Below are positions 1 through 64,000 of a stretch of DNA of 64,000 nucleotides, piece after piece. The stretch comes from Sulfurimonas gotlandica GD1. GTDB taxonomy: Bacteria; Campylobacterota; Campylobacteria; Campylobacterales; Sulfurimonadaceae. The position numbers and the translations under genes were made by a program. Location of the stretch: positions 1,736,001 through 1,800,000 of the forward strand of contig NZ_AFRZ01000001.1 in assembly GCF_000242915.1 (NCBI RefSeq), written 5' to 3'. The number at the start of each line of letters is the position of its first letter. Position 1 is the first letter of the stretch. The notes beneath the pieces were generated by a model. It was given only the letters and a program-made list of their open reading frames with translations. It was not told the origin of the DNA and did no database searches.

Positions 1-67
1 AGAGTGTGAACTCTACAAAGAAAAGTTTGGTAGAGCTGGTTTAGTACTTTTAGAATATGAGTTTTAA
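1..67 (+). CDS. 3' end of an unidentified CDS (partial)
   Basis: The frame starting at base 2 is open from the window edge to a TAA at 65-67 and encodes 21 residues ending EYEF. The short tail (ELYKEKFGRAGLVLL) looks like real coding sequence, but I do not recognise the family. Its stop overlaps the point where the downstream antiporter frame opens, which suggests translational coupling in one operon. A one-base indel in the TTTT run at 62-65 would change both this C-terminus and the next gene's start. Confidence 0.5.
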   Translation, partial: ECELYKEKFGRAGLVLLEYEF

Positions 68-69
68 TC

Positions 70-1446
70 ATAGAGACATCAGTCCTCTCTCTTCTTCCCT
101 CACTCCTTGCGATTGCTTTAGCCCTTTATACTAGAAGTGTTCTTCTATCCCTCTTTAGTGGGATAGTCTTAGGTCTATTAATTCTGAATGACTTCGCTAT
201 TTTTGCATCTGCGGAGGAAACTTTTGAACTATTTAGTTCATTGCTTATGCAGGCTTGGATAGTGAAAACTTTAGGTTTTGCTATTCTTGTTGGAAGTATT
301 ATGGCTTTGATAGATAAGAGTGGTGGTATTGATGGTTTTGTAGATTTTATGCAAAACAGGGCAAAAGTTATTAGTTCAGCTAAATCAGCTCTGCTTCTAA
401 GCTATATGATTGGTGTTGTTATTTTTATAGAGTCATCTATAACATCATTAATAGCAGGAGCAGTTGGAAGACCTTTTTGTGCTAGGTACAAAATACCACA
501 GGCCAAACTTGCTTTTGTCTGTGACTCTACATCAGCACCTATTAGCTCCATAATAGTTTTAAATGCTTGGGGTGCACTTCTTCTTGGCCTTATCTCAACG
601 CAGATAACACAAGGTGTTATAGAAGCAAATGCTATTGACTTACTGATAGACTCGATTTTTTATAATTTCTATGCGATGAGTGCTTTGGCTGTAACATTTA
701 TTGCTGTATGGTTTAATATAGACATAGGACCAATGAAGCATAGTAAATATATTGCTGTTGACGCTAAAATAGACCTCCCTAATCCTCAAAGTATGTATTA
801 TATGCTATTACCAATTTTATTGATGGTTTTTTTTGTATTTGTTTATTTATATATTACCGGTGATGGAAATATCTTAAAAGGAAGCGGTTCAAGTGCTATT
901 TTCTACACAGTATTGACTACTCTTGTATTTACACTCTTTTATTATGTGGGCAAGAAAAATATGACTCTAAAGACTTGGAGCAAGACTACTGTCAAGGGAG
1001 CCAAAAATCTACTTCCTATTGCAGCGATTTTACTTTTTGCTTTTGCCATAGGGGAGGTTACAAGTGAACTTGGCACTGGTCAATATCTGGCTTCACTAGC
1101 GAGTGAAAATCTTAGCATCTATCTTACAGCAGCTGTGATATTTTTGCTTAGTTCACTTATATCTTTTTCTACGGGAACTAGTTGGGGAACATTTAGTATT
1201 ATGATTCCGATTGCTGTACCAATGGCAGTTGCAATGGATGCTGATGTCGCTCTTGCAATAGGTGCTGTGATATCAGGAGGAATTTTTGGAGACCATTGTT
1301 CACCTATCTCTGATACTACAATTATTTCATCAATGGCAAGTGAGTGTGAAGTCATTGAACATGTTAAAACTCAACTTCCGTATGCCTTGATTAGTGGACT
1401 TATTGCCCTTTTATTGTTTCTCTTAGTTGCATTCATCTCTAATTAA
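70..1446 (+). CDS. NhaC-type Na+/H+ antiporter family protein, start codon uncertain
   Basis: Inner-membrane secondary transporter predicted to exchange cytoplasmic Na+ for protons. The sequence is almost entirely hydrophobic helices and carries the family signatures STGTSWGTF and GDHCSPISDTTI in its C-terminal half. The first ATG/GTG/TTG in this frame is a TTG at 241, but the frame is open from base 61 and the upstream part (ETSVLSLLPSLLAIALALYT) is a good first membrane helix, so the protein surely begins earlier. The only plausible initiator there is an ATA at 70-72, unless a one-base indel in the T run at 62-65 has separated an ATG at 57 from the frame. With the ATA start it would be 458 residues. 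Substrate specificity beyond the family is inferred. Confidence 0.8.
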   Translation: METSVLSLLPSLLAIALALYTRSVLLSLFSGIVLGLLILNDFAIFASAEETFELFSSLLMQAWIVKTLGFAILVGSIMALIDKSGGIDGFVDFMQNRAKVISSAKSALLLSYMIGVVIFIESSITSLIAGAVGRPFCARYKIPQAKLAFVCDSTSAPISSIIVLNAWGALLLGLISTQITQGVIEANAIDLLIDSIFYNFYAMSALAVTFIAVWFNIDIGPMKHSKYIAVDAKIDLPNPQSMYYMLLPILLMVFFVFVYLYITGDGNILKGSGSSAIFYTVLTTLVFTLFYYVGKKNMTLKTWSKTTVKGAKNLLPIAAILLFAFAIGEVTSELGTGQYLASLASENLSIYLTAAVIFLLSSLISFSTGTSWGTFSIMIPIAVPMAVAMDADVALAIGAVISGGIFGDHCSPISDTTIISSMASECEVIEHVKTQLPYALISGLIALLLFLLVAFISN

Positions 1447-1466
1447 TATTCATTCAAAATATAAAG

Positions 1467-1475
1467 TGATATAAT
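1467..1475 (+). promoter_or_regulatory. Extended -10 promoter for the TPR/FecR/cyclase operon
   Basis: TGATATAAT matches an extended -10 element (TGnTATAAT) in the 84-base gap after the antiporter gene. Campylobacterota sigma-70 promoters generally lack a conserved -35, so none is required. Transcription would begin near 1482, about 50 bases before the GTG at 1531. Confidence 0.5.
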
Positions 1476-1530
1476 ATTTTAAAACAGTATTGACTTTCGT
1501 TAGTTGAAGATTAGATTAAGGGTGGATTAA

Positions 1531-2841
1531 GTGAGAAAGATTGTAATTTTATTGGTAGGGCTTAGTGTTTTTCTATTTGGAAGTGAGCTTATGGAGAGTA
1601 CAGATTCTAAGTATGAACAGGCTGTAAAATCTTATAAAGAAAAAGACTTTAAAAATAGTTATGAGATCTTGTCAAAGATATATATATCAAAACTCTCAGA
1701 TGCAAAACTTAACTTTTATCTTGGTCGTTCTGCATTTGAAACAGGGAACTATGAAGTAGCACTTGCTGCTTTTGAGAGAGTCGAGATGCTAGACCCTGCA
1801 AATCTTGGCAACAAGCTTGAAATGGCTAGAACATACTTTATGCTTAAGATGTATGAAGATTCTGAACTGGCATTTAAAGAGGTGCTGGAAAATCCAAATA
1901 TACCTCAAAATCTTAGAACAAATATAGAGCTGTATCTATCTAAAGTTACAAAGGTTCAGCAAAAATCATTTACCTATGCGACTGTAAACCTTGACTGGGT
2001 GTATGACTCAAATGTAAACTATGGGTCAATAGATAGTCAATATAACATAAATACAGGAACTCTTCCAGGAACTCCAGAACAATCAGATAGAGCCTTACAA
2101 GTTTATGCTGATATAGTAAATATTTATGACTTGGGTGATAAGAATGGTTTTGCATTTAAAAATAGATTTACTCTATTTTTAAAAGATTATCAAAAACTAG
2201 ATGCTTTTGATGTGGCGTATATAGGTTACTCTCCAAGTCTTCTTTATAAAGAGACTAAGTATCTTGTAGAATTTGTACTTGGCTTAGATGTATTAAACCT
2301 TGCTGATAAAGAGTATCTTCGTACGGTGGGTTTTACTCCTAGATTTGAATATAGCCACACAAATACACTTAGAAGTATAAGTCATATAAAGTATCAGAAA
2401 AAATACTTTTCTCAAAGTGCTCAGTATGATTTAAATTCAGATCATTATGAATTAGCATATTCACTGCAAAATATTCTTTCTCCACGCTCATATATTCAAG
2501 GCAATATAACTGGTATTAGAGAGAGAAAACATCACGGTACAAGAATCGATGTAGACTATGATGAGTATAGAGCAAATGTTGTCTATGCAAATCAATTTAC
2601 AGCGATTTACGGTACAGAACTTTTTGCTGAGTATAGAAGAAGAAACTATGAAGATCATAGTACACTTTTTGGTAATACTAGAGTTGACAACGGTGCAACT
2701 GCAGCAGCAACTGTTAACGCACGAATTTTAAAAACCCTGCGTCTGCATCTAAAAGGTACATACAATAGAGTTGAATCAAATCAAGACAGATTCAGTTATC
2801 AAAAATATACAATAACTGCCGGCTTGAATAAAACATTCTAG
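1531..2841 (+). CDS. TPR-repeat outer-membrane beta-barrel protein
   Basis: A 436-residue exported protein. Residues 1-17 form a signal peptide (MRKIVILLVGLSVFLFG). Residues about 25-140 contain tetratricopeptide-like helix pairs (YEQAVKSYKEKDFKNSYEIL; NYEVALAAFERVEMLDPAN; YEDSELAFKEVLENP). Residues about 150-436 are alternating aromatic/polar strands ending in the terminal Phe typical of outer-membrane barrels. The TPR-then-barrel plan resembles surface-lipoprotein assembly modifier (Slam-like) proteins, but this is architecture only. The GTG start fits the signal peptide and follows a purine-rich stretch. It is the first gene of a co-directional set with two FecR proteins and a CHASE2 cyclase (gaps of 10, 12 and 3 bases), so it may anchor or export those partners. 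Confidence 0.75.
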   Translation: MRKIVILLVGLSVFLFGSELMESTDSKYEQAVKSYKEKDFKNSYEILSKIYISKLSDAKLNFYLGRSAFETGNYEVALAAFERVEMLDPANLGNKLEMARTYFMLKMYEDSELAFKEVLENPNIPQNLRTNIELYLSKVTKVQQKSFTYATVNLDWVYDSNVNYGSIDSQYNINTGTLPGTPEQSDRALQVYADIVNIYDLGDKNGFAFKNRFTLFLKDYQKLDAFDVAYIGYSPSLLYKETKYLVEFVLGLDVLNLADKEYLRTVGFTPRFEYSHTNTLRSISHIKYQKKYFSQSAQYDLNSDHYELAYSLQNILSPRSYIQGNITGIRERKHHGTRIDVDYDEYRANVVYANQFTAIYGTELFAEYRRRNYEDHSTLFGNTRVDNGATAAATVNARILKTLRLHLKGTYNRVESNQDRFSYQKYTITAGLNKTF

Positions 2842-2851
2842 GAGCAAGAAG

Positions 2852-4006
2852 ATGAAACTTTTAACAAAAATTGTTCTATTGGTTTTCTTATTGAGTGCTG
2901 CTATGTTTGCAAAAGATGTTGCGACAGTTACTGCTCTAAATGGTAAAGCATTTGTAGAGAGAGAGGGCACAAAAGTAGAGATTACCATTGGCGCATCTCT
3001 GCAAGAAAAAGACACAATATTAACAGATGACAAAGCTAAGGTACAGATAATCTTTACAGATGAGACTATTGTAACAGTAGGTAAAAACTCTAATTTTTCA
3101 ATTAGCGAATATATGTTTGAAGACTCTCAAGAACCTGTTGCAAAGTTTGCAATGATAAAAGGTGCGATGAGGACTATAACTGGTAAGATAGGAAAAATTG
3201 CACCAGATAAGTTTCAAGTTCAAGCAAAAACTGCACTAATTGGTATACGTGGAACTAACTTTAGTGTCCTTGTTGGCGAAGATGACTCTGTAAATGTATA
3301 TTGTACATATGGAGCTATCAGTGTAACAGTTGATGGCACAGAACACGTAGTTCAACAAGGTTTTTATATCAGCGTATCTCCTGATGGAAAAGTTGAGATA
3401 AAAGAGTTCAGTCCACAAGACTTAAAAGATATGAAAGATAAAAACTTTGGAAAGAGTGCATCTAAAAAAGGTAATGCAACTGATGATGCAACAGCAAGTA
3501 ATGAGGGTCAGATTGACACTACTACTGAAGAGATGGATAATATTGTTATAAAAGATATATCTGATAGTGTTGTAGATGCTGAACAAACATCTAGTGAAGG
3601 TCCTACAGCAAATTCCGTTATTGCAGGTTACTCTATGACTAATGCTCAATATACAGGTACTTTTTCTACTACAAGTAATAACACACCATCTTTTCCTAAT
3701 AGTGGTACTGCAAATTTTGATGTAAATTTTGGAGCTGATACGGCTACATTGACTTTAAATCCTGGTTTTGGTCAAAGTGAAACAGCTACATATAATGAAA
3801 CTTACACCGGACTTAATACGAATACATTTAGTGTAGATAAAGGTAGCCCTGGTGGAGGCTTACCAGAAGGTACAGCAAGTGGTATATTTTATGGTCAGTC
3901 AGGTAATACAGCAAAAGGTGATTTTACTTATGTTCCAGATGGGTATACTACCTCACAAAAAGCTATAGGAACATTTAACGTTACAACAACGCAGACATTA
4001 CAGTAA
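2852..4006 (+). CDS. Exported FecR-domain protein, copy 1
   Basis: A 384-residue periplasmic or surface protein. Residues 1-20 are a signal peptide ending AMFA, cut before KDVAT. Residues about 45-160 are a FecR domain (KVQIIFTDETIVTVGKNSNF; AKTALIGIRGTNFSV). Residues about 190-250 are a charged, Ser/Thr-rich linker. Residues about 255-384 are a Gly/Thr-rich beta domain (ANFDVNFGADTATLTL; ASGIFYGQSGNTAKGDF) resembling the small barrels of transferrin-binding-protein-like lipoproteins. It lacks the transmembrane helix and cytoplasmic anti-sigma region of true FecR regulators, and no sigma factor is nearby. A scaffold or ligand role towards the CHASE2 cyclase is inferred from the neighbourhood. 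Confidence 0.8.
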   Translation: MKLLTKIVLLVFLLSAAMFAKDVATVTALNGKAFVEREGTKVEITIGASLQEKDTILTDDKAKVQIIFTDETIVTVGKNSNFSISEYMFEDSQEPVAKFAMIKGAMRTITGKIGKIAPDKFQVQAKTALIGIRGTNFSVLVGEDDSVNVYCTYGAISVTVDGTEHVVQQGFYISVSPDGKVEIKEFSPQDLKDMKDKNFGKSASKKGNATDDATASNEGQIDTTTEEMDNIVIKDISDSVVDAEQTSSEGPTANSVIAGYSMTNAQYTGTFSTTSNNTPSFPNSGTANFDVNFGADTATLTLNPGFGQSETATYNETYTGLNTNTFSVDKGSPGGGLPEGTASGIFYGQSGNTAKGDFTYVPDGYTTSQKAIGTFNVTTTQTLQ

Positions 4007-4018
4007 ATAGGAAACATT

Positions 4019-5137
4019 ATGAAATTTTTACAAAAAATGATTTTACTGATTTTATTTTTAGCTTTTAATCTCTTTGCAAAAGATGTTGCAACGATTACCG
4101 GTTTAAACGGAAAAGCATTTGTGGAGAGAGACAGTAGTAAGATAGAACTTAGTTTAGGTGACAAGCTTCAAGAAAAAGATACTATCGTTACAAATGACAA
4201 AGCTAAAGTTCAGATTATTTTTAAAGATGAGACTATAGTCACTATTGGAAAAAACTCTAACTTTTCTATTAATGAGTATCTTTTTGAAGATAGCCAAGAA
4301 CCGGTTGCAAAGTTTGGTATGTTAAAAGGTGCGATGAGAGCTATAACTGGTCGTATTGGAAAAGTAGCACCTGATAAGTTTATGGTAAAGACTAAAACAG
4401 CAACGATGGGGATACGCGGGACGAACTTTAGCCTCCTTGTCGGTGAAGATGGTTCATATCAGGCATACTGTACATTTGGAGCTATTAGTGTGAGTGTAGG
4501 TGGGACAGAACATGTAGTTCAACAAGGTTTTTTCCTCTCTATATCTCCTGATGGAAATGTAGAAGTAAAAGAGTTTACGCCAGAAGATTTAAAAGAGATG
4601 AAGAAGAAAAACTTTGCAAAATCTACATCTAAGAAAGGTAATGCTTCTGAAGATGGAGATACATCTGCGAACAATGATGGACAGCTTGATAATACTACAG
4701 AAGCGTTTGATAATGTAGTCGTTAAAGACATTTCTGAAAGCGTTGTAGATGCTGAACAAACAACTGATCTTGCTTCTTTAATAGCTTCATATAGTATGGA
4801 TAATGCTGTATATAGTGGAACTTATGCAACTACCGTTGATAGTGGCGGAGATTGGGGAAGTGCTGAGGGAGGTACTGCAACATTAAATGTTGATTTTGGA
4901 AATGATGTATCTTCTTTGGTTCTCAACGATGGAAACAATGACTTTACTGTAAGTGGAACTACTACTATTGAAGGAACTAGTTTAAAATTAATTGGTAATA
5001 ACGGAAGCGATATTGTTAATGGTACATTTGAAGGTGCAACAGGAAACAAAGTAACAGGAAATTTTTCTGCAGATGTTGGTGGTAGTGGTGATGAAAAAGG
5101 TACATACACAGTTACAACTGAGCAGGTACTACATTAA
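4019..5137 (+). CDS. Exported FecR-domain protein, copy 2 (tandem paralogue)
   Basis: A 372-residue tandem duplicate of the preceding gene. The signal peptide ends NLFA, again followed by KDVAT. Through the FecR domain and the following linker the two proteins align almost without gaps (shared: EHVVQQGF, KAKVQIIF, VVDAEQT). The last ~120 residues have diverged: this copy has a different Gly/Asn-rich beta domain (GGTATLNVDFGNDVSSLVL; NGTFEGATGNKVTGNF). Both end in similar strands (FNVTTTQTLQ in copy 1, YTVTTEQVLH here), so the same fold with altered loops is likely. It is translated 12 bases after copy 1 and 3 bases before the cyclase. Function is unknown beyond the family. Confidence 0.8.
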   Translation: MKFLQKMILLILFLAFNLFAKDVATITGLNGKAFVERDSSKIELSLGDKLQEKDTIVTNDKAKVQIIFKDETIVTIGKNSNFSINEYLFEDSQEPVAKFGMLKGAMRAITGRIGKVAPDKFMVKTKTATMGIRGTNFSLLVGEDGSYQAYCTFGAISVSVGGTEHVVQQGFFLSISPDGNVEVKEFTPEDLKEMKKKNFAKSTSKKGNASEDGDTSANNDGQLDNTTEAFDNVVVKDISESVVDAEQTTDLASLIASYSMDNAVYSGTYATTVDSGGDWGSAEGGTATLNVDFGNDVSSLVLNDGNNDFTVSGTTTIEGTSLKLIGNNGSDIVNGTFEGATGNKVTGNFSADVGGSGDEKGTYTVTTEQVLH

Positions 5138-5140
5138 ATC

Positions 5141-7357
5141 ATGAAAGGCAAGTATAAAGTTCTCATACCTCTCTTTATACTCCTTTCACTACTCCTCTCT
5201 AGTGCATACCTCTTTTTACCTACTCACTTTCAATCACTTGACAACAGAGTAAGAGACTTCTATTTTAAATTTCGCGGTCCCCAGAAGGCTAGTGAAGATA
5301 TTGTTATTGTTGATATTGATGAGCGAAGTATTAAAGAACTTGGTCAATGGCCTTGGGAGAGAGATAAATTCGCTCGCATCTTAAACAATTTAACTGCATC
5401 AGATGCCGGAATAATAGGGCTGGATATTGTCTTTAGTGAAGCAGACAAAACAAGTCCAAAGCGTCTTGCCAAGAAGTGGGGTATAGATGCTAAGAAGATG
5501 CCTGACTATGATCTTATACTCTCACAAACAGTAGCATCTACTCCTACAATACTTGGTTATGTTTTTGATTTTGATGCAGATAATACAAATGAAGCTCCGC
5601 AAGTTCCTGCAATATTTATAGAAAAAGGGAAAAAAGAGATAGAGTTTCTCCCCTTGGCTCGTGGTGTTCTGCCAAATTTAAAAGTCATCCAAGATTCAGC
5701 CTACTCAAGCGGATATATGAATAATATTCCTGATGAATCGGGAATTATTCGTAGTGTTCCTTTGATGATAAAGTATCAAGAACAACTTTACCCGTCACTT
5801 GCTTTTGAGATGTACCGTGTAGCAACTCAAAGCAGAAAAGTAGTAGCTACATATTCGGACGCAGGTATAGAAAATGTCCAAGTTGGTAAACAAGTCATAC
5901 CAAGTGATAGGTTTGGACGACTATATGTAAACTTTAGAGGACCGTTTAAGAGTTACCGCTATATCTCGGCAGTTGATGTTTTTAATAACACTATAGATAG
6001 AAAACTTTTAGAAGGTAAATTTGTACTTATCGGGACATCCGCTTATGGGCTTATGGATTTACGTTCTACTCCTATGGACAGCGTAATAGCCGGAGTTGAA
6101 GTTCACGCAAATATGATTGACAATCTTTTAAATGACGATATGATGAGAAAGCCCTCATGGGCAGAAGTGGCAGATTTAACTGCTATTGTTTTGATCGCTT
6201 TTATAGTTATATTTATATATTCAAGATTTTCTCTTTTGATATTGAGTCTGGTCTATCTAGTCTCATTTTTCGCTCTGATGTATGCAAACTACTATCTGCT
6301 ATTTACAGAGTATGTGATAATAAATTCTATCTTTCCACTTGTTTCTATATTTCTATCTCTTGTTGGGACTCTTGGGGTTAACTACTTTTTTGAGACAAGA
6401 CAAAAAGATATGATTAAAGGTAAGTTTGCCACTAAAGTAAGTGCCAGTGTTATGGAAGACATCCTCCAACACGCTGATTCAAATGCACTTGAAGGACAAG
6501 AAAAAGAGATTACAGTCTTTTTCTCTGATGTTAGAGGCTTTACAAATATCTCTGAAGCTATGGGAGATGCAAAGCGTCTGATTAAGTTTATGAATGAGAT
6601 TATGGAGCCTATGACAGAGATAATCATAAATGAAAAAGGTACAGTTGATAAATATATCGGCGATGCAATTATGGCTTACTGGAATGCACCGCTTGATGTT
6701 ACAGATCATGCAGACAGAGCAGTGTGTGCAAGTCTTAGACAACTTCACAAACTTAAAAGTTTAAATGATGAGTTGAGACAAAACCCAGACTTTGTAAATG
6801 TCACAAACATGGCAGATAGTTCTAACATCCCAATAGTCGATATTGGTATAGGACTAAACAGCGGAGTTGCTATTGTCGGAGAGATGGGATCTTCGATACG
6901 TTCAGACTACACTGTTATCGGTGATACTATTAACTTAGGCTCCAGACTTGAGTCACTGTGTAAGTACTACAACTCAAGACTAAATATTTCCAACTTTACA
7001 AAAAGTCAGCTAAAGGGAAAATATATTTACCGTTTTTTAGATCTTGTGACAGTAAAGGGTAAAAGCGAACCTATTGAGATATGGCAGATACATGATTTTG
7101 ACAGAGATGAAAAAGAGCCTATCTTTTACTCTAGCAGGGAAGAACTTTTAGAAGAACTTGAACGTTATCATGAGGCGATAGACCTTTATAAGCTCCAAAA
7201 GTTTGCAGATGCATTAGTAATATTTAAAGAGCTTAATAACTTAGAAAATAAAAGTAACCTCAAAATATGTGACATATACATAGAACGTTGTGAACACTAT
7301 GTAGAGTTGCCGCCTGAGAACTTTAATGGAGTTTTTGTACATACGACTAAAGGTTAG
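5141..7357 (+). CDS. CHASE2-domain class III adenylate/guanylate cyclase
   Basis: A 738-residue membrane cyclase. A helix at about 7-27 leads into a periplasmic CHASE2 sensor (about 30-320; IVDIDERSIKELGQWPWERD). Three helices follow (about 340-415), then the catalytic domain (about 450-640). Catalytic motifs look intact: FFSDVRGF near 458 and DKYIGDAIMAYW near 503 (metal Asp residues), and DYTVIGDTINLGSRLES near 588 (substrate Asp, transition-state Asn and Arg). The Lys and Asp at the base-recognition positions favour ATP, hence cAMP, but this is not proven. The tail (about 665-710) resembles one TPR unit. It is the only obvious inner-membrane output of the FecR/TPR operon, so periplasmic FecR proteins are plausible CHASE2 partners (inference). 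Confidence 0.85.
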   Translation: MKGKYKVLIPLFILLSLLLSSAYLFLPTHFQSLDNRVRDFYFKFRGPQKASEDIVIVDIDERSIKELGQWPWERDKFARILNNLTASDAGIIGLDIVFSEADKTSPKRLAKKWGIDAKKMPDYDLILSQTVASTPTILGYVFDFDADNTNEAPQVPAIFIEKGKKEIEFLPLARGVLPNLKVIQDSAYSSGYMNNIPDESGIIRSVPLMIKYQEQLYPSLAFEMYRVATQSRKVVATYSDAGIENVQVGKQVIPSDRFGRLYVNFRGPFKSYRYISAVDVFNNTIDRKLLEGKFVLIGTSAYGLMDLRSTPMDSVIAGVEVHANMIDNLLNDDMMRKPSWAEVADLTAIVLIAFIVIFIYSRFSLLILSLVYLVSFFALMYANYYLLFTEYVIINSIFPLVSIFLSLVGTLGVNYFFETRQKDMIKGKFATKVSASVMEDILQHADSNALEGQEKEITVFFSDVRGFTNISEAMGDAKRLIKFMNEIMEPMTEIIINEKGTVDKYIGDAIMAYWNAPLDVTDHADRAVCASLRQLHKLKSLNDELRQNPDFVNVTNMADSSNIPIVDIGIGLNSGVAIVGEMGSSIRSDYTVIGDTINLGSRLESLCKYYNSRLNISNFTKSQLKGKYIYRFLDLVTVKGKSEPIEIWQIHDFDRDEKEPIFYSSREELLEELERYHEAIDLYKLQKFADALVIFKELNNLENKSNLKICDIYIERCEHYVELPPENFNGVFVHTTKG

Positions 7358-7373
7358 TCGTAAATGGAGCTTA

Positions 7374-8120
7374 CTAAGCTCCTAGAGCGTTATTTATAGA
7401 GTAGCGCATATCTTCATCCAGATTTTCCATGCTTGTCAGCATCCATCTAAGGTATCCTGCATCTGAGGCTGCTACTTCTTGAAGAGTCTTACCTTTGTAC
7501 TTTCCAAATCTAAATGATTTTACAAGTATCGGAGTGTTTGTAAGATCAACCATTTTCTCAACAGGATTTTCACTCGGATATGCAGCTGAAACAGCCTCTC
7601 TTAGTTTTGTCAAAAGAAGTTTTAAAACTAAAACATCACCGATAGCATCGTGAGCTTTTACAACTACACCTAAAGCATCTGCTTCTTTTTGCTCATCTTT
7701 GTAAAGAGCCATCTTGTAGCGAAAGTATTGAAGTCTGTGAGCATCTTCATCAGGTAAAATATGCTTAGCGACTCTTAGAGTATCTATAACTTTCATCTGA
7801 GTATTAAAGCCTTCTTTTTCAAGCATTCCAAGATCAAACGGAGCATTATGTATAATCATATAGTTCTCGCTGACATTTAACTCACACAATCTTTTATATG
7901 CAACACTGTCTCTGCAGGCAGGTTTGTTCTCCAGCATATCAGGAGTAATTCCGTGAACCTCCATAGCTCCAAAACTGATAGGCACATCAGATGAGTAAAA
8001 CTCGTTGTGCACTTCTACATCTTTTGCACCAAGTACTACGTAGCCTAGTTGAATTACTCTGTCGTTCTCACCTACACCAGTAGTTTCAGTATCTAAAATC
8101 ACATATTTTTTTGCCAACAA
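7374..8120 (-). CDS. DnaQ-like 3'-5' exonuclease with C-terminal DUF3820-like segment
   Basis: A 248-residue DEDDh exonuclease. The active-site residues are all present: D10 and E12 (LDTETTG), D96 (HNAPFDLGML), and H157/D162 (AHDAIGDV). Residues about 205-230 (RFGKYKGKTLQEVAASDAGYLRWML) match the short module that often follows such exonucleases. The start is a TTG; two TTGs lie in tandem (8120 and 8117), and the AAAGGA upstream is better spaced for the second. It directly abuts the stop of the small gene transcribed ahead of it. A proofreading or repair role on single-stranded 3' ends is family knowledge; the substrate is unknown. Confidence 0.8.
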   Translation of the reverse strand: MLAKKYVILDTETTGVGENDRVIQLGYVVLGAKDVEVHNEFYSSDVPISFGAMEVHGITPDMLENKPACRDSVAYKRLCELNVSENYMIIHNAPFDLGMLEKEGFNTQMKVIDTLRVAKHILPDEDAHRLQYFRYKMALYKDEQKEADALGVVVKAHDAIGDVLVLKLLLTKLREAVSAAYPSENPVEKMVDLTNTPILVKSFRFGKYKGKTLQEVAASDAGYLRWMLTSMENLDEDMRYSINNALGA

Positions 8121-8501
8121 TTATCCTTTTAAAAATGGGTCTAACATATAGTGCTCTTCCACATGCAAAAATTCTTCATTAAGCTCTATTTCTATGGTTT
8201 CATCTTTGATTTTGTAGCTGCAAAAAACAACAAACCTCATTGGGTAAGTGTTAGCATAGTATTTAAAATTTTTGACGCATAGAGGCTCATTTAACTCTTC
8301 AAAAAGAAATCTAATATACTTGAGAGCTTCTTTACTTGACTGGAGTTTCAAAAGGTTCAAAACAGTGTTTATTTTGATATCCATAAAGAGCTCTTTATCG
8401 TTTTCCAGATAAGTGTTGTAAATGGCACGAGCAAGTTTTAGAGCATCGTTATCAAATGGTTCTTGTAATAACTTCTGCTTTATTATTTCATGTAAACTCA
8501 T
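8121..8501 (-). CDS. Conserved-looking hypothetical protein
   Basis: A 126-residue soluble protein, mostly helical for the first ~80 residues (EALKYIRFLFEEL) and then strand-rich (FVVFCSYKIKDETIEIELNEEF). I do not recognise it. It runs immediately into the DnaQ-like exonuclease with no spacer, so the two are probably co-expressed and functionally linked. No Shine-Dalgarno precedes the ATG; a TAGAAT lies 9 bases upstream of the start on this strand, so a very short leader is possible. Confidence 0.6.
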   Translation of the reverse strand: MSLHEIIKQKLLQEPFDNDALKLARAIYNTYLENDKELFMDIKINTVLNLLKLQSSKEALKYIRFLFEELNEPLCVKNFKYYANTYPMRFVVFCSYKIKDETIEIELNEEFLHVEEHYMLDPFLKG

Positions 8502-8523
8502 AGTGCTAGTATTCTACCAAAAT

Positions 8524-9855
8524 TTACCTTTTGCTTCTAAATTTTACTCTAAAAGTCTCAGTTTTTTTAGCATCTAGAACTACTTCAAATGAAAGAGTGT
8601 TTCCACGTTTAAACGTATAAGCCTTTGATGTCTCAATAGTGCTTGTTGTATTCTTGTTAAAAGGGATGAGAATCTCCAAAGTCTTTTTATCATCTGAGCT
8701 GTTTTTTAGAGTGTAGAGCACAGTTGCTTCTAGGTAACTTTTAGTGTCCGAACGACTTTCTATAGTCTCTTTTACTTTTAAATCAAAGTTTTTACCCAGA
8801 GCCAAGTTTACAGGTGTATCCTTTGGTGTGTGGTTTAGTGAACTCTCTCCCAGTAAAATATTGTTCGAGTTTAGTTTCGAGTAAGTTCTCACTACACCTT
8901 TTGGAAGAGCTAAATCAAGCTTTTTAATCTCTATGTACTGAGTCACATTGTGTTTTTGCTCTGATTGTAGATAGAGTGGATTTGAAGTAGTGCTAGAGTA
9001 TCTGCGTTTTATGTCAATGGCATCTTGAGTTATAAATTTTATCTGAGTTTTTTCGTTGTTAGCCAGATTTACTTTAAACGGTATAGTATAAAAATGGTAA
9101 CCTTCATGTGCTTGATGCGAAACATCTGGAGCAGCTTCCATCATTGCCATTGCCTTTTGGTATCGCTGTTGGGGTTGTGCTCTTTGAGCTCTATTGATGT
9201 CACCTGCTAAAACATAAAGGTTTGTGCCTTCATAGGCTTTTCCGGAGCGGTTATCTATAGTTATCCATCCTGTTAAGTCTGCTTTATCGCCGTTAAGGTT
9301 TAAGATGTAGTCACTCTTCCATGAAAGACTGTTTATTAGATAATCTATGTCCATTTTAGTGTTTAGATTTTTTCTAGCTTCTATGTTCCAAACCAAAGAT
9401 GGTTTAGTGAGAAGTGAGTCAGGAATAGATTGAAAGATTATGTCTTTACTTAAAACTGAGACAATTTCATTACTGGCATCTCTGACTAGTGCATTTTCGC
9501 CGTTATGAGAAAGTAGGGTCGCACGGTTTATGCCTACTTTTACTTTCCTATTTATATGAGCGTCTAGGAGTTTAGACATAGTTAGTTTGTCAAAACGGTA
9601 TTGTTGAGAATAAAGAGTCACAGAGTTAGGAAGAGCTACATTTACTGAGTCAGTCTCTATCGTACTTGCAACACCTTCATATATTATTTGTTTATCATCT
9701 CTATCGAGGTTAAGTTCTCTCTCTTCATGAACAAGCCCGATACCACCGTTGTAAACGATGAGTGAAGAAGAGCTTGGTTTAGGGCTTAGAGATGCGCTAA
9801 ATAAAGACGAAGATAAAAGTATAAATGCAGACAGAGTTAAAGATATAGTTTTCAT
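8524..9855 (-). CDS. DUF4139 domain-containing exported protein
   Basis: A 443-residue protein. Residues 1-20 are a signal peptide (ILLSSSLFSA). A beta-rich N-terminal part (about 30-135; YNGGIGLVHEERELNL) and a C-terminal DUF4139 region (about 165-440; LVWNIEARKNLNTKMDIDYLINSLSWKSDY) are typical of this family, which is predicted periplasmic and has no settled biochemical role. A strong AAAGGATT Shine-Dalgarno precedes the ATG. A Gln/Ala/Met-rich linker sits near residues 225-250. It is divergently transcribed from the DUF819 gene. Confidence 0.75.
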   Translation of the reverse strand: MKTISLTLSAFILLSSSLFSASLSPKPSSSSLIVYNGGIGLVHEERELNLDRDDKQIIYEGVASTIETDSVNVALPNSVTLYSQQYRFDKLTMSKLLDAHINRKVKVGINRATLLSHNGENALVRDASNEIVSVLSKDIIFQSIPDSLLTKPSLVWNIEARKNLNTKMDIDYLINSLSWKSDYILNLNGDKADLTGWITIDNRSGKAYEGTNLYVLAGDINRAQRAQPQQRYQKAMAMMEAAPDVSHQAHEGYHFYTIPFKVNLANNEKTQIKFITQDAIDIKRRYSSTTSNPLYLQSEQKHNVTQYIEIKKLDLALPKGVVRTYSKLNSNNILLGESSLNHTPKDTPVNLALGKNFDLKVKETIESRSDTKSYLEATVLYTLKNSSDDKKTLEILIPFNKNTTSTIETSKAYTFKRGNTLSFEVVLDAKKTETFRVKFRSKR

Positions 9856-9905
9856 GGTAATCCTTTGGATATATGTTACACTATCAAAAAAAATAATGGG
9901 TAATT

Positions 9906-11036
9906 ATGATTGAATCTCCCTTAATTTATCTATTTTCCATAGCACTTCTAGCAACTATTTTTCATCTGCTTGACACTAGAACTACTTGGAAAGTATTTAA
10001 GTTCATTCCGGCCGTTGTTTTCATCTATGCTTTTTCTATGCTCTTTGCATCTCTGGGACTCTTTGATAAAAACGAAGAGATAGACGCTATCTATAAACTT
10101 ACAAAGACAAACCTGCTTCCTGCGATGCTCTTTCTTATGCTCTTGCAAGTGGATTTTAGACACTTCTTCAAGCTTGGAAAATCTCTGCTTATCTCTTATG
10201 TGTTAGCAGTAACTTCTTTAGCGTTTGGTTTTGTTATAGTCGCGTTTGTTTTTAACTTTGACCAAGACTCAGCGGCGGCTTTTGGGGCTTTGGCTGGAAG
10301 CTGGATGGGTGGAACTGCTAACATGATTGCTGTTGGTTCTGCTCTTGGTGTATCACAAGAGGCCTTTGGTTATGCACTTATAGTTGACAGCGTAAACTAC
10401 ACTTTGTGGGTAATGTTACTTCTGTTTTTAGTACCCTTTGCATCTATCTTCAACAAGTTTACAAAGAGTGATGAAAACATGGCATATCTGGGTGAGATAG
10501 GTTGTGCTTGTAGCATGGGAGCACCAAGATACTGGCTGCTTATACTTTTCGCTCTTGTAGCATCTTTAGGCTCTCAAATAATCGCTCAAAATATAGAGAT
10601 ACTCAATAAAACAACGACCATAGTTCTCATAGCATCTACGCTTGGAGTAATTGGTTCATTTACAAAACTAAAAGAGATAAACGGCTCTAGCGAAGTGGCA
10701 TCTACTATGCTCTACATACTCATAGCTCTCATAGGTTCAAAAGCTGTTTTTGATAACTTCAGCGATGTCGGAGTTTACGTACTTGCAGGTTTTAGCATCT
10801 TGGTTATTCATGCCATAATAATGGTCATAGGAGCAAAAATATTCAAGCTTGACCTGTTCAGTGTGGCTGTAGCATCTCTCTCAAACATAGGCGGAGTTGC
10901 ATCTGCACCAATCCTTGCAGCGACTTACAACAAGTCACTTGTGAGTGTAGGCGTCCTCATGGCGATAATGGGTTATCTCATAGGAACTTTTGGCGGTTTG
11001 CTTGTTGGGAATGTTTTGATATGGATTGTGAAGTAG
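9906..11036 (+). CDS. DUF819 family integral membrane protein
   Basis: A 376-residue protein of about ten hydrophobic helices. The pattern (IPAVVFIYAFSMLFASLGLF; FGALAGSWMGGTANMIAVGSAL; LSNIGGVASAPILAATY) matches the DUF819/YjcL group of inner-membrane proteins, thought to be transporters of unknown substrate. The repeated glycine-rich 'GGTAN' and 'GGVASAP' segments, one in each half, suggest an inverted-repeat transporter fold (inference). The epimerase gene 85 bases downstream lies on the same strand. A role in cell-wall peptide uptake would fit that neighbour but is speculative. Confidence 0.7.
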   Translation: MIESPLIYLFSIALLATIFHLLDTRTTWKVFKFIPAVVFIYAFSMLFASLGLFDKNEEIDAIYKLTKTNLLPAMLFLMLLQVDFRHFFKLGKSLLISYVLAVTSLAFGFVIVAFVFNFDQDSAAAFGALAGSWMGGTANMIAVGSALGVSQEAFGYALIVDSVNYTLWVMLLLFLVPFASIFNKFTKSDENMAYLGEIGCACSMGAPRYWLLILFALVASLGSQIIAQNIEILNKTTTIVLIASTLGVIGSFTKLKEINGSSEVASTMLYILIALIGSKAVFDNFSDVGVYVLAGFSILVIHAIIMVIGAKIFKLDLFSVAVASLSNIGGVASAPILAATYNKSLVSVGVLMAIMGYLIGTFGGLLVGNVLIWIVK

Positions 11037-11121
11037 ATATAAAAAACTCAAATCACAGCTTATTATTATATACTTGCTTCATATTAAATATCTAAAATCT
11101 TATCGACACTAGGCTCATATT

Positions 11122-12111
11122 ATGAAGATACTTGACATATCAACGGAGGTTAAAGAGATAGCTCTAAAGACTCCTTTTATAACAGCTCTTAGACGAGTAG
11201 ATGCAGTTGAGTTTGTAAGAGTTAAAGTTGTTTGTGATGATGGGAGTGTAGCCTATGGTGAGGCACCTGCTACTCGGGCGGTGACAGGAGAAGATATCTA
11301 TAGCATCTTGAGTGATATTGCGTTTATTCAAGAAGAACTTATAGGTTTGACTCCTAAAGATGCTATTGTGTCTCTGCATCTGGCTGAGATGGGTAGCAGT
11401 GCAAAAGCAGCTTTGGATATGGCACTTTTTTATCTTCTTCCACAAACAAAAGAAAAACAAAACCTTACTCTTCAAACAGATATAACTATCAGCCTAAAAG
11501 ATTCAGATGAGATGATCTCAGATGCTACGCAAGCTATAGCAAGCGGTATGAATATATTAAAAGTAAAATTCGGTGGTGATATAAAACACGCCATAGAAGT
11601 CACAAATAGACTCTCAGAGTTAGATGCCAAACTAATCATAGACGCAAACCAAGCTTGGACGCAAGATGACACTATGGAATACCTAGAAGCTACTCTAAAT
11701 GTTAAACTTGAGCTTATAGAACAACCCGTTAAAGCAGATGAATTACATGAACTTAGATGCATAACTAACTACTCACATGTGCCAATACTTGCGGATGAAT
11801 CGGTCTTTACACTCGAAGATGCAAAAGCAATCATAGAGTATGCCTGTGCCGATATGATAAATATCAAACTTATGAAGTGCGGTGGAGTTACAAAGGCGAT
11901 AGAAATTTTAGAGTTTGCCAGAAAAAATGACATTAAATGTATGTTAGGGTCGATGCTTGAAGGTCCTATCTCTATAAATGCAGCTTTAAATCTGGCAATG
12001 GAATACAGTGATGTTATAGCCTATATAGACCTTGACTCTCCACTACTTTACAAAGAGCCATCAAATGAGTTAGAATTCGATTTTAATGGCTGTGAGATAA
12101 CTAGAAAATAA
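11122..12111 (+). CDS. Dipeptide epimerase (enolase superfamily, muconate-lactonizing subgroup)
   Basis: A 329-residue enzyme predicted to interconvert L-Ala-D-Glu and L-Ala-L-Glu released from peptidoglycan. The muconate-lactonizing barrel motifs are in order: KVKFGGD near residue 148 (KxK base), DANQAW near 172 and EQPV near 200 (metal ligands), DESVF near 226 (metal ligand) and IKLMKCGG near 250 (second Lys base). The length matches YcjG/YkfB enzymes. The exact dipeptide cannot be told from sequence. It precedes pyruvate kinase on the same strand with a 53-base gap containing a promoter-like element, so they may be separate units. Confidence 0.8.
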   Translation: MKILDISTEVKEIALKTPFITALRRVDAVEFVRVKVVCDDGSVAYGEAPATRAVTGEDIYSILSDIAFIQEELIGLTPKDAIVSLHLAEMGSSAKAALDMALFYLLPQTKEKQNLTLQTDITISLKDSDEMISDATQAIASGMNILKVKFGGDIKHAIEVTNRLSELDAKLIIDANQAWTQDDTMEYLEATLNVKLELIEQPVKADELHELRCITNYSHVPILADESVFTLEDAKAIIEYACADMINIKLMKCGGVTKAIEILEFARKNDIKCMLGSMLEGPISINAALNLAMEYSDVIAYIDLDSPLLYKEPSNELEFDFNGCEITRK

Positions 12112-12135
12112 AGTAATAATTTGGTAATTTCACAA

Positions 12136-12144
12136 TGTTACAAT
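12136..12144 (+). promoter_or_regulatory. Extended -10 promoter of pyk
   Basis: TGTTACAAT fits an extended -10 (TGnTANAAT) 20 bases before the pyk ATG. An AAAGGATG Shine-Dalgarno lies between it and the start. Transcription from here would give a leader of about 14 bases. Confidence 0.45.
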
Positions 12145-12164
12145 TTTTCAAAGGATGAATTTTA

Positions 12165-13607
12165 ATGAAAAAAAGAACAAAGATCTTAGCAACTATAGGC
12201 CCAGCATCTGACTCACAAGAGAAGATAGAAGCTCTTATGAGAGCCGGCGTAAATGTATTTCGTCTGAATTTTTCTCACGGTACACATGAGTATCACTATG
12301 AAGTTTTGCAACGTATACGCGCGGCTGAGAAAAAGAGCGGTCTGTTTGTTGGAGTACTTCAAGATATCAGCGGCCCTAAGATTCGTGTAGGTCACTTGGA
12401 AGAGCCTTTTGAACTTGAAGCTGATGACATCGTCGAGTTTGTAAAAGAAGAGATTGTTGGGTGTAAAGTTGAAGAAGGTAAATATCGTGCTTGTATAAAT
12501 CAGCCGACTATTTTAAAACAGTTAAAAGTAGGAGAGTTTATCTATCTTTATGATGGGATAATCCGTACTGAGGTTGTTGAGGTTTTAGCTGAGTCTGTAA
12601 AAGTAAAGGTAAGAAACAGAGGAGTGCTAAGTTCTAAAAAAGGTGTAAACTTTCCAAACACAAGACTTGGCATCGATGTTTTGACTCCAAAAGACAGAGT
12701 AGATATGCTTTGGGGAATAGAGAATGATGTTGACTTTATGGCTATCTCTTTTGTTCAAGATGCACAAGATATGATAGATGCCAGAAAAATCATAACAGAC
12801 AATAATGGAAGAGTTCAGCTCTTCGCAAAGATAGAGAAGTTTGATGCTGTAGAGAATATAGATGCTATTTTAGAAGTAAGTGACGGGCTTATGGTCGCTC
12901 GTGGAGACTTGGGTATAGAAGTGCCGTTTTATGAAGTTCCAGCTCTTCAAAAAATGCTGATAAAAAAAGCAAACGAAGCTTCAAAACCTGTTATTACAGC
13001 TACTCAGATGCTACTCTCTATGACTACAAACGACACTGCAACACGTGCTGAGATAAGTGATGTTGCAAACGCTGTTTTAGACGGCTCAGATGCTGTTATG
13101 CTCTCAGAAGAGAGTGCAATGGGACATAATCCTGTTTTAGCAGTGGAGACTATGATGGAGACTATTATCGGTGCCGAGAAGATCTACCCGTATAATAAGT
13201 TCTCAGTTTTTAAGATATCAGATGCAACAGACAGTATAAACGAGTCAGCAGTGAGACTATGTGAAGATATAGATGCATGGGGACTTATTGGTTTGACTGC
13301 ATCAGGATCATCTGTCAGAAAGATTTCACGTTATCGTCCTCGTCGTGATATATATGCGGTTGTGCATGATGAAAAAGTTGCACGATATTTGACTATGTGT
13401 TGGGGAGTGGTTCCTGCGTTTATGGTTGAGGAGGGTTCACTTGGACAGATGATGTGCGATGTGATGAACCAAGGAATAGAGAGAAAAGTCTTGAAGTTGG
13501 ATAAGAGCTATATACTAACAGCAGGAGATCCTGTCGGAGTAGCGGGTTCTACGAATATGATCCGTATTTTAAGAGAGCATGAGATGAAGTTCTTCGCTTC
13601 ACTTTAA
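12165..13607 (+). CDS. pyk: Pyruvate kinase
   Basis: A 480-residue enzyme converting phosphoenolpyruvate and ADP to pyruvate and ATP. The N-terminus (KILATIGPASDSQEKIEAL; NVFRLNFSHGTHEYH) and the active-site segments FAKIEKFDAVENID, MVARGDLGIEVPF and TRAEISDVANAVLDGSDAVML are all intact, followed by the C-terminal regulatory domain. The length is normal for a bacterial pyruvate kinase. It has its own promoter-like element and a good ribosome binding site. Its stop overlaps the end of the convergent receiver-kinase gene by 9 bases, leaving no room for a separate terminator. Confidence 0.95.
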   Translation: MKKRTKILATIGPASDSQEKIEALMRAGVNVFRLNFSHGTHEYHYEVLQRIRAAEKKSGLFVGVLQDISGPKIRVGHLEEPFELEADDIVEFVKEEIVGCKVEEGKYRACINQPTILKQLKVGEFIYLYDGIIRTEVVEVLAESVKVKVRNRGVLSSKKGVNFPNTRLGIDVLTPKDRVDMLWGIENDVDFMAISFVQDAQDMIDARKIITDNNGRVQLFAKIEKFDAVENIDAILEVSDGLMVARGDLGIEVPFYEVPALQKMLIKKANEASKPVITATQMLLSMTTNDTATRAEISDVANAVLDGSDAVMLSEESAMGHNPVLAVETMMETIIGAEKIYPYNKFSVFKISDATDSINESAVRLCEDIDAWGLIGLTASGSSVRKISRYRPRRDIYAVVHDEKVARYLTMCWGVVPAFMVEEGSLGQMMCDVMNQGIERKVLKLDKSYILTAGDPVGVAGSTNMIRILREHEMKFFASL

Positions 13608-14705
13608 GAACTCAACTCTGAATACGGCACCTTTTTCATCGTTTGAGGCAGAGATATAGCCATTATTTTTCTCTGCAATCTCTTTAGCGATGTATAATCC
13701 AATACCACTGCTATTGGTACTACTTTCATACGGCAAGAATATATTGTCTATTATCTCATTGTCAATTCCGCCACCATTATCACTTATTGTAAGTACATTA
13801 TTTTGTATATCTATCTTTATCTCAGGATTTTTAATCTCTCTTTTCTTAAATATATCTCTTGCATTATTTATTATGGAGAAGACTATCTGTGTAAACTCAT
13901 TTTCATTTCCGTAAGTTTGCCCAGTTTCATCTGAACTAATTAAGATATTTATTTTATTATATTTAAGAGTCGCATCTGAGATGTCTAAAACTTTTTTAAC
14001 AGAGTCAGTAAGAGAAAATGTTTCACTGGAGTGTGAGGGGAGATAAAAGTTTCTAAAAGTCTCAACTGTATTTGACATAAAATTAATCAAGTTTTGAGAC
14101 TTTTCAATCCTTGCTAGATTTTCATCTTTTGTAGTCTCTAAGTCTTGTTCAATTTTTATTTTTTGACTAATATTTAGAGCTGATAAAGAAGCAAGAGGTT
14201 GCTTCCATTGATGAGCAATATGCATAAGAAGTTCACCTAAAGCTGCTTGTTTTGACTTTTGATAAATCATCTCTTGCTTAAGTCTGTTTTTTTCTAGTTC
14301 TATTTCTATTCTAAGTGCTAAATTTTTTTCATAAGCTCTTAGTGTTAGATGTGTATTTACACGAGATAAAAGCTCTTTCGGATTAAATGGCTTTGTTATA
14401 TAGTCAACAGCTCCAAGCTTAAACCCTTGCTGTAAATCTTCTTGTTTATCAAGAGCAGTTAAAAATATGATTGGAATATTAGAAGTTTTTTTGTTGCTTT
14501 TTAAGATATTACATACTTCAAAGCCATCCATGTCCGGCATCATAATATCTAAAAGAATGAGATCTATATCCTCACTATTAGCTGCTTCTAGTGCTGTTTT
14601 TCCATCTATGGCAGTAATCAAGTCATACTTTTTTAACAGTTCAACCAACACATCGATATTTTCTTTAACATCGTCAACGATTAATACTGTCTGTATATTT
14701 TTTAT
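13599..14705 (-). CDS. Response-regulator/histidine-kinase fusion (REC-HisKA-like-HATPase)
   Basis: A soluble 368-residue signalling protein with an N-terminal receiver (phospho-acceptor Asp in LILLDIMMPDMDG), a coiled coil, the phospho-acceptor His in LLMHIAHQWKQPL and a C-terminal HATPase (NNARDIF; SDNGGGID; SSGIGLYIAKEI). The receiver precedes the kinase, so it probably relays a signal from another kinase. The first standard start (GTG 14651) would delete receiver strand beta-1 and the acidic pair in TVLIVDDV. An ATA at 14705-14703, correctly spaced from an AAAGGAG ribosome site, gives a full receiver that aligns with the REC of the REC-GGDEF protein at the far end of the divergent operon. 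Partnership with that operon is inferred. Confidence 0.8.
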   Translation of the reverse strand: MKNIQTVLIVDDVKENIDVLVELLKKYDLITAIDGKTALEAANSEDIDLILLDIMMPDMDGFEVCNILKSNKKTSNIPIIFLTALDKQEDLQQGFKLGAVDYITKPFNPKELLSRVNTHLTLRAYEKNLALRIEIELEKNRLKQEMIYQKSKQAALGELLMHIAHQWKQPLASLSALNISQKIKIEQDLETTKDENLARIEKSQNLINFMSNTVETFRNFYLPSHSSETFSLTDSVKKVLDISDATLKYNKINILISSDETGQTYGNENEFTQIVFSIINNARDIFKKREIKNPEIKIDIQNNVLTISDNGGGIDNEIIDNIFLPYESSTNSSGIGLYIAKEIAEKNNGYISASNDEKGAVFRVEFLK

Positions 14706-14772
14706 GAGAACTCCTTTTACGCATAAAGTATATAATTAAATAACCACTTGTAATAATCCGTCATAAACTTTT

Positions 14773-14778
14773 ATTATA
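14773..14778 (-). promoter_or_regulatory. -10 element for the receiver-kinase gene
   Basis: TATAAT on the minus strand, about 68 bases upstream of the ATA/AAAGGAG start region, in the 193-base divergent gap. The gap also holds plus-strand TATAAT elements at 14822 and 14865. Confidence 0.4.
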
Positions 14779-14864
14779 TACTATTCTATCATGTTTCCCG
14801 TTATAGTGGGCTTTCGTTACCTATAATGTGTTTATATTAATCAACATTTTAAGTTTCAACAAGT

Positions 14865-14870
14865 TATAAT
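14865..14870 (+). promoter_or_regulatory. -10 element for the TonB-receptor sensory operon
   Basis: TATAAT 28 bases before the ATG at 14899, with the GGAAG ribosome site between. A second TATAAT at 14822-14827 is an alternative. No convincing Fur-box palindrome is visible in this gap. Confidence 0.45.
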
Positions 14871-14898
14871 AAAAACCAATAATATATGGAAGTTGTGT

Positions 14899-16887
14899 AT
14901 GAAAAAAAAGTTACTATTACTGGTTTTACCTAGTTTTATATTTGCTAGTTCATTACAAAATGCTTTGCAAGAAGAGATATCTTATCTGCAAGAAGAAACA
15001 TTTGTTACTTCAGCTTCCAAAGTAAAAGAAAATATCAAAAAAACACCAGCTTCAGTTACTGTCATTACCCAAGAGATGATAGAAAATATGGGAGCTAATA
15101 ATATATTTGATGTACTTAGAAGTGTTCCAGGTTTGGGTGTGTCACAAAGTAATATTTATGTAGATAAAATAACTGTTCGTGGTATTGAAACATGGTTCTC
15201 AGAAAAAGTGTTAATACTACTAGATGGGCACTCCTTAAACGTCGATCTTCTAAATGGTGGAGCTACAGGAGCGTATAAAAATATTCCCATAGAGCTTATA
15301 AAAAGGGTAGAGATTATTAAAGGTCCTGCATCTGCTTTGTATGGTGAAAATGCTTTTACAGCTCTCATAAATATAATTACAAAAAAAGCCAAAGATATTG
15401 ACGGTGCTAAAGTTGTTGTTAAATATGGAAGTGACAACACAAAAGTTGCAAATTTATCTTATGGAAAAACTTATGATGATTTTGAGTTAACTGCAAATCT
15501 TAACTATATAAAATCAGATGGTGATGCAAGATTTATAGCGAGTGATGCAGTTGGCAACAGTGGATACAGCAATCCAACATTAGATAGTTTTAATGGATAT
15601 CTGTCTTTGGTTCATAAGAATGGATTTTACGCTACTGGAAATATTAATACTACAGAAGATGGACCTAGATATGGTGTTGCACATGCACTAAATAATGAAG
15701 ATATTTCAAAAAAGATAACTTATTTTATAGAACTTGGATATAAAAACAGACTAAATGAATATCTTGATTTACATATTCGAGCATACTATGACAGTTTTAA
15801 AGTTGATAATACATGGAGAGTATTTCCAGCCGGATCTCCAGCCCCTGCATTTACAAATGGAATGCTAGGTTATGTAGGGTATGAAACAAATAAGTTAGGT
15901 GCTGAGACACTTTTAACTTTCAAATATAATAAATATACGATAGTTACAGGTTTGTCGTATGAACAGCAAAAACTTCAAAATCCTTGGCAAAAGATGAATT
16001 GGAATCCAGTTACAGGGGCTCCTGTAGGCAGTATACAAGATTTTTCAAATCCAAGTACAAATTTTACAGATGAAGTTGATAGAAGTTTTACGGCAGTTTA
16101 CAGTGAACTTCTTTATGATGTTACTAAAGATATAAGAATAAATTTTGGACTTAGATATGATTACTATAGTGACTTTGGAGGCACTCTAAATCCAAGAGTT
16201 GGTGCTACATGGGCTATTAATAAGGATAATATTTTTAAGTTTATGTACGGTGAAGCATTTAGGGCTCCGACTTTTGCAGAGTTACACAATAAAAACAATC
16301 CGTCAATTAAAGGCAATCCTAATTTAAACCCAGAAATGGTAAAAACACATGAACTTAGTTTTCAAAATAGCTCTATTGATGATCTACAGGCATCTATAAC
16401 ACTGTTTTACACTGACATAAAAGATATCATAATTCTTGAAAACACTATATACACCAACAAGGGGCAAGTAACCACAAAAGGTGCTGAGCTTGAAGCAAAG
16501 TACAATCTTAGAAGAGGCTCTTATCTTTTAGCTAACTATACATACCAAAAACCAGAGAATGAACTTACAGGTGACGAGTTAGAAAATATCTCCAATCATG
16601 AAGCATATCTTGGTCTGAATTACAGGATAGATAGACACTTTAACCTCTACGCAGATGCTAAGTTCATAGGCAAACAAACAAGAAGTACATCCGATACAAG
16701 AGAAGCTGTACAGAGCAGTATAACAAGTAATGCTACACTCTTGGCTAAAGATATAATGCTTAAAGATTTAGAGATGAAATTTTCAATATACAACCTATTT
16801 GATGAAAAAAGCTATGACTCTTACTCACCATACGATTATCCATTGGGTGGTAGAACTTATATGGCTCAACTTAGTTATAAATTTTAG
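14899..16887 (+). CDS. TonB-dependent outer-membrane receptor
   Basis: A 662-residue outer-membrane receptor. Signal peptide 1-17 (LLLLVLPSFIFA). A TonB-box-like EETFVTSASK lies near residue 33. The plug domain spans about 45-160 (TPASVTVITQEMIENMGANN; DVLRSVPGLGV; RVEIIKGPASALYG), followed by the barrel (RYDYYSDFGGTLNPRVGATW; GEAFRAPTFAEL) and a terminal YKF. This is the colicin I receptor/vitamin B12 receptor type. An ATG at 14899 with GGAAG upstream is preferred over a TTG at 14893. The genes downstream encode binding proteins and signalling proteins rather than a permease, so it may deliver a ligand for sensing. The ligand is unknown. Confidence 0.9.
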   Translation: MKKKLLLLVLPSFIFASSLQNALQEEISYLQEETFVTSASKVKENIKKTPASVTVITQEMIENMGANNIFDVLRSVPGLGVSQSNIYVDKITVRGIETWFSEKVLILLDGHSLNVDLLNGGATGAYKNIPIELIKRVEIIKGPASALYGENAFTALINIITKKAKDIDGAKVVVKYGSDNTKVANLSYGKTYDDFELTANLNYIKSDGDARFIASDAVGNSGYSNPTLDSFNGYLSLVHKNGFYATGNINTTEDGPRYGVAHALNNEDISKKITYFIELGYKNRLNEYLDLHIRAYYDSFKVDNTWRVFPAGSPAPAFTNGMLGYVGYETNKLGAETLLTFKYNKYTIVTGLSYEQQKLQNPWQKMNWNPVTGAPVGSIQDFSNPSTNFTDEVDRSFTAVYSELLYDVTKDIRINFGLRYDYYSDFGGTLNPRVGATWAINKDNIFKFMYGEAFRAPTFAELHNKNNPSIKGNPNLNPEMVKTHELSFQNSSIDDLQASITLFYTDIKDIIILENTIYTNKGQVTTKGAELEAKYNLRRGSYLLANYTYQKPENELTGDELENISNHEAYLGLNYRIDRHFNLYADAKFIGKQTRSTSDTREAVQSSITSNATLLAKDIMLKDLEMKFSIYNLFDEKSYDSYSPYDYPLGGRTYMAQLSYKF

Positions 16888-16897
16888 GATGTAAAAA

Positions 16898-17656
16898 ATG
16901 AAACTGATATTTTTAATTTTATTATTTGTTAACATCCTTTTTGGGGATACTCTAAAAGTATATTTTTATACTACAGAGGCAAATATAAATAATTATAAAT
17001 CTTTAAAGGTAAGTTTTGACGCTTATTTGAGAGATCATGGAGATTATGAGTTTCAGCCATTTAACGATAAAAAGACTTTTGAAAAATATTTAAAAGATAA
17101 AAACTCAATCGTTATTTTATCGAGTTGGCACTATAAAAAGATTGCAAAAGAGTATAACTTAGAAGCAAAGTTGGTAGCTCAAAAAAAAGATACATTTACA
17201 GACACCAAAATACTTGTTGGGCAAAAAAATATCTCTTTAAATGGTGTAGTTGCATCTGCTTACGATAATGAATATGCAAATGAGTTACTAATAACTTTAG
17301 CAAATAATAAATCTAATAAACTATCTATTTTAATTGTTCCAAAAGAGATAGATGCTCTTATGAGCGTAGGTTTTGGGATGAGCCAATTTGCACTTGTGTC
17401 TAAAGACAGCTTTAAACTACTAAAAGAAATTAATCCGCTATTGTCCAAAAGTTTACAAATTTATCATGAATCAGAGCCAAAATATAGAATGCTTTTAACT
17501 TGCAGTGAGATAGATAATCAAAAAAATGAACTTGTGTCTGTATTTCAAGAGATGGGCTTTACTGAGAGTGGAAAAAGCATTTTAAAGATGATAGGTGTGG
17601 ATAAATTAGTAGTTCTGAGTTCAAATGACTTAGAAAATTTAGGGGGCCTGAAATGA
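16898..17656 (+). CDS. PhnD-like periplasmic substrate-binding protein
   Basis: A 252-residue exported protein. The signal peptide is MKLIFLILLFVNILFG. The body resembles the PhnD/ABC phosphonate-binding type II fold (KVYFYTTEANINNYKSLKVSFDAYL; AIVILSSWHYKKIAKEYN-like helix; LVAQKKDTFTDTKILVG). No ABC permease or ATPase is nearby. It begins 10 bases after the receptor gene and overlaps the next gene by 4 bases (ATGA), so it is co-translated in the sensory operon. Its likely job is to bind the ligand imported by the receptor and present it to the hybrid kinase (inference). Assignment to PhnD rests on overall pattern only. Confidence 0.65.
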   Translation: MKLIFLILLFVNILFGDTLKVYFYTTEANINNYKSLKVSFDAYLRDHGDYEFQPFNDKKTFEKYLKDKNSIVILSSWHYKKIAKEYNLEAKLVAQKKDTFTDTKILVGQKNISLNGVVASAYDNEYANELLITLANNKSNKLSILIVPKEIDALMSVGFGMSQFALVSKDSFKLLKEINPLLSKSLQIYHESEPKYRMLLTCSEIDNQKNELVSVFQEMGFTESGKSILKMIGVDKLVVLSSNDLENLGGLK

Positions 17657-18531
17657 GATTATTATTTTTATTATTAAGTTTTATGCTGCTCATAGAAGCT
17701 CAAGAGATATTGGTGATTAATTCAAATGCTAAAATTGAAAAATATAAAGAAGCCCAAGAAGGATTTTCTAAAAGTATAAACAGACCATTTAAAATAATAG
17801 ACATAGCACAGATGAAAAGTGCTGAAATAAAAGAGTATTTATATAATGAATATCCAGATATAGTTTATGCGATAGGTGCTAAAGCTTATCAATATGCAAA
17901 TCAGTATATACCAGAGAAAAAAATATATTTCTCTTCAATTATGAACTGGAAAAGATTAAAGATGAGCGATGAGAGAAATGGTATTTCTCATGAGCTGCAC
18001 TCTGAGATGCATCTAATACTTATTAAATCTATCTTTAGAAATATTAAGACAGTGGGAATTATATATAGTAAATATACAGAAGATGTAATGCTAGATTTTG
18101 CTCAAAACGCAAGAAAACTAGGGATAGAGATAGTTTCTTATAAAGTAAACAAAGAATCTGTTTCAAATGAGAATTTTGATGAACTTGTTAAACATACAGA
18201 ATCGATGATTATTCTGCCTGATCCAATCCTTCTGAGTGATGATAAAATTGTTAAAAAACTGTTTAAACTCTCAAAAGAGTATAAAAAACCAGTCTTTGCT
18301 TATCATGAGCTCTTTATTGAGTATGGAGCTGCTTTAATAACTTCAGTAGACAATCCAACGATTGGAAGACAGATAGCTGCTATGATAAATGCTGAAACGA
18401 AAATACAAGATATAAAAGAGATTCAATATCCGGCCGGAACAAAAGTTTTATTTAACAAAAAAGTAGTGCTAGAGCTTGGAATAGAATACAGTGATAGCAT
18501 TACAGCTATTGCGACTGAGGTAATTGAGTGA
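17653..18531 (+). CDS. ABC_sub_bind family periplasmic binding protein
   Basis: A 292-residue exported protein. The signal peptide is [16 protein letters not shown]. The body follows the type I periplasmic-binding fold of the ABC_sub_bind (TrpX-like) family: [85 protein letters not shown]. It overlaps the genes on both sides by 4 bases. Members of this family occur beside signalling genes as well as transporters; here the context is only signalling. The ligand is unknown. Confidence 0.75.
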
Positions 18532-20738
18532 ATCTGATTAAAAAGTTTGTGCTTGCCATTTTTCTAATTGTTTTGTTTGTAGTTTCTATATTTACAATTA
18601 TTCAAATAAATGAGCAAAAAGATATTTTAAATGCTGAATTAAATCAGAGAATATCTCTTATGAAAAGAAATCTAGAATCAAATGCAAAACTTGTTATTAA
18701 ATCTTTAAAATCTGAAGTAGAAAATGACATAGCTTCTTTTAGTTTTTCAAATATTGATATCTCATTTCAAAAGCTATTGATGAGTGAAAATATAGATAGT
18801 GTAATGTTATTTAATTTGAATAATAGAATGATTATTATTGCCGGAGATAGTCGTTACAAAGAAATATTGCTAAAAATGAATGTCGAATATTTGGATATAC
18901 AAGAGATAGATGATGGAAATTCTTTTGTTGTATCAATACCTATATATTTGAGTGCTAAATGGGGAGAAATGCATATAGTATACTCTCTAGTAGAGCTAAA
19001 AAAAGAGATATATAAAACAGAACTGAATATAAAAAATAAGATTAAGATTAGTATCCTTAAAGCTATTTACACCTCGATGCTATTAGCACTGTTTTTAATA
19101 CTTTTAAGCTATTTATTTGCAAAAAAATTCATTTCACCAATTTTACTACTTACAAAGACTGCTAAAGAGATGGCTGGTGGAAATCTTGATATAAGTGAGG
19201 AGTTAGCTGCTATAGACAGTAATGATGAGATTGGTCTCTTAGCAAGTACTTTTAAAGATATGAGCATCAAACTGGATAAATCTTACAAAGAACTAAAAGG
19301 GTTTAGCGAGAATCTTGAACAGAAGATACAAATAAGAACTAAAGAGTTAGAGATAGAAAAAAAGAAAGCAGAAGACGCAACAAAAATAAAGTCGGAATTT
19401 TTAGCAAATATGTCCCATGAAATAAGAACACCTATGAATGGAATACTGGGTATGACTCATTTGGCACTAGAAACAGATCTGAATGATAAACAGAGAAACT
19501 ACATACAAAAGATAGACAACAGCGCAAAATCTCTTCTTGGAGTAATCAACGATATCTTGGACTTTAGTAAAATAGAAGCTGGAAAATTATCAATAGAAAA
19601 AGCAGACTTCAACATGTCTGAAGTTATTGAAAATGTTATCCATGTAGTAGAGTTGAAGGCTGATGAGAAAAATCTAAAGTTAACTGTGAATTATGATAAA
19701 AATATATCCAAATATTTTTATGGAGATAGTCTTAGACTTAGGCAAATACTGATTAATCTCTTAGGTAATGCAGTAAAGTTTACAGATTCTGGAGAGGTGT
19801 CTATCTCTCTAAAAAAAATATCTAAAGATAGATTTAGATTTGAAGTAAGTGATACCGGAATTGGTTTGAGCCAAGAAAAACAATCTAAACTATTCAAATC
19901 ATTTTCACAAGCAGATGGAAGCATCACAAGAAAATATGGTGGAACAGGGCTAGGATTAAGTATTTCTAAGCAGTTAGTTGAACTGCTAGGCGGTAAAATC
20001 TGGGTAGAAAGTAAAGAAAATATAGGAAGCAAGTTTATCTTTGAGATAGACTTGGAAGAGAAAGAGAGTGACTTATTTAGTGATAAAAAAGAGCTAATGA
20101 AATATCCATTAAGTATAGATGTAAAGACTTTAGCAGGAAGTAGCATTTTACTTGTTGAGGATAATGCTATGAATCAGGAAATTGTTTTAGGGATTTTACA
20201 GCATAGTGGAATCAATATAGATATTGCGAATAACGGAAAAGAAGCAATAGAGAAATATAATCAAGACCCGGATAAGTATGAACTTATTTTGATGGACTTA
20301 CAGATGCCGGTAATGAATGGCTATGAAGCTACTAAAGTCATTAGAGAAAAAAATAAAGAGATACCAATTATTGCTTTAACTGCAAATGCAATGAAAGAAG
20401 ACTCTAAAAAGAGTGAGACAGTTTTAATAAATGAGCATATAAGTAAACCGATAGATATTGAAAAGCTTTATGCAATTCTATTGAAATATATACCATTAAA
20501 TCCTGACTTACAATTAGCCGAAGATAAAAAAGAGATTTCAGATGCTAGAATAGATGAACTCTTCTCAGAATTAAAAGAGGCAGTGAAAACTAAGAGGCCA
20601 AAGAATTGTGAATTGGCTAGTAATGAACTTCGAGAGTCTAAATTAAGTTCACAGGATCAAAAGTTATTTGATACTCTAGATAAGTTGGTTAAAAGATATA
20701 AATTTAAAGATGCTCTAGAAGTATTGAAAGACAGATAG
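18528..20738 (+). CDS. Hybrid sensor histidine kinase (HAMP-HisKA-HATPase-REC)
   Basis: A 736-residue membrane kinase. Helix about 5-27, a periplasmic region of roughly 150 residues with no domain I can name, a second helix about 183-205, HAMP (about 205-258), HisKA with phospho-acceptor His in [13 protein letters not shown] near 297, and HATPase (about 390-505; [18 protein letters not shown]). The receiver (about 540-655) has its Asp in [11 protein letters not shown]-terminal tail (about 670-736) resembles a short helical output. The GTG start overlaps the previous stop. The periplasmic domain is the expected docking site for the two binding proteins encoded just upstream. Confidence 0.9.
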
Positions 20739-21623
20739 ATGCCACAAACAAAACATACAATATTGATAGTAGATGATACAGAGACAAATATCGACATTTT
20801 ACTAGAGCTCTTAAGCGCATATGATATTGTAGTAGCCATAGATGGAGAGAGTGCTTTAGAGATAGCTTATGAAGATAAACCTGACTTAATTTTGCTTGAT
20901 ATTATGATGCCTGGTATGGATGGATACGAAGTATGCAAAAGACTTAAAAGTATAGAGCATACAAAAGATATACCCGTTATTTTTATAACAGCAAATACGG
21001 ATGAAGATTCTATAGAAAGGGCTTATGAAGTTGGTGGCATAGACTATGTAACTAAACCTTTTAAACCGCGTGAATTAACAGCTCGTGTAAAGACTCAGAT
21101 AAAACTGAAAAATCTTTTGAGTGATCTGAATTTTATCGCTTCATATGACTACCTTACAAAAGTATATAACAGAAGAAAATTTTTTGAATTAGCAGAGATA
21201 ATCTTTAAGAATTCAAAAGAAGATCTATATGCTGTAATGATTGACATAGATAAGTTTAAAAAAATAAACGATACATACGGACACCCAGTTGGTGATGAGG
21301 TTATAAAAGCTGTCGCAACAAGCATTAATGAATCTATTTCGAAAGAAGATTTATTTGCAAGAATAGGTGGAGAAGAATTTGCAATTATTTGTCACTGTGA
21401 CTCAAAAGAAGAGATTATTGAAAAAAATGAATTTATCAGACAAAGTGTAGAAAAATTAGAAGTCTCAACAAGTAACGGAGATGTTATCAAGTTTACTATC
21501 AGTAATGGTATAGCAAAAGCGGGGGAAGCTATATGCAGCTTAGATTTGCTTCTAAAAGGAGCGGATGCTGCTCTTTATGAAGCAAAAGGAAAGGGAAGAA
21601 ACAGGGTTGTCTTTAGAAGTTAA
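20739..21623 (+). CDS. REC-GGDEF response regulator (diguanylate cyclase)
   Basis: A 294-residue cytoplasmic protein with a receiver at about 5-120 (ILIVDDTETNIDILLELL; Asp in LILLDIMMPGMDG) and a GGDEF domain at about 130-294 with GGEEF near residue 209. The sequence before GGEEF (SKEDLFARI) lacks the RxxD product-inhibition site. The ATG directly follows the hybrid-kinase stop, so it is the likely output of the operon, turning phosphorylation into cyclic di-GMP. The last 11 bases overlap the convergent cytochrome gene. Confidence 0.93.
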   Translation: MPQTKHTILIVDDTETNIDILLELLSAYDIVVAIDGESALEIAYEDKPDLILLDIMMPGMDGYEVCKRLKSIEHTKDIPVIFITANTDEDSIERAYEVGGIDYVTKPFKPRELTARVKTQIKLKNLLSDLNFIASYDYLTKVYNRRKFFELAEIIFKNSKEDLYAVMIDIDKFKKINDTYGHPVGDEVIKAVATSINESISKEDLFARIGGEEFAIICHCDSKEEIIEKNEFIRQSVEKLEVSTSNGDVIKFTISNGIAKAGEAICSLDLLLKGADAALYEAKGKGRNRVVFRS

Positions 21624-22722
21624 AACTCTGTTTTTTAAAGATATTGAACTCTGTAGCAACTTTTTCATTTTCAAGTCCAAGTTTTTTAACCGCTTTAGGA
21701 TTTACTAAAAACCAGCCAAGAACTACATCTACTTTATCGCCTTTAAGTATTTTAAAATCATACTTTACAACTCTTTTTTCATTTGCTTTAATCATAGTAT
21801 TTTTGATGTCTGTTTTTGCAGCCCATGGCATCGCAGGTTTTCCATCTGCTCCTATGACTCTTACAAAAGTTTCATTTTTTAGTTGTGTTACATTTGCATC
21901 TCTTGTAACACTTACTTTTAAAACAGCTACTCTTAGCGGGTGAAGCAGTAGAGCGTGAGAAGTTTGGTTGTCTATATTTATCTTAAAGCTGTTTATCTCT
22001 CTAAGAATTGAGATATCAACATATTTTGTTAGCATCTCTGAGTGAAAGTGAGCACCTGCAAAACCGTGAAAAGCATGTTTTTTTGTCTCATGTAAAAGAG
22101 ATACGCTTCCATCTACTTTAGGCATATGACAACTAACACAGTTAGCAGCATTTAACTCATTGTCAATATTTGTAGAACATACATTAAGGCCATGTTTATT
22201 CATCTTGTGAGAGTGACATCCGATGCAAACATTACCGTTTTTCATATGCTCATTACCATCTGAAACGATGCCGTGAAATGGCGATTCAATATGTTCAAGC
22301 ATAGTTCCAAAGTAGTTCTTTTCAGTATTTGTCATTATATTTGTGTTACTTATTTTATGAAGTTCTATGCTCTTTATTCGGTGACAATAAGCACAGCTGA
22401 TGGCTTCTTGATGAGTTTCATTTGTAGCATCTGGAAGAGCTTTTTGACCTTTTGTCAGCATCTTGTCTAAGTCATCAGCAGCTGGAGTGTGGCACTTTCC
22501 GCATGAGTATTGCTCAAACTTTAGGTTTTTAGGATGTCTGTCCCAAACAGCTTTATGAATCGGATCTTTTTGAGGAGTGGCATTTGCATGCATAGAGCCG
22601 TAATACTCTTTGTATATTTGAGTATGACAGGCTTTACACTCTTCGCTTTTAGCGTAAGTGTGTACTGCATCGTTAGCAATTACAGAGATTAAAAAAAGTA
22701 GAAGTAAAAAAATGAACTTCAT
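21613..22722 (-). CDS. Multiheme (five CXXCH) c-type cytochrome
   Basis: A 369-residue periplasmic cytochrome. The signal peptide (1-17) ends ISVIA. Five covalent heme sites are visible in order: CKACH, CGKCH, CAYCH, CIGCH and CVSCH. All lie in the first two thirds. The C-terminal third is strand-rich (HPLRVAVLKVSVTRD; KRVVKYDFKILKGDKVDVVLGW). The N-terminal spacing (SEECKACHTQIYKEYYGSMHANA) resembles the cytochrome c554 family. An electron-transfer role is certain in outline, but partner and substrate are not identifiable. A strong ribosome site (AAAGGA) precedes the ATG. Confidence 0.85.
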   Translation of the reverse strand: MKFIFLLLLFLISVIANDAVHTYAKSEECKACHTQIYKEYYGSMHANATPQKDPIHKAVWDRHPKNLKFEQYSCGKCHTPAADDLDKMLTKGQKALPDATNETHQEAISCAYCHRIKSIELHKISNTNIMTNTEKNYFGTMLEHIESPFHGIVSDGNEHMKNGNVCIGCHSHKMNKHGLNVCSTNIDNELNAANCVSCHMPKVDGSVSLLHETKKHAFHGFAGAHFHSEMLTKYVDISILREINSFKINIDNQTSHALLLHPLRVAVLKVSVTRDANVTQLKNETFVRVIGADGKPAMPWAAKTDIKNTMIKANEKRVVKYDFKILKGDKVDVVLGWFLVNPKAVKKLGLENEKVATEFNIFKKQSFNF

Positions 22723-22782
22723 GTTAGTCCTTTTAAATATTAAGATTATATGAAATAATAACTAAAATAACTTAGGCAAATA

Positions 22783-24117
22783 TTACTCGCCTTTTTTAGC
22801 TATATACTTAAGCCAAAAGAAACCAAATAAACCAGCAAAAAGTGAAGCTGAGAGGATTCCTACTTTTGCTTGAAAGATTAGATCATCATTGCCTAAAAAT
22901 GCCAAATCAGCTACAAATATAGACATTGTAAAACCAATACCACCCAAAAATGCAACACCAAAAATTTGGCTCATTGTACTGCCCTGTGGAAGTTGTGCAA
23001 TACCAAGTTTAATAGCCAGCCATGCTATACCAGCTATACCAAGAACTTTACCAACTACAAGTCCGGCGATTATACCTAGAGATACTGGCTCTACTATAGT
23101 TTGTCCTATAGAGGAAAAATCTATAGAAATACCGGCATTTGCAAGTGCAAAAAGTGGAATTACAATTAAACTCACTGGAAGATGCAAATCATGTTCTAGT
23201 CTTGCAGCCGGAGAGCTAACAGCATCTATTCTATCTTTTACATTTTGAAGTATTGCTTTTTGTCTCTCATGCATCATATGGTCTGTAGCTACGGGATAGT
23301 TGTCATACTCATCGAGTAGATTTTTGGTATGACCTGTAAAATCAATGGGAGTCTGTTTTGGTTTAGAAGGTATAGCCATAGCAGCAATAACACCGGCAAT
23401 AGTAGCATGTACACCAGATTCAAGCATGAAAAACCACATGAATAATCCAACTATGAAATAAGGTAAAATCATGTGAATACCAAAACGGTTAAACAGAACT
23501 AAAAATAAAAAAGAAGCACCTGCTAAAGCAAGTGGTAATAAATGTATTTCATCAGTATAAAATAGAGCAATAACAGCAACAGCACCTAAATCGTCAACTA
23601 TAGCAAGTGCAACCAAAAATGTAACAAGTGCAGTAGAGACTCTTTTCCCAAGTAGGACAAGAGCACTAATAGCAAAGGCGATATCTGTAGCCATAGGGAT
23701 ACCCCAGCCATTTGAACCTTCCCCGCCATTGTTGATGCTAAGATATATTAGAGCAGGTAGAACCATACCTCCAATAGCAGCCAAAATTGGTAAAATAGCA
23801 ACTTTTATGTTTGAGAGCTCACCTACTAAAATCTCCCGCTTTATCTCTAAACCGATTAAGAAGAAAAAGATAGCCATTAAGCCATCGTTTATCCAGTGAT
23901 GAATAGTGTGAGATAGTTGCCAAGAACCAACATTAAAATCAATTTTAGCATGAAAAAAGTGTCCATATGCTTCAGTTAGAGGTGTGTTTGCTAGTATAAG
24001 AGCAATAATAGTCATAACCATTAATATTAAACCAGTTGTCGTTTGGGCATGCAAAAAGTGTTCAAATGGGGTAGCTATTTTATTAAAAGTTTTTTCCCAT
24101 GGAGCATATATCTTCAT
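22783..24117 (-). CDS. nhaA: Na+/H+ antiporter NhaA
   Basis: A 444-residue inner-membrane antiporter extruding Na+ (or Li+) in exchange for protons. The essential Asp pair is present (ALAIVDDLGAVAVIALFYT). Other family signatures include HHWINDGLMAIFFFLIGLEIKREILVGEL and GWGIPMATDIAFAISALVLLG. A hydrophilic insertion (about residues 245-310; LLDEYDNYPVATDHMMHERQ) makes it longer than the E. coli protein. Chosen start: the ATG at 24117 after an AAGGAA site. The same frame runs open for 111 more codons upstream, but that part has no NhaA character and lies opposite the divergent gene. Confidence 0.93.
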   Translation of the reverse strand: MKIYAPWEKTFNKIATPFEHFLHAQTTTGLILMVMTIIALILANTPLTEAYGHFFHAKIDFNVGSWQLSHTIHHWINDGLMAIFFFLIGLEIKREILVGELSNIKVAILPILAAIGGMVLPALIYLSINNGGEGSNGWGIPMATDIAFAISALVLLGKRVSTALVTFLVALAIVDDLGAVAVIALFYTDEIHLLPLALAGASFLFLVLFNRFGIHMILPYFIVGLFMWFFMLESGVHATIAGVIAAMAIPSKPKQTPIDFTGHTKNLLDEYDNYPVATDHMMHERQKAILQNVKDRIDAVSSPAARLEHDLHLPVSLIVIPLFALANAGISIDFSSIGQTIVEPVSLGIIAGLVVGKVLGIAGIAWLAIKLGIAQLPQGSTMSQIFGVAFLGGIGFTMSIFVADLAFLGNDDLIFQAKVGILSASLFAGLFGFFWLKYIAKKGE

Positions 24118-24178
24118 TAAATTTCCTTGAATTAATTGCCCTATTGTATCTAAGAAGAGAAAACTTAAAAAAAATGTG

Positions 24179-24184
24179 TATAAT
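24179..24184 (+). promoter_or_regulatory. -10 element 6 nt before an ATG (predicted leaderless start)
   Basis: A perfect TATAAT preceded by TGTG. It ends 6 bases before the ATG at 24191, so transcription should start at or within a base of the initiation codon. No Shine-Dalgarno lies between them. Confidence 0.55.
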
Positions 24185-24190
24185 CTGCTT

Positions 24191-25546
24191 ATGAATCTAT
24201 ATGAACTACAAAATAAAACAATACTTCTATTTGGAAAGAGCCGCGCTTTTAGTGCTGATGAGTTCAATGCACAACTAAAATACCATAAAATTAATATTAC
24301 AAAAGAGTATAACGATGATGTTGTCTTAGTCGTAGACGGCAAGATGATGACTCCGTATGAGCAAAATGACAGCGATAAGTTATATGAAGAGAAAATTGAT
24401 GCTACTTTTGTTGATATTGATGTTCTTGAAAAAGAGTTGGCAAAGTACATAGATGCAGATACTCTTATGATGAGTCTAAAACTATCTCACGATAAAGATA
24501 GACTAAAAGATTTTTTAACAAACTCTATGATTAACGATGACCTCTACCTGCGACTTTTAAAGATGTACAAATGGGGTGGTGATAACTTTTTTGATAATGA
24601 TGATAACAGAGATATAAGTGCCGCTTTAATAGTAAGGTTCTATCAAAATATAGAAAGAAATCATAATGTTCAATATGCAGCACTGGGAATTATGCACCTA
24701 TCAACTCAATCAGATAATGAAAAAGTTTTAGAAGCGATTGCGTACTTAGAACCAATACAACAGACTATGCTTCAAGATACAAATATAGCAAACAACAAAA
24801 TTATATCAGCGATTGCAACAAACTACGCAACACCAAAAAATATTCTAAATATGTTAATAAAAAATGCAAACTCTTATATTAAAACGCTTATAGCTATGAG
24901 AGAAGATTGCGATGAAGAGATGCAACTAAAACTTGTTGAGAGTGAAGAAGATGATGTACTAAAAGCACTCTCATATAACCCTAATTTGTCAAAATCAATA
25001 GTAAAAAAGCTACTTTTTAACAATCCGCTTGCAAAGAATATGGCTAAAAATCTTCGTTTAAATAATGAACTGTTTGAAATATTTTTTAAAAATCATCCAA
25101 ATGAAGTTGCTAAAAATGAGTTTATATCAGTTGAGATGCAAAAGAAGTTAGTTGCTAATAGCACTCAAGAAGTAATGATGTCGCTTGCAACAAATGAAAA
25201 TATAGATAAAAAAGTAGTAGTTGATTTACTAGGTGAGGATTATGCTGAACTTAACCTTGCTCTTTATGAAAATAATGCCACACCACAAGAGAGTTTAGTG
25301 GAAGCTTATAACAGTGTTTTAAACCACTTTTCTCTTGCAAATAATGAGAATACTCCGAAGCATATTTTAGAACTACTGGCTGAAAGTGAGGATGCAAAAG
25401 TTCTCAAATCATTAGCAAAAAACCCAAGCACACCAATAGAGACTCTCTATCAACTTCAACTTGACTCACGTTTTGAAAGAATAGTAAAAGAGAATCCAAA
25501 TTTTGGTAAGCACATAATGAGTGAAAATATAGGGTGGGAAGTATAG
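24191..25546 (+). CDS. Helical-repeat protein of the MoxR/VWA cluster
   Basis: A 451-residue soluble protein with no catalytic motif that I recognise. From about residue 140 it is built of short helical repeats with recurrent 'N..TP..(I/L)L..L' phrasing (TNYATPKNILNMLIKN; SYNPNLSKSIVKKLL; LANNENTPKHILELLAES; AKNPSTPIETLYQL). This resembles the leucine-rich-repeat-variant/HEAT-like class and would form a binding scaffold. The first ~100 residues look like a separate alpha/beta domain. The ATG at 24191 is the sensible start, 6 bases behind a TATAAT. Its stop touches the ATG of the AAA ATPase, so the two are translationally coupled. Confidence 0.7.
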   Translation: MNLYELQNKTILLFGKSRAFSADEFNAQLKYHKINITKEYNDDVVLVVDGKMMTPYEQNDSDKLYEEKIDATFVDIDVLEKELAKYIDADTLMMSLKLSHDKDRLKDFLTNSMINDDLYLRLLKMYKWGGDNFFDNDDNRDISAALIVRFYQNIERNHNVQYAALGIMHLSTQSDNEKVLEAIAYLEPIQQTMLQDTNIANNKIISAIATNYATPKNILNMLIKNANSYIKTLIAMREDCDEEMQLKLVESEEDDVLKALSYNPNLSKSIVKKLLFNNPLAKNMAKNLRLNNELFEIFFKNHPNEVAKNEFISVEMQKKLVANSTQEVMMSLATNENIDKKVVVDLLGEDYAELNLALYENNATPQESLVEAYNSVLNHFSLANNENTPKHILELLAESEDAKVLKSLAKNPSTPIETLYQLQLDSRFERIVKENPNFGKHIMSENIGWEV

Positions 25547-26542
25547 ATGAAAGCTTCTAGATTAATAAGTACACTAACCGCATTAGTAGAGCAAAAAGTT
25601 CCAGCTTTTTTATGGGGCGCTCCTGGCATCGGTAAATCATCAATTGTTAAGCAAATTGCTCAGAGTAACGGCGTTGGTTTTATTGATTTAAGACTTGCTC
25701 TTATGGATCCAACTGATTTAAAAGGCATACCTTTTTATGATAAAGAGTCACACACTGCACTTTGGGCACCACCTGCTTTTTTACCTAAAAGCGGTGAAGG
25801 AATTCTATTTTTAGATGAGTTAAACACTGCTGCCCCAAGTGTTCAAGCATCTGCATATCAGTTGATTTTGGACAGAAGAGTAGGTGAGTATGAACTCCCA
25901 GATGGCTGGGCAATAGTGGCTGCCGGAAATCGTGAGAGTGATAGAGGTGTTACATATAGAATGCCTTCTCCTCTTGCTAATAGATTTGTTCACTTTGAGA
26001 TGGAAGTTAATGTTGATGACTGGAAATATTGGGCTTATAAAAAAGGGATAGATGATAGAATAATCTCTTACATCTCTTATATAAATGAACATCTCTTTAC
26101 CTTTGATGCAAAGAGTGATGTAAAAAGCTTTGCTACTCCTAGAAGTTGGGAATATGTAGATAGCATCTTAAAAAGCAATATTTCTAAAGAGTTACTCCTT
26201 GATGCTATAAGCGGTGCAATTTCTAGAGAAGTGGCTGTTGGCTTTTTGAGTTTTACTAAGGTTATGAACAGGCTTCCTGATATTCAGGCTATCTTGGCAT
26301 CTGGAGAAGGTGAGTATAGCGAAGAAGTTGATGTGCTTTACGCACTAAGTATAGCTCTCGTTAGTGCTTATCTAAAAGAGCCAAATGATGAGATGCTGGA
26401 TAACATACTAAAATATACTCTAGAGTTAAAAAGTGAATTCGCTGTTATGTGTGTACAAGACCTGCAAAGAAATGGCGTAAAGATGGAACACTCTGATGTT
26501 TTTAAAGAGTGGGTAAAGAAGTTTGCTTATCTTTTGGCGTAG
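25547..26542 (+). CDS. MoxR-type AAA+ ATPase
   Basis: A 331-residue AAA+ protein. Walker A is GAPGIGKSS (residues 24-32), Walker B is ILFLDEL (about 86-92), sensor 1 sits in AAGNRESDRG, and an arginine-finger segment reads SPLANRFVHFE. The C-terminal helical lid region extends to 331. MoxR-type ATPases act with VWA-domain partners as chaperones or remodelling machines, and such a partner follows 9 bases downstream. The client is unknown. Confidence 0.85.
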   Translation: MKASRLISTLTALVEQKVPAFLWGAPGIGKSSIVKQIAQSNGVGFIDLRLALMDPTDLKGIPFYDKESHTALWAPPAFLPKSGEGILFLDELNTAAPSVQASAYQLILDRRVGEYELPDGWAIVAAGNRESDRGVTYRMPSPLANRFVHFEMEVNVDDWKYWAYKKGIDDRIISYISYINEHLFTFDAKSDVKSFATPRSWEYVDSILKSNISKELLLDAISGAISREVAVGFLSFTKVMNRLPDIQAILASGEGEYSEEVDVLYALSIALVSAYLKEPNDEMLDNILKYTLELKSEFAVMCVQDLQRNGVKMEHSDVFKEWVKKFAYLLA

Positions 26543-26551
26543 TACTGATAG

Positions 26552-27682
26552 ATGCAACTTCAGCAAAAAATCTCCCGTGCAAAAGCAAAACTACTAGTTG
26601 AGTATCCACTATTTGGAACTATCGCTTCAAAACTTCAACTCATAAAAAATGACGATATCCAAGCTTTTAAAAGTAACGGTACGACACTTGAGTACAGCAG
26701 TGACTTTTTTAACGAGATAACTATAAATGAGATGGAGTTTGTCTTCGCCAATGGTGCGATGCATGCATCTCTAGCTCATGAGTCACGTAAAAATGGACGA
26801 AGCGGTTGGTTGTGGCAACTCTCAACAGACTATGCCGTAAATGATATGCTTGTAGAAAATGGGATGGAAAGACCATATCAGGCACATTACTCTAAAAGAT
26901 TTCATGGGCTTTATGCAGAAGAGATATATGCTGAGCTAAAAGATGATATTTTACGTGATGAGTTAGAGTATGAATCGGATGATGTAGATGATGTTCAAAA
27001 AGATAAAAATGATTCACAGGACAATCAACAAGAGAGTGAAAAAGTTCAGCAAGATGATTTGGTTTCAGAGGAACTCTTTGAAGAGTTTGCAAAAGCAGTT
27101 TTAGAAGCTGAGGAAAAAAGGGGTGAGCTTCCGAGAAGTCTGGAGAGATTTTTTAAAATTGAGCAAAATGCAAAGATTGATTGGCGTGACGAACTTAGAG
27201 TGGCTTTAGAAAGATTTCATAAAGATGATTATACTCAGATGCCGCCAAACAAAAAGTTTTTGCATCTGGGATTTTACCTGCCATCTAGTGTCTCTCAAAG
27301 ATTTAAGTTAGTAGTTGCAGTTGATAGTTCAGGCTCTGTAGATGATGAGCTTCTCGGTGAGTTTTTGAGTGAGTTAAACTTTCTTATGAATACCATACCT
27401 TCATATGAAATAAACTTAATTGTTTGTGATGACAAGATACGTTCACACAGAGTTTTTTATAGTGGAGATATTTTAGAAGCTAGTGTCGAAGGTGGTGGTG
27501 CTACTGACTTTAGGCCCGTTTTTGAACTTATAAAAAATGAGTTAGAAGACACAAAATTGCTTTTGTACTTTAGCGATTTGGATGGTACTTTCCCAAAAAA
27601 TGCACCATCGTATGATGTAAAATGGATAGCTCCAAAAGATTTAGAGACTCCTTTTGGAGAAGTTATAGTTTTGGATGATTAA
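26552..27682 (+). CDS. VWA-like/DUF2201 protein, partner of the AAA ATPase
   Basis: A 376-residue protein with two parts. Residues about 1-130 carry the metallopeptidase-like DUF2201 N-terminal pattern (AMHASLAHESRKNG; GWLWQLSTDYAVNDMLVENGM), in which the usual HExxH is not intact, so activity is doubtful. An acidic Asp/Glu/Gln-rich linker (about 140-185) follows. Residues about 250-376 form a VWA-like domain with a MIDAS-type DSSGS near 257. The pairing with an upstream MoxR-type ATPase is typical. The last four bases overlap the convergent REC-REC-GGDEF gene. Confidence 0.8.
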   Translation: MQLQQKISRAKAKLLVEYPLFGTIASKLQLIKNDDIQAFKSNGTTLEYSSDFFNEITINEMEFVFANGAMHASLAHESRKNGRSGWLWQLSTDYAVNDMLVENGMERPYQAHYSKRFHGLYAEEIYAELKDDILRDELEYESDDVDDVQKDKNDSQDNQQESEKVQQDDLVSEELFEEFAKAVLEAEEKRGELPRSLERFFKIEQNAKIDWRDELRVALERFHKDDYTQMPPNKKFLHLGFYLPSSVSQRFKLVVAVDSSGSVDDELLGEFLSELNFLMNTIPSYEINLIVCDDKIRSHRVFYSGDILEASVEGGGATDFRPVFELIKNELEDTKLLLYFSDLDGTFPKNAPSYDVKWIAPKDLETPFGEVIVLDD

Positions 27683-28926
27683 CTAAACTCAATCCTATTT
27701 TTACCATTTTGTTTTGCACCATGAAGCATCATATCGGCTTGGTTGATTGTTTCTTCAAGAGTATCATCATCGTCATGAATAGATACACCGATTGATATAG
27801 TAAACTTGATGCTTTTATTAGCATCTATCGTAAAGTTGAATTTTTCAACTTCTTGTCTAAGTCTTTCAAGTATATCTGACGCGCTATATTTATTGATATT
27901 TTTAAGCACTACACAGAATTCTTCACCGCCAAATCTTGCGACTATATCTCTGTAGCTAGTGTTTGTTCTGAGTATCTCAGAGATGCTTGTTATAACTTTA
28001 TCTCCAATATCATGACCGTAAGTGTCATTTATATGTTTAAAGTTGTCAATATCTATCATTGAAACAGCAAATTGTTCACCACTTTCTTTTGTATCTTCAA
28101 TATACTCTTGCATGTTTTGGAAAAAGTAGCGACGGTTATAGAGACCTGTTAAAAAATCTCTATTTGCATGGTTTGTAATAAATTGGATATTTTCTAGTGC
28201 TTCAATTGAGTTATTTATACGACAAGAAAACTCTTCTTTTGAAAAAGGTTTTTTGATGTAGTCATTTGCACCATGTTTTAAAAACAGAGCATTTACCTCT
28301 TCATCGTTGTTTGAGGATATTGCGATGATACATAATTCAGATTTTTTATAATCTTTTCGAATCTCATTGGTAAGTTCTAGTCCATTCATAACGGGCATAT
28401 TGTAATCGGTTATAACCAAAGATATATCAGAATGAGCTGTCAGCATACCAACTGCTTCTTCACCATGGGCAACCGTTATAACATTGTAAAAAAGATTCTC
28501 TAGCATCTCTTTCATCATTTTTCTAAACACCATGGAGTCATCAACAACTAGAACTTTATGTTTTTGGTTTTTTTCTAGTCTTTGAATAGTTTGAATAATG
28601 TAGTTAATATCATCAACACCACCTTTGTTTACATAGTCAATAATATTTTTTTGAAGCATCTTCTTTCTAAACTCTTTGTCGATGTTTGCACTTAATACAA
28701 TGGCATGATTGCCTTTGCTTAGCACATAGTCAACAATCTCTCCATTTGGAGCATCTGGAAGATTGATATCGAGTAAGGTTATGAAATATTCATACTTTTT
28801 TAAAAATAGTTTTGCTTCTGAAAGTTTGTAAGCTACATCTACTTCATATTTTAAAGATAGTTCTATTTTTTTAGCCAAAATTTTTGCGAGTGTCTTATTG
28901 TCTTCGACGATTAATATTCTTTTCAT
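27679..28926 (-). CDS. Double-receiver GGDEF protein (REC-REC-GGDEF)
   Basis: A 415-residue cytoplasmic protein. Receiver 1 spans about 1-118 (ILIVEDNKTLAK; Asp in ITLLDINLPDAPNG). Receiver 2 spans about 122-245 (VLVVDDSMVFRKMM; Asp in LVITDYNMPVMNG, Lys in YIKKPFS). The GGDEF domain occupies about 255-415 with GGEEF, so cyclic di-GMP synthesis is expected. The position of the I-site reads SYRD, without the leading Arg. The ATG is right at receiver strand beta-1 and lies 6 bases from a TATAAT with no Shine-Dalgarno. It is not embedded in a kinase operon, so its phosphodonor is unknown. Confidence 0.9.
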   Translation of the reverse strand: MKRILIVEDNKTLAKILAKKIELSLKYEVDVAYKLSEAKLFLKKYEYFITLLDINLPDAPNGEIVDYVLSKGNHAIVLSANIDKEFRKKMLQKNIIDYVNKGGVDDINYIIQTIQRLEKNQKHKVLVVDDSMVFRKMMKEMLENLFYNVITVAHGEEAVGMLTAHSDISLVITDYNMPVMNGLELTNEIRKDYKKSELCIIAISSNNDEEVNALFLKHGANDYIKKPFSKEEFSCRINNSIEALENIQFITNHANRDFLTGLYNRRYFFQNMQEYIEDTKESGEQFAVSMIDIDNFKHINDTYGHDIGDKVITSISEILRTNTSYRDIVARFGGEEFCVVLKNINKYSASDILERLRQEVEKFNFTIDANKSIKFTISIGVSIHDDDDTLEETINQADMMLHGAKQNGKNRIEFS

Positions 28927-28932
28927 GCGGCT

Positions 28933-28938
28933 ATTATA
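28933..28938 (-). promoter_or_regulatory. -10 element 6 nt before the REC-REC-GGDEF ATG
   Basis: TATAAT on the minus strand, followed by AGCCGC and then ATG. It is one arm of an inverted repeat (ATTATACT...AGTATAAT) whose other arm serves the divergent helicase gene. Confidence 0.55.
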
Positions 28939-28947
28939 CTATTTTAG

Positions 28948-28953
28948 TATAAT
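28948..28953 (+). promoter_or_regulatory. -10 element 6 nt before the helicase ATG
   Basis: TATAAT followed by TTCTTT and the ATG at 28960. There is no Shine-Dalgarno. It mirrors the divergent -10 at 28933-28938. Confidence 0.55.
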
Positions 28954-28959
28954 TTCTTT

Positions 28960-30219
28960 ATGAATTATCTAGAAGAAATCACACAAAAATTGCTAACTAA
29001 ACAAAATATTTTTTTAACAGGTGGAGCAGGTGTCGGAAAAACAACAATAACAAGACAGGTTATAGAGTATTTTGAGAGTGAAGCCAAAAAAGTGGCAAAG
29101 CTTGCATCTACAGGTATGGCAGCCACACTTATAGATGGACAAACTCTACACAGCTTTTTAGACCTTGGCATCGCATCTGACATAAAAGAGTTAGAGATAA
29201 GCGGTAGATTAGAGATAAAAAAGAAGATAAAGAACCTTATATCGAGTATGCACTTAATAGTCATAGATGAGATTTCTATGGTTAGCGATACACTTTTAGA
29301 AATGATACAACTTAGACTTGAACAAGCTGAATTTTGCGGTACAGTTCTTGTTGTAGGAGATTTTTTACAGCTTCCACCTGTTGTAAGAGGAAGTGCAGAG
29401 GTTAAATTCGCCTTTGAATCAGCTGCGTGGGCTGAGTTTAATTTCTATAAGATAGAGCTTACACATATATATAGAACAGACGATAAAAAGTTTATAGAAC
29501 TTTTGGGAAGCGTAAGAGATGGTTTTATAGATGAAGACGTTCATAATCATTTGAACGAATATATAAAACCACTTCCAGAGGATTTGAGTGAGTTTACTTT
29601 TCTTTTTGGTAAAAATCACTCAGCATCTCTTCACAATAAAAGACAGTTAGCTTACATAGATAGTGAAGTCTTTGTAAAAGAAGCGCAAATAATAAAACAC
29701 GCTAAAAGTGTAGCAGATGCAGAGATTGAGCGTTTTATGAATGATTCTCGTATAGATAAAGAACTTGAACTAAAAATTGGAGCACCGGTTCTTTTTACTA
29801 GAAATTCTTGGAACTATTTTAATGGGGAACGTGGAGTTGTTGAAAATGTTGATACAAGTTTTGTTTATGTGCGTAAGTCAGATGCCAAAGTGGTAAAACT
29901 CGAAGCAGTTGCACAGAGTAAAGCTAAATGGAGTGAAAAAAGTATAAATGGAAAAAAAGAGATGGTAGAAGAGGCTCAATTGAGTGTTTATCAGTTTCCT
30001 ATAAAATTAGCTTTTGCGATAACTATTCATAAATCACAGGGAATGTCTATTGAAGATTTGATTATAGAGACAAACGAGATATTTGCACCGTCTCAGTTTT
30101 ATGTAGCACTTTCAAGAAGTTCAAATCCTAAAAGACTGAATCTTATAGCACCTGCTTGTCAGTGGCACCAAATTGTTTTTGTAAATAATAAAGCTTTGGG
30201 ATTTGTAAAAGATTCTTAG
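28960..30219 (+). CDS. PIF1/RecD-like superfamily 1 DNA helicase
   Basis: A 419-residue ATP-dependent helicase. Walker A is GGAGVGKTT (residues 21-29), motif Ia is ASTGMAATLIDGQTLHSFL, Walker B is LIVIDEISMV (about 100), motif III is VGDFLQLPPV, and the C-terminal SF1B motifs are FAITIHKSQGMS and FYVALSRSS. This is the PIF1 arrangement, 5'-3' polarity in characterised relatives. No accessory nuclease domain is fused. The start is fixed by Walker A lying only 20 residues in. A promoter element lies 6 bases upstream, so the message is probably leaderless. Confidence 0.85.
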   Translation: MNYLEEITQKLLTKQNIFLTGGAGVGKTTITRQVIEYFESEAKKVAKLASTGMAATLIDGQTLHSFLDLGIASDIKELEISGRLEIKKKIKNLISSMHLIVIDEISMVSDTLLEMIQLRLEQAEFCGTVLVVGDFLQLPPVVRGSAEVKFAFESAAWAEFNFYKIELTHIYRTDDKKFIELLGSVRDGFIDEDVHNHLNEYIKPLPEDLSEFTFLFGKNHSASLHNKRQLAYIDSEVFVKEAQIIKHAKSVADAEIERFMNDSRIDKELELKIGAPVLFTRNSWNYFNGERGVVENVDTSFVYVRKSDAKVVKLEAVAQSKAKWSEKSINGKKEMVEEAQLSVYQFPIKLAFAITIHKSQGMSIEDLIIETNEIFAPSQFYVALSRSSNPKRLNLIAPACQWHQIVFVNNKALGFVKDS

Positions 30220-30221
30220 TA

Positions 30222-30665
30222 TTAGAGTTTAAATGCTCTAAAATTACCATCATGAGATAGAATAATTACTTTAGTAAATTTATGTTTTTTAAACGGTATT
30301 TTTTTTACTTTTTCAAAAGCTTGAGTATCCATTCCATTAGTAATATAATCCACTAAAATTAACCACCACTGACTATAAACCGGAAAGTTTTTATCAATCT
30401 TTTCATTTTTTTCATCTATAAGAAGTTGAATATTTTTATGTAGTTCATCTATATTATCAACCAAAGGAGAATCTATGCTTACTAAGTTACCATTGCTTTT
30501 GCTTTTATAGTTTCTATTTAGTCTTCTTACTTCAACAGCTACTTTTCCATCAATCAAAAAGTCAGGAGTAACATTTCCAAGTGGCTCATACTCTATCTTT
30601 GTATGGGGCAGAGTCTGTAAGTACTGCTTCGCTCTAGTTTCATCAGAATTTTCTTTTCTTTTCAT
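30222..30665 (-). CDS. Small putative PD-(D/E)XK-like nuclease-fold protein
   Basis: A 147-residue basic protein of unrecognised family. Residues 34-50 (PDFLIDGKVAVEVRRLN) look like the core of a PD-(D/E)XK nuclease: D35 on a strand, then E45-V-R47 with Arg in the usual Lys position. A preceding 'EYEPLGNVT' and following helices fit the fold. It faces the PIF1-like helicase tail-to-tail with a 2-base gap. No methylase or specificity subunit is nearby, so it is not an evident restriction system. A TAATAT lies just 7 bases before the ATG and no Shine-Dalgarno is present. Confidence 0.55.
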   Translation of the reverse strand: MKRKENSDETRAKQYLQTLPHTKIEYEPLGNVTPDFLIDGKVAVEVRRLNRNYKSKSNGNLVSIDSPLVDNIDELHKNIQLLIDEKNEKIDKNFPVYSQWWLILVDYITNGMDTQAFEKVKKIPFKKHKFTKVIILSHDGNFRAFKL

Positions 30666-30715
30666 AGTTAATATATTAGCAAAAAGATGGTAAAAAGTAG
30701 TGTGTGAGGAATTAA

Positions 30716-30734
30716 CAACGCAGAAGATGCGTTG
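30716..30734 (-). terminator. Hairpin downstream of the peroxiredoxin gene
   Basis: A perfect 7-bp stem (CAACGCA / TGCGTTG) around a GAAGA loop, 17 bases beyond the peroxiredoxin stop. On the minus strand it is followed by TTAATT, a weak U-tract. Confidence 0.5.
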
Positions 30735-30750
30735 CTATTTTAAGTTTTGA

Positions 30751-31347
30751 TTATAGATCGTCTTCGTGCTTAGCAAGATACTCAGCAACACCTTCAGTAG
30801 ATGCTTTCATCCCTTCGTCACCTTTTTGCCAACCAGCAGCACATACTTCACCATGCTCATCAGTAAATTGCATTGCATCTACCATACGAATCATCTCATC
30901 AATGTTACGACCAAGTGGTAAGTCATTGATTACTGCGTGACGTACAATACCTTTACCATCAATTAGGAATGAACCACGAAGTGCTACTGCTTCACCGAAA
31001 AGTACATCGTAATCTTTAGAGATTTGTTTTGTAAGGTCAGCTACTAGAGGATATTTAATTCTACCGATACCACCATTGTTAACTGGAGTTTCTCTCCAAG
31101 CAAAGTGTGAAAATTGGCTATCAACAGATACACCGATAACATTTACACCACGGCTTTTGAAATCTTCGATTCTATGAGAGAAAGCGATTATTTCCGATGG
31201 ACATACAAATGTAAAGTCTAATGGATAGAAGAAAAGAACAGTACCTTTCTCACCAAAGTTTTCTGATAATTTGAAGTTCTCATCGATTGAGCCATCTGCT
31301 AAAACTGTAGTTGCTGTAAAATCTGGAGCTGGGTTTGTTACTAACAT
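30751..31347 (-). CDS. 2-Cys peroxiredoxin (AhpC/TSA family)
   Basis: A 198-residue thiol peroxidase that reduces H2O2 and organic hydroperoxides. The peroxidatic Cys is C49 in DFTFVCPSE and the resolving Cys is C169 in GEVCAAGWQKG, so it is a typical 2-Cys enzyme. The GGIGRIKYPLVAD and C-terminal 'EYLAKH' segments are characteristic. The start is the ATG at 31347, which gives the normal family N-terminus and has AAGGATA upstream; a 15-codon in-frame extension exists but is not family-like. A TAAAAT on this strand near 31383-31388 is a plausible -10. Reductant probably comes from the thioredoxin system. Confidence 0.93.
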   Translation of the reverse strand: MLVTNPAPDFTATTVLADGSIDENFKLSENFGEKGTVLFFYPLDFTFVCPSEIIAFSHRIEDFKSRGVNVIGVSVDSQFSHFAWRETPVNNGGIGRIKYPLVADLTKQISKDYDVLFGEAVALRGSFLIDGKGIVRHAVINDLPLGRNIDEMIRMVDAMQFTDEHGEVCAAGWQKGDEGMKASTEGVAEYLAKHEDDL

Positions 31348-31479
31348 GTAAATATCCTTGAGTTTGTTATTTTGTTGGTGAAATTTTAACACAAAAACAT
31401 TAACAAATCTTAGATGAAAAGAAGTAATAAAATTATTTAAGGATAATTTTTATCTTTTATATTTGTTGACTTCTGATAA

Positions 31480-31507
31480 TTGAAAATTAAACATACTTTG
31501 ATATACT
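31480..31507 (+). promoter_or_regulatory. Promoter of metK
   Basis: TTGAAA (31480-31485), a 16-base spacer and TATACT (31502-31507). The leader of about 43 bases before the ATG at 31556 contains an AAGGAAAA ribosome site. It is too short for a known SAM riboswitch class, and none was recognised. Confidence 0.4.
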
Positions 31508-31555
31508 TCGTTCGATTTATGGAGCCCGACTCTATACTTCAATAAGGAAAAATCG

Positions 31556-32713
31556 ATGACGAAAGAGTATATATTTACTTCAGAGTCTGTAACAGAAGGG
31601 CACCCTGATAAGATGGCAGATCAAATCAGTGATGCAATTCTGGATTATATTATTGAGCATGATCCTAATGCACGCGTAGCGTGTGAGACATTAGTATCAA
31701 ATGGTTTTTGTGTAATTGCAGGCGAACTGAAAACAACGGCTTATGCCCCGATGCAAGAGATAGCTAGAAAAGTTATCCAAGAGATTGGTTACACAGATGC
31801 AACTTATGGTTTTGATTACCGTGCTGCAGCTGTTTTAAATGGAATAGGTGAGCAATCTCCGGACATCAACCAAGGTGTTGATCAAGAGGATGGTGAAATA
31901 GGTGCAGGTGACCAAGGTTTAATGTTTGGATATGCTTGTCGTGAGACGGATGTTCTAATGCCTCTTCCTATTTATTTAGCACATAGATTAACGCAGCGAT
32001 TAGCTCTGGTGCGCAAAGAAGGAATTGTTCCTTATCTTCGTCCAGATGGAAAAGCACAAATCAGTGTTAAATATGTTGGAGATAAACCTGTTTCTATTGA
32101 AACAGTAGTAATTTCAACTCAACATGCTCCAGATGTTTCTCAAGAGCAAATTCGCCAAGATATGATTAGTGAAGTCATTAAACACGTTATTCCAGCAGAT
32201 ATGATAAATGAAAACACTATTTTTCATATCAATCCAACTGGAAAATTTGTAATAGGTGGCCCTCAGGGTGATGCAGGTCTAACCGGTAGAAAGATTATAG
32301 TAGATACATATGGCGGCAGTTGTCCTCATGGCGGCGGTGCTTTTAGTGGAAAGGATCCTACTAAAGTTGATAGAAGTGCTGCTTATGCTGCTAGATGGGT
32401 TGCAAAAAATCTGGTTGCTGCAGGGGCTTGTGACAGAGTTACTATCCAAGTTGCGTACGCCATAGGTGTAGTTCAGCCTGTCTCTATATTGGTAGATACA
32501 CATTCAACTGGCAAGGTAGATGAAGAGAAGATTGAGAAGTGTGTAAAAGAGCTTTTTGATCTTTCTCCAAAGGGAATTATTAAATCACTTGACCTTTTAA
32601 AACCAATATATAGAAAAACAGCTACATATGGACACTTTGGAAGAGAAGAAGAGGGCTTCACGTGGGAGCAAACGAACAGAGTAGATGAGATTAAACAGTA
32701 TTTGGATATTTAA
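31556..32713 (+). CDS. metK: S-adenosylmethionine synthetase
   Basis: A 385-residue cytosolic enzyme making S-adenosylmethionine from methionine and ATP. Signature segments are intact: [37 protein letters not shown], the P-loop-like [21 protein letters not shown], and [20 protein letters not shown]. Length and sequence are typical. It stands between the divergent peroxiredoxin gene and the ferredoxin gene, with its own upstream promoter-like element. Confidence 0.97.
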
Positions 32714-32783
32714 CGATATATTTTAGCTATCTTTAAAAATCTTGTGATAAACTTATCTCGAAAATTAATTTTAGGAGAATTTT

Positions 32784-33068
32784 ATGGCAGTAATTATTAA
32801 TGACACTTGTATCAATTGTGGTGCATGTATCGATGAATGTCCAGTAGAAGCAATCGTAGACGAGGATGATAATCCACAAGATGAAGAAATTTATTATGTT
32901 TATGGTGATAAATGTGTAGAATGTGTTGGTCATCACGATGAACCAGCTTGTGCTACTGCATGTCCTACTGAAGGCTGTATTACTTGGGATGCTATCGGCG
33001 AAAGTCCAGCGCATCGTGAAGATATTACAGATGAGCAACGCTCAAACCATGAGAATATCGTAGACTAA
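32784..33068 (+). CDS. fdxA: 2x[4Fe-4S] ferredoxin (YfhL/Fdx type)
   Basis: A 94-residue electron carrier. Cluster I is bound by CINCGACIDECP and cluster II by C-x2-C-x8-C-x3-CP (from CVECVGHH), the spacing of the YfhL/Chromatium-type ferredoxins with an enlarged second motif. An acidic tail follows. Its AGGAG ribosome site is strong. It lies just ahead of ndk, as in other Campylobacterota. The symbol fdxA follows Campylobacter usage and is by analogy. Confidence 0.88.
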   Translation: MAVIINDTCINCGACIDECPVEAIVDEDDNPQDEEIYYVYGDKCVECVGHHDEPACATACPTEGCITWDAIGESPAHREDITDEQRSNHENIVD

Positions 33069-33083
33069 TTCTCTTTTCTTTTA

Positions 33084-33114
33084 ATCATAAAGTGCCACTT
33101 TAGCGCTTTATGAT
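33084..33114 (+). terminator. Hairpin between ferredoxin and ndk
   Basis: A 9-bp stem, ATCATAAAG paired with CTTTATGAT, around a 13-base loop, 15 bases after the ferredoxin stop. It is followed by CCCTCTTTCATTT, not a clean U-tract, so terminator strength is uncertain. Confidence 0.5.
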
Positions 33115-33168
33115 CCCTCTTTCATTTAAAAATATTTAAATTTAAACTTAAACACATAATTTTTTGGA

Positions 33169-33174
33169 TACAAT
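33169..33174 (+). promoter_or_regulatory. -10 element for ndk-yceD-rpmF-plsX-fabH
   Basis: TACAAT after a T-run and AT-rich tract, 34 bases before the ndk ATG, with CAGGAGA as ribosome site. Confidence 0.4.
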
Positions 33175-33208
33175 CCCACCCTAATTTTAAACTTATACAG
33201 GAGATTTA

Positions 33209-33622
33209 ATGGAACGTACACTATCAATAATAAAACCAGATGCCGTAGCTAAGGGCGTAATTGGCAAAATTTTAGATCGTTTTGAGAGCAATGGCCTAAA
33301 AATTGCAGCAACTAGAAAGATCCAACTTTCTCGTGGAGATGCTGAAGCATTTTATGCTGTTCACTCAGAGAGACCTTTTTTCAATGACCTAGTTGATTTC
33401 ATGATCAGCGGACCAGTTGTTGTTACGGTTTTAGAAGGTGAAAATGCTATGCAAATTAACCGTGATTTAATGGGCGCTACTAACCCTAAAGAAGCTGAAG
33501 CTGGTACAATTCGTGCAGACTTCGCTGAAAATATTGATGCTAATGCAGTTCATGGAAGTGATTCTGTTGAAAATGCTGCTATCGAAATTGCATTCTTTTT
33601 CTCAGAAAGAGAAATTTCATAA
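33209..33622 (+). CDS. ndk: Nucleoside diphosphate kinase
   Basis: A 137-residue enzyme that transfers the gamma phosphate between nucleoside triphosphates and diphosphates. The phospho-histidine is H115 in [13 protein letters not shown]. The N-terminal [13 protein letters not shown] and the [15 protein letters not shown] segment are diagnostic. First gene of the ndk-yceD-rpmF-plsX-fabH run. Confidence 0.97.
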
Positions 33623-33629
33623 GTAAACT

Positions 33630-33986
33630 ATGAAAGTTACTCTTAGGAAAGTAGGCAAAACGCCAGTAGATTTTGAAGTTAAATCAGACGAAATAACTTT
33701 TAAAGGTTATTTACAGTATGATTCTGGCAAATTAATTTTGCTAAAAGCAAATCTAGATGGCGTAGCTCTTACAGAGTGTAGTCAATGTGGCGAAGAACTT
33801 AAACTACCGGTAAATGAAGAGATAGAAATTTTTATTTCTGATGGTATTTATGAAGGTGATAACAGCAGAGAAATCGATGTTGTTGAGTCTTTTAATTCGG
33901 TAGCTGATTTAGATGAGCTATTAAACTCTGAGATTGAGCTTATAAAAAGTGACTATCACAGTTGCGAAAATTGTAAAATAAAATAA
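33630..33986 (+). CDS. YceD/DUF177 family protein
   Basis: A 118-residue protein of the DUF177 family, nearly always encoded just before rpmF, as here (21-base gap). Two CxxC pairs are present (CSQCGEEL near residue 51 and CENCKIK at the end), suggesting a bound zinc. Relatives are linked to 23S rRNA accumulation; that role is family knowledge, not visible here. It begins 7 bases after ndk. Confidence 0.8.
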   Translation: MKVTLRKVGKTPVDFEVKSDEITFKGYLQYDSGKLILLKANLDGVALTECSQCGEELKLPVNEEIEIFISDGIYEGDNSREIDVVESFNSVADLDELLNSEIELIKSDYHSCENCKIK

Positions 33987-34007
33987 AATAACGAAAGGAT
34001 ATAGATT

Positions 34008-34157
34008 ATGGCAGTACCTAAAAGAAGAGTATCTCATTCACGTTCAGCGAAAAGAAGAACTCACTATAAAATAACTTTGGCTAAACCAGTTAAAGATAAA
34101 GACGGAACATACAAACTACCACACCACATCAACCCAACTACTGGTGAGTATAAGTAA
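34008..34157 (+). CDS. rpmF: 50S ribosomal protein L32
   Basis: A 49-residue basic ribosomal protein beginning [20 protein letters not shown] and ending NPTTGEYK, a full-length L32. The GAAAGGATA ribosome site is well placed. It sits between yceD and plsX in the classical order, with only 3 bases to plsX. The usual zinc-binding cysteines of L32 are absent, so this is the cysteine-less form. Confidence 0.96.
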
Positions 34158-34160
34158 TCA

Positions 34161-35159
34161 ATGGTAAAAATTGCTATTGATGCAATGGGAGGGGACTTCG
34201 GTCCCGAACCAATTGTAAAAGGCTGTATTCAAGCACTTAAGAAAAAACTTTTTATGCCTATACTTGTAGGTAATAAAGATGAAATTTTAGCTCTGTTACC
34301 GAAACGTTATAGAGCTAAAATTTTAATAGTTGAAGCGGATGATGTTATTTCTATGAGCGATGCTGCTACTGATGCAGTAAAGCGAAAAGAGAGCACTATC
34401 TATAAAGCTATTGAGTTAGTAAAAAATGGTGAAGCTCATGGTGTAGTTTCTGCTGGACACAGTGGTGCGACTATGACATTAGCAACACTTAGACTTGGTC
34501 GTCTAAAAGGTGTTTCACGTCCAGCACTTGCTACTCTTATGCCAACAAGATCAGGTCGTCGTTCAATCCTATTGGACGCTGGTGCAAATGTTGATTCAAA
34601 AGCTGTGCATATTGCAGAGTTTGCAGTTATGGGCGGATGTTACGCAGAAGATTTGTTAAAAATACAAAATCCTAGCATCGGTATTCTTGCAAATGGTGAA
34701 GAAGCTTCTAAAGGTAATGAAATTACAAAAGAAGCATTTAAAATCCTTAGCGGATATCCAGGATTCAAAGGGAATGTTGAAGGTAGTGATATCTTTAATG
34801 GTTCTTGCGATGTTATAACATGTGATGGATTTGTAGGAAACCTTGTGCTTAAAGCTAGTGAAGGTGTAGCATCTACAATAAGCCTGCTAATAAAAGATTA
34901 TATAAGAAAATCTCCAATTGCAATTACTGGTGCACTTTTGATGAGAAAAGTATTTAAACTTCTTAAAAAGCAAATTGATTATGCTGAAATAGGCGGTGCT
35001 CCGCTTATCGGAATCAAGGGTTGTGTAATTGTTAGTCATGGAAAAAGTAATTCTAAAGCAATTGAGAATGCAATATACCAAGCTATCAATTATGTGGACA
35101 CTGGAGTTAATGAGCATATCGTTACAAGACTTGAAGAGTTGAAAAGTAAGGAAGTTTAA
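34161..35159 (+). CDS. plsX: Phosphate acyltransferase PlsX
   Basis: A 332-residue enzyme that forms acyl-phosphate from acyl-ACP, the first step towards phosphatidic acid. [18 protein letters not shown] at the N-terminus, [26 protein letters not shown] and GADVDSK-like [11 protein letters not shown] are family signatures. The final TAA shares a base with the fabH ATG (TAATG), so the two are translationally coupled, linking phospholipid and fatty-acid initiation. Confidence 0.96.
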
Positions 35160-36160
35160 TGGCTTATGCTGCATTTCGTTCAATTGGTGCTTATGCTCCA
35201 GCTGATATCTTGACTAATGAAGACCTTTCTAAAATGGTTGATACTACTGATGAGTGGATTACTAAAAGAACAGGTATTAAAGAGCGTCGTATAGCAGCAA
35301 AAAATGAAACTACTAGTGATATGGGCGTTGAAGCTGCAAAAAAAGCAATCCAAAGAAGTGGTATAAATAAAGAAGATATTGATATGGTAGTATGTGCTAC
35401 TATTTCTCCAGATTATTTCTGTATGCCATCAACTGCTACAATTATTTCAAATAAGCTTGGACTTAGAAATGTTACTGCATTTGATATTTCTGCAGCATGT
35501 ACAGGTTTTGTTTACATTCTATCTATCGCCAAAGCATTTATTGAATCAGGAATGAAAAAAAATGTTCTTATTATTGGTGCTGAAAAATTATCTGCAATAA
35601 CTGACTACAGCGATAGAGGGACTTGTATCCTTTTTGGCGATGGTGCAGGTGCAGCAATAATTAGTGCAACTGATAATAAAGATGAAGCTATCATAGATGT
35701 GCATACTGGTGCAGATGGTGAATATGCAGACCTGCTAATGACTCCAAATGGTGGAAGTGGTTCAATTCATGATTCACTAGACCAAGAGGCTTCAAGCTGC
35801 TTTATGCAGATGAAAGGGAATGAAACTTTTAAAGTTGCTGTTCGTACACTTACTAAAGATGTAGTTGAGATTTTAAAAGAAAATAATATTGAGAGTGATG
35901 CAATAAAACATTTTGTACCACATCAAGCAAACTACCGTATTATTAAAGCGGTTGGTGATGCCCTCAAATTAAAAGATGAGCAGGTTGTTTTAACTGTTGC
36001 TAAATATGGTAACACTTCTGGAGCCTCTATTCCTATGGCTATAAATGATATCTACGAGCAAGGCAGACTTAAAAGTGGTGAATTAATGCTTTTAGACGCT
36101 TTTGGCGGTGGACTAACTTGGGGTAGCGCACTAGTACCTTTTTCCCCTTTAGAAAAATAG
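35159..36160 (+). CDS. fabH: Beta-ketoacyl-ACP synthase III
   Basis: A 333-residue enzyme that starts fatty-acid synthesis by condensing acetyl-CoA with malonyl-ACP. The catalytic triad is visible: C114 ([10 protein letters not shown]), His near 254 ([11 protein letters not shown]) and Asn near 284 ([11 protein letters not shown]). Length is typical. Last gene of the run. Confidence 0.97.
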
Positions 36161-36180
36161 ACATAATGAAATAAATAATT

Positions 36181-36549
36181 TTACTGAAGAGCGTTAAATA
36201 CTCTTTTGTAAAACTCTTTTGCTGGCGGTAACTCCAAATTACCATCTCTTAATTTTTCTCCCCACATTGGGTTTGGAAAGTGAGAATCTTCTTTAAATCT
36301 AGCCATAACATGTATATGAACTCTTGGAAGCATATTTGCGAATGAAGCCATGTTTATTTTTGTAGGATTGTAATAGTGTTTCATCTCATACTCTAAAATA
36401 TCATATATATCCCAAAGTCTAGTTCTTAAACCTTTTGGTACATCACCCAACTCTCTATAGGGTTCCTTTGTAAATATTTTTAACCAAGGAATTTCACTAT
36501 CATGTTTTTCTATATATATTTCATTATCTTCATAAATAAGCATATGCAT
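36181..36549 (-). CDS. HIT-domain protein
   Basis: A 122-residue histidine-triad-family protein. The signature at 77-83 reads VHIHVMA: H78 and the nucleophile-position H80 are present, but the third histidine position is Met. Family members hydrolyse nucleotide phosphoramidates or dinucleotides; the altered triad leaves the reaction uncertain. An AAAGGA ribosome site favours the first ATG (MHMLIYED). It is convergent with fabH and divergent from the outer-membrane protein gene. Confidence 0.75.
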   Translation of the reverse strand: MHMLIYEDNEIYIEKHDSEIPWLKIFTKEPYRELGDVPKGLRTRLWDIYDILEYEMKHYYNPTKINMASFANMLPRVHIHVMARFKEDSHFPNPMWGEKLRDGNLELPPAKEFYKRVFNALQ

Positions 36550-36626
36550 TTAAAGTCCTTTTGTAAATATATAATATCATAAGTAAGATAAGTGTACTAT
36601 ATTCTAATATCTTACAAGGAAAATTA

Positions 36627-37436
36627 ATGAATAAAATCAATTTGTTATTACTTCTACTTCTTTTAGGGGTAAGTTTATCAGCAGATGTAAAAGATAAGTG
36701 GAAAATAAATATTGGAACTATGTTCGTTACAGATTTTGAAACAGATATGCAATTAAGTCCAAAAAATATTCCATTAGCTCTTAGAATTAATACTAAAGAT
36801 CAGTTAGATATGAAAACCGATACTAATGTCTTTCGTTTAGATGGTTACTATCGTTTTACAGATTCTCACAGTATAGATTTTACATATTTTAGTGTAAAAA
36901 GTAATGGCTACAAGTCAATAAATGAAGATATTATTTGGGATAACAAAACCATTTCCGCAGGTGCAAGAATAGATAGTTTTTTTAATATGGATATCTATAA
37001 ATTAAACTATGGGTATTCTTTTTATCATAATGAAAAAGTAGAGCTTCTTGTAAGTGCTGGTTTACATATAACTACTTTAGATATAGGAATCGCTGCACAA
37101 GGTACGATTGATGGCGTGTCTAGTCAAGCATATAGTTCATCTGGAGGAGCAACTCTACCATTACCAGTTTTTGGTTTTAAGGGTGAATATACAATTATAG
37201 ATAAGAAACTTTTTGTAAATTATAAAGCTGATTATTTATTTATAGAGTTTGATGATTATAAAGGTTCTCTAGTTACGAGTGCTTTAGGTTTTGAATATCG
37301 GTTTATGGAAAATGTTGGTGTCGGTATTGGTTACAACATAAATAAAATTATTATTGAAGCTGATGATGGAGCAAAAAAGTTTGAGGTAGAGAACACTTTA
37401 TCCGGTGCTATGCTGTATTTTACGTATATTTATTAA
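36627..37436 (+). CDS. OmpW-like outer-membrane beta-barrel protein
   Basis: A 269-residue exported protein with a signal peptide (LLLLLLLLGVSLSA). About eight amphipathic strands follow, such as KWKINIGTMFVTDF, SIDFTYFSVKSNGY and GFEYRFMENVGVGIGYNI, and it ends in an aromatic residue (FTYIY), fitting a small outer-membrane barrel. Similarity to OmpW is by pattern and size; the ligand is unknown. An AAGGAAAA ribosome site precedes the ATG. A 12-bp hairpin closes the unit. Confidence 0.65.
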   Translation: MNKINLLLLLLLLGVSLSADVKDKWKINIGTMFVTDFETDMQLSPKNIPLALRINTKDQLDMKTDTNVFRLDGYYRFTDSHSIDFTYFSVKSNGYKSINEDIIWDNKTISAGARIDSFFNMDIYKLNYGYSFYHNEKVELLVSAGLHITTLDIGIAAQGTIDGVSSQAYSSSGGATLPLPVFGFKGEYTIIDKKLFVNYKADYLFIEFDDYKGSLVTSALGFEYRFMENVGVGIGYNINKIIIEADDGAKKFEVENTLSGAMLYFTYIY

Positions 37437-37444
37437 ATAGTTTT

Positions 37445-37472
37445 CATTTCTCACACTCAGGTGTGAGAAATG
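37445..37472. terminator. 12-bp hairpin between convergent genes
   Basis: CATTTCTCACAC and GTGTGAGAAATG pair perfectly around a TCAG loop, in the 47-base gap between the outer-membrane gene (+) and the DEAD-box gene (-). It has no U-tract on either strand, so it may act as a 3'-end stabiliser or a factor-assisted bidirectional terminator. Confidence 0.6.
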
Positions 37473-37483
37473 AATTCAGTAGC

Positions 37484-39082
37484 TTAGTCTCTATGTCTAG
37501 TAGAGCTTCCAGATGAACGGCTTTTATCACGATTACCACGGTAGCCACCGCCATCACGAGCACCATCACGACTTCCACCGCCATCACGATTACGGTCTCC
37601 ACCACCACCTGAACGAGGTTTGTTACCACGGTAGCCACCGCCGCCGCCACTTCTTCCACGAGAACCACCTCTACCATTAGAACTACTACCTCTTTGAGCA
37701 GCACGAGCTAAAATAGCTTCAATTCTATCAGCAGGGATACCAATATTATTTGGCCCTTTTATATCTTGTTGGTCTAGTAGCATTGATATAAGTTTATATG
37801 CCATTTGCTCTTCATCAATATCTTCACGTAATCTATCTAAAACCTTATGAGCTTCATCATAGATTTTATGATCTTCAACTTTTTTAACTAATGCTTCAAC
37901 AGTTGATTCTCTTAAGTCATTTTTACTTGGAACGTAAGCATGACCCATTGAAGTTCCAACTTTTTGCTTAATACGTTGAAGTTCTTTAAACTCTAGTGGA
38001 GTTAAAAGTGTGATTGCTTTACCTTTAGTACCAGCACGACCTGTTCTACCGATACGGTGAACATAAGACTCAGGATCAAAAGGAATATGGTAGTTGAAAA
38101 CATGAGATATATTATCAACATGTATACCACGTGCAGCAACGTCAGTCGCAACAAGAACTTTTACAGAGTTACTTTTAAAACCTTTAATTACTGTTTCACG
38201 TTGACGTTGCTCCATATCTCCATGAAGACCGTTAGCTAAGTAACCAGCGTTAGATAAAACATTTGATAATCTATCTACTTCACTTTTTGTTCTACAAAAT
38301 ACAACTGATTTTTTTGTATCTTCAGAGTCCATAAGACGGATGATTGCATCATCTCTTTCAGACTCTTCTATAACATAGTAAAGTTGTTCAATATCTGAAT
38401 TTGTAGTTTCACCTTTTGTAATAGAGATAAATTCCGGATTATCTAAGATACGTTCAGCTAAGAGTTTAATTGGCTTAGGCATTGTTGCTGAGAAAAGAAG
38501 TGTTTGACGTTTTGTTGGAAGGTATGAAAAAATTTCATTGATATCATCCAAAAATCCCATATCTAGCATCTCATCAGCTTCGTCAAGTACAACTATACTT
38601 GGTGTGAAATTTTTAACTAAACCTTTTTTAAGTATGTCTAAAAGACGACCTGGTGTAGCAACAACGACACTTGCCCCACGATCAATAAGGTCAATCTGTC
38701 TATTGTATGAGCTACCACCATAAACTGTAACAGTTTTAGCGTTAATGTTTCTTCCATATTTGAAAAGCTCATCACTTACTTGAGTAGCTAGCTCGCGAGT
38801 TGGAGTGATAACTAAAATCTCTACACCATTTCTTACATCGATGTTGTTTAGTGCTGGAAGACCAAAAGCTGCAGTTTTACCTGTTCCTGTATGTGCCTGA
38901 CCTACAATGTCTCTACCTTGAAGTATAAGAGGTATAGCTGCTGCTTGAATAGGGCTTGGAGTAACGAAACCTGCTTGTTTAACGCTTCTAAGTATATCTT
39001 GGCTTAAACCTAAATCATCAAATGTGAGTAGATTTTCTTCAACTGGTGTGTTTTCTTCTGTTTGTGCATTTTCTTGCATCAT
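37484..39082 (-). CDS. DEAD-box ATP-dependent RNA helicase with RGG-rich tail
   Basis: A 532-residue RNA helicase. The Q motif (GFVTPSPIQAAAIP), Walker A (AHTGTGKTAAF), VVLDEADEMLDMGF, SAT and HRIGRTGRAG are all present. The last ~70 residues are a low-complexity Arg/Gly/Ser tail (RGG and GGGG repeats, with RDGG units), typical of RNA-binding tails in cold-shock and ribosome-assembly helicases of the RhlE/DeaD group. An AAAGGATTAT ribosome site precedes the ATG. Which DEAD-box subgroup it belongs to is not settled by eye. Confidence 0.93.
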   Translation of the reverse strand: MMQENAQTEENTPVEENLLTFDDLGLSQDILRSVKQAGFVTPSPIQAAAIPLILQGRDIVGQAHTGTGKTAAFGLPALNNIDVRNGVEILVITPTRELATQVSDELFKYGRNINAKTVTVYGGSSYNRQIDLIDRGASVVVATPGRLLDILKKGLVKNFTPSIVVLDEADEMLDMGFLDDINEIFSYLPTKRQTLLFSATMPKPIKLLAERILDNPEFISITKGETTNSDIEQLYYVIEESERDDAIIRLMDSEDTKKSVVFCRTKSEVDRLSNVLSNAGYLANGLHGDMEQRQRETVIKGFKSNSVKVLVATDVAARGIHVDNISHVFNYHIPFDPESYVHRIGRTGRAGTKGKAITLLTPLEFKELQRIKQKVGTSMGHAYVPSKNDLRESTVEALVKKVEDHKIYDEAHKVLDRLREDIDEEQMAYKLISMLLDQQDIKGPNNIGIPADRIEAILARAAQRGSSSNGRGGSRGRSGGGGGYRGNKPRSGGGGDRNRDGGGSRDGARDGGGYRGNRDKSRSSGSSTRHRD

Positions 39083-39249
39083 AATCCTTTAATAGTCAAG
39101 GAGATGATACAAGCTTGCCAAACGCAAGGATATCTTCCCCTTAAAGTATTTCGCGAATTATATCCAAATAAAACAAAGTTTATCTTGAAGTTGGTAAAAC
39201 TTAAAATAATTTAAGTTTATATTGTGTAGAAAAAGCTAATACAAAAAGT

Positions 39250-41418
39250 CTAGGTATAGATGATACTACAGTTTTTTCCAGACTCTTTAGCTCTGTATAG
39301 AGCCTTGTCGGCTTTTTGTAAAATGTCTTTTACTTCTTTATCTTTATCTCCATCTAAAGTAGCAATACCGATGCTAACACTATACTTGATAATTTTATCT
39401 TCTATATGCACTTGGGAAGAATAAATTTTTTCACGAAATCTCTCTGCAAATAAGTAAGCACCTTCAGCATCTACTTCCGGAAGCATAATAGCAAACTCTT
39501 CTCCGCCAATACGAGCAATAACATCTATACTTCTGGCCATATTTAAACATGTTGAAGAAAAATGCTGAAGAACCTTATCTCCAAGTGCATGGCCATAGGT
39601 ATCGTTAAGTGACTTAAAATTGTCGATATCGAGCATTAAAAAGCTCAAATTCCTTCCATATCTAGTAGAGCGCTCTATCTCTTTGTTTGATATTTCACCA
39701 AACTTGCGACGATTTAGAACTCCTGTTAAAATATCAATGAATGCTATTTTTTCCAGTTTTAGATTTTGTTTTTGATGTCTTTGAATTTCTAATTCTTTTT
39801 TACTTAAGTAGAGTTGGGTATACATATCACCTTGTAAAAGTTTTTGCCTTGTTGTTTCATAAGCGCTGTACATTTTAGCCATTTCATCATTTGTACTTGT
39901 AGATTTGAGTTTAAGTGTTCTTCCTCCGCGTGCCAAATGCTTCATAGCATCTATCAATTGATAGATTTCATTTTTTGAACTCTGTTCAAACACGTATATT
40001 ATAATAACAGTTAAAACGAAAATAATACTAGAGTATAAAATCCACTTAAACAGCTTATCTGTAGCATCTTCTAGTTCATTTCTAATAAGCATGTTAATTT
40101 CATTTGTAAGTTTATCTTCAAATATTTTCATACCATTTATAAGTTCTGTCATAGATTCAAACCAAATTACAGAATTTACATCTTGAAAATTATGATTTTT
40201 TATACTATTTTCAATATTATAAATTTTATTGGAGATATTTGAGTTTATTATTGAATTTAGTTTATCTTTTTGAAGTGCTGTAGCGGTATGATTGAAATTG
40301 TTTAAAAGAGTGCTTTGCGAACCTGATAGTTGAATAAACTTGATATATTTTTCTTTATTTAATATCTCATTATTTTCTATAAGCATCGTTCCATATGCTC
40401 TTTTTAGACCTAAGGATTCTTTATACTGTAAGAGTGACGAGAGAGAAGATATGGATGAAGAAATTTCTTTATCAAGATTATAAATTGCCATTTTAGAGGT
40501 TATGCCTAAAATATTTCTGATTATTTCTGTGTAGAAATTTATTATGCTGCTCTGAGACACAGTATTGGCATCAATTTTTTTTCGAAAATTATTGAGACTA
40601 TCTATATCTTTTATAAATGTTTCTATAAAAGGACTAATAACTAAAAGTTTATCACCATGTACGCTCATAAGCTTATTATTAAATGACTTTATTGATTTAT
40701 CAACAATTATTCTTTGTTTGTTGAGAGTGTCTTTAAATTTACTTTGAGATGAAGATATGTATCCGGAGCTTAAACCTCTTTCAATTTGTAGTGAATGGGC
40801 TAATTCATTTATATTTGAGATAATATGAGTAAAACTTGATGTTTTTTTAATATCTTCATATCTGCTATAGTCATTAAAAAGAAGAATAAAGGCAAAAATC
40901 AGCATTCCTGTAAGTGGAATAACAGACAATAAAAATATTCGTTTTGTAAAACTAAATGCCTTAGTTGTTTTATTGATTATTCGCTTTAGTATTGATTGCT
41001 TGAGTACATGCCTCTTTGATAGAGCACATTTTTCAAAAGTATCTGTTGCAGGAATGTCTTCTTCGATAATATGATTAAATAGCCAATCTGTTAAAAAATA
41101 ACTGACCTCTTGTGCATTTTCAGTGTTTAGTGAATTTGTGAGCTTAGTTTTTAGCTCCGGAAATTTCTTGATTAAAGCGCTATGATGCTCTATCCGTTCT
41201 TTGATTTTTGGATAATTACATTTTTTTAAAAAAATCTCTTCTCTGTCAAAGTGTATTTTCGTATACTTTTCTAAATCATCAAAGATGCTGTCTATGACAG
41301 ATTCTGCTTCATCATCTCTTATTGCTACTGAGAGGGTGTTTATTATATTTAATATTTTTTTATGGTCGTCATCTAACTTTTTGACGCCAATGTTTAACCC
41401 ATCATTCCAATTTATCAT
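39250..41418 (-). CDS. Hemerythrin-NIT-GGDEF transmembrane diguanylate cyclase, copy 2
   Basis: A 722-residue protein of four parts. Residues about 1-135 are bacteriohemerythrin with metal-ligand His/Glu patterns (DDDHKKILNI; HFDREEIFLKK; HHSALIKKF; FNHIIEEDIPA). A first helix lies at about 160-182. A periplasmic nitrate/nitrite-sensing (NIT) region spans about 190-450 (LAHSLQIERGLSSGYIS; DKEISSSISSLSSLLQYKESLG). A second helix (about 455-480) and short HAMP-like linker lead to GGDEF (about 565-722) with GGEEF near 637, preceded by an RSID I-site. It should link cytoplasmic O2 or NO (hemerythrin iron) and periplasmic nitrogen oxides to cyclic di-GMP (inference). Its -10 lies 5 bases before the ATG. 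Confidence 0.85.
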   Translation of the reverse strand: MINWNDGLNIGVKKLDDDHKKILNIINTLSVAIRDDEAESVIDSIFDDLEKYTKIHFDREEIFLKKCNYPKIKERIEHHSALIKKFPELKTKLTNSLNTENAQEVSYFLTDWLFNHIIEEDIPATDTFEKCALSKRHVLKQSILKRIINKTTKAFSFTKRIFLLSVIPLTGMLIFAFILLFNDYSRYEDIKKTSSFTHIISNINELAHSLQIERGLSSGYISSSQSKFKDTLNKQRIIVDKSIKSFNNKLMSVHGDKLLVISPFIETFIKDIDSLNNFRKKIDANTVSQSSIINFYTEIIRNILGITSKMAIYNLDKEISSSISSLSSLLQYKESLGLKRAYGTMLIENNEILNKEKYIKFIQLSGSQSTLLNNFNHTATALQKDKLNSIINSNISNKIYNIENSIKNHNFQDVNSVIWFESMTELINGMKIFEDKLTNEINMLIRNELEDATDKLFKWILYSSIIFVLTVIIIYVFEQSSKNEIYQLIDAMKHLARGGRTLKLKSTSTNDEMAKMYSAYETTRQKLLQGDMYTQLYLSKKELEIQRHQKQNLKLEKIAFIDILTGVLNRRKFGEISNKEIERSTRYGRNLSFLMLDIDNFKSLNDTYGHALGDKVLQHFSSTCLNMARSIDVIARIGGEEFAIMLPEVDAEGAYLFAERFREKIYSSQVHIEDKIIKYSVSIGIATLDGDKDKEVKDILQKADKALYRAKESGKNCSIIYT

Positions 41419-41423
41419 AGTAG

Positions 41424-41429
41424 ATTATA
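41424..41429 (-). promoter_or_regulatory. -10 element 5 nt before the hemerythrin-GGDEF ATG
   Basis: TATAAT on the minus strand followed by CTACT and ATG, with no Shine-Dalgarno. This gives the downstream copy its own promoter and a predicted leaderless start. Confidence 0.5.
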
Positions 41430-41473
41430 TTGTAATAAATATCATAGAGTTGTTAAAGCAAAAAAAGGATGTT

Positions 41474-43636
41474 TTATTTGTAGACAATTGTGCAGTTTCT
41501 TCCTGATTCTTTAGCTTTGTATAGAGCTTTGTCAGCCCTTTGTAGAATATCTTTCACATCTTTATCATTGTCTAAAATAGCTATACCGATACTTACACTG
41601 TATTTTATTATTTGCTCATCTACGGTTACTTCTGAAGTGTAAATTTCTTTACGAAATCTCTCAGCAAATATGTAAGCACCATCTATAGTAGTCTCTGGTA
41701 GCATGACTACAAACTCTTCACCGCCAACTCTTGCAACAATATCCAGGCTCCTAGCCATATCTAAACATATAGACGCAAAATGCTTAAGTATTTCATCTCC
41801 TGCAGCATGGCCGTAGGTGTCATTTATGCTTTTAAAGTGGTCAATATCAAGCATTAAAAAGCTTAAATCACTATTGTAACGATTTGAGCGCTCTAACTCT
41901 TGCATTGATAATTCTTCAAATTTACGACGATTTACTGCTCCGGTTAAAGGATCAATAAATGCCATCACTTCAAGTTTTACATTCTCTCTTTGATGGCTTT
42001 GAATCTCCATTTCTTTTTTATTTAAATAGAGTTGTGTATATATATCACCTTTGAGAAGTTTCTGTCTTGTTGTTTCATACGCATCGTACATATATGCCAG
42101 TTCATCTCTTTTTACATGTATAGGAGAGAGTCTAAGAGATCTTCCTCCAGTTGCTAAATCTTTCATAGCATTTGTTAGTTGATAAATTTGAAATTTTGTA
42201 CTTTTTTTGAATGTATATAAAATTGAAAGGGTAATAACCAAAATAGCTGTTGTGAATGAAAGCCATAGAAGAAGATTCCTGATAGTATCATTAATTCTTT
42301 TTTCTATTAAAATGTTTATATCTGAAAGAAGTTCATCTTCAAAGAGTTTGATTTTGTTTATATATGTAGTCATTGACTTAAACCAAATCTCTGTGTCTAA
42401 ATTTTTAAAGTCATGAATCTCAATGCTATCTTCATATAATCTTACCTGTTTGGCAATATTTGAATCTCTTAACATCTTATTTGTATGTTTTTGCGATCCA
42501 CTAGCTGTATGTGCAAAGGTGCTTAAAAAAGCTTTTTGCGTACCGATGAGTCTTGTGAAAGTTATATACTCTTTTAACGTTGCGTCCTTTTGTTCAATTA
42601 TCATTGTTCCAAAAGCCCTCTCTTGCCCAAGAGACTCTTTTAAGTGCTGAATAGATGATAATGTGGCAATTGAAGAAGAAACTTCTCTATCAAGATTTAA
42701 GAATGCCACTTTTGGAGTAATGCTTAGAATATTTCCAATCATACTTGTATATTTGTCTATAGTCCTAGCTTGAGAAATTACTTTACCATCAATATCTTTT
42801 CGAAGTTTATTAATAGATGAGATATCAGTTTTAAAAGTATTTATATATGGTTGAATCTCATAGATGTTTTTTATCTCAGTAGTTTTTATCTTTTCAAGAA
42901 ACTCATTTGTTGCCATATCAACAATAGTTCTTTGAACATTTAAAGTGTCTTTGAACTTATCTTGTGCTGATGTTAGAAAACCACTACTTAAACCTCTTTC
43001 TATTTGAATTGTATGAACTAACTCATCTATATTTGAGATGATATTAGTAATAGCAGAAGTTTTTCTCATATCTTCATATTTATTATAATTGTTAAGTAAA
43101 ATAATTGTTCCAAAAAGCAGCATTCCTATTAATGGAGTTAATGCTGATAAAAGTATTCTTCTTGTGAAGCTGAATTTATTAGTAGTTTTTGTGATGATTT
43201 TTGTTAGAAAATTGCTTTTTTCCTTTTTTTCCTTAGTTAGACCACATTTCTCAAACATAGTTATAGCAGGAATATCTTCTTCAATAATATGGTTAAATAA
43301 CCAGTCTGTCAAGAAAAAACTTATTTCTTCTGCATTATAAGGCTCTTTAGAGAGAAGAAATTTTGCTTTTAGATCAGGAATCTTTTTGCTAAATATGAGA
43401 TGTTGTTTTATATGTTCATCTAGTTTTTTACACCCACATTTTTTAAGTAGCTCTTCTTCTCTATGAAAATGATCTGTTGCATAGTTTTGTAACTCATCAA
43501 AGATGCTTTCTATAAATTTTTTAGCTTCATCATTACTTATTGCATGTGAGAGTTCGTTAATAATATCTAAAAGTTTTTTATGGTCATCGTCAAGGGCTTT
43601 TATCCCAAGGCTTAGACCTTCATTCCATTCTATCAT
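41474..43636 (-). CDS. Hemerythrin-NIT-GGDEF transmembrane diguanylate cyclase, copy 1
   Basis: A 720-residue tandem paralogue of the gene at 39250, with the same order: hemerythrin (DDDHKKLLDI; HFHREEELLKKCGC; FNHIIEEDIPA), helix, NIT-like periplasmic region (VHTIQIERGLSSGFLT; LDREVSSSIATLSSIQHLKESLGQ), helix, GGDEF. GGEEF lies near 637 with an RSLD I-site before it. The two copies are most alike at both ends and least alike in the periplasmic middle, suggesting altered ligand response. A TAAAAT lies 6 bases before the ATG and no Shine-Dalgarno is present. Confidence 0.85.
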   Translation of the reverse strand: MIEWNEGLSLGIKALDDDHKKLLDIINELSHAISNDEAKKFIESIFDELQNYATDHFHREEELLKKCGCKKLDEHIKQHLIFSKKIPDLKAKFLLSKEPYNAEEISFFLTDWLFNHIIEEDIPAITMFEKCGLTKEKKEKSNFLTKIITKTTNKFSFTRRILLSALTPLIGMLLFGTIILLNNYNKYEDMRKTSAITNIISNIDELVHTIQIERGLSSGFLTSAQDKFKDTLNVQRTIVDMATNEFLEKIKTTEIKNIYEIQPYINTFKTDISSINKLRKDIDGKVISQARTIDKYTSMIGNILSITPKVAFLNLDREVSSSIATLSSIQHLKESLGQERAFGTMIIEQKDATLKEYITFTRLIGTQKAFLSTFAHTASGSQKHTNKMLRDSNIAKQVRLYEDSIEIHDFKNLDTEIWFKSMTTYINKIKLFEDELLSDINILIEKRINDTIRNLLLWLSFTTAILVITLSILYTFKKSTKFQIYQLTNAMKDLATGGRSLRLSPIHVKRDELAYMYDAYETTRQKLLKGDIYTQLYLNKKEMEIQSHQRENVKLEVMAFIDPLTGAVNRRKFEELSMQELERSNRYNSDLSFLMLDIDHFKSINDTYGHAAGDEILKHFASICLDMARSLDIVARVGGEEFVVMLPETTIDGAYIFAERFRKEIYTSEVTVDEQIIKYSVSIGIAILDNDKDVKDILQRADKALYKAKESGRNCTIVYK

Positions 43637-43642
43637 AACATG

Positions 43643-43648
43643 ATTTTA
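43643..43648 (-). promoter_or_regulatory. -10 element 6 nt before the second hemerythrin-GGDEF ATG
   Basis: TAAAAT on the minus strand followed by CATGTT and ATG. There is no ribosome site. Confidence 0.45.
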
Positions 43649-43701
43649 ACATAATTATGTAAAGATAGACTGTTATATGGCATGAGGCAATACAAATGTA
43701 G

Positions 43702-43707
43702 TATAAT
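43702..43707 (+). promoter_or_regulatory. -10 element of the rmuC operon
   Basis: TATAAT (in GTAGTATAATTTTT) 28 bases before the rmuC ATG, with TAGGTGG as the ribosome site. Confidence 0.5.
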
Positions 43708-43735
43708 TTTTCCTAAAAAATAAATAGGTGGTTTA

Positions 43736-44925
43736 ATGGATCTGTATTTAATACTTTTAATATCTGGTGGTGTAATTATTTTAATCTTGCTCTATCTCTA
43801 CTTAGTAACTCTTCAAGAGAAAAATAATTTACGCCTCAGCTATGCAGTATTGAGCAGCAGTTATGAACATGAGATAAGATCCTCTAAAGAAAAATTAGAA
43901 ATTATGCAAAATGCAAAAGAGGAGCTCTCTAAAGAGTTTAAACTACTTGCAAATCAGATATTTGAAGATAAATCAAAAAAGTTTAACCATACCCATAAAG
44001 AGCAGTTTGAGATGCTTCTTCGTCCATTTCGTGAACAGATTACAAATTTTTCAACTCAGTCACGTGAACAGTTTAGTTATGAGGCTAAAGAGAGACATCT
44101 TTTAAAGGATGAACTTGTTCGTCTAAAAGAGATGAATGCTCAGCTATCTCAAGAAGCACTAAACTTAACAAATGCTCTAAAAGGTGAGAATAAAACACAG
44201 GGTAACTGGGGTGAAATAGTCCTAGAAAGAATACTTGAGGAGTCAGGTCTTCGTGAAGGGATGGAGTACAAGACACAAGCTACTTTAAAATCAGGAGATG
44301 GAAAAATATATCGTCCTGATGTAATTATTCACATGCCGCAGGATAGAGATATTATAATAGATTCGAAGGTTTCTCTTGTTGCCTATGAAAGATTTATGAG
44401 CCAAGAAAATCCAGATGCTAAAGCATTAGCACTTAAGGAGCATATCAGTTCAATTGCTGGACATATAAAAGATTTAAGTTCCAAAGAATATGAGAGATTA
44501 GAAGGTGTTAACACTCTTGATTTTGTACTTTTGTTTATGCCGATAGAGGGAGCTTTTTTGCTAGCTCTTGAAGCAGATGGAGAGTTTTTTAAACGAGCAT
44601 ACGATAGTAATATACTAGTAGTGTCTCCATCAACTCTTTTAGTTACTTTAAGAACTATAGAACATATCTGGCGTACACAAAGACAAGAGGAGCATGCAAA
44701 GAAAATTGCAAATGAGGCAGAAGCTATGTATGATAAACTTGTTTTGTTTGTGAAGAAATATATAAAATCGGTACTCATTTGCAAAAAGCTCAAGATGCTT
44801 ATGACACTTCTATAAAAAGATTAAAAACAGGTAAGGGCAATATAATAAAGCGTGCTGAAAATATGGTTGAACTTGGTCTTAAACCAAAAAAATTGTTAAA
44901 TATTTCAAGTGAAGATGAATCATGA
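43736..44925 (+). CDS. rmuC: RmuC-family DNA recombination protein, reading frame broken near the 3' end
   Basis: RmuC proteins limit DNA inversions at short inverted repeats and have a nuclease-like core. An N-terminal membrane helix (about 3-23), a coiled coil (about 25-145) and the RmuC core (about 150-340; QGNWGEIVLERILEESGLREGMEY; YRPDVIIHMPQDRDIIIDSKVSLVAYERF) are intact. The ATG frame goes off-family after FVKK and stops at 44815. The expected C-terminus (IGTHLQKAQDAYDTSIKRL, then KTGKGNIIKRAENM, ELGLKPKK) continues in the -1 frame to a TGA at 44923-44925, which overlaps the next gene's ATG (ATGA). One base appears missing near 44745-44760. The break removes only about the last 50 residues. 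Confidence 0.85.
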
Positions 44926-46781
44926 AAATAAATGAAAAAAGAATCATTCCCTATCTTATTGTTGTAGTTCCGCTTGCGCTGGTATTAACTGCAAGTTTTT
45001 TTATCACTACCTTTTATATAGAGAAAGTAAATGCGTATTTTCATAAGGTAAAAGAGGGTTCTATAAAAGAGCATGTTGAATCCAAAAAAGCAAAGAGTGA
45101 GATATGGGTAGAACAGCTTAACCTTCTTTTTGATTACAAAAACAATAGAGTGGATGAAGATATAAAAGTACAACTACAAGCAAGAGTAGATATGGCTTAC
45201 AAAAGTGCAAGATTTATCTATGAGAAGTATGAAGGTAAAAAAGCAAACCATGAGATTAAAGAGCGTATAGTAGATGCTCTTAATCAAATGACTTACAATA
45301 CACAAAAAGATTATATTTTTATAGCTGATTTTAATGGAAACACTATACTCTCAAGAAGTTCACTACTAAATCAAAAGAATATTAGTGCATATGAAGATGT
45401 TGATGGAAGGTCTATAGTTTTAGAAGAGATACAAAAAGTTAGAAAAGAGGGTGAAGGATTTTTAGAAAGCAACTTTTACACAGGTGCCGGAAAGCAGATT
45501 ATCTTAGTTAAAAACTTAGATATGTACGACTGGTATATAGGATCATCTACAAATGTTGTACAAAAAAGAGATGCTCTCAAAACATCGCTTTTAGGAATGG
45601 TGAAAAGTGTACCTATGGACAGTGTAGATTTTATGGGGCTTTATGATGATAGAAAGCCTATCTTTTTATCTAAGAAAATGCGGACATTTTTAGGAGATGA
45701 ATCTCTGGAGGTTATAAGTAAAAATCTATCTAAAGAACCTACTTGGTACAAAGATCAATTAGATGGTTATTACTACTACTCAAAGTATTATGAACCACTT
45801 GATTGGTACTTGGTATATGGATTTGAAATTTCTAAAATGAGTAAAAAAGAGTTAAAAAAACAGACTGAGCTGGAAGAGATTCTTGATAATGAGTTAAAGT
45901 TTATCATAAAGGCTTCTGGATCTATTGTTATTTTTGTTGCAATCCTTTCACTATTGTTATCAAGAAAAATTAATCAAATATTTTCTCAATATCAACTTGA
46001 AGTAAAAAAAAGAACAGATGAGCTCGAAAAGCTAAATGAGTCACTAGAGCAAAGAGTATATGATGGATTAAGAGCTCATAGGCAAAAAGACAAAATGCTT
46101 ATACAGCAGTCTAAAATGGCAGAAATGGGAGATATGCTAAGTATGATTGCCCATCAGTGGAGGCAGCCACTGAATCAGATGTCATATCTGTTTATGAATA
46201 TTGACTCTGCTTATGAATATAAAGAATTGACAAAAGAGTATCTTGATGAGAAGCTAAAAGAAGGAAATACTCTTTTAGAATTTATGTCTGTAACTATAGA
46301 TGATTTTAGAAATTACTTTAGACCAGATAAAGATAAAGAGTTTGTTCTTGTTAGTGATGTTGTACATACGAGTGTATCTCTTATGCAAAAGTCACTAGAA
46401 GTCAGTGGAGTTGAAGTAGAGCTAGAATCATACGGAAGAGATCTAACTCATATATATAAAAATGAGTTCATTCAAGTAATGCTAAACCTTATTAAAAATG
46501 CAAAAGACATATTAGTCGATAAAAAGATTGAAAATCCAAAAATAATAATCACATCCAGATGTGAGAAAGACAAACTTATTGTTGAAGTGTGTGATAATGG
46601 TGGTGGAGTGGATGAGAAAATCAAAGATAAGATATTTGATCCTTACTTTTCTACAAAAGATAAGCAGAGTGGAACAGGCTTGGGGCTATATATGTCAAAA
46701 ATGATTATAGAAGAGCATTTGGATGGTAAGTTAAGTGTAAGTAACTCTAAAGATGGTGCCTGTTTTAAGATTGAGATCTAA
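44922..46781 (+). CDS. Cache-domain sensor histidine kinase
   Basis: A 619-residue membrane kinase. Helix about 11-32, a periplasmic Cache-type sensor (about 35-320; YIFIADFNGNTILSRSS; DWYIGSSTNVVQKRDAL), helix about 328-348, coiled coil, phospho-acceptor His in SMIAHQWRQPLNQ near 410, and HATPase (about 500-619; NLIKNAKDIL; DNGGGVD; GTGLGLYMSKMI). No receiver or HAMP is attached. Its ATG overlaps the stop of the frame-corrected rmuC, implying co-transcription. The cognate response regulator is not adjacent. Cache domains usually bind small metabolites such as amino or organic acids. Confidence 0.88.
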   Translation: MKINEKRIIPYLIVVVPLALVLTASFFITTFYIEKVNAYFHKVKEGSIKEHVESKKAKSEIWVEQLNLLFDYKNNRVDEDIKVQLQARVDMAYKSARFIYEKYEGKKANHEIKERIVDALNQMTYNTQKDYIFIADFNGNTILSRSSLLNQKNISAYEDVDGRSIVLEEIQKVRKEGEGFLESNFYTGAGKQIILVKNLDMYDWYIGSSTNVVQKRDALKTSLLGMVKSVPMDSVDFMGLYDDRKPIFLSKKMRTFLGDESLEVISKNLSKEPTWYKDQLDGYYYYSKYYEPLDWYLVYGFEISKMSKKELKKQTELEEILDNELKFIIKASGSIVIFVAILSLLLSRKINQIFSQYQLEVKKRTDELEKLNESLEQRVYDGLRAHRQKDKMLIQQSKMAEMGDMLSMIAHQWRQPLNQMSYLFMNIDSAYEYKELTKEYLDEKLKEGNTLLEFMSVTIDDFRNYFRPDKDKEFVLVSDVVHTSVSLMQKSLEVSGVEVELESYGRDLTHIYKNEFIQVMLNLIKNAKDILVDKKIENPKIIITSRCEKDKLIVEVCDNGGGVDEKIKDKIFDPYFSTKDKQSGTGLGLYMSKMIIEEHLDGKLSVSNSKDGACFKIEI

Positions 46782-46814
46782 TTTTACTTTTTAATTATTT
46801 GTTGTTTATTTTAG

Positions 46815-46822
46815 TATAGAAT
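46815..46822 (+). promoter_or_regulatory. -10 region just before the efflux operon
   Basis: TATAGAAT can be read as TATAGA or TAGAAT, ending 8-10 bases before the ATG at 46831. No Shine-Dalgarno is visible, so the leader is at most a few bases. Confidence 0.35.
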
Positions 46823-46830
46823 TCGCATAT

Positions 46831-47136
46831 ATGAAGTCAATTAAAAATAAGATATTATCGGTTTTACTTTTCACATTCGCTTTTTTTGTGATGCATGACT
46901 ACGTCGTTGTAGATCATCATATCAATATGAAGTATGAAGTTTATCATCTAGACCATGATGAGACTTCAATGGAAGCACAGGCTCATATTCATGATGCTAT
47001 TCACACAATACTGGCTTTTAATTGTGAAGCAGAATTAACGATGCAAGAAAAATTATCAGATATAAAACCTTCAAACTTACTATTAACATTAATCTCCAAT
47101 GTTAACCAAGTTCCACAAAGACCCCCTCTAAGCTAA
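46831..47136 (+). CDS. Small His-rich exported or membrane-anchored protein
   Basis: A 101-residue protein with an N-terminal hydrophobic segment (SVLLFTFAFFVMHDYVVV). A cluster of possible metal ligands follows (DHHINM; YHLDHDETSM; AHIHDAIH; FNCEAELTM) and then a polar tail. I do not recognise a family. It leads the metal-efflux genes by 41 bases, so a role in binding the exported metal in the periplasm is the obvious inference. The abundance of His and Met with only one Cys suits copper, silver or zinc. Confidence 0.6.
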   Translation: MKSIKNKILSVLLFTFAFFVMHDYVVVDHHINMKYEVYHLDHDETSMEAQAHIHDAIHTILAFNCEAELTMQEKLSDIKPSNLLLTLISNVNQVPQRPPLS

Positions 47137-47177
47137 CTTTTTTCTATTTATATATTATTTAAAAAAAAGGTTAAACC

Positions 47178-48365
47178 ATGAAACTAAAACTATTTTTAGT
47201 GTTTTTTATTGCGCTAAATGCAGATGCTCAAAACTTGTCAGAAATTTTAGACTCACTGCAAAAGAGCAAAAAAACACTTTCCATAACACAAAGAACTTAT
47301 TCAGATATAGCTAAAAATGAGCTGTTTTCAACACAAGAAGCACCTGAACTTGGCCTTAGCATCTCTCACGCTGATGAGACAGCAAATGATGGTGTAGAGT
47401 ACTCTCTTGGCATCTCTCAAAATTTGGCTCATCCATTTTCATCTTCCAGTAAAGATAGAGCTACTGACTCTTTAACAAAAGCTATAAAGCAAAAATCAAA
47501 ACATGAGCTTCATGTTCTTACATTAGAAGTCTCTTCAAGATATCACTCAGCTTGTACTTCAAAAGAGATGAGTGATAGGGCAGAGGAACTTTTTAAAGAG
47601 CAGAGCAGTAGATTTAATCAACTCCAACGCGCTTATGATTTAGGAGAAATTTCAAAAAAAAGTCTTCTTTTTAATAAGCTAGACTTGGTAAAGCTACAAC
47701 AAAAAGTAGTCTCTCACAAGAGATCTTATTTAGCAGAGTTGTCATATCTTCAAGAGGCTGCTGATAATTTGAAAATTGACGAACTCTCATGTGATGATTT
47801 ACTTAAAATATCTAAGGATGTAAAATTAAACAACATCGATGAACATGGTGAAATAAAAGAGATCACGTATCAACAAAACTCAGTGAAATCTTTTTATGAT
47901 GTTTATAACTCATCATTTAAGTCTATTGGCTATGAAGTTCTATATGAAAAAGAGTTAGATAAAACGCGTTATACATTCGGGCTTAGCATCCCACTTGGTG
48001 CGGTGACTTCACAAACTCAAAAACAACAAGCTGAGTATCTGCATAAAAACTCATCACTTTCAGCTGCCAAAGATGCTCTTACTTCAGAAATTATTAACGC
48101 TTCAAAGTCTTTACAACTAAAAGTAGGAACTCTATATGATGAATATACTCTGTTAAATCAAGAGATATTACCAATGAGTTTAGAGCTTAGACAACTTGCA
48201 AAATCTGCTTTGTCTGAGGGAGAGGGTACGATAATGGAGTACCTGGATGCAACAAGATCTTATTCAGAAAACTTGTTAGAGATGCTAGAAATCAAAAAAA
48301 ATTACTACTATGAGCTTTTTGAACTTTATAAAAAAGCTGACTTAGATTTAGGAGAAAAATTATGA
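47178..48365 (+). CDS. TolC-like outer-membrane efflux protein
   Basis: A 395-residue outer-membrane channel subunit. Signal peptide MKLKLFLVFFIALNADA. Two long helical repeats are visible (LEVSSRYHSACTSKEMSDRAEELFKEQ and a second copy in LEIKKNYYYELFELYKKADLDLG), along with the strand-turn segments SLGISQNLAHPF and YTFGLSIPLGAV. It is a little shorter than E. coli TolC, as is usual for the CusC/CzcC branch. Its stop overlaps the adaptor gene's ATG (ATGA). Confidence 0.85.
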   Translation: MKLKLFLVFFIALNADAQNLSEILDSLQKSKKTLSITQRTYSDIAKNELFSTQEAPELGLSISHADETANDGVEYSLGISQNLAHPFSSSSKDRATDSLTKAIKQKSKHELHVLTLEVSSRYHSACTSKEMSDRAEELFKEQSSRFNQLQRAYDLGEISKKSLLFNKLDLVKLQQKVVSHKRSYLAELSYLQEAADNLKIDELSCDDLLKISKDVKLNNIDEHGEIKEITYQQNSVKSFYDVYNSSFKSIGYEVLYEKELDKTRYTFGLSIPLGAVTSQTQKQQAEYLHKNSSLSAAKDALTSEIINASKSLQLKVGTLYDEYTLLNQEILPMSLELRQLAKSALSEGEGTIMEYLDATRSYSENLLEMLEIKKNYYYELFELYKKADLDLGEKL

Positions 48366-49426
48366 AAAAATTATTTACTTTATTAGTTGTTAGTCTGAGT
48401 CTATTTGGGGCTCAAATTATAGAGATATCAAAAAAACAACAAGCTGATTTGGGTGTAAAAACGCAAGAAGTCACAATTGTTGATTCGATCACTGTTGGAC
48501 CTTATAATGGAATTGTTGCACTAGATAAAAGAGATGTTATATCTATCGGTTCAACAGTAGAAGCCGTTGTAACAAATATATATGTAAGAAAGTTAGATCA
48601 TGTAAAAAAAGGAGAAAAACTTTTAACTCTTAAGAGTAATGAGCTTTTAAATCTTCAAGAGAAATATATAAAGGCACTCATAGAGAGTAAAAACATAGAT
48701 AAAAACTATGAAAGAAATCAAAAACTTCAGAATGAAGGAATAATCTCACACAAAAAACTTTTAGAATCATTTCAAGAGAAGCAGAGTATAGATTTAAGAG
48801 TTAAACTCAGTGCAAATGAACTTCTTGCAAGTGGCTTGAGCGTAGAAATGCTACAAAGAATCCAGAAAAATTATCAGCCTATCATGCAGATAAATATTCT
48901 TGCTCCAAGAGATGGCATCATAAATAAAATAGATGTAAATATTGGTGAAACTGTAGAATCCAACCGTAGTATGATGAGTATCTTCGCAGATGGAAAAAGA
49001 TTTTTAGAACTTAGTGTTCCTGTTAAATCTATAAACAATATTTCTATTGGAGACAAGTGTCTGTTTTCATCATATAGCGCGACAATAACTGCAATAGGAA
49101 ATGTAGTAAACAGTGAGTCACAGTCAGTGCAAGTAAGAGCTATGATAGATAGTGCCAAAGATATTATGATAAACAGAATCTACTCTGTAGAGATTACAAA
49201 AAAGATTAGCGGAGCAGTAAAAATAAAAAAAAGTGGTTTAGTTTTTGAAGAAAATAGCTCTTATGTTTTTAAAAAAGTGGCTAGCGGATTTGAAGTTGTA
49301 AGTGTTACTATTATTAAAGAGGGGCCTTCTTGTTATATTGTTAATTCTGATTTAAAAGCAGGAGATGCTTTAGCAGTCAGCTCAACATCAGCACTTCTAG
49401 GTGCTATGGAAACTCCAGATGAGTGA
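48362..49426 (+). CDS. RND efflux periplasmic adaptor (CusB/CzcB-like)
   Basis: A 354-residue membrane-fusion protein. Signal peptide MKKLFTLLVVSLSLFGA. A lipoyl-like half-motif (VEAVVTNIYVRKLDHVKKGEKLLTL), a helical hairpin (LQEKYIKALIESKNIDKNYERN), the second lipoyl half (ILAPRDGIINKIDVNIGETVE) and a beta-barrel domain follow in order. It bridges the inner-membrane pump and the outer-membrane channel encoded on either side. There are few Met pairs for direct Cu/Ag binding, so metal identity is open. Confidence 0.87.
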   Translation: MKKLFTLLVVSLSLFGAQIIEISKKQQADLGVKTQEVTIVDSITVGPYNGIVALDKRDVISIGSTVEAVVTNIYVRKLDHVKKGEKLLTLKSNELLNLQEKYIKALIESKNIDKNYERNQKLQNEGIISHKKLLESFQEKQSIDLRVKLSANELLASGLSVEMLQRIQKNYQPIMQINILAPRDGIINKIDVNIGETVESNRSMMSIFADGKRFLELSVPVKSINNISIGDKCLFSSYSATITAIGNVVNSESQSVQVRAMIDSAKDIMINRIYSVEITKKISGAVKIKKSGLVFEENSSYVFKKVASGFEVVSVTIIKEGPSCYIVNSDLKAGDALAVSSTSALLGAMETPDE

Positions 49427-52400
49427 AAAATTAATTAGCTTTGCACTAGGGCAGAGAGTATTAGTCCTTTTAGTAGCAACGGCAGTTCTTTTCTTTGGCG
49501 CATATTCAATGCTAAAATTACCCGTAGATGCTTACCCTGATGTTGCACCAACACAGGTAAAAATTATTTTAAAAGCTCCTGGTATGACACCTGCAGAGAT
49601 GGAAGCACGGGTAATGATTCCTGTTGAGCAGAATATGCAGAGTATTCCAGATCAGAAGATTGTGCGATCACTCTCAAAATATGGCATCTGTGACATTACA
49701 ATTGACTTTGCAGATAAAGTAGATATCTACTGGGCAAGACAGCAGGTGGCACAAAGACTTAGTGAAGTGAAAGATTCACTTCCTTCAAATGTAACAGGTG
49801 GCTTGGCTCCGATTACCACGCCTCTTGGTGAAGTTTTGATGTTTACGATTGAGTCTGATACACTTGATCTGATGCAAAAGAGAACACTTCTTGACTGGGT
49901 TATAAATAAAAGAATACGTTCTATTGATGGTGTTGCAGATACAAATGCACTTGGTGGATATGTAAAGACCTATGAAATCGTTCCAGATTTTGCAAAAATG
50001 AAACTATATAAAATAAATATGAAGTCATTACAAGCAGTTCTTAGTGAGAACAATAAAAATGATGGAGTAGGAAGATTATCTATTGGTGAACAAAGTCTTT
50101 TTATCCGCTCAGAAGGAAGACTTAAAGATATACCAGATATTTCAAATTTAATTCTAAAATATGAAAATGGCAGAAATATCAGAGTTTCAGATATTGCAGA
50201 AGTTAGGATAGGTTCGCTTACAAGAGCTGGTTTTGTGACAAAAGATGGCAAAGAAGAAGCTGTTCAAGGTCTTATACTCTCAAGAAAAGGTGTTGACACA
50301 TCAGGGGTTTTAAAAAGAGTAAAAGAAGAACTTAAAAAGATAGAAAAAGAGCTGCCAAAGGGTACAACTCTAAATATATTTTATGATCGCTCAGACTTAG
50401 TTTCTAAAGCTATAAATACTGTTTCAATGGCACTTTTAGAAGCTTTGGTTTTAATAGTGATTATTTTGTACCTGTTTTTAGGAAACTTTGCATCTGCATT
50501 TAGTGTTGCAATAATTCTGCCTTTTGCAGGGATGATGACGTTCATCGCAATGGGTTACTTTGGAATCACTGCAAACTTGATGAGTCTTGGTGGTTTAGCC
50601 ATTGCAATTGGAATGCTCGTAGATGCAGGAGTTGTAATGGTTGAAAATATTAGTGAGCATCTATATGATAAAAAGTATAAAAATGAGCCTAAATTAAGAC
50701 TGGTGATGAGTTCCGCAAAAGAGGTTGCAAGCCCTGTTTTTATAGGTATTTTAATTATCATCATAGTTTTTTTACCACTGTTGACGCTAGAAGGACTAGA
50801 GGGTAAACTTTTTGTACCAGTTGCTCTTAGTATAGTATTCGCTCTAACTTCATCACTAATCTTAGCGCTTACTTTTATCCCGGTAGTAAGTTTTTATGTA
50901 TTAAAACAGACTCCACATGCAAAAGTACCACTTATGGTATTTTTGGAAAATAGATATGAGACTATCTTAAAGTGGTCTCTAAAACATCAGAAGATTGTTT
51001 TCATAGTAGCTGCTGTTTTATGGCTGGCGGCTGTTGGCGCTTACACTCAAGTAGGTAAGACTTTTATGCCGACACTAGATGAGGGTAATGTTATTATCGG
51101 TATAGAAAAAAATCCATCTATTTCATTAGATGCTAGTAAAGATATTGATCTTAAGATTCAGCAGTCACTTATGAGAGAAGTCCCTGAGATTATATCAATA
51201 GTCGCACGTGGCGGTAGTGATGAGATTGGACTTGATCCAATGGGTCTAAATGATACAGATACGTTTTTGGTTTTAAAGCCAAAAGATGAGTGGAGGGTTC
51301 CTTCAAATGAGTGGCTTCTTGATGAGTTTAGAAAAGTTCTTGATGAGTTTGTTGGTATAGAGTATGGATTTACTCAGCCTATTGCTATGAGAATATCAGA
51401 GATGTTAAGTGGTTCACGCGGTGATATTGTTGTAAATATTTATGGAGGAGATACCGTGAAGCTTGAGAGCATCGCCGGTGATGTGGTAAAAATCACAGAG
51501 TCCATAAAAGGAAGCAGCGATGTCTATAAAAAAGCAAATGATGGTGTTGCGTATTGGGAAGTAGAGTTTAAAGATGAAGCTATGGCTAGGTATGGAGTTA
51601 GCAGAGATGAACTCTCATCTTATCTTCAGGCAAGTGTAAATGGTATTGAAGTCGGCATTATACAAGAAGAGCTGAGACGAATACCTCTTATGATAAAGGG
51701 CGATAAAAATCTTCAAACTAGCATGAGTACAAATATAGACTTACAATATGTACTGAGTAATGGAAACAGTGTTGAGATAAATGAGTTGGTTGATTTTAAA
51801 ATGACACAAGGACCTGTTCAGATAAATCATGAGAATGGTATGAGAAAAAGTTTGGTGCAGACAAATGTTGTGGGTCGTGACCTTGTTGGTTTTGTTGATG
51901 AACTAAGTGCTAAGATAGAAACCTCTATAGATTTACCTCAAGGCTATTTTATTGAGTACGCAGGAGAATATAAAAACCAGCAAAGAGCTTCAAAAAGATT
52001 ATCTATAATTGTACCACTAAGCATAGGACTTGTGTTTATATTATTGCTCATTACATTTAAGTCATCTCTACAGGCATTTTTAGTTCTTCTAAATATTCCT
52101 TTTGCCTTGATTGGTGGGGTATTTGGACTCTACTTTACTGGTGAGTATATGAGTGTTCCGGCTACAGTTGGATTTATTGCTCTAATGGGTATAGCGGTTT
52201 TAAACGGTGTGGTTATGCTCAACTATTTTAATTATTTAAAACAGAGTGTAAAAGACTCTTTAGAATTGGTTACTATTGGTTCGATTAGAAGACTTCGTCC
52301 CGTTCTTATGACTGCATCTATTGCAGCGCTTGGACTTATTCCTATGCTTTTTGCAACAGGTCCAGGTTCTGAGATACAAAAACCACTGGCCATTGTTATC

Positions 52401-52487
52401 ATAACCGGTTTAGTGTCATCTACATTTTTGACTCTGGTATTACTGCCAATTTTGTATCATAAGTTTGTTTTGAAAAAGAGCGAGTAG
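49419..52487 (+). CDS. Heavy-metal efflux RND pump (CusA/CzcA family)
   Basis: A 1022-residue proton-driven inner-membrane transporter. The RND plan is complete: N-terminal helix, VDAYPDVAPTQVKI, first periplasmic loop, six helices with GGLAIAIGMLVDAGVVMVEN (functional Asp near 403), EGLEGKLFVPVALSIVFAL, second loop from FMPTLDEGNVIIGIEKNPSI, then six more helices. The helix-4 motif has AIG where divalent-cation CzcA pumps have DFG, favouring the CusA side of the family; this is a motif-level inference. The start is the ATG at 49419 (MSEKLISFALGQ), overlapping the adaptor gene by 8 bases. An upstream GTG at 49401 is possible but less family-like. Confidence 0.9.
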   Translation: MSEKLISFALGQRVLVLLVATAVLFFGAYSMLKLPVDAYPDVAPTQVKIILKAPGMTPAEMEARVMIPVEQNMQSIPDQKIVRSLSKYGICDITIDFADKVDIYWARQQVAQRLSEVKDSLPSNVTGGLAPITTPLGEVLMFTIESDTLDLMQKRTLLDWVINKRIRSIDGVADTNALGGYVKTYEIVPDFAKMKLYKINMKSLQAVLSENNKNDGVGRLSIGEQSLFIRSEGRLKDIPDISNLILKYENGRNIRVSDIAEVRIGSLTRAGFVTKDGKEEAVQGLILSRKGVDTSGVLKRVKEELKKIEKELPKGTTLNIFYDRSDLVSKAINTVSMALLEALVLIVIILYLFLGNFASAFSVAIILPFAGMMTFIAMGYFGITANLMSLGGLAIAIGMLVDAGVVMVENISEHLYDKKYKNEPKLRLVMSSAKEVASPVFIGILIIIIVFLPLLTLEGLEGKLFVPVALSIVFALTSSLILALTFIPVVSFYVLKQTPHAKVPLMVFLENRYETILKWSLKHQKIVFIVAAVLWLAAVGAYTQVGKTFMPTLDEGNVIIGIEKNPSISLDASKDIDLKIQQSLMREVPEIISIVARGGSDEIGLDPMGLNDTDTFLVLKPKDEWRVPSNEWLLDEFRKVLDEFVGIEYGFTQPIAMRISEMLSGSRGDIVVNIYGGDTVKLESIAGDVVKITESIKGSSDVYKKANDGVAYWEVEFKDEAMARYGVSRDELSSYLQASVNGIEVGIIQEELRRIPLMIKGDKNLQTSMSTNIDLQYVLSNGNSVEINELVDFKMTQGPVQINHENGMRKSLVQTNVVGRDLVGFVDELSAKIETSIDLPQGYFIEYAGEYKNQQRASKRLSIIVPLSIGLVFILLLITFKSSLQAFLVLLNIPFALIGGVFGLYFTGEYMSVPATVGFIALMGIAVLNGVVMLNYFNYLKQSVKDSLELVTIGSIRRLRPVLMTASIAALGLIPMLFATGPGSEIQKPLAIVIITGLVSSTFLTLVLLPILYHKFVLKKSE

Positions 52488-52497
52488 ATATTAGAAG

Positions 52498-52526
52498 TTC
52501 GCTTATCAGATTTACTGATAAGCGAA
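52498..52526. terminator. 12-bp hairpin after the efflux operon
   Basis: TTCGCTTATCAG and CTGATAAGCGAA pair perfectly around an ATTTA loop, between the convergent pump gene and the small membrane-protein gene. On the plus strand it is followed by A residues rather than U. It resembles the hairpin at 37445 in position and in lacking a U-tract. Confidence 0.65.
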
Positions 52527-52548
52527 AAAAAGTTTATTACTGAGCTAT

Positions 52549-52926
52549 TTATAATGCTCTAGTGCTAACATATCTTTTAGCAATTTCATCAATTCTGCTA
52601 GTTGCGAGCATCGCCACAATAAACGTAAATACAAACGCATAACTAGATGGCATACCCAAGATATATGAAAGTGCTAAAAATCCCAAAAGCGGGATAGCTA
52701 CAAAAAATATACCAAGCATCATTTTCACTTGAAGTTTAATGTTTGTCTCAAACTTTGTATCACAACCAACCACACAAGTAAGAGGATTGGCTTCAAAGTT
52801 TTTAAGCTCTTGAGAGATGTTAACATCCACATTTTTATTTCTGTGCTTATCTTCAACTTTTTCAAATATATCTCTTACGCTATTGCACAAAAACATATCT
52901 GTTAAATCTAAAAATTGTTTAATCAT
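52549..52926 (-). CDS. Small two-helix membrane protein, unknown
   Basis: A 125-residue protein. A charged N-terminal half with a CVVGC motif (about residue 51) precedes two hydrophobic helices (MLGIFFVAIPLLGFLALSYIL and YAFVFTFIVAMLATSRI). I do not recognise the family. A strong AAGGAGG ribosome site directly precedes the ATG. It is transcribed after the response regulator gene (59-base gap) on the same strand and may form one unit with it. Confidence 0.6.
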   Translation of the reverse strand: MIKQFLDLTDMFLCNSVRDIFEKVEDKHRNKNVDVNISQELKNFEANPLTCVVGCDTKFETNIKLQVKMMLGIFFVAIPLLGFLALSYILGMPSSYAFVFTFIVAMLATSRIDEIAKRYVSTRAL

Positions 52927-52985
52927 AAAGTCCTCCTTATAGTATTTATAAGTATATTATAACATATTTTTATGTTTTGTTAAAA

Positions 52986-53672
52986 TTACTCACTGTATAT
53001 ATGTAGTTTATATCCGCTTCCGGATATGTTCTCGATACAATCTTGTGGTACTTTTTTTCTTAACCCACGCACTAATGAGCGAATAGCATCTTGACTCATT
53101 CCTTCATATGCCCAAATAGAACTCTCAATCTCTTCATACTTAACAACTCTTGTATGGTGATGAGCTAAAAGATCTAAAAATAGAGTCTCATTCTTTGTTA
53201 GCTTAATCTCTTTGCCATCATCATAGATAATCTTTTCATAAGCATTATATTGGGCCGTTGGAGATAGTGGTAGGTTAAACTTACTTTTATCTTCTATAAG
53301 TTCTATTGATTTTTCCAATGCACCGATAAGTTTCTCTTTTGTTATAGGTTTGATGATGTATTTTACAAGCTGAAGTTCAACAGCTTTTAGCAGGTATTCT
53401 GTGTCAGAATGAGCAGTTGCTATAATAATCTGGACATCTTTATCGTGAGCTCTTATATAGCTTGCCATATCAATGCCGTTGAGGCGTGGCATGCTTATGT
53501 CAGTGATTATGATGTCAGGTTTATGTTCTCTCCAAACTTTAATAGCTTCTTTGCCGTCTTTTGCTTGGAGTACTTCTTTAGCAACGCGTTCAAGGTACTC
53601 AACAGCACTTTTTCTGACCATATCTTCATCTTCGACATAAAGAACGGTGAAATTTTTTAACATATCTTTCAT
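52986..53672 (-). CDS. OmpR-type response regulator
   Basis: A 228-residue two-component regulator. Receiver about 5-120 (VLYVEDEDMVRKSAVEYL; phospho-acceptor Asp in IIITDISMPRLNG; Lys in YIIKPITKE). A winged-helix DNA-binding domain occupies about 140-228 (LTKNETLFLDLLAHHHTRVVKYEEIESSIW; SLVRGLRKKVPQDCIENISGSGYKL). An AGGGG ribosome site precedes the ATG. No kinase is adjacent, so its partner is unknown; the Cache kinase at 44922 is one candidate among several. Confidence 0.9.
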   Translation of the reverse strand: MKDMLKNFTVLYVEDEDMVRKSAVEYLERVAKEVLQAKDGKEAIKVWREHKPDIIITDISMPRLNGIDMASYIRAHDKDVQIIIATAHSDTEYLLKAVELQLVKYIIKPITKEKLIGALEKSIELIEDKSKFNLPLSPTAQYNAYEKIIYDDGKEIKLTKNETLFLDLLAHHHTRVVKYEEIESSIWAYEGMSQDAIRSLVRGLRKKVPQDCIENISGSGYKLHIYSE

Positions 53673-53699
53673 CTGTTGCCCCTAAAACCTATTTTTAGA

Positions 53700-53705
53700 T
53701 ATTAT
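53700..53705 (+). promoter_or_regulatory. -10 element 6 nt before a small ORF
   Basis: TATTAT followed by ACTACT and the ATG at 53712, without a ribosome site. It would drive the small ORF, mscS and doxX. Confidence 0.4.
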
Positions 53706-53711
53706 ACTACT

Positions 53712-53900
53712 ATGAATATACAAACACAATACAACTACGAAAAAACATGGACAACAACAAAAGAGGCTGATCTTCTTAGGATGATAGAAGAGGAGATTGG
53801 AGATGCAGATCCAAAGGGTACGCTTCTGTATGTAAAAGAGGCTATAAAAAGTGGAAAGACTATAACTGTGGGCAGCTGTAGATTTAGACAAGAGAAATAG
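53712..53900 (+). CDS. Small conserved-looking hypothetical protein
   Basis: A 62-residue soluble, charged protein (TTTKEADLLRMIEEEIGD; GTLLYVKEAIKSGKTITVGSCRFRQEK). I do not recognise it. It precedes mscS by 9 bases on the same strand, so it is probably co-expressed with the channel. The ATG at 53712 is preferred to an upstream TTG at 53676 because the upstream part would overlap the -10 element and adds no coherent sequence. Confidence 0.55.
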   Translation: MNIQTQYNYEKTWTTTKEADLLRMIEEEIGDADPKGTLLYVKEAIKSGKTITVGSCRFRQEK

Positions 53901-53909
53901 GAGTAAATA

Positions 53910-54746
53910 ATGGATAAAGAACTAGAAGAAGTCAATAAGTTTTACAATATAGTAATAGAGTTTATCGCTAACTACTCTTTTCAGATTCTCGGTGCCTTAA
54001 TAATAATTATTATTGGTATTTTTGTCTCTAGATATGTTCAAAAATTTGTTTTAAGAGTTATGATAAACAATAAGATAGATGAGACTTTAAGTGGATTTGT
54101 TGCTAATTTTGTAAGATTTTTAGTTGTTGCAATTATGGCAATATTGGCCCTTGGAAAACTGGGCATCTCTATAGCCCCTTTCATAGCTGCTCTTGGTGCA
54201 ATTTCTCTTACAGCTGGACTGGCTCTTCAAGGAAGTGTCTCAAACTTTGCTGCTGGTATTGTGCTTGTTCTTACTAAGCCATTTAAGATAGGTGATACAA
54301 TAACTGTACACGATGTTTATGGAGAAGTGGAAGATATAAAACTTTCATATACATCACTAAGAAATGAAGATGGTGAGCAGATAACTATACCAAACAAGTA
54401 TATGATAGGTGATGTTTTGGTAAATTCATTTTCTTATCGTGTAGTTGAAGGAAATGTCGGTGTGGCTTATGACAGTGATGTTGAAAAAGCAATAAGTACG
54501 ATAAAAGATGTTGTACTCTCTCAAAAAGATGTAAGCAGTGAAAATGAACCGATTGTCGGAGTAGAGAGATTTAACGACAGCTCAGTAGATATAGCTTACA
54601 GATACTGGGCTCCTACAAAGAGTTTTTTTAAAACACAATATGATGTAAATATAAAAGTCTTAAAAGCATTAAACAGTGCAGATATTACAATACCGTTCCC
54701 TCAAAGAGAGATTAGAGTTTTAGGAGAAGATAGTGTTTCAAAATAG
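53910..54746 (+). CDS. mscS: MscS-family mechanosensitive channel
   Basis: A 278-residue inner-membrane channel that opens under membrane tension to release solutes after hypo-osmotic shock. It has three helices: about 17-40, 58-80, and the pore helix AALGAISLTAGLALQGSVSNFAAG. The cytoplasmic beta domain follows (FKIGDTITVHDVYGEVEDI; TIPNKYMIGDVLVNSF). Size and layout match E. coli MscS. A TAGGAGTA ribosome site precedes the ATG. The 3' end overlaps the DoxX gene by 14 bases. Confidence 0.93.
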   Translation: MDKELEEVNKFYNIVIEFIANYSFQILGALIIIIIGIFVSRYVQKFVLRVMINNKIDETLSGFVANFVRFLVVAIMAILALGKLGISIAPFIAALGAISLTAGLALQGSVSNFAAGIVLVLTKPFKIGDTITVHDVYGEVEDIKLSYTSLRNEDGEQITIPNKYMIGDVLVNSFSYRVVEGNVGVAYDSDVEKAISTIKDVVLSQKDVSSENEPIVGVERFNDSSVDIAYRYWAPTKSFFKTQYDVNIKVLKALNSADITIPFPQREIRVLGEDSVSK

Positions 54747-55122
54747 CGATATAGCAAAGTTAATTATTAGACTTAGTCTTGGTATCATGATGTTATTTCA
54801 TGGTGTTGACAAAATCATAAATGGCATAGGTGGCGTAAAGTATCTTACAACAAACGCAGGACTTCCTGAGTTCTTAGCTTATGGAGTTTATGTAGGTGAA
54901 GTAGTAGTGCCTATCTTTATAATCCTTGGACTATATGCTAGAGTTGCTTCAGTAGTTTTAGCTTTAAATATGCTTATGGCTATCTTTTTAGCTCATGGAG
55001 GATCACTACTTGCATTAGGAAAACATGGCGCACCTGTTATTGAACTTCCATTGTTTTATCTGATACTTTCAGTAGCTGTATTTTTACTTGGTTCAGGACG
55101 TTATAGCGTTAATTCTAAGTAA
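54733..55122 (+). CDS. DoxX family membrane protein
   Basis: A 129-residue four-helix membrane protein. IRLSLGIMMLFHGVDKIINGIGGVKYL, GVYVGEVVVPIFIILGLYARVAS and the C-terminal helix are typical of DoxX/YphA-like proteins, whose biochemical role is unsettled. The GTG start lies inside mscS (14-base overlap), after a TAGGAGAAG site. Expression with mscS suggests an envelope-stress role (inference). Confidence 0.85.
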   Translation: MFQNSDIAKLIIRLSLGIMMLFHGVDKIINGIGGVKYLTTNAGLPEFLAYGVYVGEVVVPIFIILGLYARVASVVLALNMLMAIFLAHGGSLLALGKHGAPVIELPLFYLILSVAVFLLGSGRYSVNSK

Positions 55123-55185
55123 TATTTTATACTTTTTACTGTAGAGTTTATATAAAATTTATTTATATAAAGGCTTGGAAAACAA

Positions 55186-58100
55186 ATGTTAAGTAAATCA
55201 AAAATAAGTGGAGTTGTCTGGTATAAATCACTCGGCTTTTCAATCCTTTTTTGGTTTTTACTTTTATCATTAGTTCCTCTGCTTATTATCTCGTATGAGA
55301 GTAATGCAATAAGTGTAAAAAGTTTTAAAGAAGCTGCTTATGAAGACCTGAAACATTCAGTAGAATTAGAAAAAAAGTTTATTGACAACTGGTTTTACTA
55401 TAGGAAAGTTGATATATCAATTTGGTCACAAACTAAAGCAAATATAGATTTTTTAACTCTTCTTATATCGGAATATAAAAATAGTAATAATAACTTAAGT
55501 GAGTTTGTAAAAACTTATAACTATGTAGATATCCGGAATAAAAATCAGAATGACCTGCTAAAACTAGTTAAACATTATGACTATATTTATGACCTGTTTT
55601 TGATTAATGACGAAGGTGATATTCTCTATACAGTAGCTCAAGAAGATGACCTTGGCACTAATCTGCTAGAAGGTGAATATTCTTCAACAAAATTTGCAGC
55701 GTCTTACTCTAAAACAATTAAAGACGGAAAAATTAATTTTTCTGATTTAGAACTTTACAAACCTTCAAATAATGTAATCACAGGCTTTTTAACTGCACCA
55801 TTAGTTGATGATAAAGGTAATCGAGTTGGCGTGATGGCTGTTCAGTTAAAAGCAGAGCGTATCTCTTCACTTTTTAATGATGGAGTTAATAGAACGAGTA
55901 ATTATCTTCTCAGCTCAGATGGATTACTTATAAGTGATATGGCATCTCTAACCGATAGATCTAAAGTTGAAGCTTTGGTTTTAAAAGAGTGGTATATATC
56001 TCACAAGAATGAAGAGTCTCTAGAGACTATGTCTGGTTACAAAAATCCATTTTCACAAGACGTAATAGGAACGTATGATAATGTTGATGTTCTAGGTGTA
56101 AAATGGATACTTTTTAGTGAAATTAATGAAGAAAGTATTTATAAAATTGCAAATAAGGCAACATATAAAGCTTTTATTTTCTTTATAATAACTATGATTA
56201 TCGTTGTGATAGTCGCATTTTTTATATCCCGTCGTATAGTTAAGCCTATTAAATCTCTATTGGATGCCAGTATAAAATTCTCCAGAGGTGAGCGAGATGT
56301 AAGTCTAAATCTTGGGTGTAAAGGGGAAATAGGAGAGCTGGAATCTGCATTTAACATAATGATTTATTCTTTAAAAGAGAATGAAGAACGATTAAAAGAA
56401 CAGACTTCAGAGGCTAAAAAAGCACTACAAGAGCTTGCTGAACAGAAGTTTGCACTTGACGCACACTCTATTGTTGCAATTACAGATGTAAAAGGCACCA
56501 TAACATTTGTAAATGAAAAGTTTATAGAAATCAGCGGGTATCCAAGAGAAGAGTTGATAGGAAAAAACCATCGCCTGCTTAACTCAGGGCTTCATGGTAT
56601 GGAGTTTTGGAATAATATGTATGCAACAGTTTCAAGCGGTAAAATTTGGCATGATGAAGTTTGCAATATTGCAAAAGATGGACATTTTTACTGGGTAGAT
56701 ACAACTATAGTTCCATTTATGAATGAAAATAACAAACCAAAGAGTTATGTAGCAATTCGAACTGATATAACAGATAAAAAAGCTGCAGAGTTAGAACTTA
56801 TAGAAGCAAATGAGATTGCAGAGGAAAGTGTAAAAGCAAAATCAGAGTTTTTAGCAACTATGTCTCATGAGATAAGAACGCCAATGAACGGTGTTATAGG
56901 TATGCTTGGTTTACTTATGAATACTAAACTTGATGAGACTCAAAGGCGTCAAGCATCTTTGGCTGAGGGCAGTGCAAAAGCACTTCTAACTCTCATAAAC
57001 GATATTTTAGATTTTTCTAAACTTGAAGCAGAAAAGATGGAGCTAGATAATATTGATTTTAACCTTCGTGACGAACTGGAAACTTTTAGAGATACTATAG
57101 CAATTAAAGCTCAAGAAAAAGGTATTGAAGTCATCCTAGATACAAGTGATATAAAAACAGATATCATAAATGCGGATTTAGGTCGAATACGTCAAATACT
57201 TTTTAATATCGTAGGTAATGCGGTTAAGTTCACATCAAAAGGTCATGTTCTTATAAAAGCAAGTTTGACTCTAGTAGACAAGGTAAATGCAAGGTTAATT
57301 CTAAAGATGTCAGACACTGGAATCGGTATACCTAACGATAAGCTGGATAGACTTTTTGAATCATTTTCTCAAGTAGATGCATCTACCACAAGAAAGTATG
57401 GGGGAACGGGACTTGGTCTTGCTATTGTGCAAAAGTTATGTTCTTTGATGGGTGGCAAGATAGACGTTAAAAGTGATTTAGGACATGGAAGTACATTCAC
57501 TGTTGATATTGGTGTAAAACTTAGCAAAAGTTCATCGTTGGTAAAAACACCAATTGCAGATAATATTGAGTTCGATAAAAACACAAAAGTCTTATTGGTT
57601 GAGGATAACCAAACAAATCAAATTGTCGCACAAGGAATTTTAAATAGTTTTGGGCTAAATGCGGATGTGGCCAATAATGGTATAGAAGCTCTTGAACTAC
57701 TAAAAGACTCTGCTAAAAAGTATGATGTTGTTTTGATGGACTGCCAGATGCCAGAACTAGATGGCTATGATACAACAAGGGCTATTAGAGATGCAAAAGC
57801 AGGAAAAGCATATATATCAATACCAATTATTGCAATGACTGCAAATGCTATGGCTGGAGATAAAGAAAAGTGCAGTATTGCCGGGATGGATGATTATTTA
57901 TCGAAACCTTTAGATCCAGAGTTACTCAGAAGCACTCTCGCTAAGTGGTTATTGAAAAAAGATAAAGTAGAAAACAATAGCAAGAAAGAGCTCTTATTAT
58001 GGGATGAGAAAAATGCTTTAAATCGCCTTGGAGGTTCTGAAAAACTTCTAAAAAAAGTATTGCTGATCTTTGCAGATGATATACAAAACTCACTAAAATC

Positions 58101-58569
58101 TCTAAAAGAGGCAATAGAGAAAAAAGATGACTCAGGTATAAAACTTCATTCACACTCTATAAAAGGTTCATGTGGAAATGTGAGTGCAATGAAGATGGAG
58201 CAAATGGCTAGAGAGATAGAGTTAAATGAGTCTGAGTTTAAAGAAGAAGAACTTCACGAAAAGTTTCAAGAACTGCAAAAAAATGCATCTGAATTGTTGA
58301 GAGTTTTAGATGAGTATATTAAAAAAGATGCCAGTTTGCACAATATAGAAAAAAAACTTAGCGAACTAGAGATAATTAAAATAATGCTATTCCTAAAAGA
58401 AGAGTTGAAAAAAGGCTCATATATTGATACTGGCAGTATGGATATTTTTAACATAAGTATAGATGAAGCAAGAGATTTAAAGTTGAAGAAGTTAAAAAAA
58501 GAGATAGACAGTTTTTTGACAGATGAAGCATTAGTGACAATAGATGATATTTTAAATCAAGTGATGTAA
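55186..58569 (+). CDS. Hybrid sensor kinase (dCache-HAMP-PAS-HisKA-HATPase-REC-HPt)
   Basis: An 1127-residue membrane kinase. Helix about 14-37, a periplasmic double-Cache-type domain (about 40-320; YDLFLINDEGDILYTVA; GVMAVQLKAERISSLF), helix about 325-346, HAMP, PAS with PAC (about 425-545; FVNEKFIEISGYPREELIGKNHRL), HisKA (His in [13 protein letters not shown] near 561) and HATPase (DTGIGIPND; GGTGLGLAIV). The receiver (VLLVEDNQTNQIV; Asp in VLMDCQMPELDG near 851) precedes an HPt domain (His in LHSHSIKGSCGNVSA near 986). The final ~90 residues are helical and unassigned. The HPt suggests a phosphorelay to the REC-GGDEF at 62043. Upstream, repeated TTTATATAAA stretches are a likely promoter area. 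Confidence 0.92.
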   Translation: MLSKSKISGVVWYKSLGFSILFWFLLLSLVPLLIISYESNAISVKSFKEAAYEDLKHSVELEKKFIDNWFYYRKVDISIWSQTKANIDFLTLLISEYKNSNNNLSEFVKTYNYVDIRNKNQNDLLKLVKHYDYIYDLFLINDEGDILYTVAQEDDLGTNLLEGEYSSTKFAASYSKTIKDGKINFSDLELYKPSNNVITGFLTAPLVDDKGNRVGVMAVQLKAERISSLFNDGVNRTSNYLLSSDGLLISDMASLTDRSKVEALVLKEWYISHKNEESLETMSGYKNPFSQDVIGTYDNVDVLGVKWILFSEINEESIYKIANKATYKAFIFFIITMIIVVIVAFFISRRIVKPIKSLLDASIKFSRGERDVSLNLGCKGEIGELESAFNIMIYSLKENEERLKEQTSEAKKALQELAEQKFALDAHSIVAITDVKGTITFVNEKFIEISGYPREELIGKNHRLLNSGLHGMEFWNNMYATVSSGKIWHDEVCNIAKDGHFYWVDTTIVPFMNENNKPKSYVAIRTDITDKKAAELELIEANEIAEESVKAKSEFLATMSHEIRTPMNGVIGMLGLLMNTKLDETQRRQASLAEGSAKALLTLINDILDFSKLEAEKMELDNIDFNLRDELETFRDTIAIKAQEKGIEVILDTSDIKTDIINADLGRIRQILFNIVGNAVKFTSKGHVLIKASLTLVDKVNARLILKMSDTGIGIPNDKLDRLFESFSQVDASTTRKYGGTGLGLAIVQKLCSLMGGKIDVKSDLGHGSTFTVDIGVKLSKSSSLVKTPIADNIEFDKNTKVLLVEDNQTNQIVAQGILNSFGLNADVANNGIEALELLKDSAKKYDVVLMDCQMPELDGYDTTRAIRDAKAGKAYISIPIIAMTANAMAGDKEKCSIAGMDDYLSKPLDPELLRSTLAKWLLKKDKVENNSKKELLLWDEKNALNRLGGSEKLLKKVLLIFADDIQNSLKSLKEAIEKKDDSGIKLHSHSIKGSCGNVSAMKMEQMAREIELNESEFKEEELHEKFQELQKNASELLRVLDEYIKKDASLHNIEKKLSELEIIKIMLFLKEELKKGSYIDTGSMDIFNISIDEARDLKLKKLKKEIDSFLTDEALVTIDDILNQVM

Positions 58570-58572
58570 ATT

Positions 58573-59742
58573 ATGAAGTTAATGTTTAAGATTACTGCTG
58601 TTTTATTCTTTATGATATTAATCTTTGTGATATATAGCAGTTATTTAAAGAAAGATAACGGTGTTGAAGATAATAAGATAATCCTTGGTCAATCATGTGC
58701 CATGACTGGCTCAGCAACTGACCTTGGAAGATCAATTCACAATGGAGCACTTGCTTATTTTAAATATATAAACTCAATAGGTGGAGTTCATGGCAGAAAA
58801 ATTGAACTAATCACTTATGATGATAAGTATGAACCTTCACTCGCTAAAGAAAATAGTTTAAGACTCATCAAAAAAGATAAGGTATTTGCACTTTTTGGAG
58901 AGATGGGATCTCCTACTTCAAAAGTTGTTTTAGACGTAGTCAATAAATACAAAGTTCCTTTTTTAACCCCATATAGCGGAGCAGAATTTTTACGAAAACC
59001 TTTCAACCCTTTAGTAGTGAACTTTAGAGCAAGTTACTATGCAGAAACTGAGGCATTAGTGAAGTATTTAGTAGATGACCTTAAGATGAATAATATTGCA
59101 GTATTTTATCAAAATGACAGTTATGGAAAGGCTGGACTCAGAGGGACAGAGATTGCGCTAAAAAAAAGAAGATTGAGGCTTAGTGCAAAAGGAGCTTATG
59201 TGAGAAATACACTCTCAATAACGACAGCTTTGAATTTTATTAAAAGAGTGAAACCCCAAGCTGTTATTATGGTTGGAGTGAATAAGCCTAGCATCAAATT
59301 TATAAAACGTGCCAAGAAAGAGGGACTTGTAAATACAATATTTGCAGCTATTTCTGCCATAGGAAGCGAGATTTTAGCTAAAGAGTTAAAAGGTAATACA
59401 GATAATATCGTTATTTCACAAGTTGTTCCTTTAGCATGTAATATATCTAACGCAGCAGTTGCAGAGTATAAAGAGATACTTGAAAAGTATTCTCCTGATA
59501 AGAGTTGTAATTTTATCTCTTTAGAAGGTTTTTTAAGTGCGAAGCTTGTCGTTGAAGCACTTAAGTTAAATGGAGAGTCACTAACAAGAAAGAGTTTTAT
59601 ACGTAGCTTTGAGCAGTTGCCAAATAATGCTTTACATGGTATAGAGATTGGTCTTTCACCAAATGATCATCAAGCTATGGATAGCATCTATCTTACAACC
59701 TTTAAAAATGGTGAGCTAGTAGCAATAGAGGAAAAGAAGTAG
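58573..59742 (+). CDS. Branched-chain-amino-acid-type periplasmic binding protein
   Basis: A 389-residue protein of the Leu/Ile/Val-binding (Peripla_BP_6) fold. An N-terminal hydrophobic segment (ITAVLFFMILIFVIYSSYL) lacks an obvious cleavage site and may act as a membrane anchor. The fold signatures IILGQSCAMTGSATDLGRSIHNGALAYFKYIN and GGVHGRKIELITYDDKYEP are clear. No permease or ATPase accompanies it. It lies between two hybrid kinases (3-base gap before, none after), so it is probably a ligand-presenting sensor subunit, as in other kinase systems with a dedicated binding protein (inference). Confidence 0.85.
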   Translation: MKLMFKITAVLFFMILIFVIYSSYLKKDNGVEDNKIILGQSCAMTGSATDLGRSIHNGALAYFKYINSIGGVHGRKIELITYDDKYEPSLAKENSLRLIKKDKVFALFGEMGSPTSKVVLDVVNKYKVPFLTPYSGAEFLRKPFNPLVVNFRASYYAETEALVKYLVDDLKMNNIAVFYQNDSYGKAGLRGTEIALKKRRLRLSAKGAYVRNTLSITTALNFIKRVKPQAVIMVGVNKPSIKFIKRAKKEGLVNTIFAAISAIGSEILAKELKGNTDNIVISQVVPLACNISNAAVAEYKEILEKYSPDKSCNFISLEGFLSAKLVVEALKLNGESLTRKSFIRSFEQLPNNALHGIEIGLSPNDHQAMDSIYLTTFKNGELVAIEEKK

Positions 59743-61944
59743 ATGAATTTTTTAGATAGATTAACACTTAATGTAAAACTTAACATACTTATATTTATGA
59801 CTGCTTTTTCTATTTTAATAGTCACTGCTCTATCTTTTTATATTCGCTATGAAAATAGAAATATAACAGACAGTATATATCAAAACCATATTGAACCTTT
59901 GGTGACCTTGGAAGAGATTAAAGATATATACAATATCAATATTCTTGACACAATTAATGAAGAAAAAATAGGTAATATCTCAAAAGATGAAGCAATTGAA
60001 GTCTTGACATTGGCTAAAGAGTTACTAGAAAAAAAATGGAATCAGTTTGCACTAAAAGAGATAGACGATGAAGAAAAAGAACTTTTTGCCTACTCAAAAA
60101 GAGAGTTTATAAAGATTGTAAAAATATTAAAAAACAACGAGAGTGCTAATGATGAAGAACATAATGAAAATATTGTAAAACTAAAAGATATTATTAGTTA
60201 TGCCAATATTGAGTTGAATGAATATATAAGGTTTCAGCTAGCTCTTGCATACAAAAAAAAGGTGAATTCTGATTATAAATATCTTCAACTAATCATATAT
60301 GCTTCTATTTTTATTCTTCTGATGGCTACTCTTTTTTACTTGTTTGCTGTGAAGATTAAAAATAATATTAATACACTAAGCAGAGAATTAGTTGAAGCTA
60401 AGGAGATAGCAGAAGAGAGTGTTAAAACTAAAGCAATATTTTTGGCAAGTATGTCTCATGATATAAGAACTCCAATGAATGGTGTAATTGGGATGCTTGG
60501 TCTCTTAATGAACTCAAAATTGGATGACACTCAGAAGCACCAAGCATCTCTGGCTAAAAGTAGTGCAAAAGCACTTCTTAGTCTTATAAATGATATTTTA
60601 GATTTTTCAAAAGTTGAGGCTGGAAAGATGGATTTAGAATATATTGATTTTAACATTCGTGATGAGCTTGGAGACTTTGCAGAAGGGATCGCTTTTAGAG
60701 CACAGGAAAAAGGTGTTGAACTTATTTTAGAAGTTACAGATATTGAACAAAATATGATAAAAGCAGATCCAGGACGAATCCGACAAATACTCTCTAATAT
60801 AGTAGGTAACTCCATTAAGTTTACATCCGAAGGATTTATTGCGATTAAAGCAATCTTGGATGTTACAGAACCTACAGATGCAAGATTGATTATTGAGATG
60901 TCTGATAGTGGAATAGGCATTCCAGAAGATAAAATAGATACTCTCTTTGACTCTTTCTCCCAGGTAGATGCATCTACTACAAGAAAGTATGGCGGGACTG
61001 GGCTTGGACTGGCTATTGTTGAAAAATTGTGTGAGCTAATGAATGGTAAAGTGGAAGTTAAAAGTGATTTTGGAAAAGGAAGTATATTTACTATAGATAT
61101 TAGTGTAGAACTTAGTCAAGACAGATCTTTAGCTATTCCTCATAACTCGGTTAAAGATAAAAAGATTTTAATTATAGATGATTCAAAATTCAGTATAGAA
61201 GCCATGAAAAAACAACTCCAACACTGGGGAATGAAAGTTTACAGCGCGATTGATTCCAAAGAAGCATTAAAAATGTTACAAGATGATAGTTTTGATATAG
61301 CATTTATAGATAGAGTGATACCAGATATGAATAGCGAAGAACTTGCTAAAACAATTAGAAAGAACACTGCATATAGTAGTATGAAAATTATTATGATGAC
61401 TTCGCTTATAGATAGAGTAGATGCCATTAGCTATCGTAATATTGGGATAGATGGTTTTTTCCCAAAACCTGCTACTACTAAAGATCTTTTTAAAGCTCTT
61501 GATACTCTTTTTAAAGATGATAATTTCTTCAGCAGTGAAAATATTGAAGAAGAGCAAGACCCTATATTTGAAAGTAATATATTACTAGTTGAAGATAACA
61601 TCACTAATCAGCTTGTCGCAAATGGGATGTTAGAGGACTTTGGACTTGAAGCAGACATAGCAAATAATGGTATTGAGGCTTTAGAGATGTTAAATAGCTC
61701 TTCTAAAAAATATAACCTTATTTTTATGGATTGTCAGATGCCAGAGCTTGATGGATATGGTGCAACTCAAGCTATCAGAGCTGAGCAGGCTGGAGAGAGA
61801 TATACAAATATACCGATTATCGCTATGACTGCAAATGCTATGCAAGGTGATCAAGAGAAGTGTAGGTCTGCCGGTATGAGTGATTATCTTGCTAAGCCAA
61901 TAGATAAAGAATTGTTGAAAAATATACTTCTTAAATGGCTGTAA
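59743..61944 (+). CDS. Hybrid sensor kinase (TM-HisKA-HATPase-REC-REC)
   Basis: A 733-residue membrane kinase. Helix about 13-33, a helical periplasmic region (about 35-178), and helix about 182-205. HisKA follows with His in ASMSHDIRTPMNG near 239 (D replaces the common E after the His), then HATPase (DSGIGIPED; GGTGLGLAIV), receiver 1 (ILIIDDSKFSIEAM; Asp in IAFIDRVIPDMN) and receiver 2 (ILLVEDNITNQLVANG; Asp in LIFMDCQMPELDG). The region from the coiled coil through HisKA is nearly the same as in the kinase at 55186, so one is a duplicate of the other with a different sensor. It starts right at the stop of the binding-protein gene. Confidence 0.92.
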   Translation: MNFLDRLTLNVKLNILIFMTAFSILIVTALSFYIRYENRNITDSIYQNHIEPLVTLEEIKDIYNINILDTINEEKIGNISKDEAIEVLTLAKELLEKKWNQFALKEIDDEEKELFAYSKREFIKIVKILKNNESANDEEHNENIVKLKDIISYANIELNEYIRFQLALAYKKKVNSDYKYLQLIIYASIFILLMATLFYLFAVKIKNNINTLSRELVEAKEIAEESVKTKAIFLASMSHDIRTPMNGVIGMLGLLMNSKLDDTQKHQASLAKSSAKALLSLINDILDFSKVEAGKMDLEYIDFNIRDELGDFAEGIAFRAQEKGVELILEVTDIEQNMIKADPGRIRQILSNIVGNSIKFTSEGFIAIKAILDVTEPTDARLIIEMSDSGIGIPEDKIDTLFDSFSQVDASTTRKYGGTGLGLAIVEKLCELMNGKVEVKSDFGKGSIFTIDISVELSQDRSLAIPHNSVKDKKILIIDDSKFSIEAMKKQLQHWGMKVYSAIDSKEALKMLQDDSFDIAFIDRVIPDMNSEELAKTIRKNTAYSSMKIIMMTSLIDRVDAISYRNIGIDGFFPKPATTKDLFKALDTLFKDDNFFSSENIEEEQDPIFESNILLVEDNITNQLVANGMLEDFGLEADIANNGIEALEMLNSSSKKYNLIFMDCQMPELDGYGATQAIRAEQAGERYTNIPIIAMTANAMQGDQEKCRSAGMSDYLAKPIDKELLKNILLKWL

Positions 61945-62017
61945 GCAATATGTAATTACATACTTTTCAAATATTTGATTAAGAAACTATTAAGAGTAAG
62001 CCTAGTAAGCTTTACAC

Positions 62018-62023
62018 TATAAA
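62018..62023 (+). promoter_or_regulatory. -10 element for the terminal REC-GGDEF gene
   Basis: TATAAA (in ACACTATAAAAATT) in the 98-base gap after the kinase gene, 19 bases before the ATG at 62043. An AAAGGG ribosome site follows. This suggests the GGDEF gene can be transcribed on its own. Confidence 0.35.
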
Positions 62024-62042
62024 AATTAAGTAAAGGGTATGA

Positions 62043-62921
62043 ATGAAAGAAAAAGCAGTTGTATTAATTGTTGATGATGTGGCATCAAATGTACAAATAC
62101 TTGCTGAAGTATTGAAAGATGAGTACCATATAAAAGTAGCGGTAGACGGCAGAAGTGCGATAGAACTAAGTACTAAAAAGCCATACCCTGACTTGATTTT
62201 ACTTGATGTAAATATGCCTGATATGGATGGATACGACGTACTACGAGAATTAAAAAGATGTGTTGGGAGTGATAGTGTTCCAGTTATTTTTGTGACAGGC
62301 AACGATACTGAAGAAGACGAAGAAAAAGGTCTCCTCTTAGGCGCAGTTGATTATATTAAAAAACCGATACATCCAGCTATAGTAAAAGCGAGAGTTAGAA
62401 CTCAGGTAACACTTAAAAAACAGAGAGATGAGCTTATCTACAATGCTGTGCATGACCAACTCACAGGTCTTTATAACCGCAATCACTTAGTTTTAGAAGG
62501 AGAGAGAAAATTCTCAAGAGCATTTAGAAAAAATGATAAGTTGAGTGTTATGATGATTGATATAGATCACTTTAAAATAGTAAATGATACTCATGGACAT
62601 TTAACTGGAGATCTGGTTTTAAAAGAGGTAGCATCTCTGCTTATTCAGGATAATAGAACTGAGGACTTTAGTGCAAGATTTGGCGGAGAAGAGTTTATAG
62701 TCGTTCTGGATGGCTGCTCAAAAGAAGACGCAAAAGAAAAAGCAGAGACTCTTAGAAAAAAGATTGAAGAGTTAAATCCGGCTGATATAAAAGTAACTGC
62801 CAGTTTTGGAATTAGTGAGTTAAATAAAGAACACAATAGTTTCGAGTCTCTTTTAAGAGCAGCAGATTCAGCACTATATTCTGCAAAAAGCAGTGGGCGA
62901 AACTGCGTCGTAGTAGCTTAA
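62043..62921 (+). CDS. REC-GGDEF response regulator (diguanylate cyclase)
   Basis: A 292-residue cytoplasmic protein. Receiver about 1-120 (VVLIVDDVASNVQILAEVL; Asp in LILLDVNMPDMDG; Lys in YIKKPIHPA). GGDEF about 130-292 with GGEEF near 216 and an RTED I-site five residues before it, so product feedback is expected. It is the likely output of sensory cassette B. Same architecture as the protein at 20739, which lacks the I-site. Confidence 0.93.
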   Translation: MKEKAVVLIVDDVASNVQILAEVLKDEYHIKVAVDGRSAIELSTKKPYPDLILLDVNMPDMDGYDVLRELKRCVGSDSVPVIFVTGNDTEEDEEKGLLLGAVDYIKKPIHPAIVKARVRTQVTLKKQRDELIYNAVHDQLTGLYNRNHLVLEGERKFSRAFRKNDKLSVMMIDIDHFKIVNDTHGHLTGDLVLKEVASLLIQDNRTEDFSARFGGEEFIVVLDGCSKEDAKEKAETLRKKIEELNPADIKVTASFGISELNKEHNSFESLLRAADSALYSAKSSGRNCVVVA

Positions 62922-62929
62922 AAAAGCTT

Positions 62930-63487
62930 CTAAGGATGAGGAACTTTCAGTTTAGAGTTTAGACTCCATCCAATAATAGCCATTAAAACAATAACTGCTA
63001 TTGCAGGTAAAATATTATAAGCGTGTGTGAGATATACTAACCAGAGTAAAATCGCTCCAAGAGGAGTTGGTACGCCTGTAAAATATTTAGATACTTCTCC
63101 AGCATCTGTATTAATATTAAAATGTATAAGTCTTCTAAGTCCTGATATAACATAGTAGATGCTAACAACAGCAGCAAGAATTGTCCAGATGCCAGAGAGT
63201 GAAGTAGAGTAAACTGCTTGAAAGATTAAAAATACAGGAACAAGTACGAAACTTAAAAAGTCTGCAAAACTGTCCAGTTGAACACCAAACTCATTTGATA
63301 ATTTGTATTTTCTGGCAATTTTACCGTCAAAAATATCAAAAGCACCGCCAATCCATGCTAAAACAATTGCTAAAATAAAATTGTTTTGAGTAATGAAGTA
63401 AGTTGCAAGAAGACCGGCTGTAATATTTACAAAAGTAAAAAGATTTGCCAGATTAAAGTGAGAAGTTGCTTGGTATAAAAATTTCAT
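62930..63487 (-). CDS. pssA: CDP-alcohol phosphatidyltransferase, probably PssA
   Basis: A 185-residue integral membrane enzyme. The CDP-alcohol phosphotransferase signature is complete: DIFDGKIARKYKLSNEFGVQ, then LDSFADFLSF (D-G-x2-A-R...G-x3-D-x3-D). The segment SGLRRLIHFNINTD followed by YFTGVPTPLGA is the pattern of bacterial type II phosphatidylserine synthases, which join serine to CDP-diacylglycerol. The substrate alcohol is inferred from that similarity. It is convergent with the REC-GGDEF gene. Confidence 0.85.
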   Translation of the reverse strand: MKFLYQATSHFNLANLFTFVNITAGLLATYFITQNNFILAIVLAWIGGAFDIFDGKIARKYKLSNEFGVQLDSFADFLSFVLVPVFLIFQAVYSTSLSGIWTILAAVVSIYYVISGLRRLIHFNINTDAGEVSKYFTGVPTPLGAILLWLVYLTHAYNILPAIAVIVLMAIIGWSLNSKLKVPHP

Positions 63488-63591
63488 AAATTACCTTGAG
63501 TGAAGTTCTGGCGTAATTATATCTCTTATCATGCTATTAATCAATTTTTTATATCTTAATTTGTAGTAAAATAGTAAATATATAATAATTA

Positions 63592-63620
63592 TTAATAATG
63601 ATAACTTTTATCATTATTAA
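63592..63620. promoter_or_regulatory. Long perfect inverted repeat upstream of the porin-like gene
   Basis: TTAATAATGATA, a 5-base ACTTT centre, and TATCATTATTAA: a perfect 12-bp inverted repeat. Its ATAATGATA/TATCATTAT core resembles Fur-box half sites. A protein-binding operator is more likely than a terminator because no gene ends just upstream on the plus strand. Confidence 0.5.
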
Positions 63621-63633
63621 GATGCTTCTAAGT

Positions 63634-63648
63634 TGATATCTATTATCA
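63634..63648 (+). promoter_or_regulatory. Fur-box-like 7-1-7 sequence
   Basis: TGATATCTATTATCA matches the Fur-box core TGATAATNATTATCA at 12 of 14 defined positions. It lies 33 bases before the ATG at 63681, within the expected promoter region. Confidence 0.5.
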
Positions 63649-63680
63649 TTTGAATAAGACAATATAAAGACGGACTAAAA

Positions 63681-64000
63681 ATGATAGATATGATTTATTT
63701 GGCGCATGCTGATGAAACTACTGCTAAAGCAAAAACTCCTATAGTTACAGAAAAAATGACTACGGCTATAGAGCAAAGCGGTATGATTCACTCTAAAGTA
63801 GCAGGAAGATATGATGTTGTAAAAATACTTCCAAAAGAAGCAGATAGTTTTGACACTATGTTCGACTATGCTGATGCTTTTGGTAAGTTTAGACTCTCTT
63901 ATATAAATAGTGCACATAAGATCAGTTCCCTCCCTAATAAAACAGAAAAAAGTGCTACATCTTTGGGTGGTGAATTTGGTTTTAACACTGCTGAATTTCA
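63681..64000 (+). CDS. 5' part of a probable outer-membrane porin (partial)
   Basis: The frame is open from the ATG to the window edge (106 codons). The sequence GKFRLSYINSAHK and SLGGEFGFNTAEF is like the first strands of the Opr-type porins of Campylobacterota: 'G(K)xRLxYI', a loop, then 'xxGGxxGFxTAxF'. No standard signal peptide is visible (MIDMIYLAHADETTAKAKTP), and the frame extends only 9 codons upstream, so export signals are puzzling or the start is altered. Two Fur-like palindromes precede it, suggesting iron-responsive expression. Confidence 0.6.
   Translation, partial: MIDMIYLAHADETTAKAKTPIVTEKMTTAIEQSGMIHSKVAGRYDVVKILPKEADSFDTMFDYADAFGKFRLSYINSAHKISSLPNKTEKSATSLGGEFGFNTAEF

Follow-up and report, generated by a model that had tools for sequence, protein, structure and literature searches.

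Introduction

Leaderless mRNAs with a -10 box close to the start codon are already known in Campylobacterota. As set out in the main text of PMC3847290, 19 5′ UTRs of Campylobacter jejuni are shorter than 10 nt, and for 12 of the 19 the transcript begins at the A of the ATG; these 19 genes have no Shine-Dalgarno sequence and carry TAnAaT upstream, and the pattern gnTAnaAT-N5-9-ATG was applied as a predictor of leaderless genes to 42 Epsilonproteobacteria. According to the accessible part of PMC11955535, ribosome profiling backed six of about 20 leaderless predictions in C. jejuni, contradicted one, and left 14 unclear, and such predictions are therefore not always borne out. The literature found for Sulfurimonas and "leaderless" consists of PMC3847290, with 23 genes predicted to be leaderless, and PMC3475470, which concerns Bacillus.

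Divergent transcription from one short region has been described separately. In bacterial bidirectional promoters, the two starts lie 7–25 bp apart, mostly 18 bp, and the -10 elements are interlocked (PMC10268837 and PMC12825309, accessible sections). Regulator/target pairs such as acrAB/acrR (PMC12825309, accessible sections) are likewise compact, with overlapping polymerase footprints.

Here, we describe an intergenic region of Sulfurimonas gotlandica GD1, located in a 64,000-nt stretch of DNA (the window), that shares features with each of these systems. The leaderless genes of C. jejuni and H. pylori have TAnaAT 5–9 nt before the ATG and no Shine-Dalgarno sequence (PMC3847290, main text); both genes here have their box at 6 nt, and Shine-Dalgarno sequences are absent from the corresponding class of GGDEF genes (0/17) and rare before the helicase overall (3/84). 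The known messages begin with the start codon itself, whereas the start here is deduced from spacing. PMC3847290 treats single genes, 23 of them compared in 42 genomes; its main text does not use the words "divergent" or "bidirectional", and we found in it no divergent pair in which both genes are leaderless on one short intergenic region.

As in bidirectional promoters, the -10 region is near-palindromic and polymerase could bind in either orientation to give two divergent starts. Unlike the examples in the accessible text of PMC10268837 and PMC12825309, the -10s are separate (9 bp between hexamers), the distance between predicted starts is 34 bp in the window and 25–35 bp at compact loci in general (25 bp in relatives with a 24-bp gap), and both products would be leaderless. 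In contrast to the acrAB/acrR type, as far as PMC12825309 describes it, no regulator site was recognized, and the 33-bp gap has no space for a 5′ UTR on either side. No double-leaderless divergent pair was found in the literature covered, from which most subscription papers are absent; the recurrent layout reported below looks like a new variation on the known leaderless genes.

Results

Two -10 boxes face apart between a GGDEF gene and a helicase gene

The window sequence contains a 33-bp intergenic region, 28927–28959, that parts two divergent genes and reads GCGGCT-ATTATACTA-TTT-TAGTATAAT-TTCTTT. Its features are as follows.

27679–28926, minus strand: REC-REC-GGDEF gene, 415 aa, ATG at 28926–28924; Response_reg in two stretches, plus GGDEF
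28926, minus strand: predicted +1 of the GGDEF message, on the A of its ATG, from the 6-nt discriminator
28927–28932, minus strand: 6-nt discriminator of the GGDEF promoter, leaving the message without space for a Shine-Dalgarno sequence
28933–28938, minus strand: -10 hexamer TATAAT of the GGDEF gene, 6 nt to ATG 28926
28939–28941, minus strand: in-frame TAG closing the GGDEF frame upstream, 15 nt before the ATG
28933–28953, no strand: 21-bp palindromic core, arms 28933–28941 and 28945–28953, center TTT
28945–28947, plus strand: in-frame TAG closing the helicase frame upstream, 15 nt before the ATG
28948–28953, plus strand: -10 hexamer TATAAT of the helicase gene, 6 nt to ATG 28960
28954–28959, plus strand: 6-nt discriminator of the helicase promoter
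28960, plus strand: predicted +1 of the helicase message, on the A of its ATG, from the 6-nt discriminator
28960–30219, plus strand: PIF1-like/AAA helicase gene, 419 aa, ATG at 28960–28962; PIF1, AAA_30, and AAA_19 matches

The GGDEF gene product is a putative diguanylate cyclase response regulator. The initial annotation had placed a TATAAT on each strand, 6 nt from the ATG of a divergent gene, and this was confirmed (28948–28953, plus; 28938–28933, minus). The inverted repeat that it described is present, with arms of 9 bp rather than 8 bp around a 3-bp center, but the boxes do not overlap as it had proposed.

Each strand reads TAG TAT AAT N6 ATG, and there is no ATG, GTG, or TTG between the TAG and the ATG of either gene; therefore, neither protein can be extended at its N terminus, and the longer N terminus that the annotation took as incompatible with its reading is ruled out for both. 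Judged by eye, the first REC domain of the GGDEF protein seems to begin at residue 3, and the helicase start is conserved among relatives. No Shine-Dalgarno sequence was seen at either gene in the window sequence, and the window has no Rfam match at gathering score that would indicate a structured RNA. No -35 box was recognizable at either promoter (best matches 2/6 and 3/6). A missing -35 is consistent with the phylum, and the -10s remain the sole sequence evidence for the promoters.

The boxes are non-random in their placement

Both exact boxes at 6 nt arose in none of 300,000 mononucleotide shuffles of the same 33 bp and in 4 of 100,000 dinucleotide shuffles. The motif string alone is not enriched in the window, since TATAAT-N6-ATG with at most one mismatch occurs 28 times against 49.6 expected from shuffles. 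There are three exact matches, two of which are the GGDEF and helicase starts; the third lies before ATG 24191, the probable start of a gene whose longest open reading frame opens 5 codons earlier (GTG 24176). Genome-wide, the bare motif TATAAT-N0-20-ATG was also not enriched (1530 versus 1548 in the reversed control). A signal emerged only when the motif search was anchored on gene starts. Among 349 ATG starts in a 464-kb sample of the window's own genome, an exact TATAAT was present 3, 7, and 4 times at 5, 6, and 7 nt, 0–1 times at each distance from 0 to 4 nt, and at none of the distances from 9 to 13 nt. The 14 cases at 5–7 nt, including the GGDEF and helicase genes, compare with 1.2 expected from distances 0–4 and 9–18 (Poisson 5e-11). 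The non-random feature of the motif is its placement.

The base composition of the gap (25 of 33 bases are A or T) and the lack of raw enrichment would suit an explanation by chance, with one or both boxes accidental and the real starts inside the neighboring gene. The shuffle counts, together with the genus-wide conservation, Shine-Dalgarno exclusion, and second-locus replication described below, make this extremely improbable.

The helicase box is conserved across the genus

We searched 100 genomes of the genus, 97 of which had any helicase match, and read 84 loci; the matches left out were mostly fragments without the N terminus or distant paralogs, and G059 and G096, whose helicase N terminus falls at a contig end, were omitted as well. 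A -10 box lies 5–7 nt before the helicase ATG at 62/84 loci when at least 5/6 matches with A at position 2 and T at position 6 are required, and at 81/84 by a looser rule (TAnnnT, at least 4/6). The distance profile peaks at 5 nt (21 loci) and 6 nt (39 loci), with at most 2 at any distance from 0 to 4 nt and lesser peaks at 10 (17), 13 (12), and 21 nt (20). Neither rule detects a box at three loci (L017, L076, and L078). The 3/84 with a Shine-Dalgarno-like sequence before the helicase are given above. In five relatives (L009, L011, L039, L052, and L063), TATAAT is kept at 6 nt although no adjacent GGDEF gene was found, as judged within the stretch beside the helicase. Farther out, at helicase loci of the same family or order (L211–L234), inspection by eye found an exact TATAAT 5–7 nt before the ATG aligned to residue 1 in 5/24 (L215, L218, L223, L224, and L232); the remaining 19 do not show the box.

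GGDEF genes are split between predicted leaderless and leadered states

A divergent GGDEF gene with a usable start is present at 68 of the 84 loci; the other 16 include contig-end cuts (e.g., L045). A GGDEF -10 (TATAAT, TAAAAT, or TAGAAT) at 5–7 nt was found in 17/68, the window included, and in none of these 17 does a Shine-Dalgarno sequence precede the gene. Among the 51 loci without such a box, 44 have a Shine-Dalgarno leader. L086 has a 33-bp gap yet no -10 on the GGDEF side. On the tree, the GGDEF state requires at least 5 changes, as counted by a rapid method that leaves many forks open and gives no readable direction. The genes in the main text of PMC3847290 likewise alternate, one by one, between leaderless and leadered forms among relatives.

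By rule, 15/68 GGDEF/helicase loci have the double-leaderless layout. Their intergenic regions measure 24, 25, 33, 34, 56, or 57 bp, with box-to-box gaps of 1, 9, 32, or 33 bp and 5–7 nt to the ATG on both sides. Among the 67 loci without N letters, 14 were double leaderless; shuffling gave 0.43 on average and never more than 3 in 200 runs. Because 51/68 relatives fail the leaderless rule at the GGDEF gene, double leaderlessness is not essential; back-to-back boxes are nevertheless retained in 16 of these 51.

Those same 51 relatives, 44 of them with a Shine-Dalgarno sequence, could mean that the helicase alone is truly leaderless and that GGDEF has a further promoter within the helicase gene, from which a longer leader would be transcribed. 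We consider this improbable for the window, which falls in the GGDEF class that has no Shine-Dalgarno sequence; an exact TATAAT also stands at 6 nt in L001, L002, L003, and L020 and at 7 nt in L010.

The layout recurs at a thioredoxin/AEC permease locus

For the divergent thioredoxin/AEC permease pair, 76 stretches were collected, of which 74 had a usable start and 72 remained after removal of the duplicates L191 and L200; G097 was counted twice because it has two copies, and the second copy of G057 was left out. The AEC gene has a -10 at 5–7 nt in 67/72 loci, and L262 and L294 have no hexamer of at least 5/6 on the AEC side. In 59 of the 72, thioredoxin is divergent within 100 bp. The pair is predicted to be double leaderless in 33 of these 59, with intergenic regions of 24–34 bp and box gaps of 1, 3, 5, and 10 bp in 15, 10, 5, and 3 loci, respectively; the shuffle mean was 0.23 and the largest value 2. 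A Shine-Dalgarno sequence precedes thioredoxin in 0/35 short gaps versus 23/24 long gaps, and all 24 loci where one gene has a leader retain the back-to-back boxes. By the same rapid method, and with the same limits, the thioredoxin state requires at least 4 changes. The window's genome and G090 differ in gap at this locus (1 versus 10 bp), with AEC proteins 94–95% identical.

Double layouts with a gap of 1 or 3 occurred at 19 places in the 100 genomes, and 18 were the thioredoxin/AEC pair. Exact double layouts are thus concentrated at this pair. The window's genome has at least two exact double-leaderless loci. The search beyond the genus covered the 1-bp gap: across the order, this layout with TANAAT boxes was present in 3/199 genomes, all of the window's family and two in the genus, the window's included, against 2/199 for the reversed control.

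The varying gaps also bear on the palindrome. Its perfect 9-bp arms and 3-bp center, a 21-bp core that is the same in L001–L003 and altered in a single arm in L010 and L020, could form an operator at which a dimeric repressor of both genes binds, the TATAATs being incidental. However, arm spacing differs between clades while the box-to-ATG distance is constant, the four thioredoxin/AEC gaps yield the same layout, and the arms themselves are the -10 elements, all of which makes an operator very improbable. The symmetry is that of two good -10 boxes facing apart.

Discussion

The region 28927–28959 is very probably a minimal divergent promoter from which both messages are leaderless, as judged from sequence comparison. 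Two sigma-70 type -10 elements would stand back to back, 6 nt from each ATG, so that polymerase bound in either orientation would make the start codon's A the first base of its transcript, and the leaderless messages would be translated by initiation on the 5′ ATG. The leaderless reading follows from the 5–7 nt spacing on each side, the missing Shine-Dalgarno sequence, and the repeat at a second locus. The initial annotation had proposed that both messages should be leaderless, and the conserved distance, Shine-Dalgarno exclusion, and second locus lend this strong support.

It had also proposed linked expression, which these data do not demonstrate. A polymerase footprint extends from about -55 to +20. 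With boxes 9 bp apart, footprints of this size should overlap, so that simultaneous occupancy by two polymerases is unlikely and the two would be sterically excluded. The promoters might therefore compete, with GGDEF and helicase expression anticorrelated and the coupling itself a selected trait. Consistent with this, GGDEF is the divergent neighbor at 68/84 helicase loci, and the two-box core is kept where one gene is leadered (16/51 GGDEF/helicase, 24/24 long thioredoxin/AEC). In the accessible part of PMC12825309, E. coli bidirectional promoters compete upon activation of one direction but showed no competition at basal activity. The box gap, moreover, varies at both loci (1, 9, 32, and 33 bp; 1, 3, 5, and 10 bp), and the five relatives without GGDEF beside the helicase keep its TATAAT at 6 nt. 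We regard a selected switch as unlikely; at low activity, GGDEF and helicase outputs are probably near-independent.

Returning to a minimal divergent promoter, we tentatively propose that Sulfurimonas may have a class of double-leaderless promoters of this kind, spanning 24–34 bp between the two ATGs; the orientation of polymerase on one core would directly decide which of the two proteins is produced. Each gene would have its upstream promoter DNA in the first codons of the other, and, if so, the coding sequences would be under mutual promoter constraint. The core would be modular, with the box-to-ATG distance fixed, the box-to-box gap variable, and a Shine-Dalgarno leader optional on one side.

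For Sulfurimonas, the layout would provide a sequence-only rule for the joint location of transcription and translation start sites. The natural series of gaps (1, 3, 5, 9, and 10 bp, with or without a leader) lets interference between back-to-back promoters be probed and bears on how genes shift between leaderless and leadered states, and the thioredoxin/AEC pair of the window's genome and G090 offers a ready natural experiment.

Two -10 boxes at a fixed distance from divergent start codons

The source genome is a single contig of 2.95 Mb, and its genus group was taken as Sulfurimonas. The divergent genes, assigned with Pfam, are:

27679-28926, minus strand, REC-REC-GGDEF gene
28960-30219, plus strand, PIF1-like helicase gene

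The 33 bases from ATG to ATG read GCGGCT ATTATACTA TTT TAGTATAAT TTCTTT. Both strands carry TATAAT 6 nt from the respective ATG, as the initial annotation had it, and the inverted repeat is also present, with arms of 9 bp, one more than annotated; the boxes, described there as overlapping, are 9 bp apart. A TAG immediately 5' of the box closes both frames (TAG TAT AAT N6 ATG on each strand), so no start further upstream is possible for either protein. Judged by eye, the GGDEF protein enters its first REC domain near residue 3 and the helicase has a motif, which we take to be Walker A, near residue 21, which makes a later start unlikely for either protein. At its other end, the GGDEF gene overlaps a DUF2201/VWA gene (26552-27682, plus strand) tail to tail by 4 bases (27679-27682).

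Both exact boxes at 6 nt were recovered in none of 300,000 mononucleotide shuffles and four of 100,000 dinucleotide shuffles of the 33 bp. TATAAT-N6-ATG with one mismatch allowed was not enriched in the window (28 seen, 49.6 expected), nor was a loose-gap TATAAT-to-ATG motif genome-wide (1530 seen, 1548 for the reversed control). The non-random signal is the position of the motif relative to genes, not the bare motif. In a 464-kb own-genome sample, made up of the window and 20 further stretches, mechanical ORF calling with a 100-aa minimum gave 349 ATG starts. Exact TATAAT occurred at 5, 6 and 7 nt before the ATG in 3, 7 and 4 cases, at 0-4 nt in 0, 1, 0, 0 and 0, at 8 nt in one and at 9-13 nt in none, with a second, broad hump at about 20-35 nt. 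By the 5-7 nt rule, 14 of the 349 starts look leaderless, the present two genes included, where 1.2 were expected from distances of 0-4 and 9-18 nt.

Exact TATAAT-N6-ATG is also found at ATG 24191 (24176-25546, plus strand; the longest ORF starts at GTG 24176). The 451-aa protein from this ATG matched no Pfam family at E 0.001, and its gene, which AAA (25547) and DUF2201/VWA (26552) genes follow, may be leaderless. For an opposite-strand NhaA-like gene (by eye), the longest ORF gives a start at 24450, but the true start is probably near 24117. Two tandem paralogues of about 720 aa (39250-41418 and 41474-43636, both minus strand; hemerythrin-like N terminus and GGDEF C terminus by eye) have a -10-like hexamer (TATAAT, TAAAAT) 5-6 nt before the ATG and look leaderless. 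Further predicted leaderless genes encode UvrB, an HI0933-like flavoprotein, a FUR-family regulator and a single-domain response regulator.

Further predicted leaderless genes on other own-genome stretches (stretch:position, strand)
L100:11375, minus
L100:2648, plus
L093:14973, plus
L088:12823, minus

The helicase box is conserved and the GGDEF box varies

Among 84 genus loci, a hexamer with at least 5/6 matches lies 5-7 nt before the helicase ATG in 62 and the looser TAnnnT in 81; a Shine-Dalgarno-like string precedes this ATG in three. The GGDEF gene is a divergent neighbor with a usable start in 68 of the 84. Seventeen of these have their own -10 box at 5-7 nt and none of the 17 a Shine-Dalgarno, which is present in 44 of the 51 others. 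By these rules 15/68 loci are double-leaderless, with a box 5-7 nt before both ATGs and intergenic regions of 24, 25, 33, 34, 56 or 57 bp. The box-to-box gap is 1 bp in six (L004, L005, L024, L041, L050 and L087), 9 bp in the window and L002, L003, L010 and L020, and 32-33 bp in the remainder, and the distance from each box to its own ATG stays at 5-7 nt throughout. The exact window-type layout (ATTATACT-N5-AGTATAAT, 6 nt to the ATG on each side) was found in 3 of 100 genus genomes (control, 0). At least five changes of GGDEF state are required on a quick tree. Of the 51 loci that do not satisfy the leaderless rule for the GGDEF gene, 16 still have an ATTATA 0-12 bp ahead of the helicase box, so the back-to-back core may survive where the GGDEF message has a leader.

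The initial annotation also had the layout linking expression of the two genes. Coupled expression as a selected function is somewhat disfavored by the varying gap and by five relatives (L009, L011, L039, L052 and L063) with no GGDEF gene detected next to the helicase; there the end of a DUF2201/VWA gene (PFGEV-, PFGDV- or PFGEL-like, by eye) precedes it, and all five have TATAAT at 6 nt before the helicase ATG. Loci that keep both boxes although one gene has a leader leave room for such linkage.

The layout recurs at a thioredoxin/AEC permease locus

An exact pattern search of the window's genome returned one other double case, at chromosome 953508-953538 (CAT GGAGAG ATTATA T TATAAT ACCACT ATG), between thioredoxin-like and AEC-type permease genes (Pfam Thioredoxin and Mem_trans). 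Of 72 permease loci in the genus, 67 have a -10 box at 5-7 nt and none has a Shine-Dalgarno. Intergenic regions of 24-34 bp separate 35 of 59 divergent thioredoxin/AEC pairs, and 33 of the 35 are double-leaderless, with gaps of 1, 3, 5 and 10 bp in 15, 10, 5 and 3 loci; shuffles of the same sequences gave a mean of 0.23 and a maximum of 2. A Shine-Dalgarno precedes thioredoxin in 0/35 short intergenic regions versus 23/24 long ones, and all 24 long regions keep the two-box core, with a leader between it and the thioredoxin start. Loci with leaderless thioredoxin and loci where it has a leader with Shine-Dalgarno share the 22-bp core ATTATACACTATTTGCTATAAT or a close copy of it (L236, L248 and L260 compared with L276, L288 and others), which suggests that leaders are inserted or removed next to an unchanged promoter core. 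Between the window genome and genus genome G090 (permease 94-95% identical) the gap is 1 versus 10 bp, and both box-to-ATG distances are 6. The permease frame is short in L200:1968 and L193:1989 (45 and 270 codons versus 302), which may reflect assembly error or gene decay.

Exact patterns with gaps of 1 bp and 3 bp occur at 5 and 14 places, respectively, in the 100 genus genomes, and reversed controls gave no matches there. The thioredoxin/AEC pair accounts for 18 of the 19; at the remaining one, L308, an HI0933-like flavoprotein gene was recognized by eye. Two more double cases are L198 (HI0933-like gene, by eye) and L199. In the order, a tolerant pattern for the 1-bp gap, the one gap searched, was found in 3/199 genomes, all in the window's family (control, 2/199).

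Discussion

Sigma-70 polymerase initiates about 7 nt downstream of a -10 box. In Campylobacter jejuni, according to the available text of the sources, 12 of 19 5'UTRs shorter than 10 nt begin exactly at the start codon's first base, and these short 5'UTRs have TAnAaT upstream without a Shine-Dalgarno (PMC3847290); a periodic A/T pattern upstream of an extended -10 takes the place of the -35 box (PMC3656092); and such predictions do not always hold: of about 20 predicted leaderless messages, profiling backed six and spoke against one, with 14 unclear (PMC11955535). The spacing and the C. jejuni data together lead us to expect starts at 28960 and 28926. The helicase message would arise from polymerase bound in one orientation, with its first base at 28960, and the GGDEF message from the opposite orientation, with its first base at 28926. 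There should be no space for two holoenzymes at once, so the orientations would be mutually exclusive at any instant. Such momentary exclusion need not amount to regulation, since five E. coli bidirectional promoters tested were too weak to compete unless one direction was activated (PMC12825309, available text).

The 33-bp locus shows both sequence features of Campylobacterota leaderless messages. The annotated reading of both genes as leaderless is very probably right given the conserved 5-7 nt spacing, the absence of Shine-Dalgarno sequences and the second locus. Bacterial bidirectional promoters, as defined in the available part of PMC10268837, have starts 7-25 bp apart; the predicted starts here lie 34 bp from each other and the boxes do not interlock, which places the locus outside that definition. 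Relatives with 24-bp intergenic regions would sit at its upper edge. In function the locus may still resemble a bidirectional promoter, though not a member of the published class. The parts themselves are of known kinds; their recurrent double-leaderless divergent arrangement is, as far as our literature searches show, a new variation on them.
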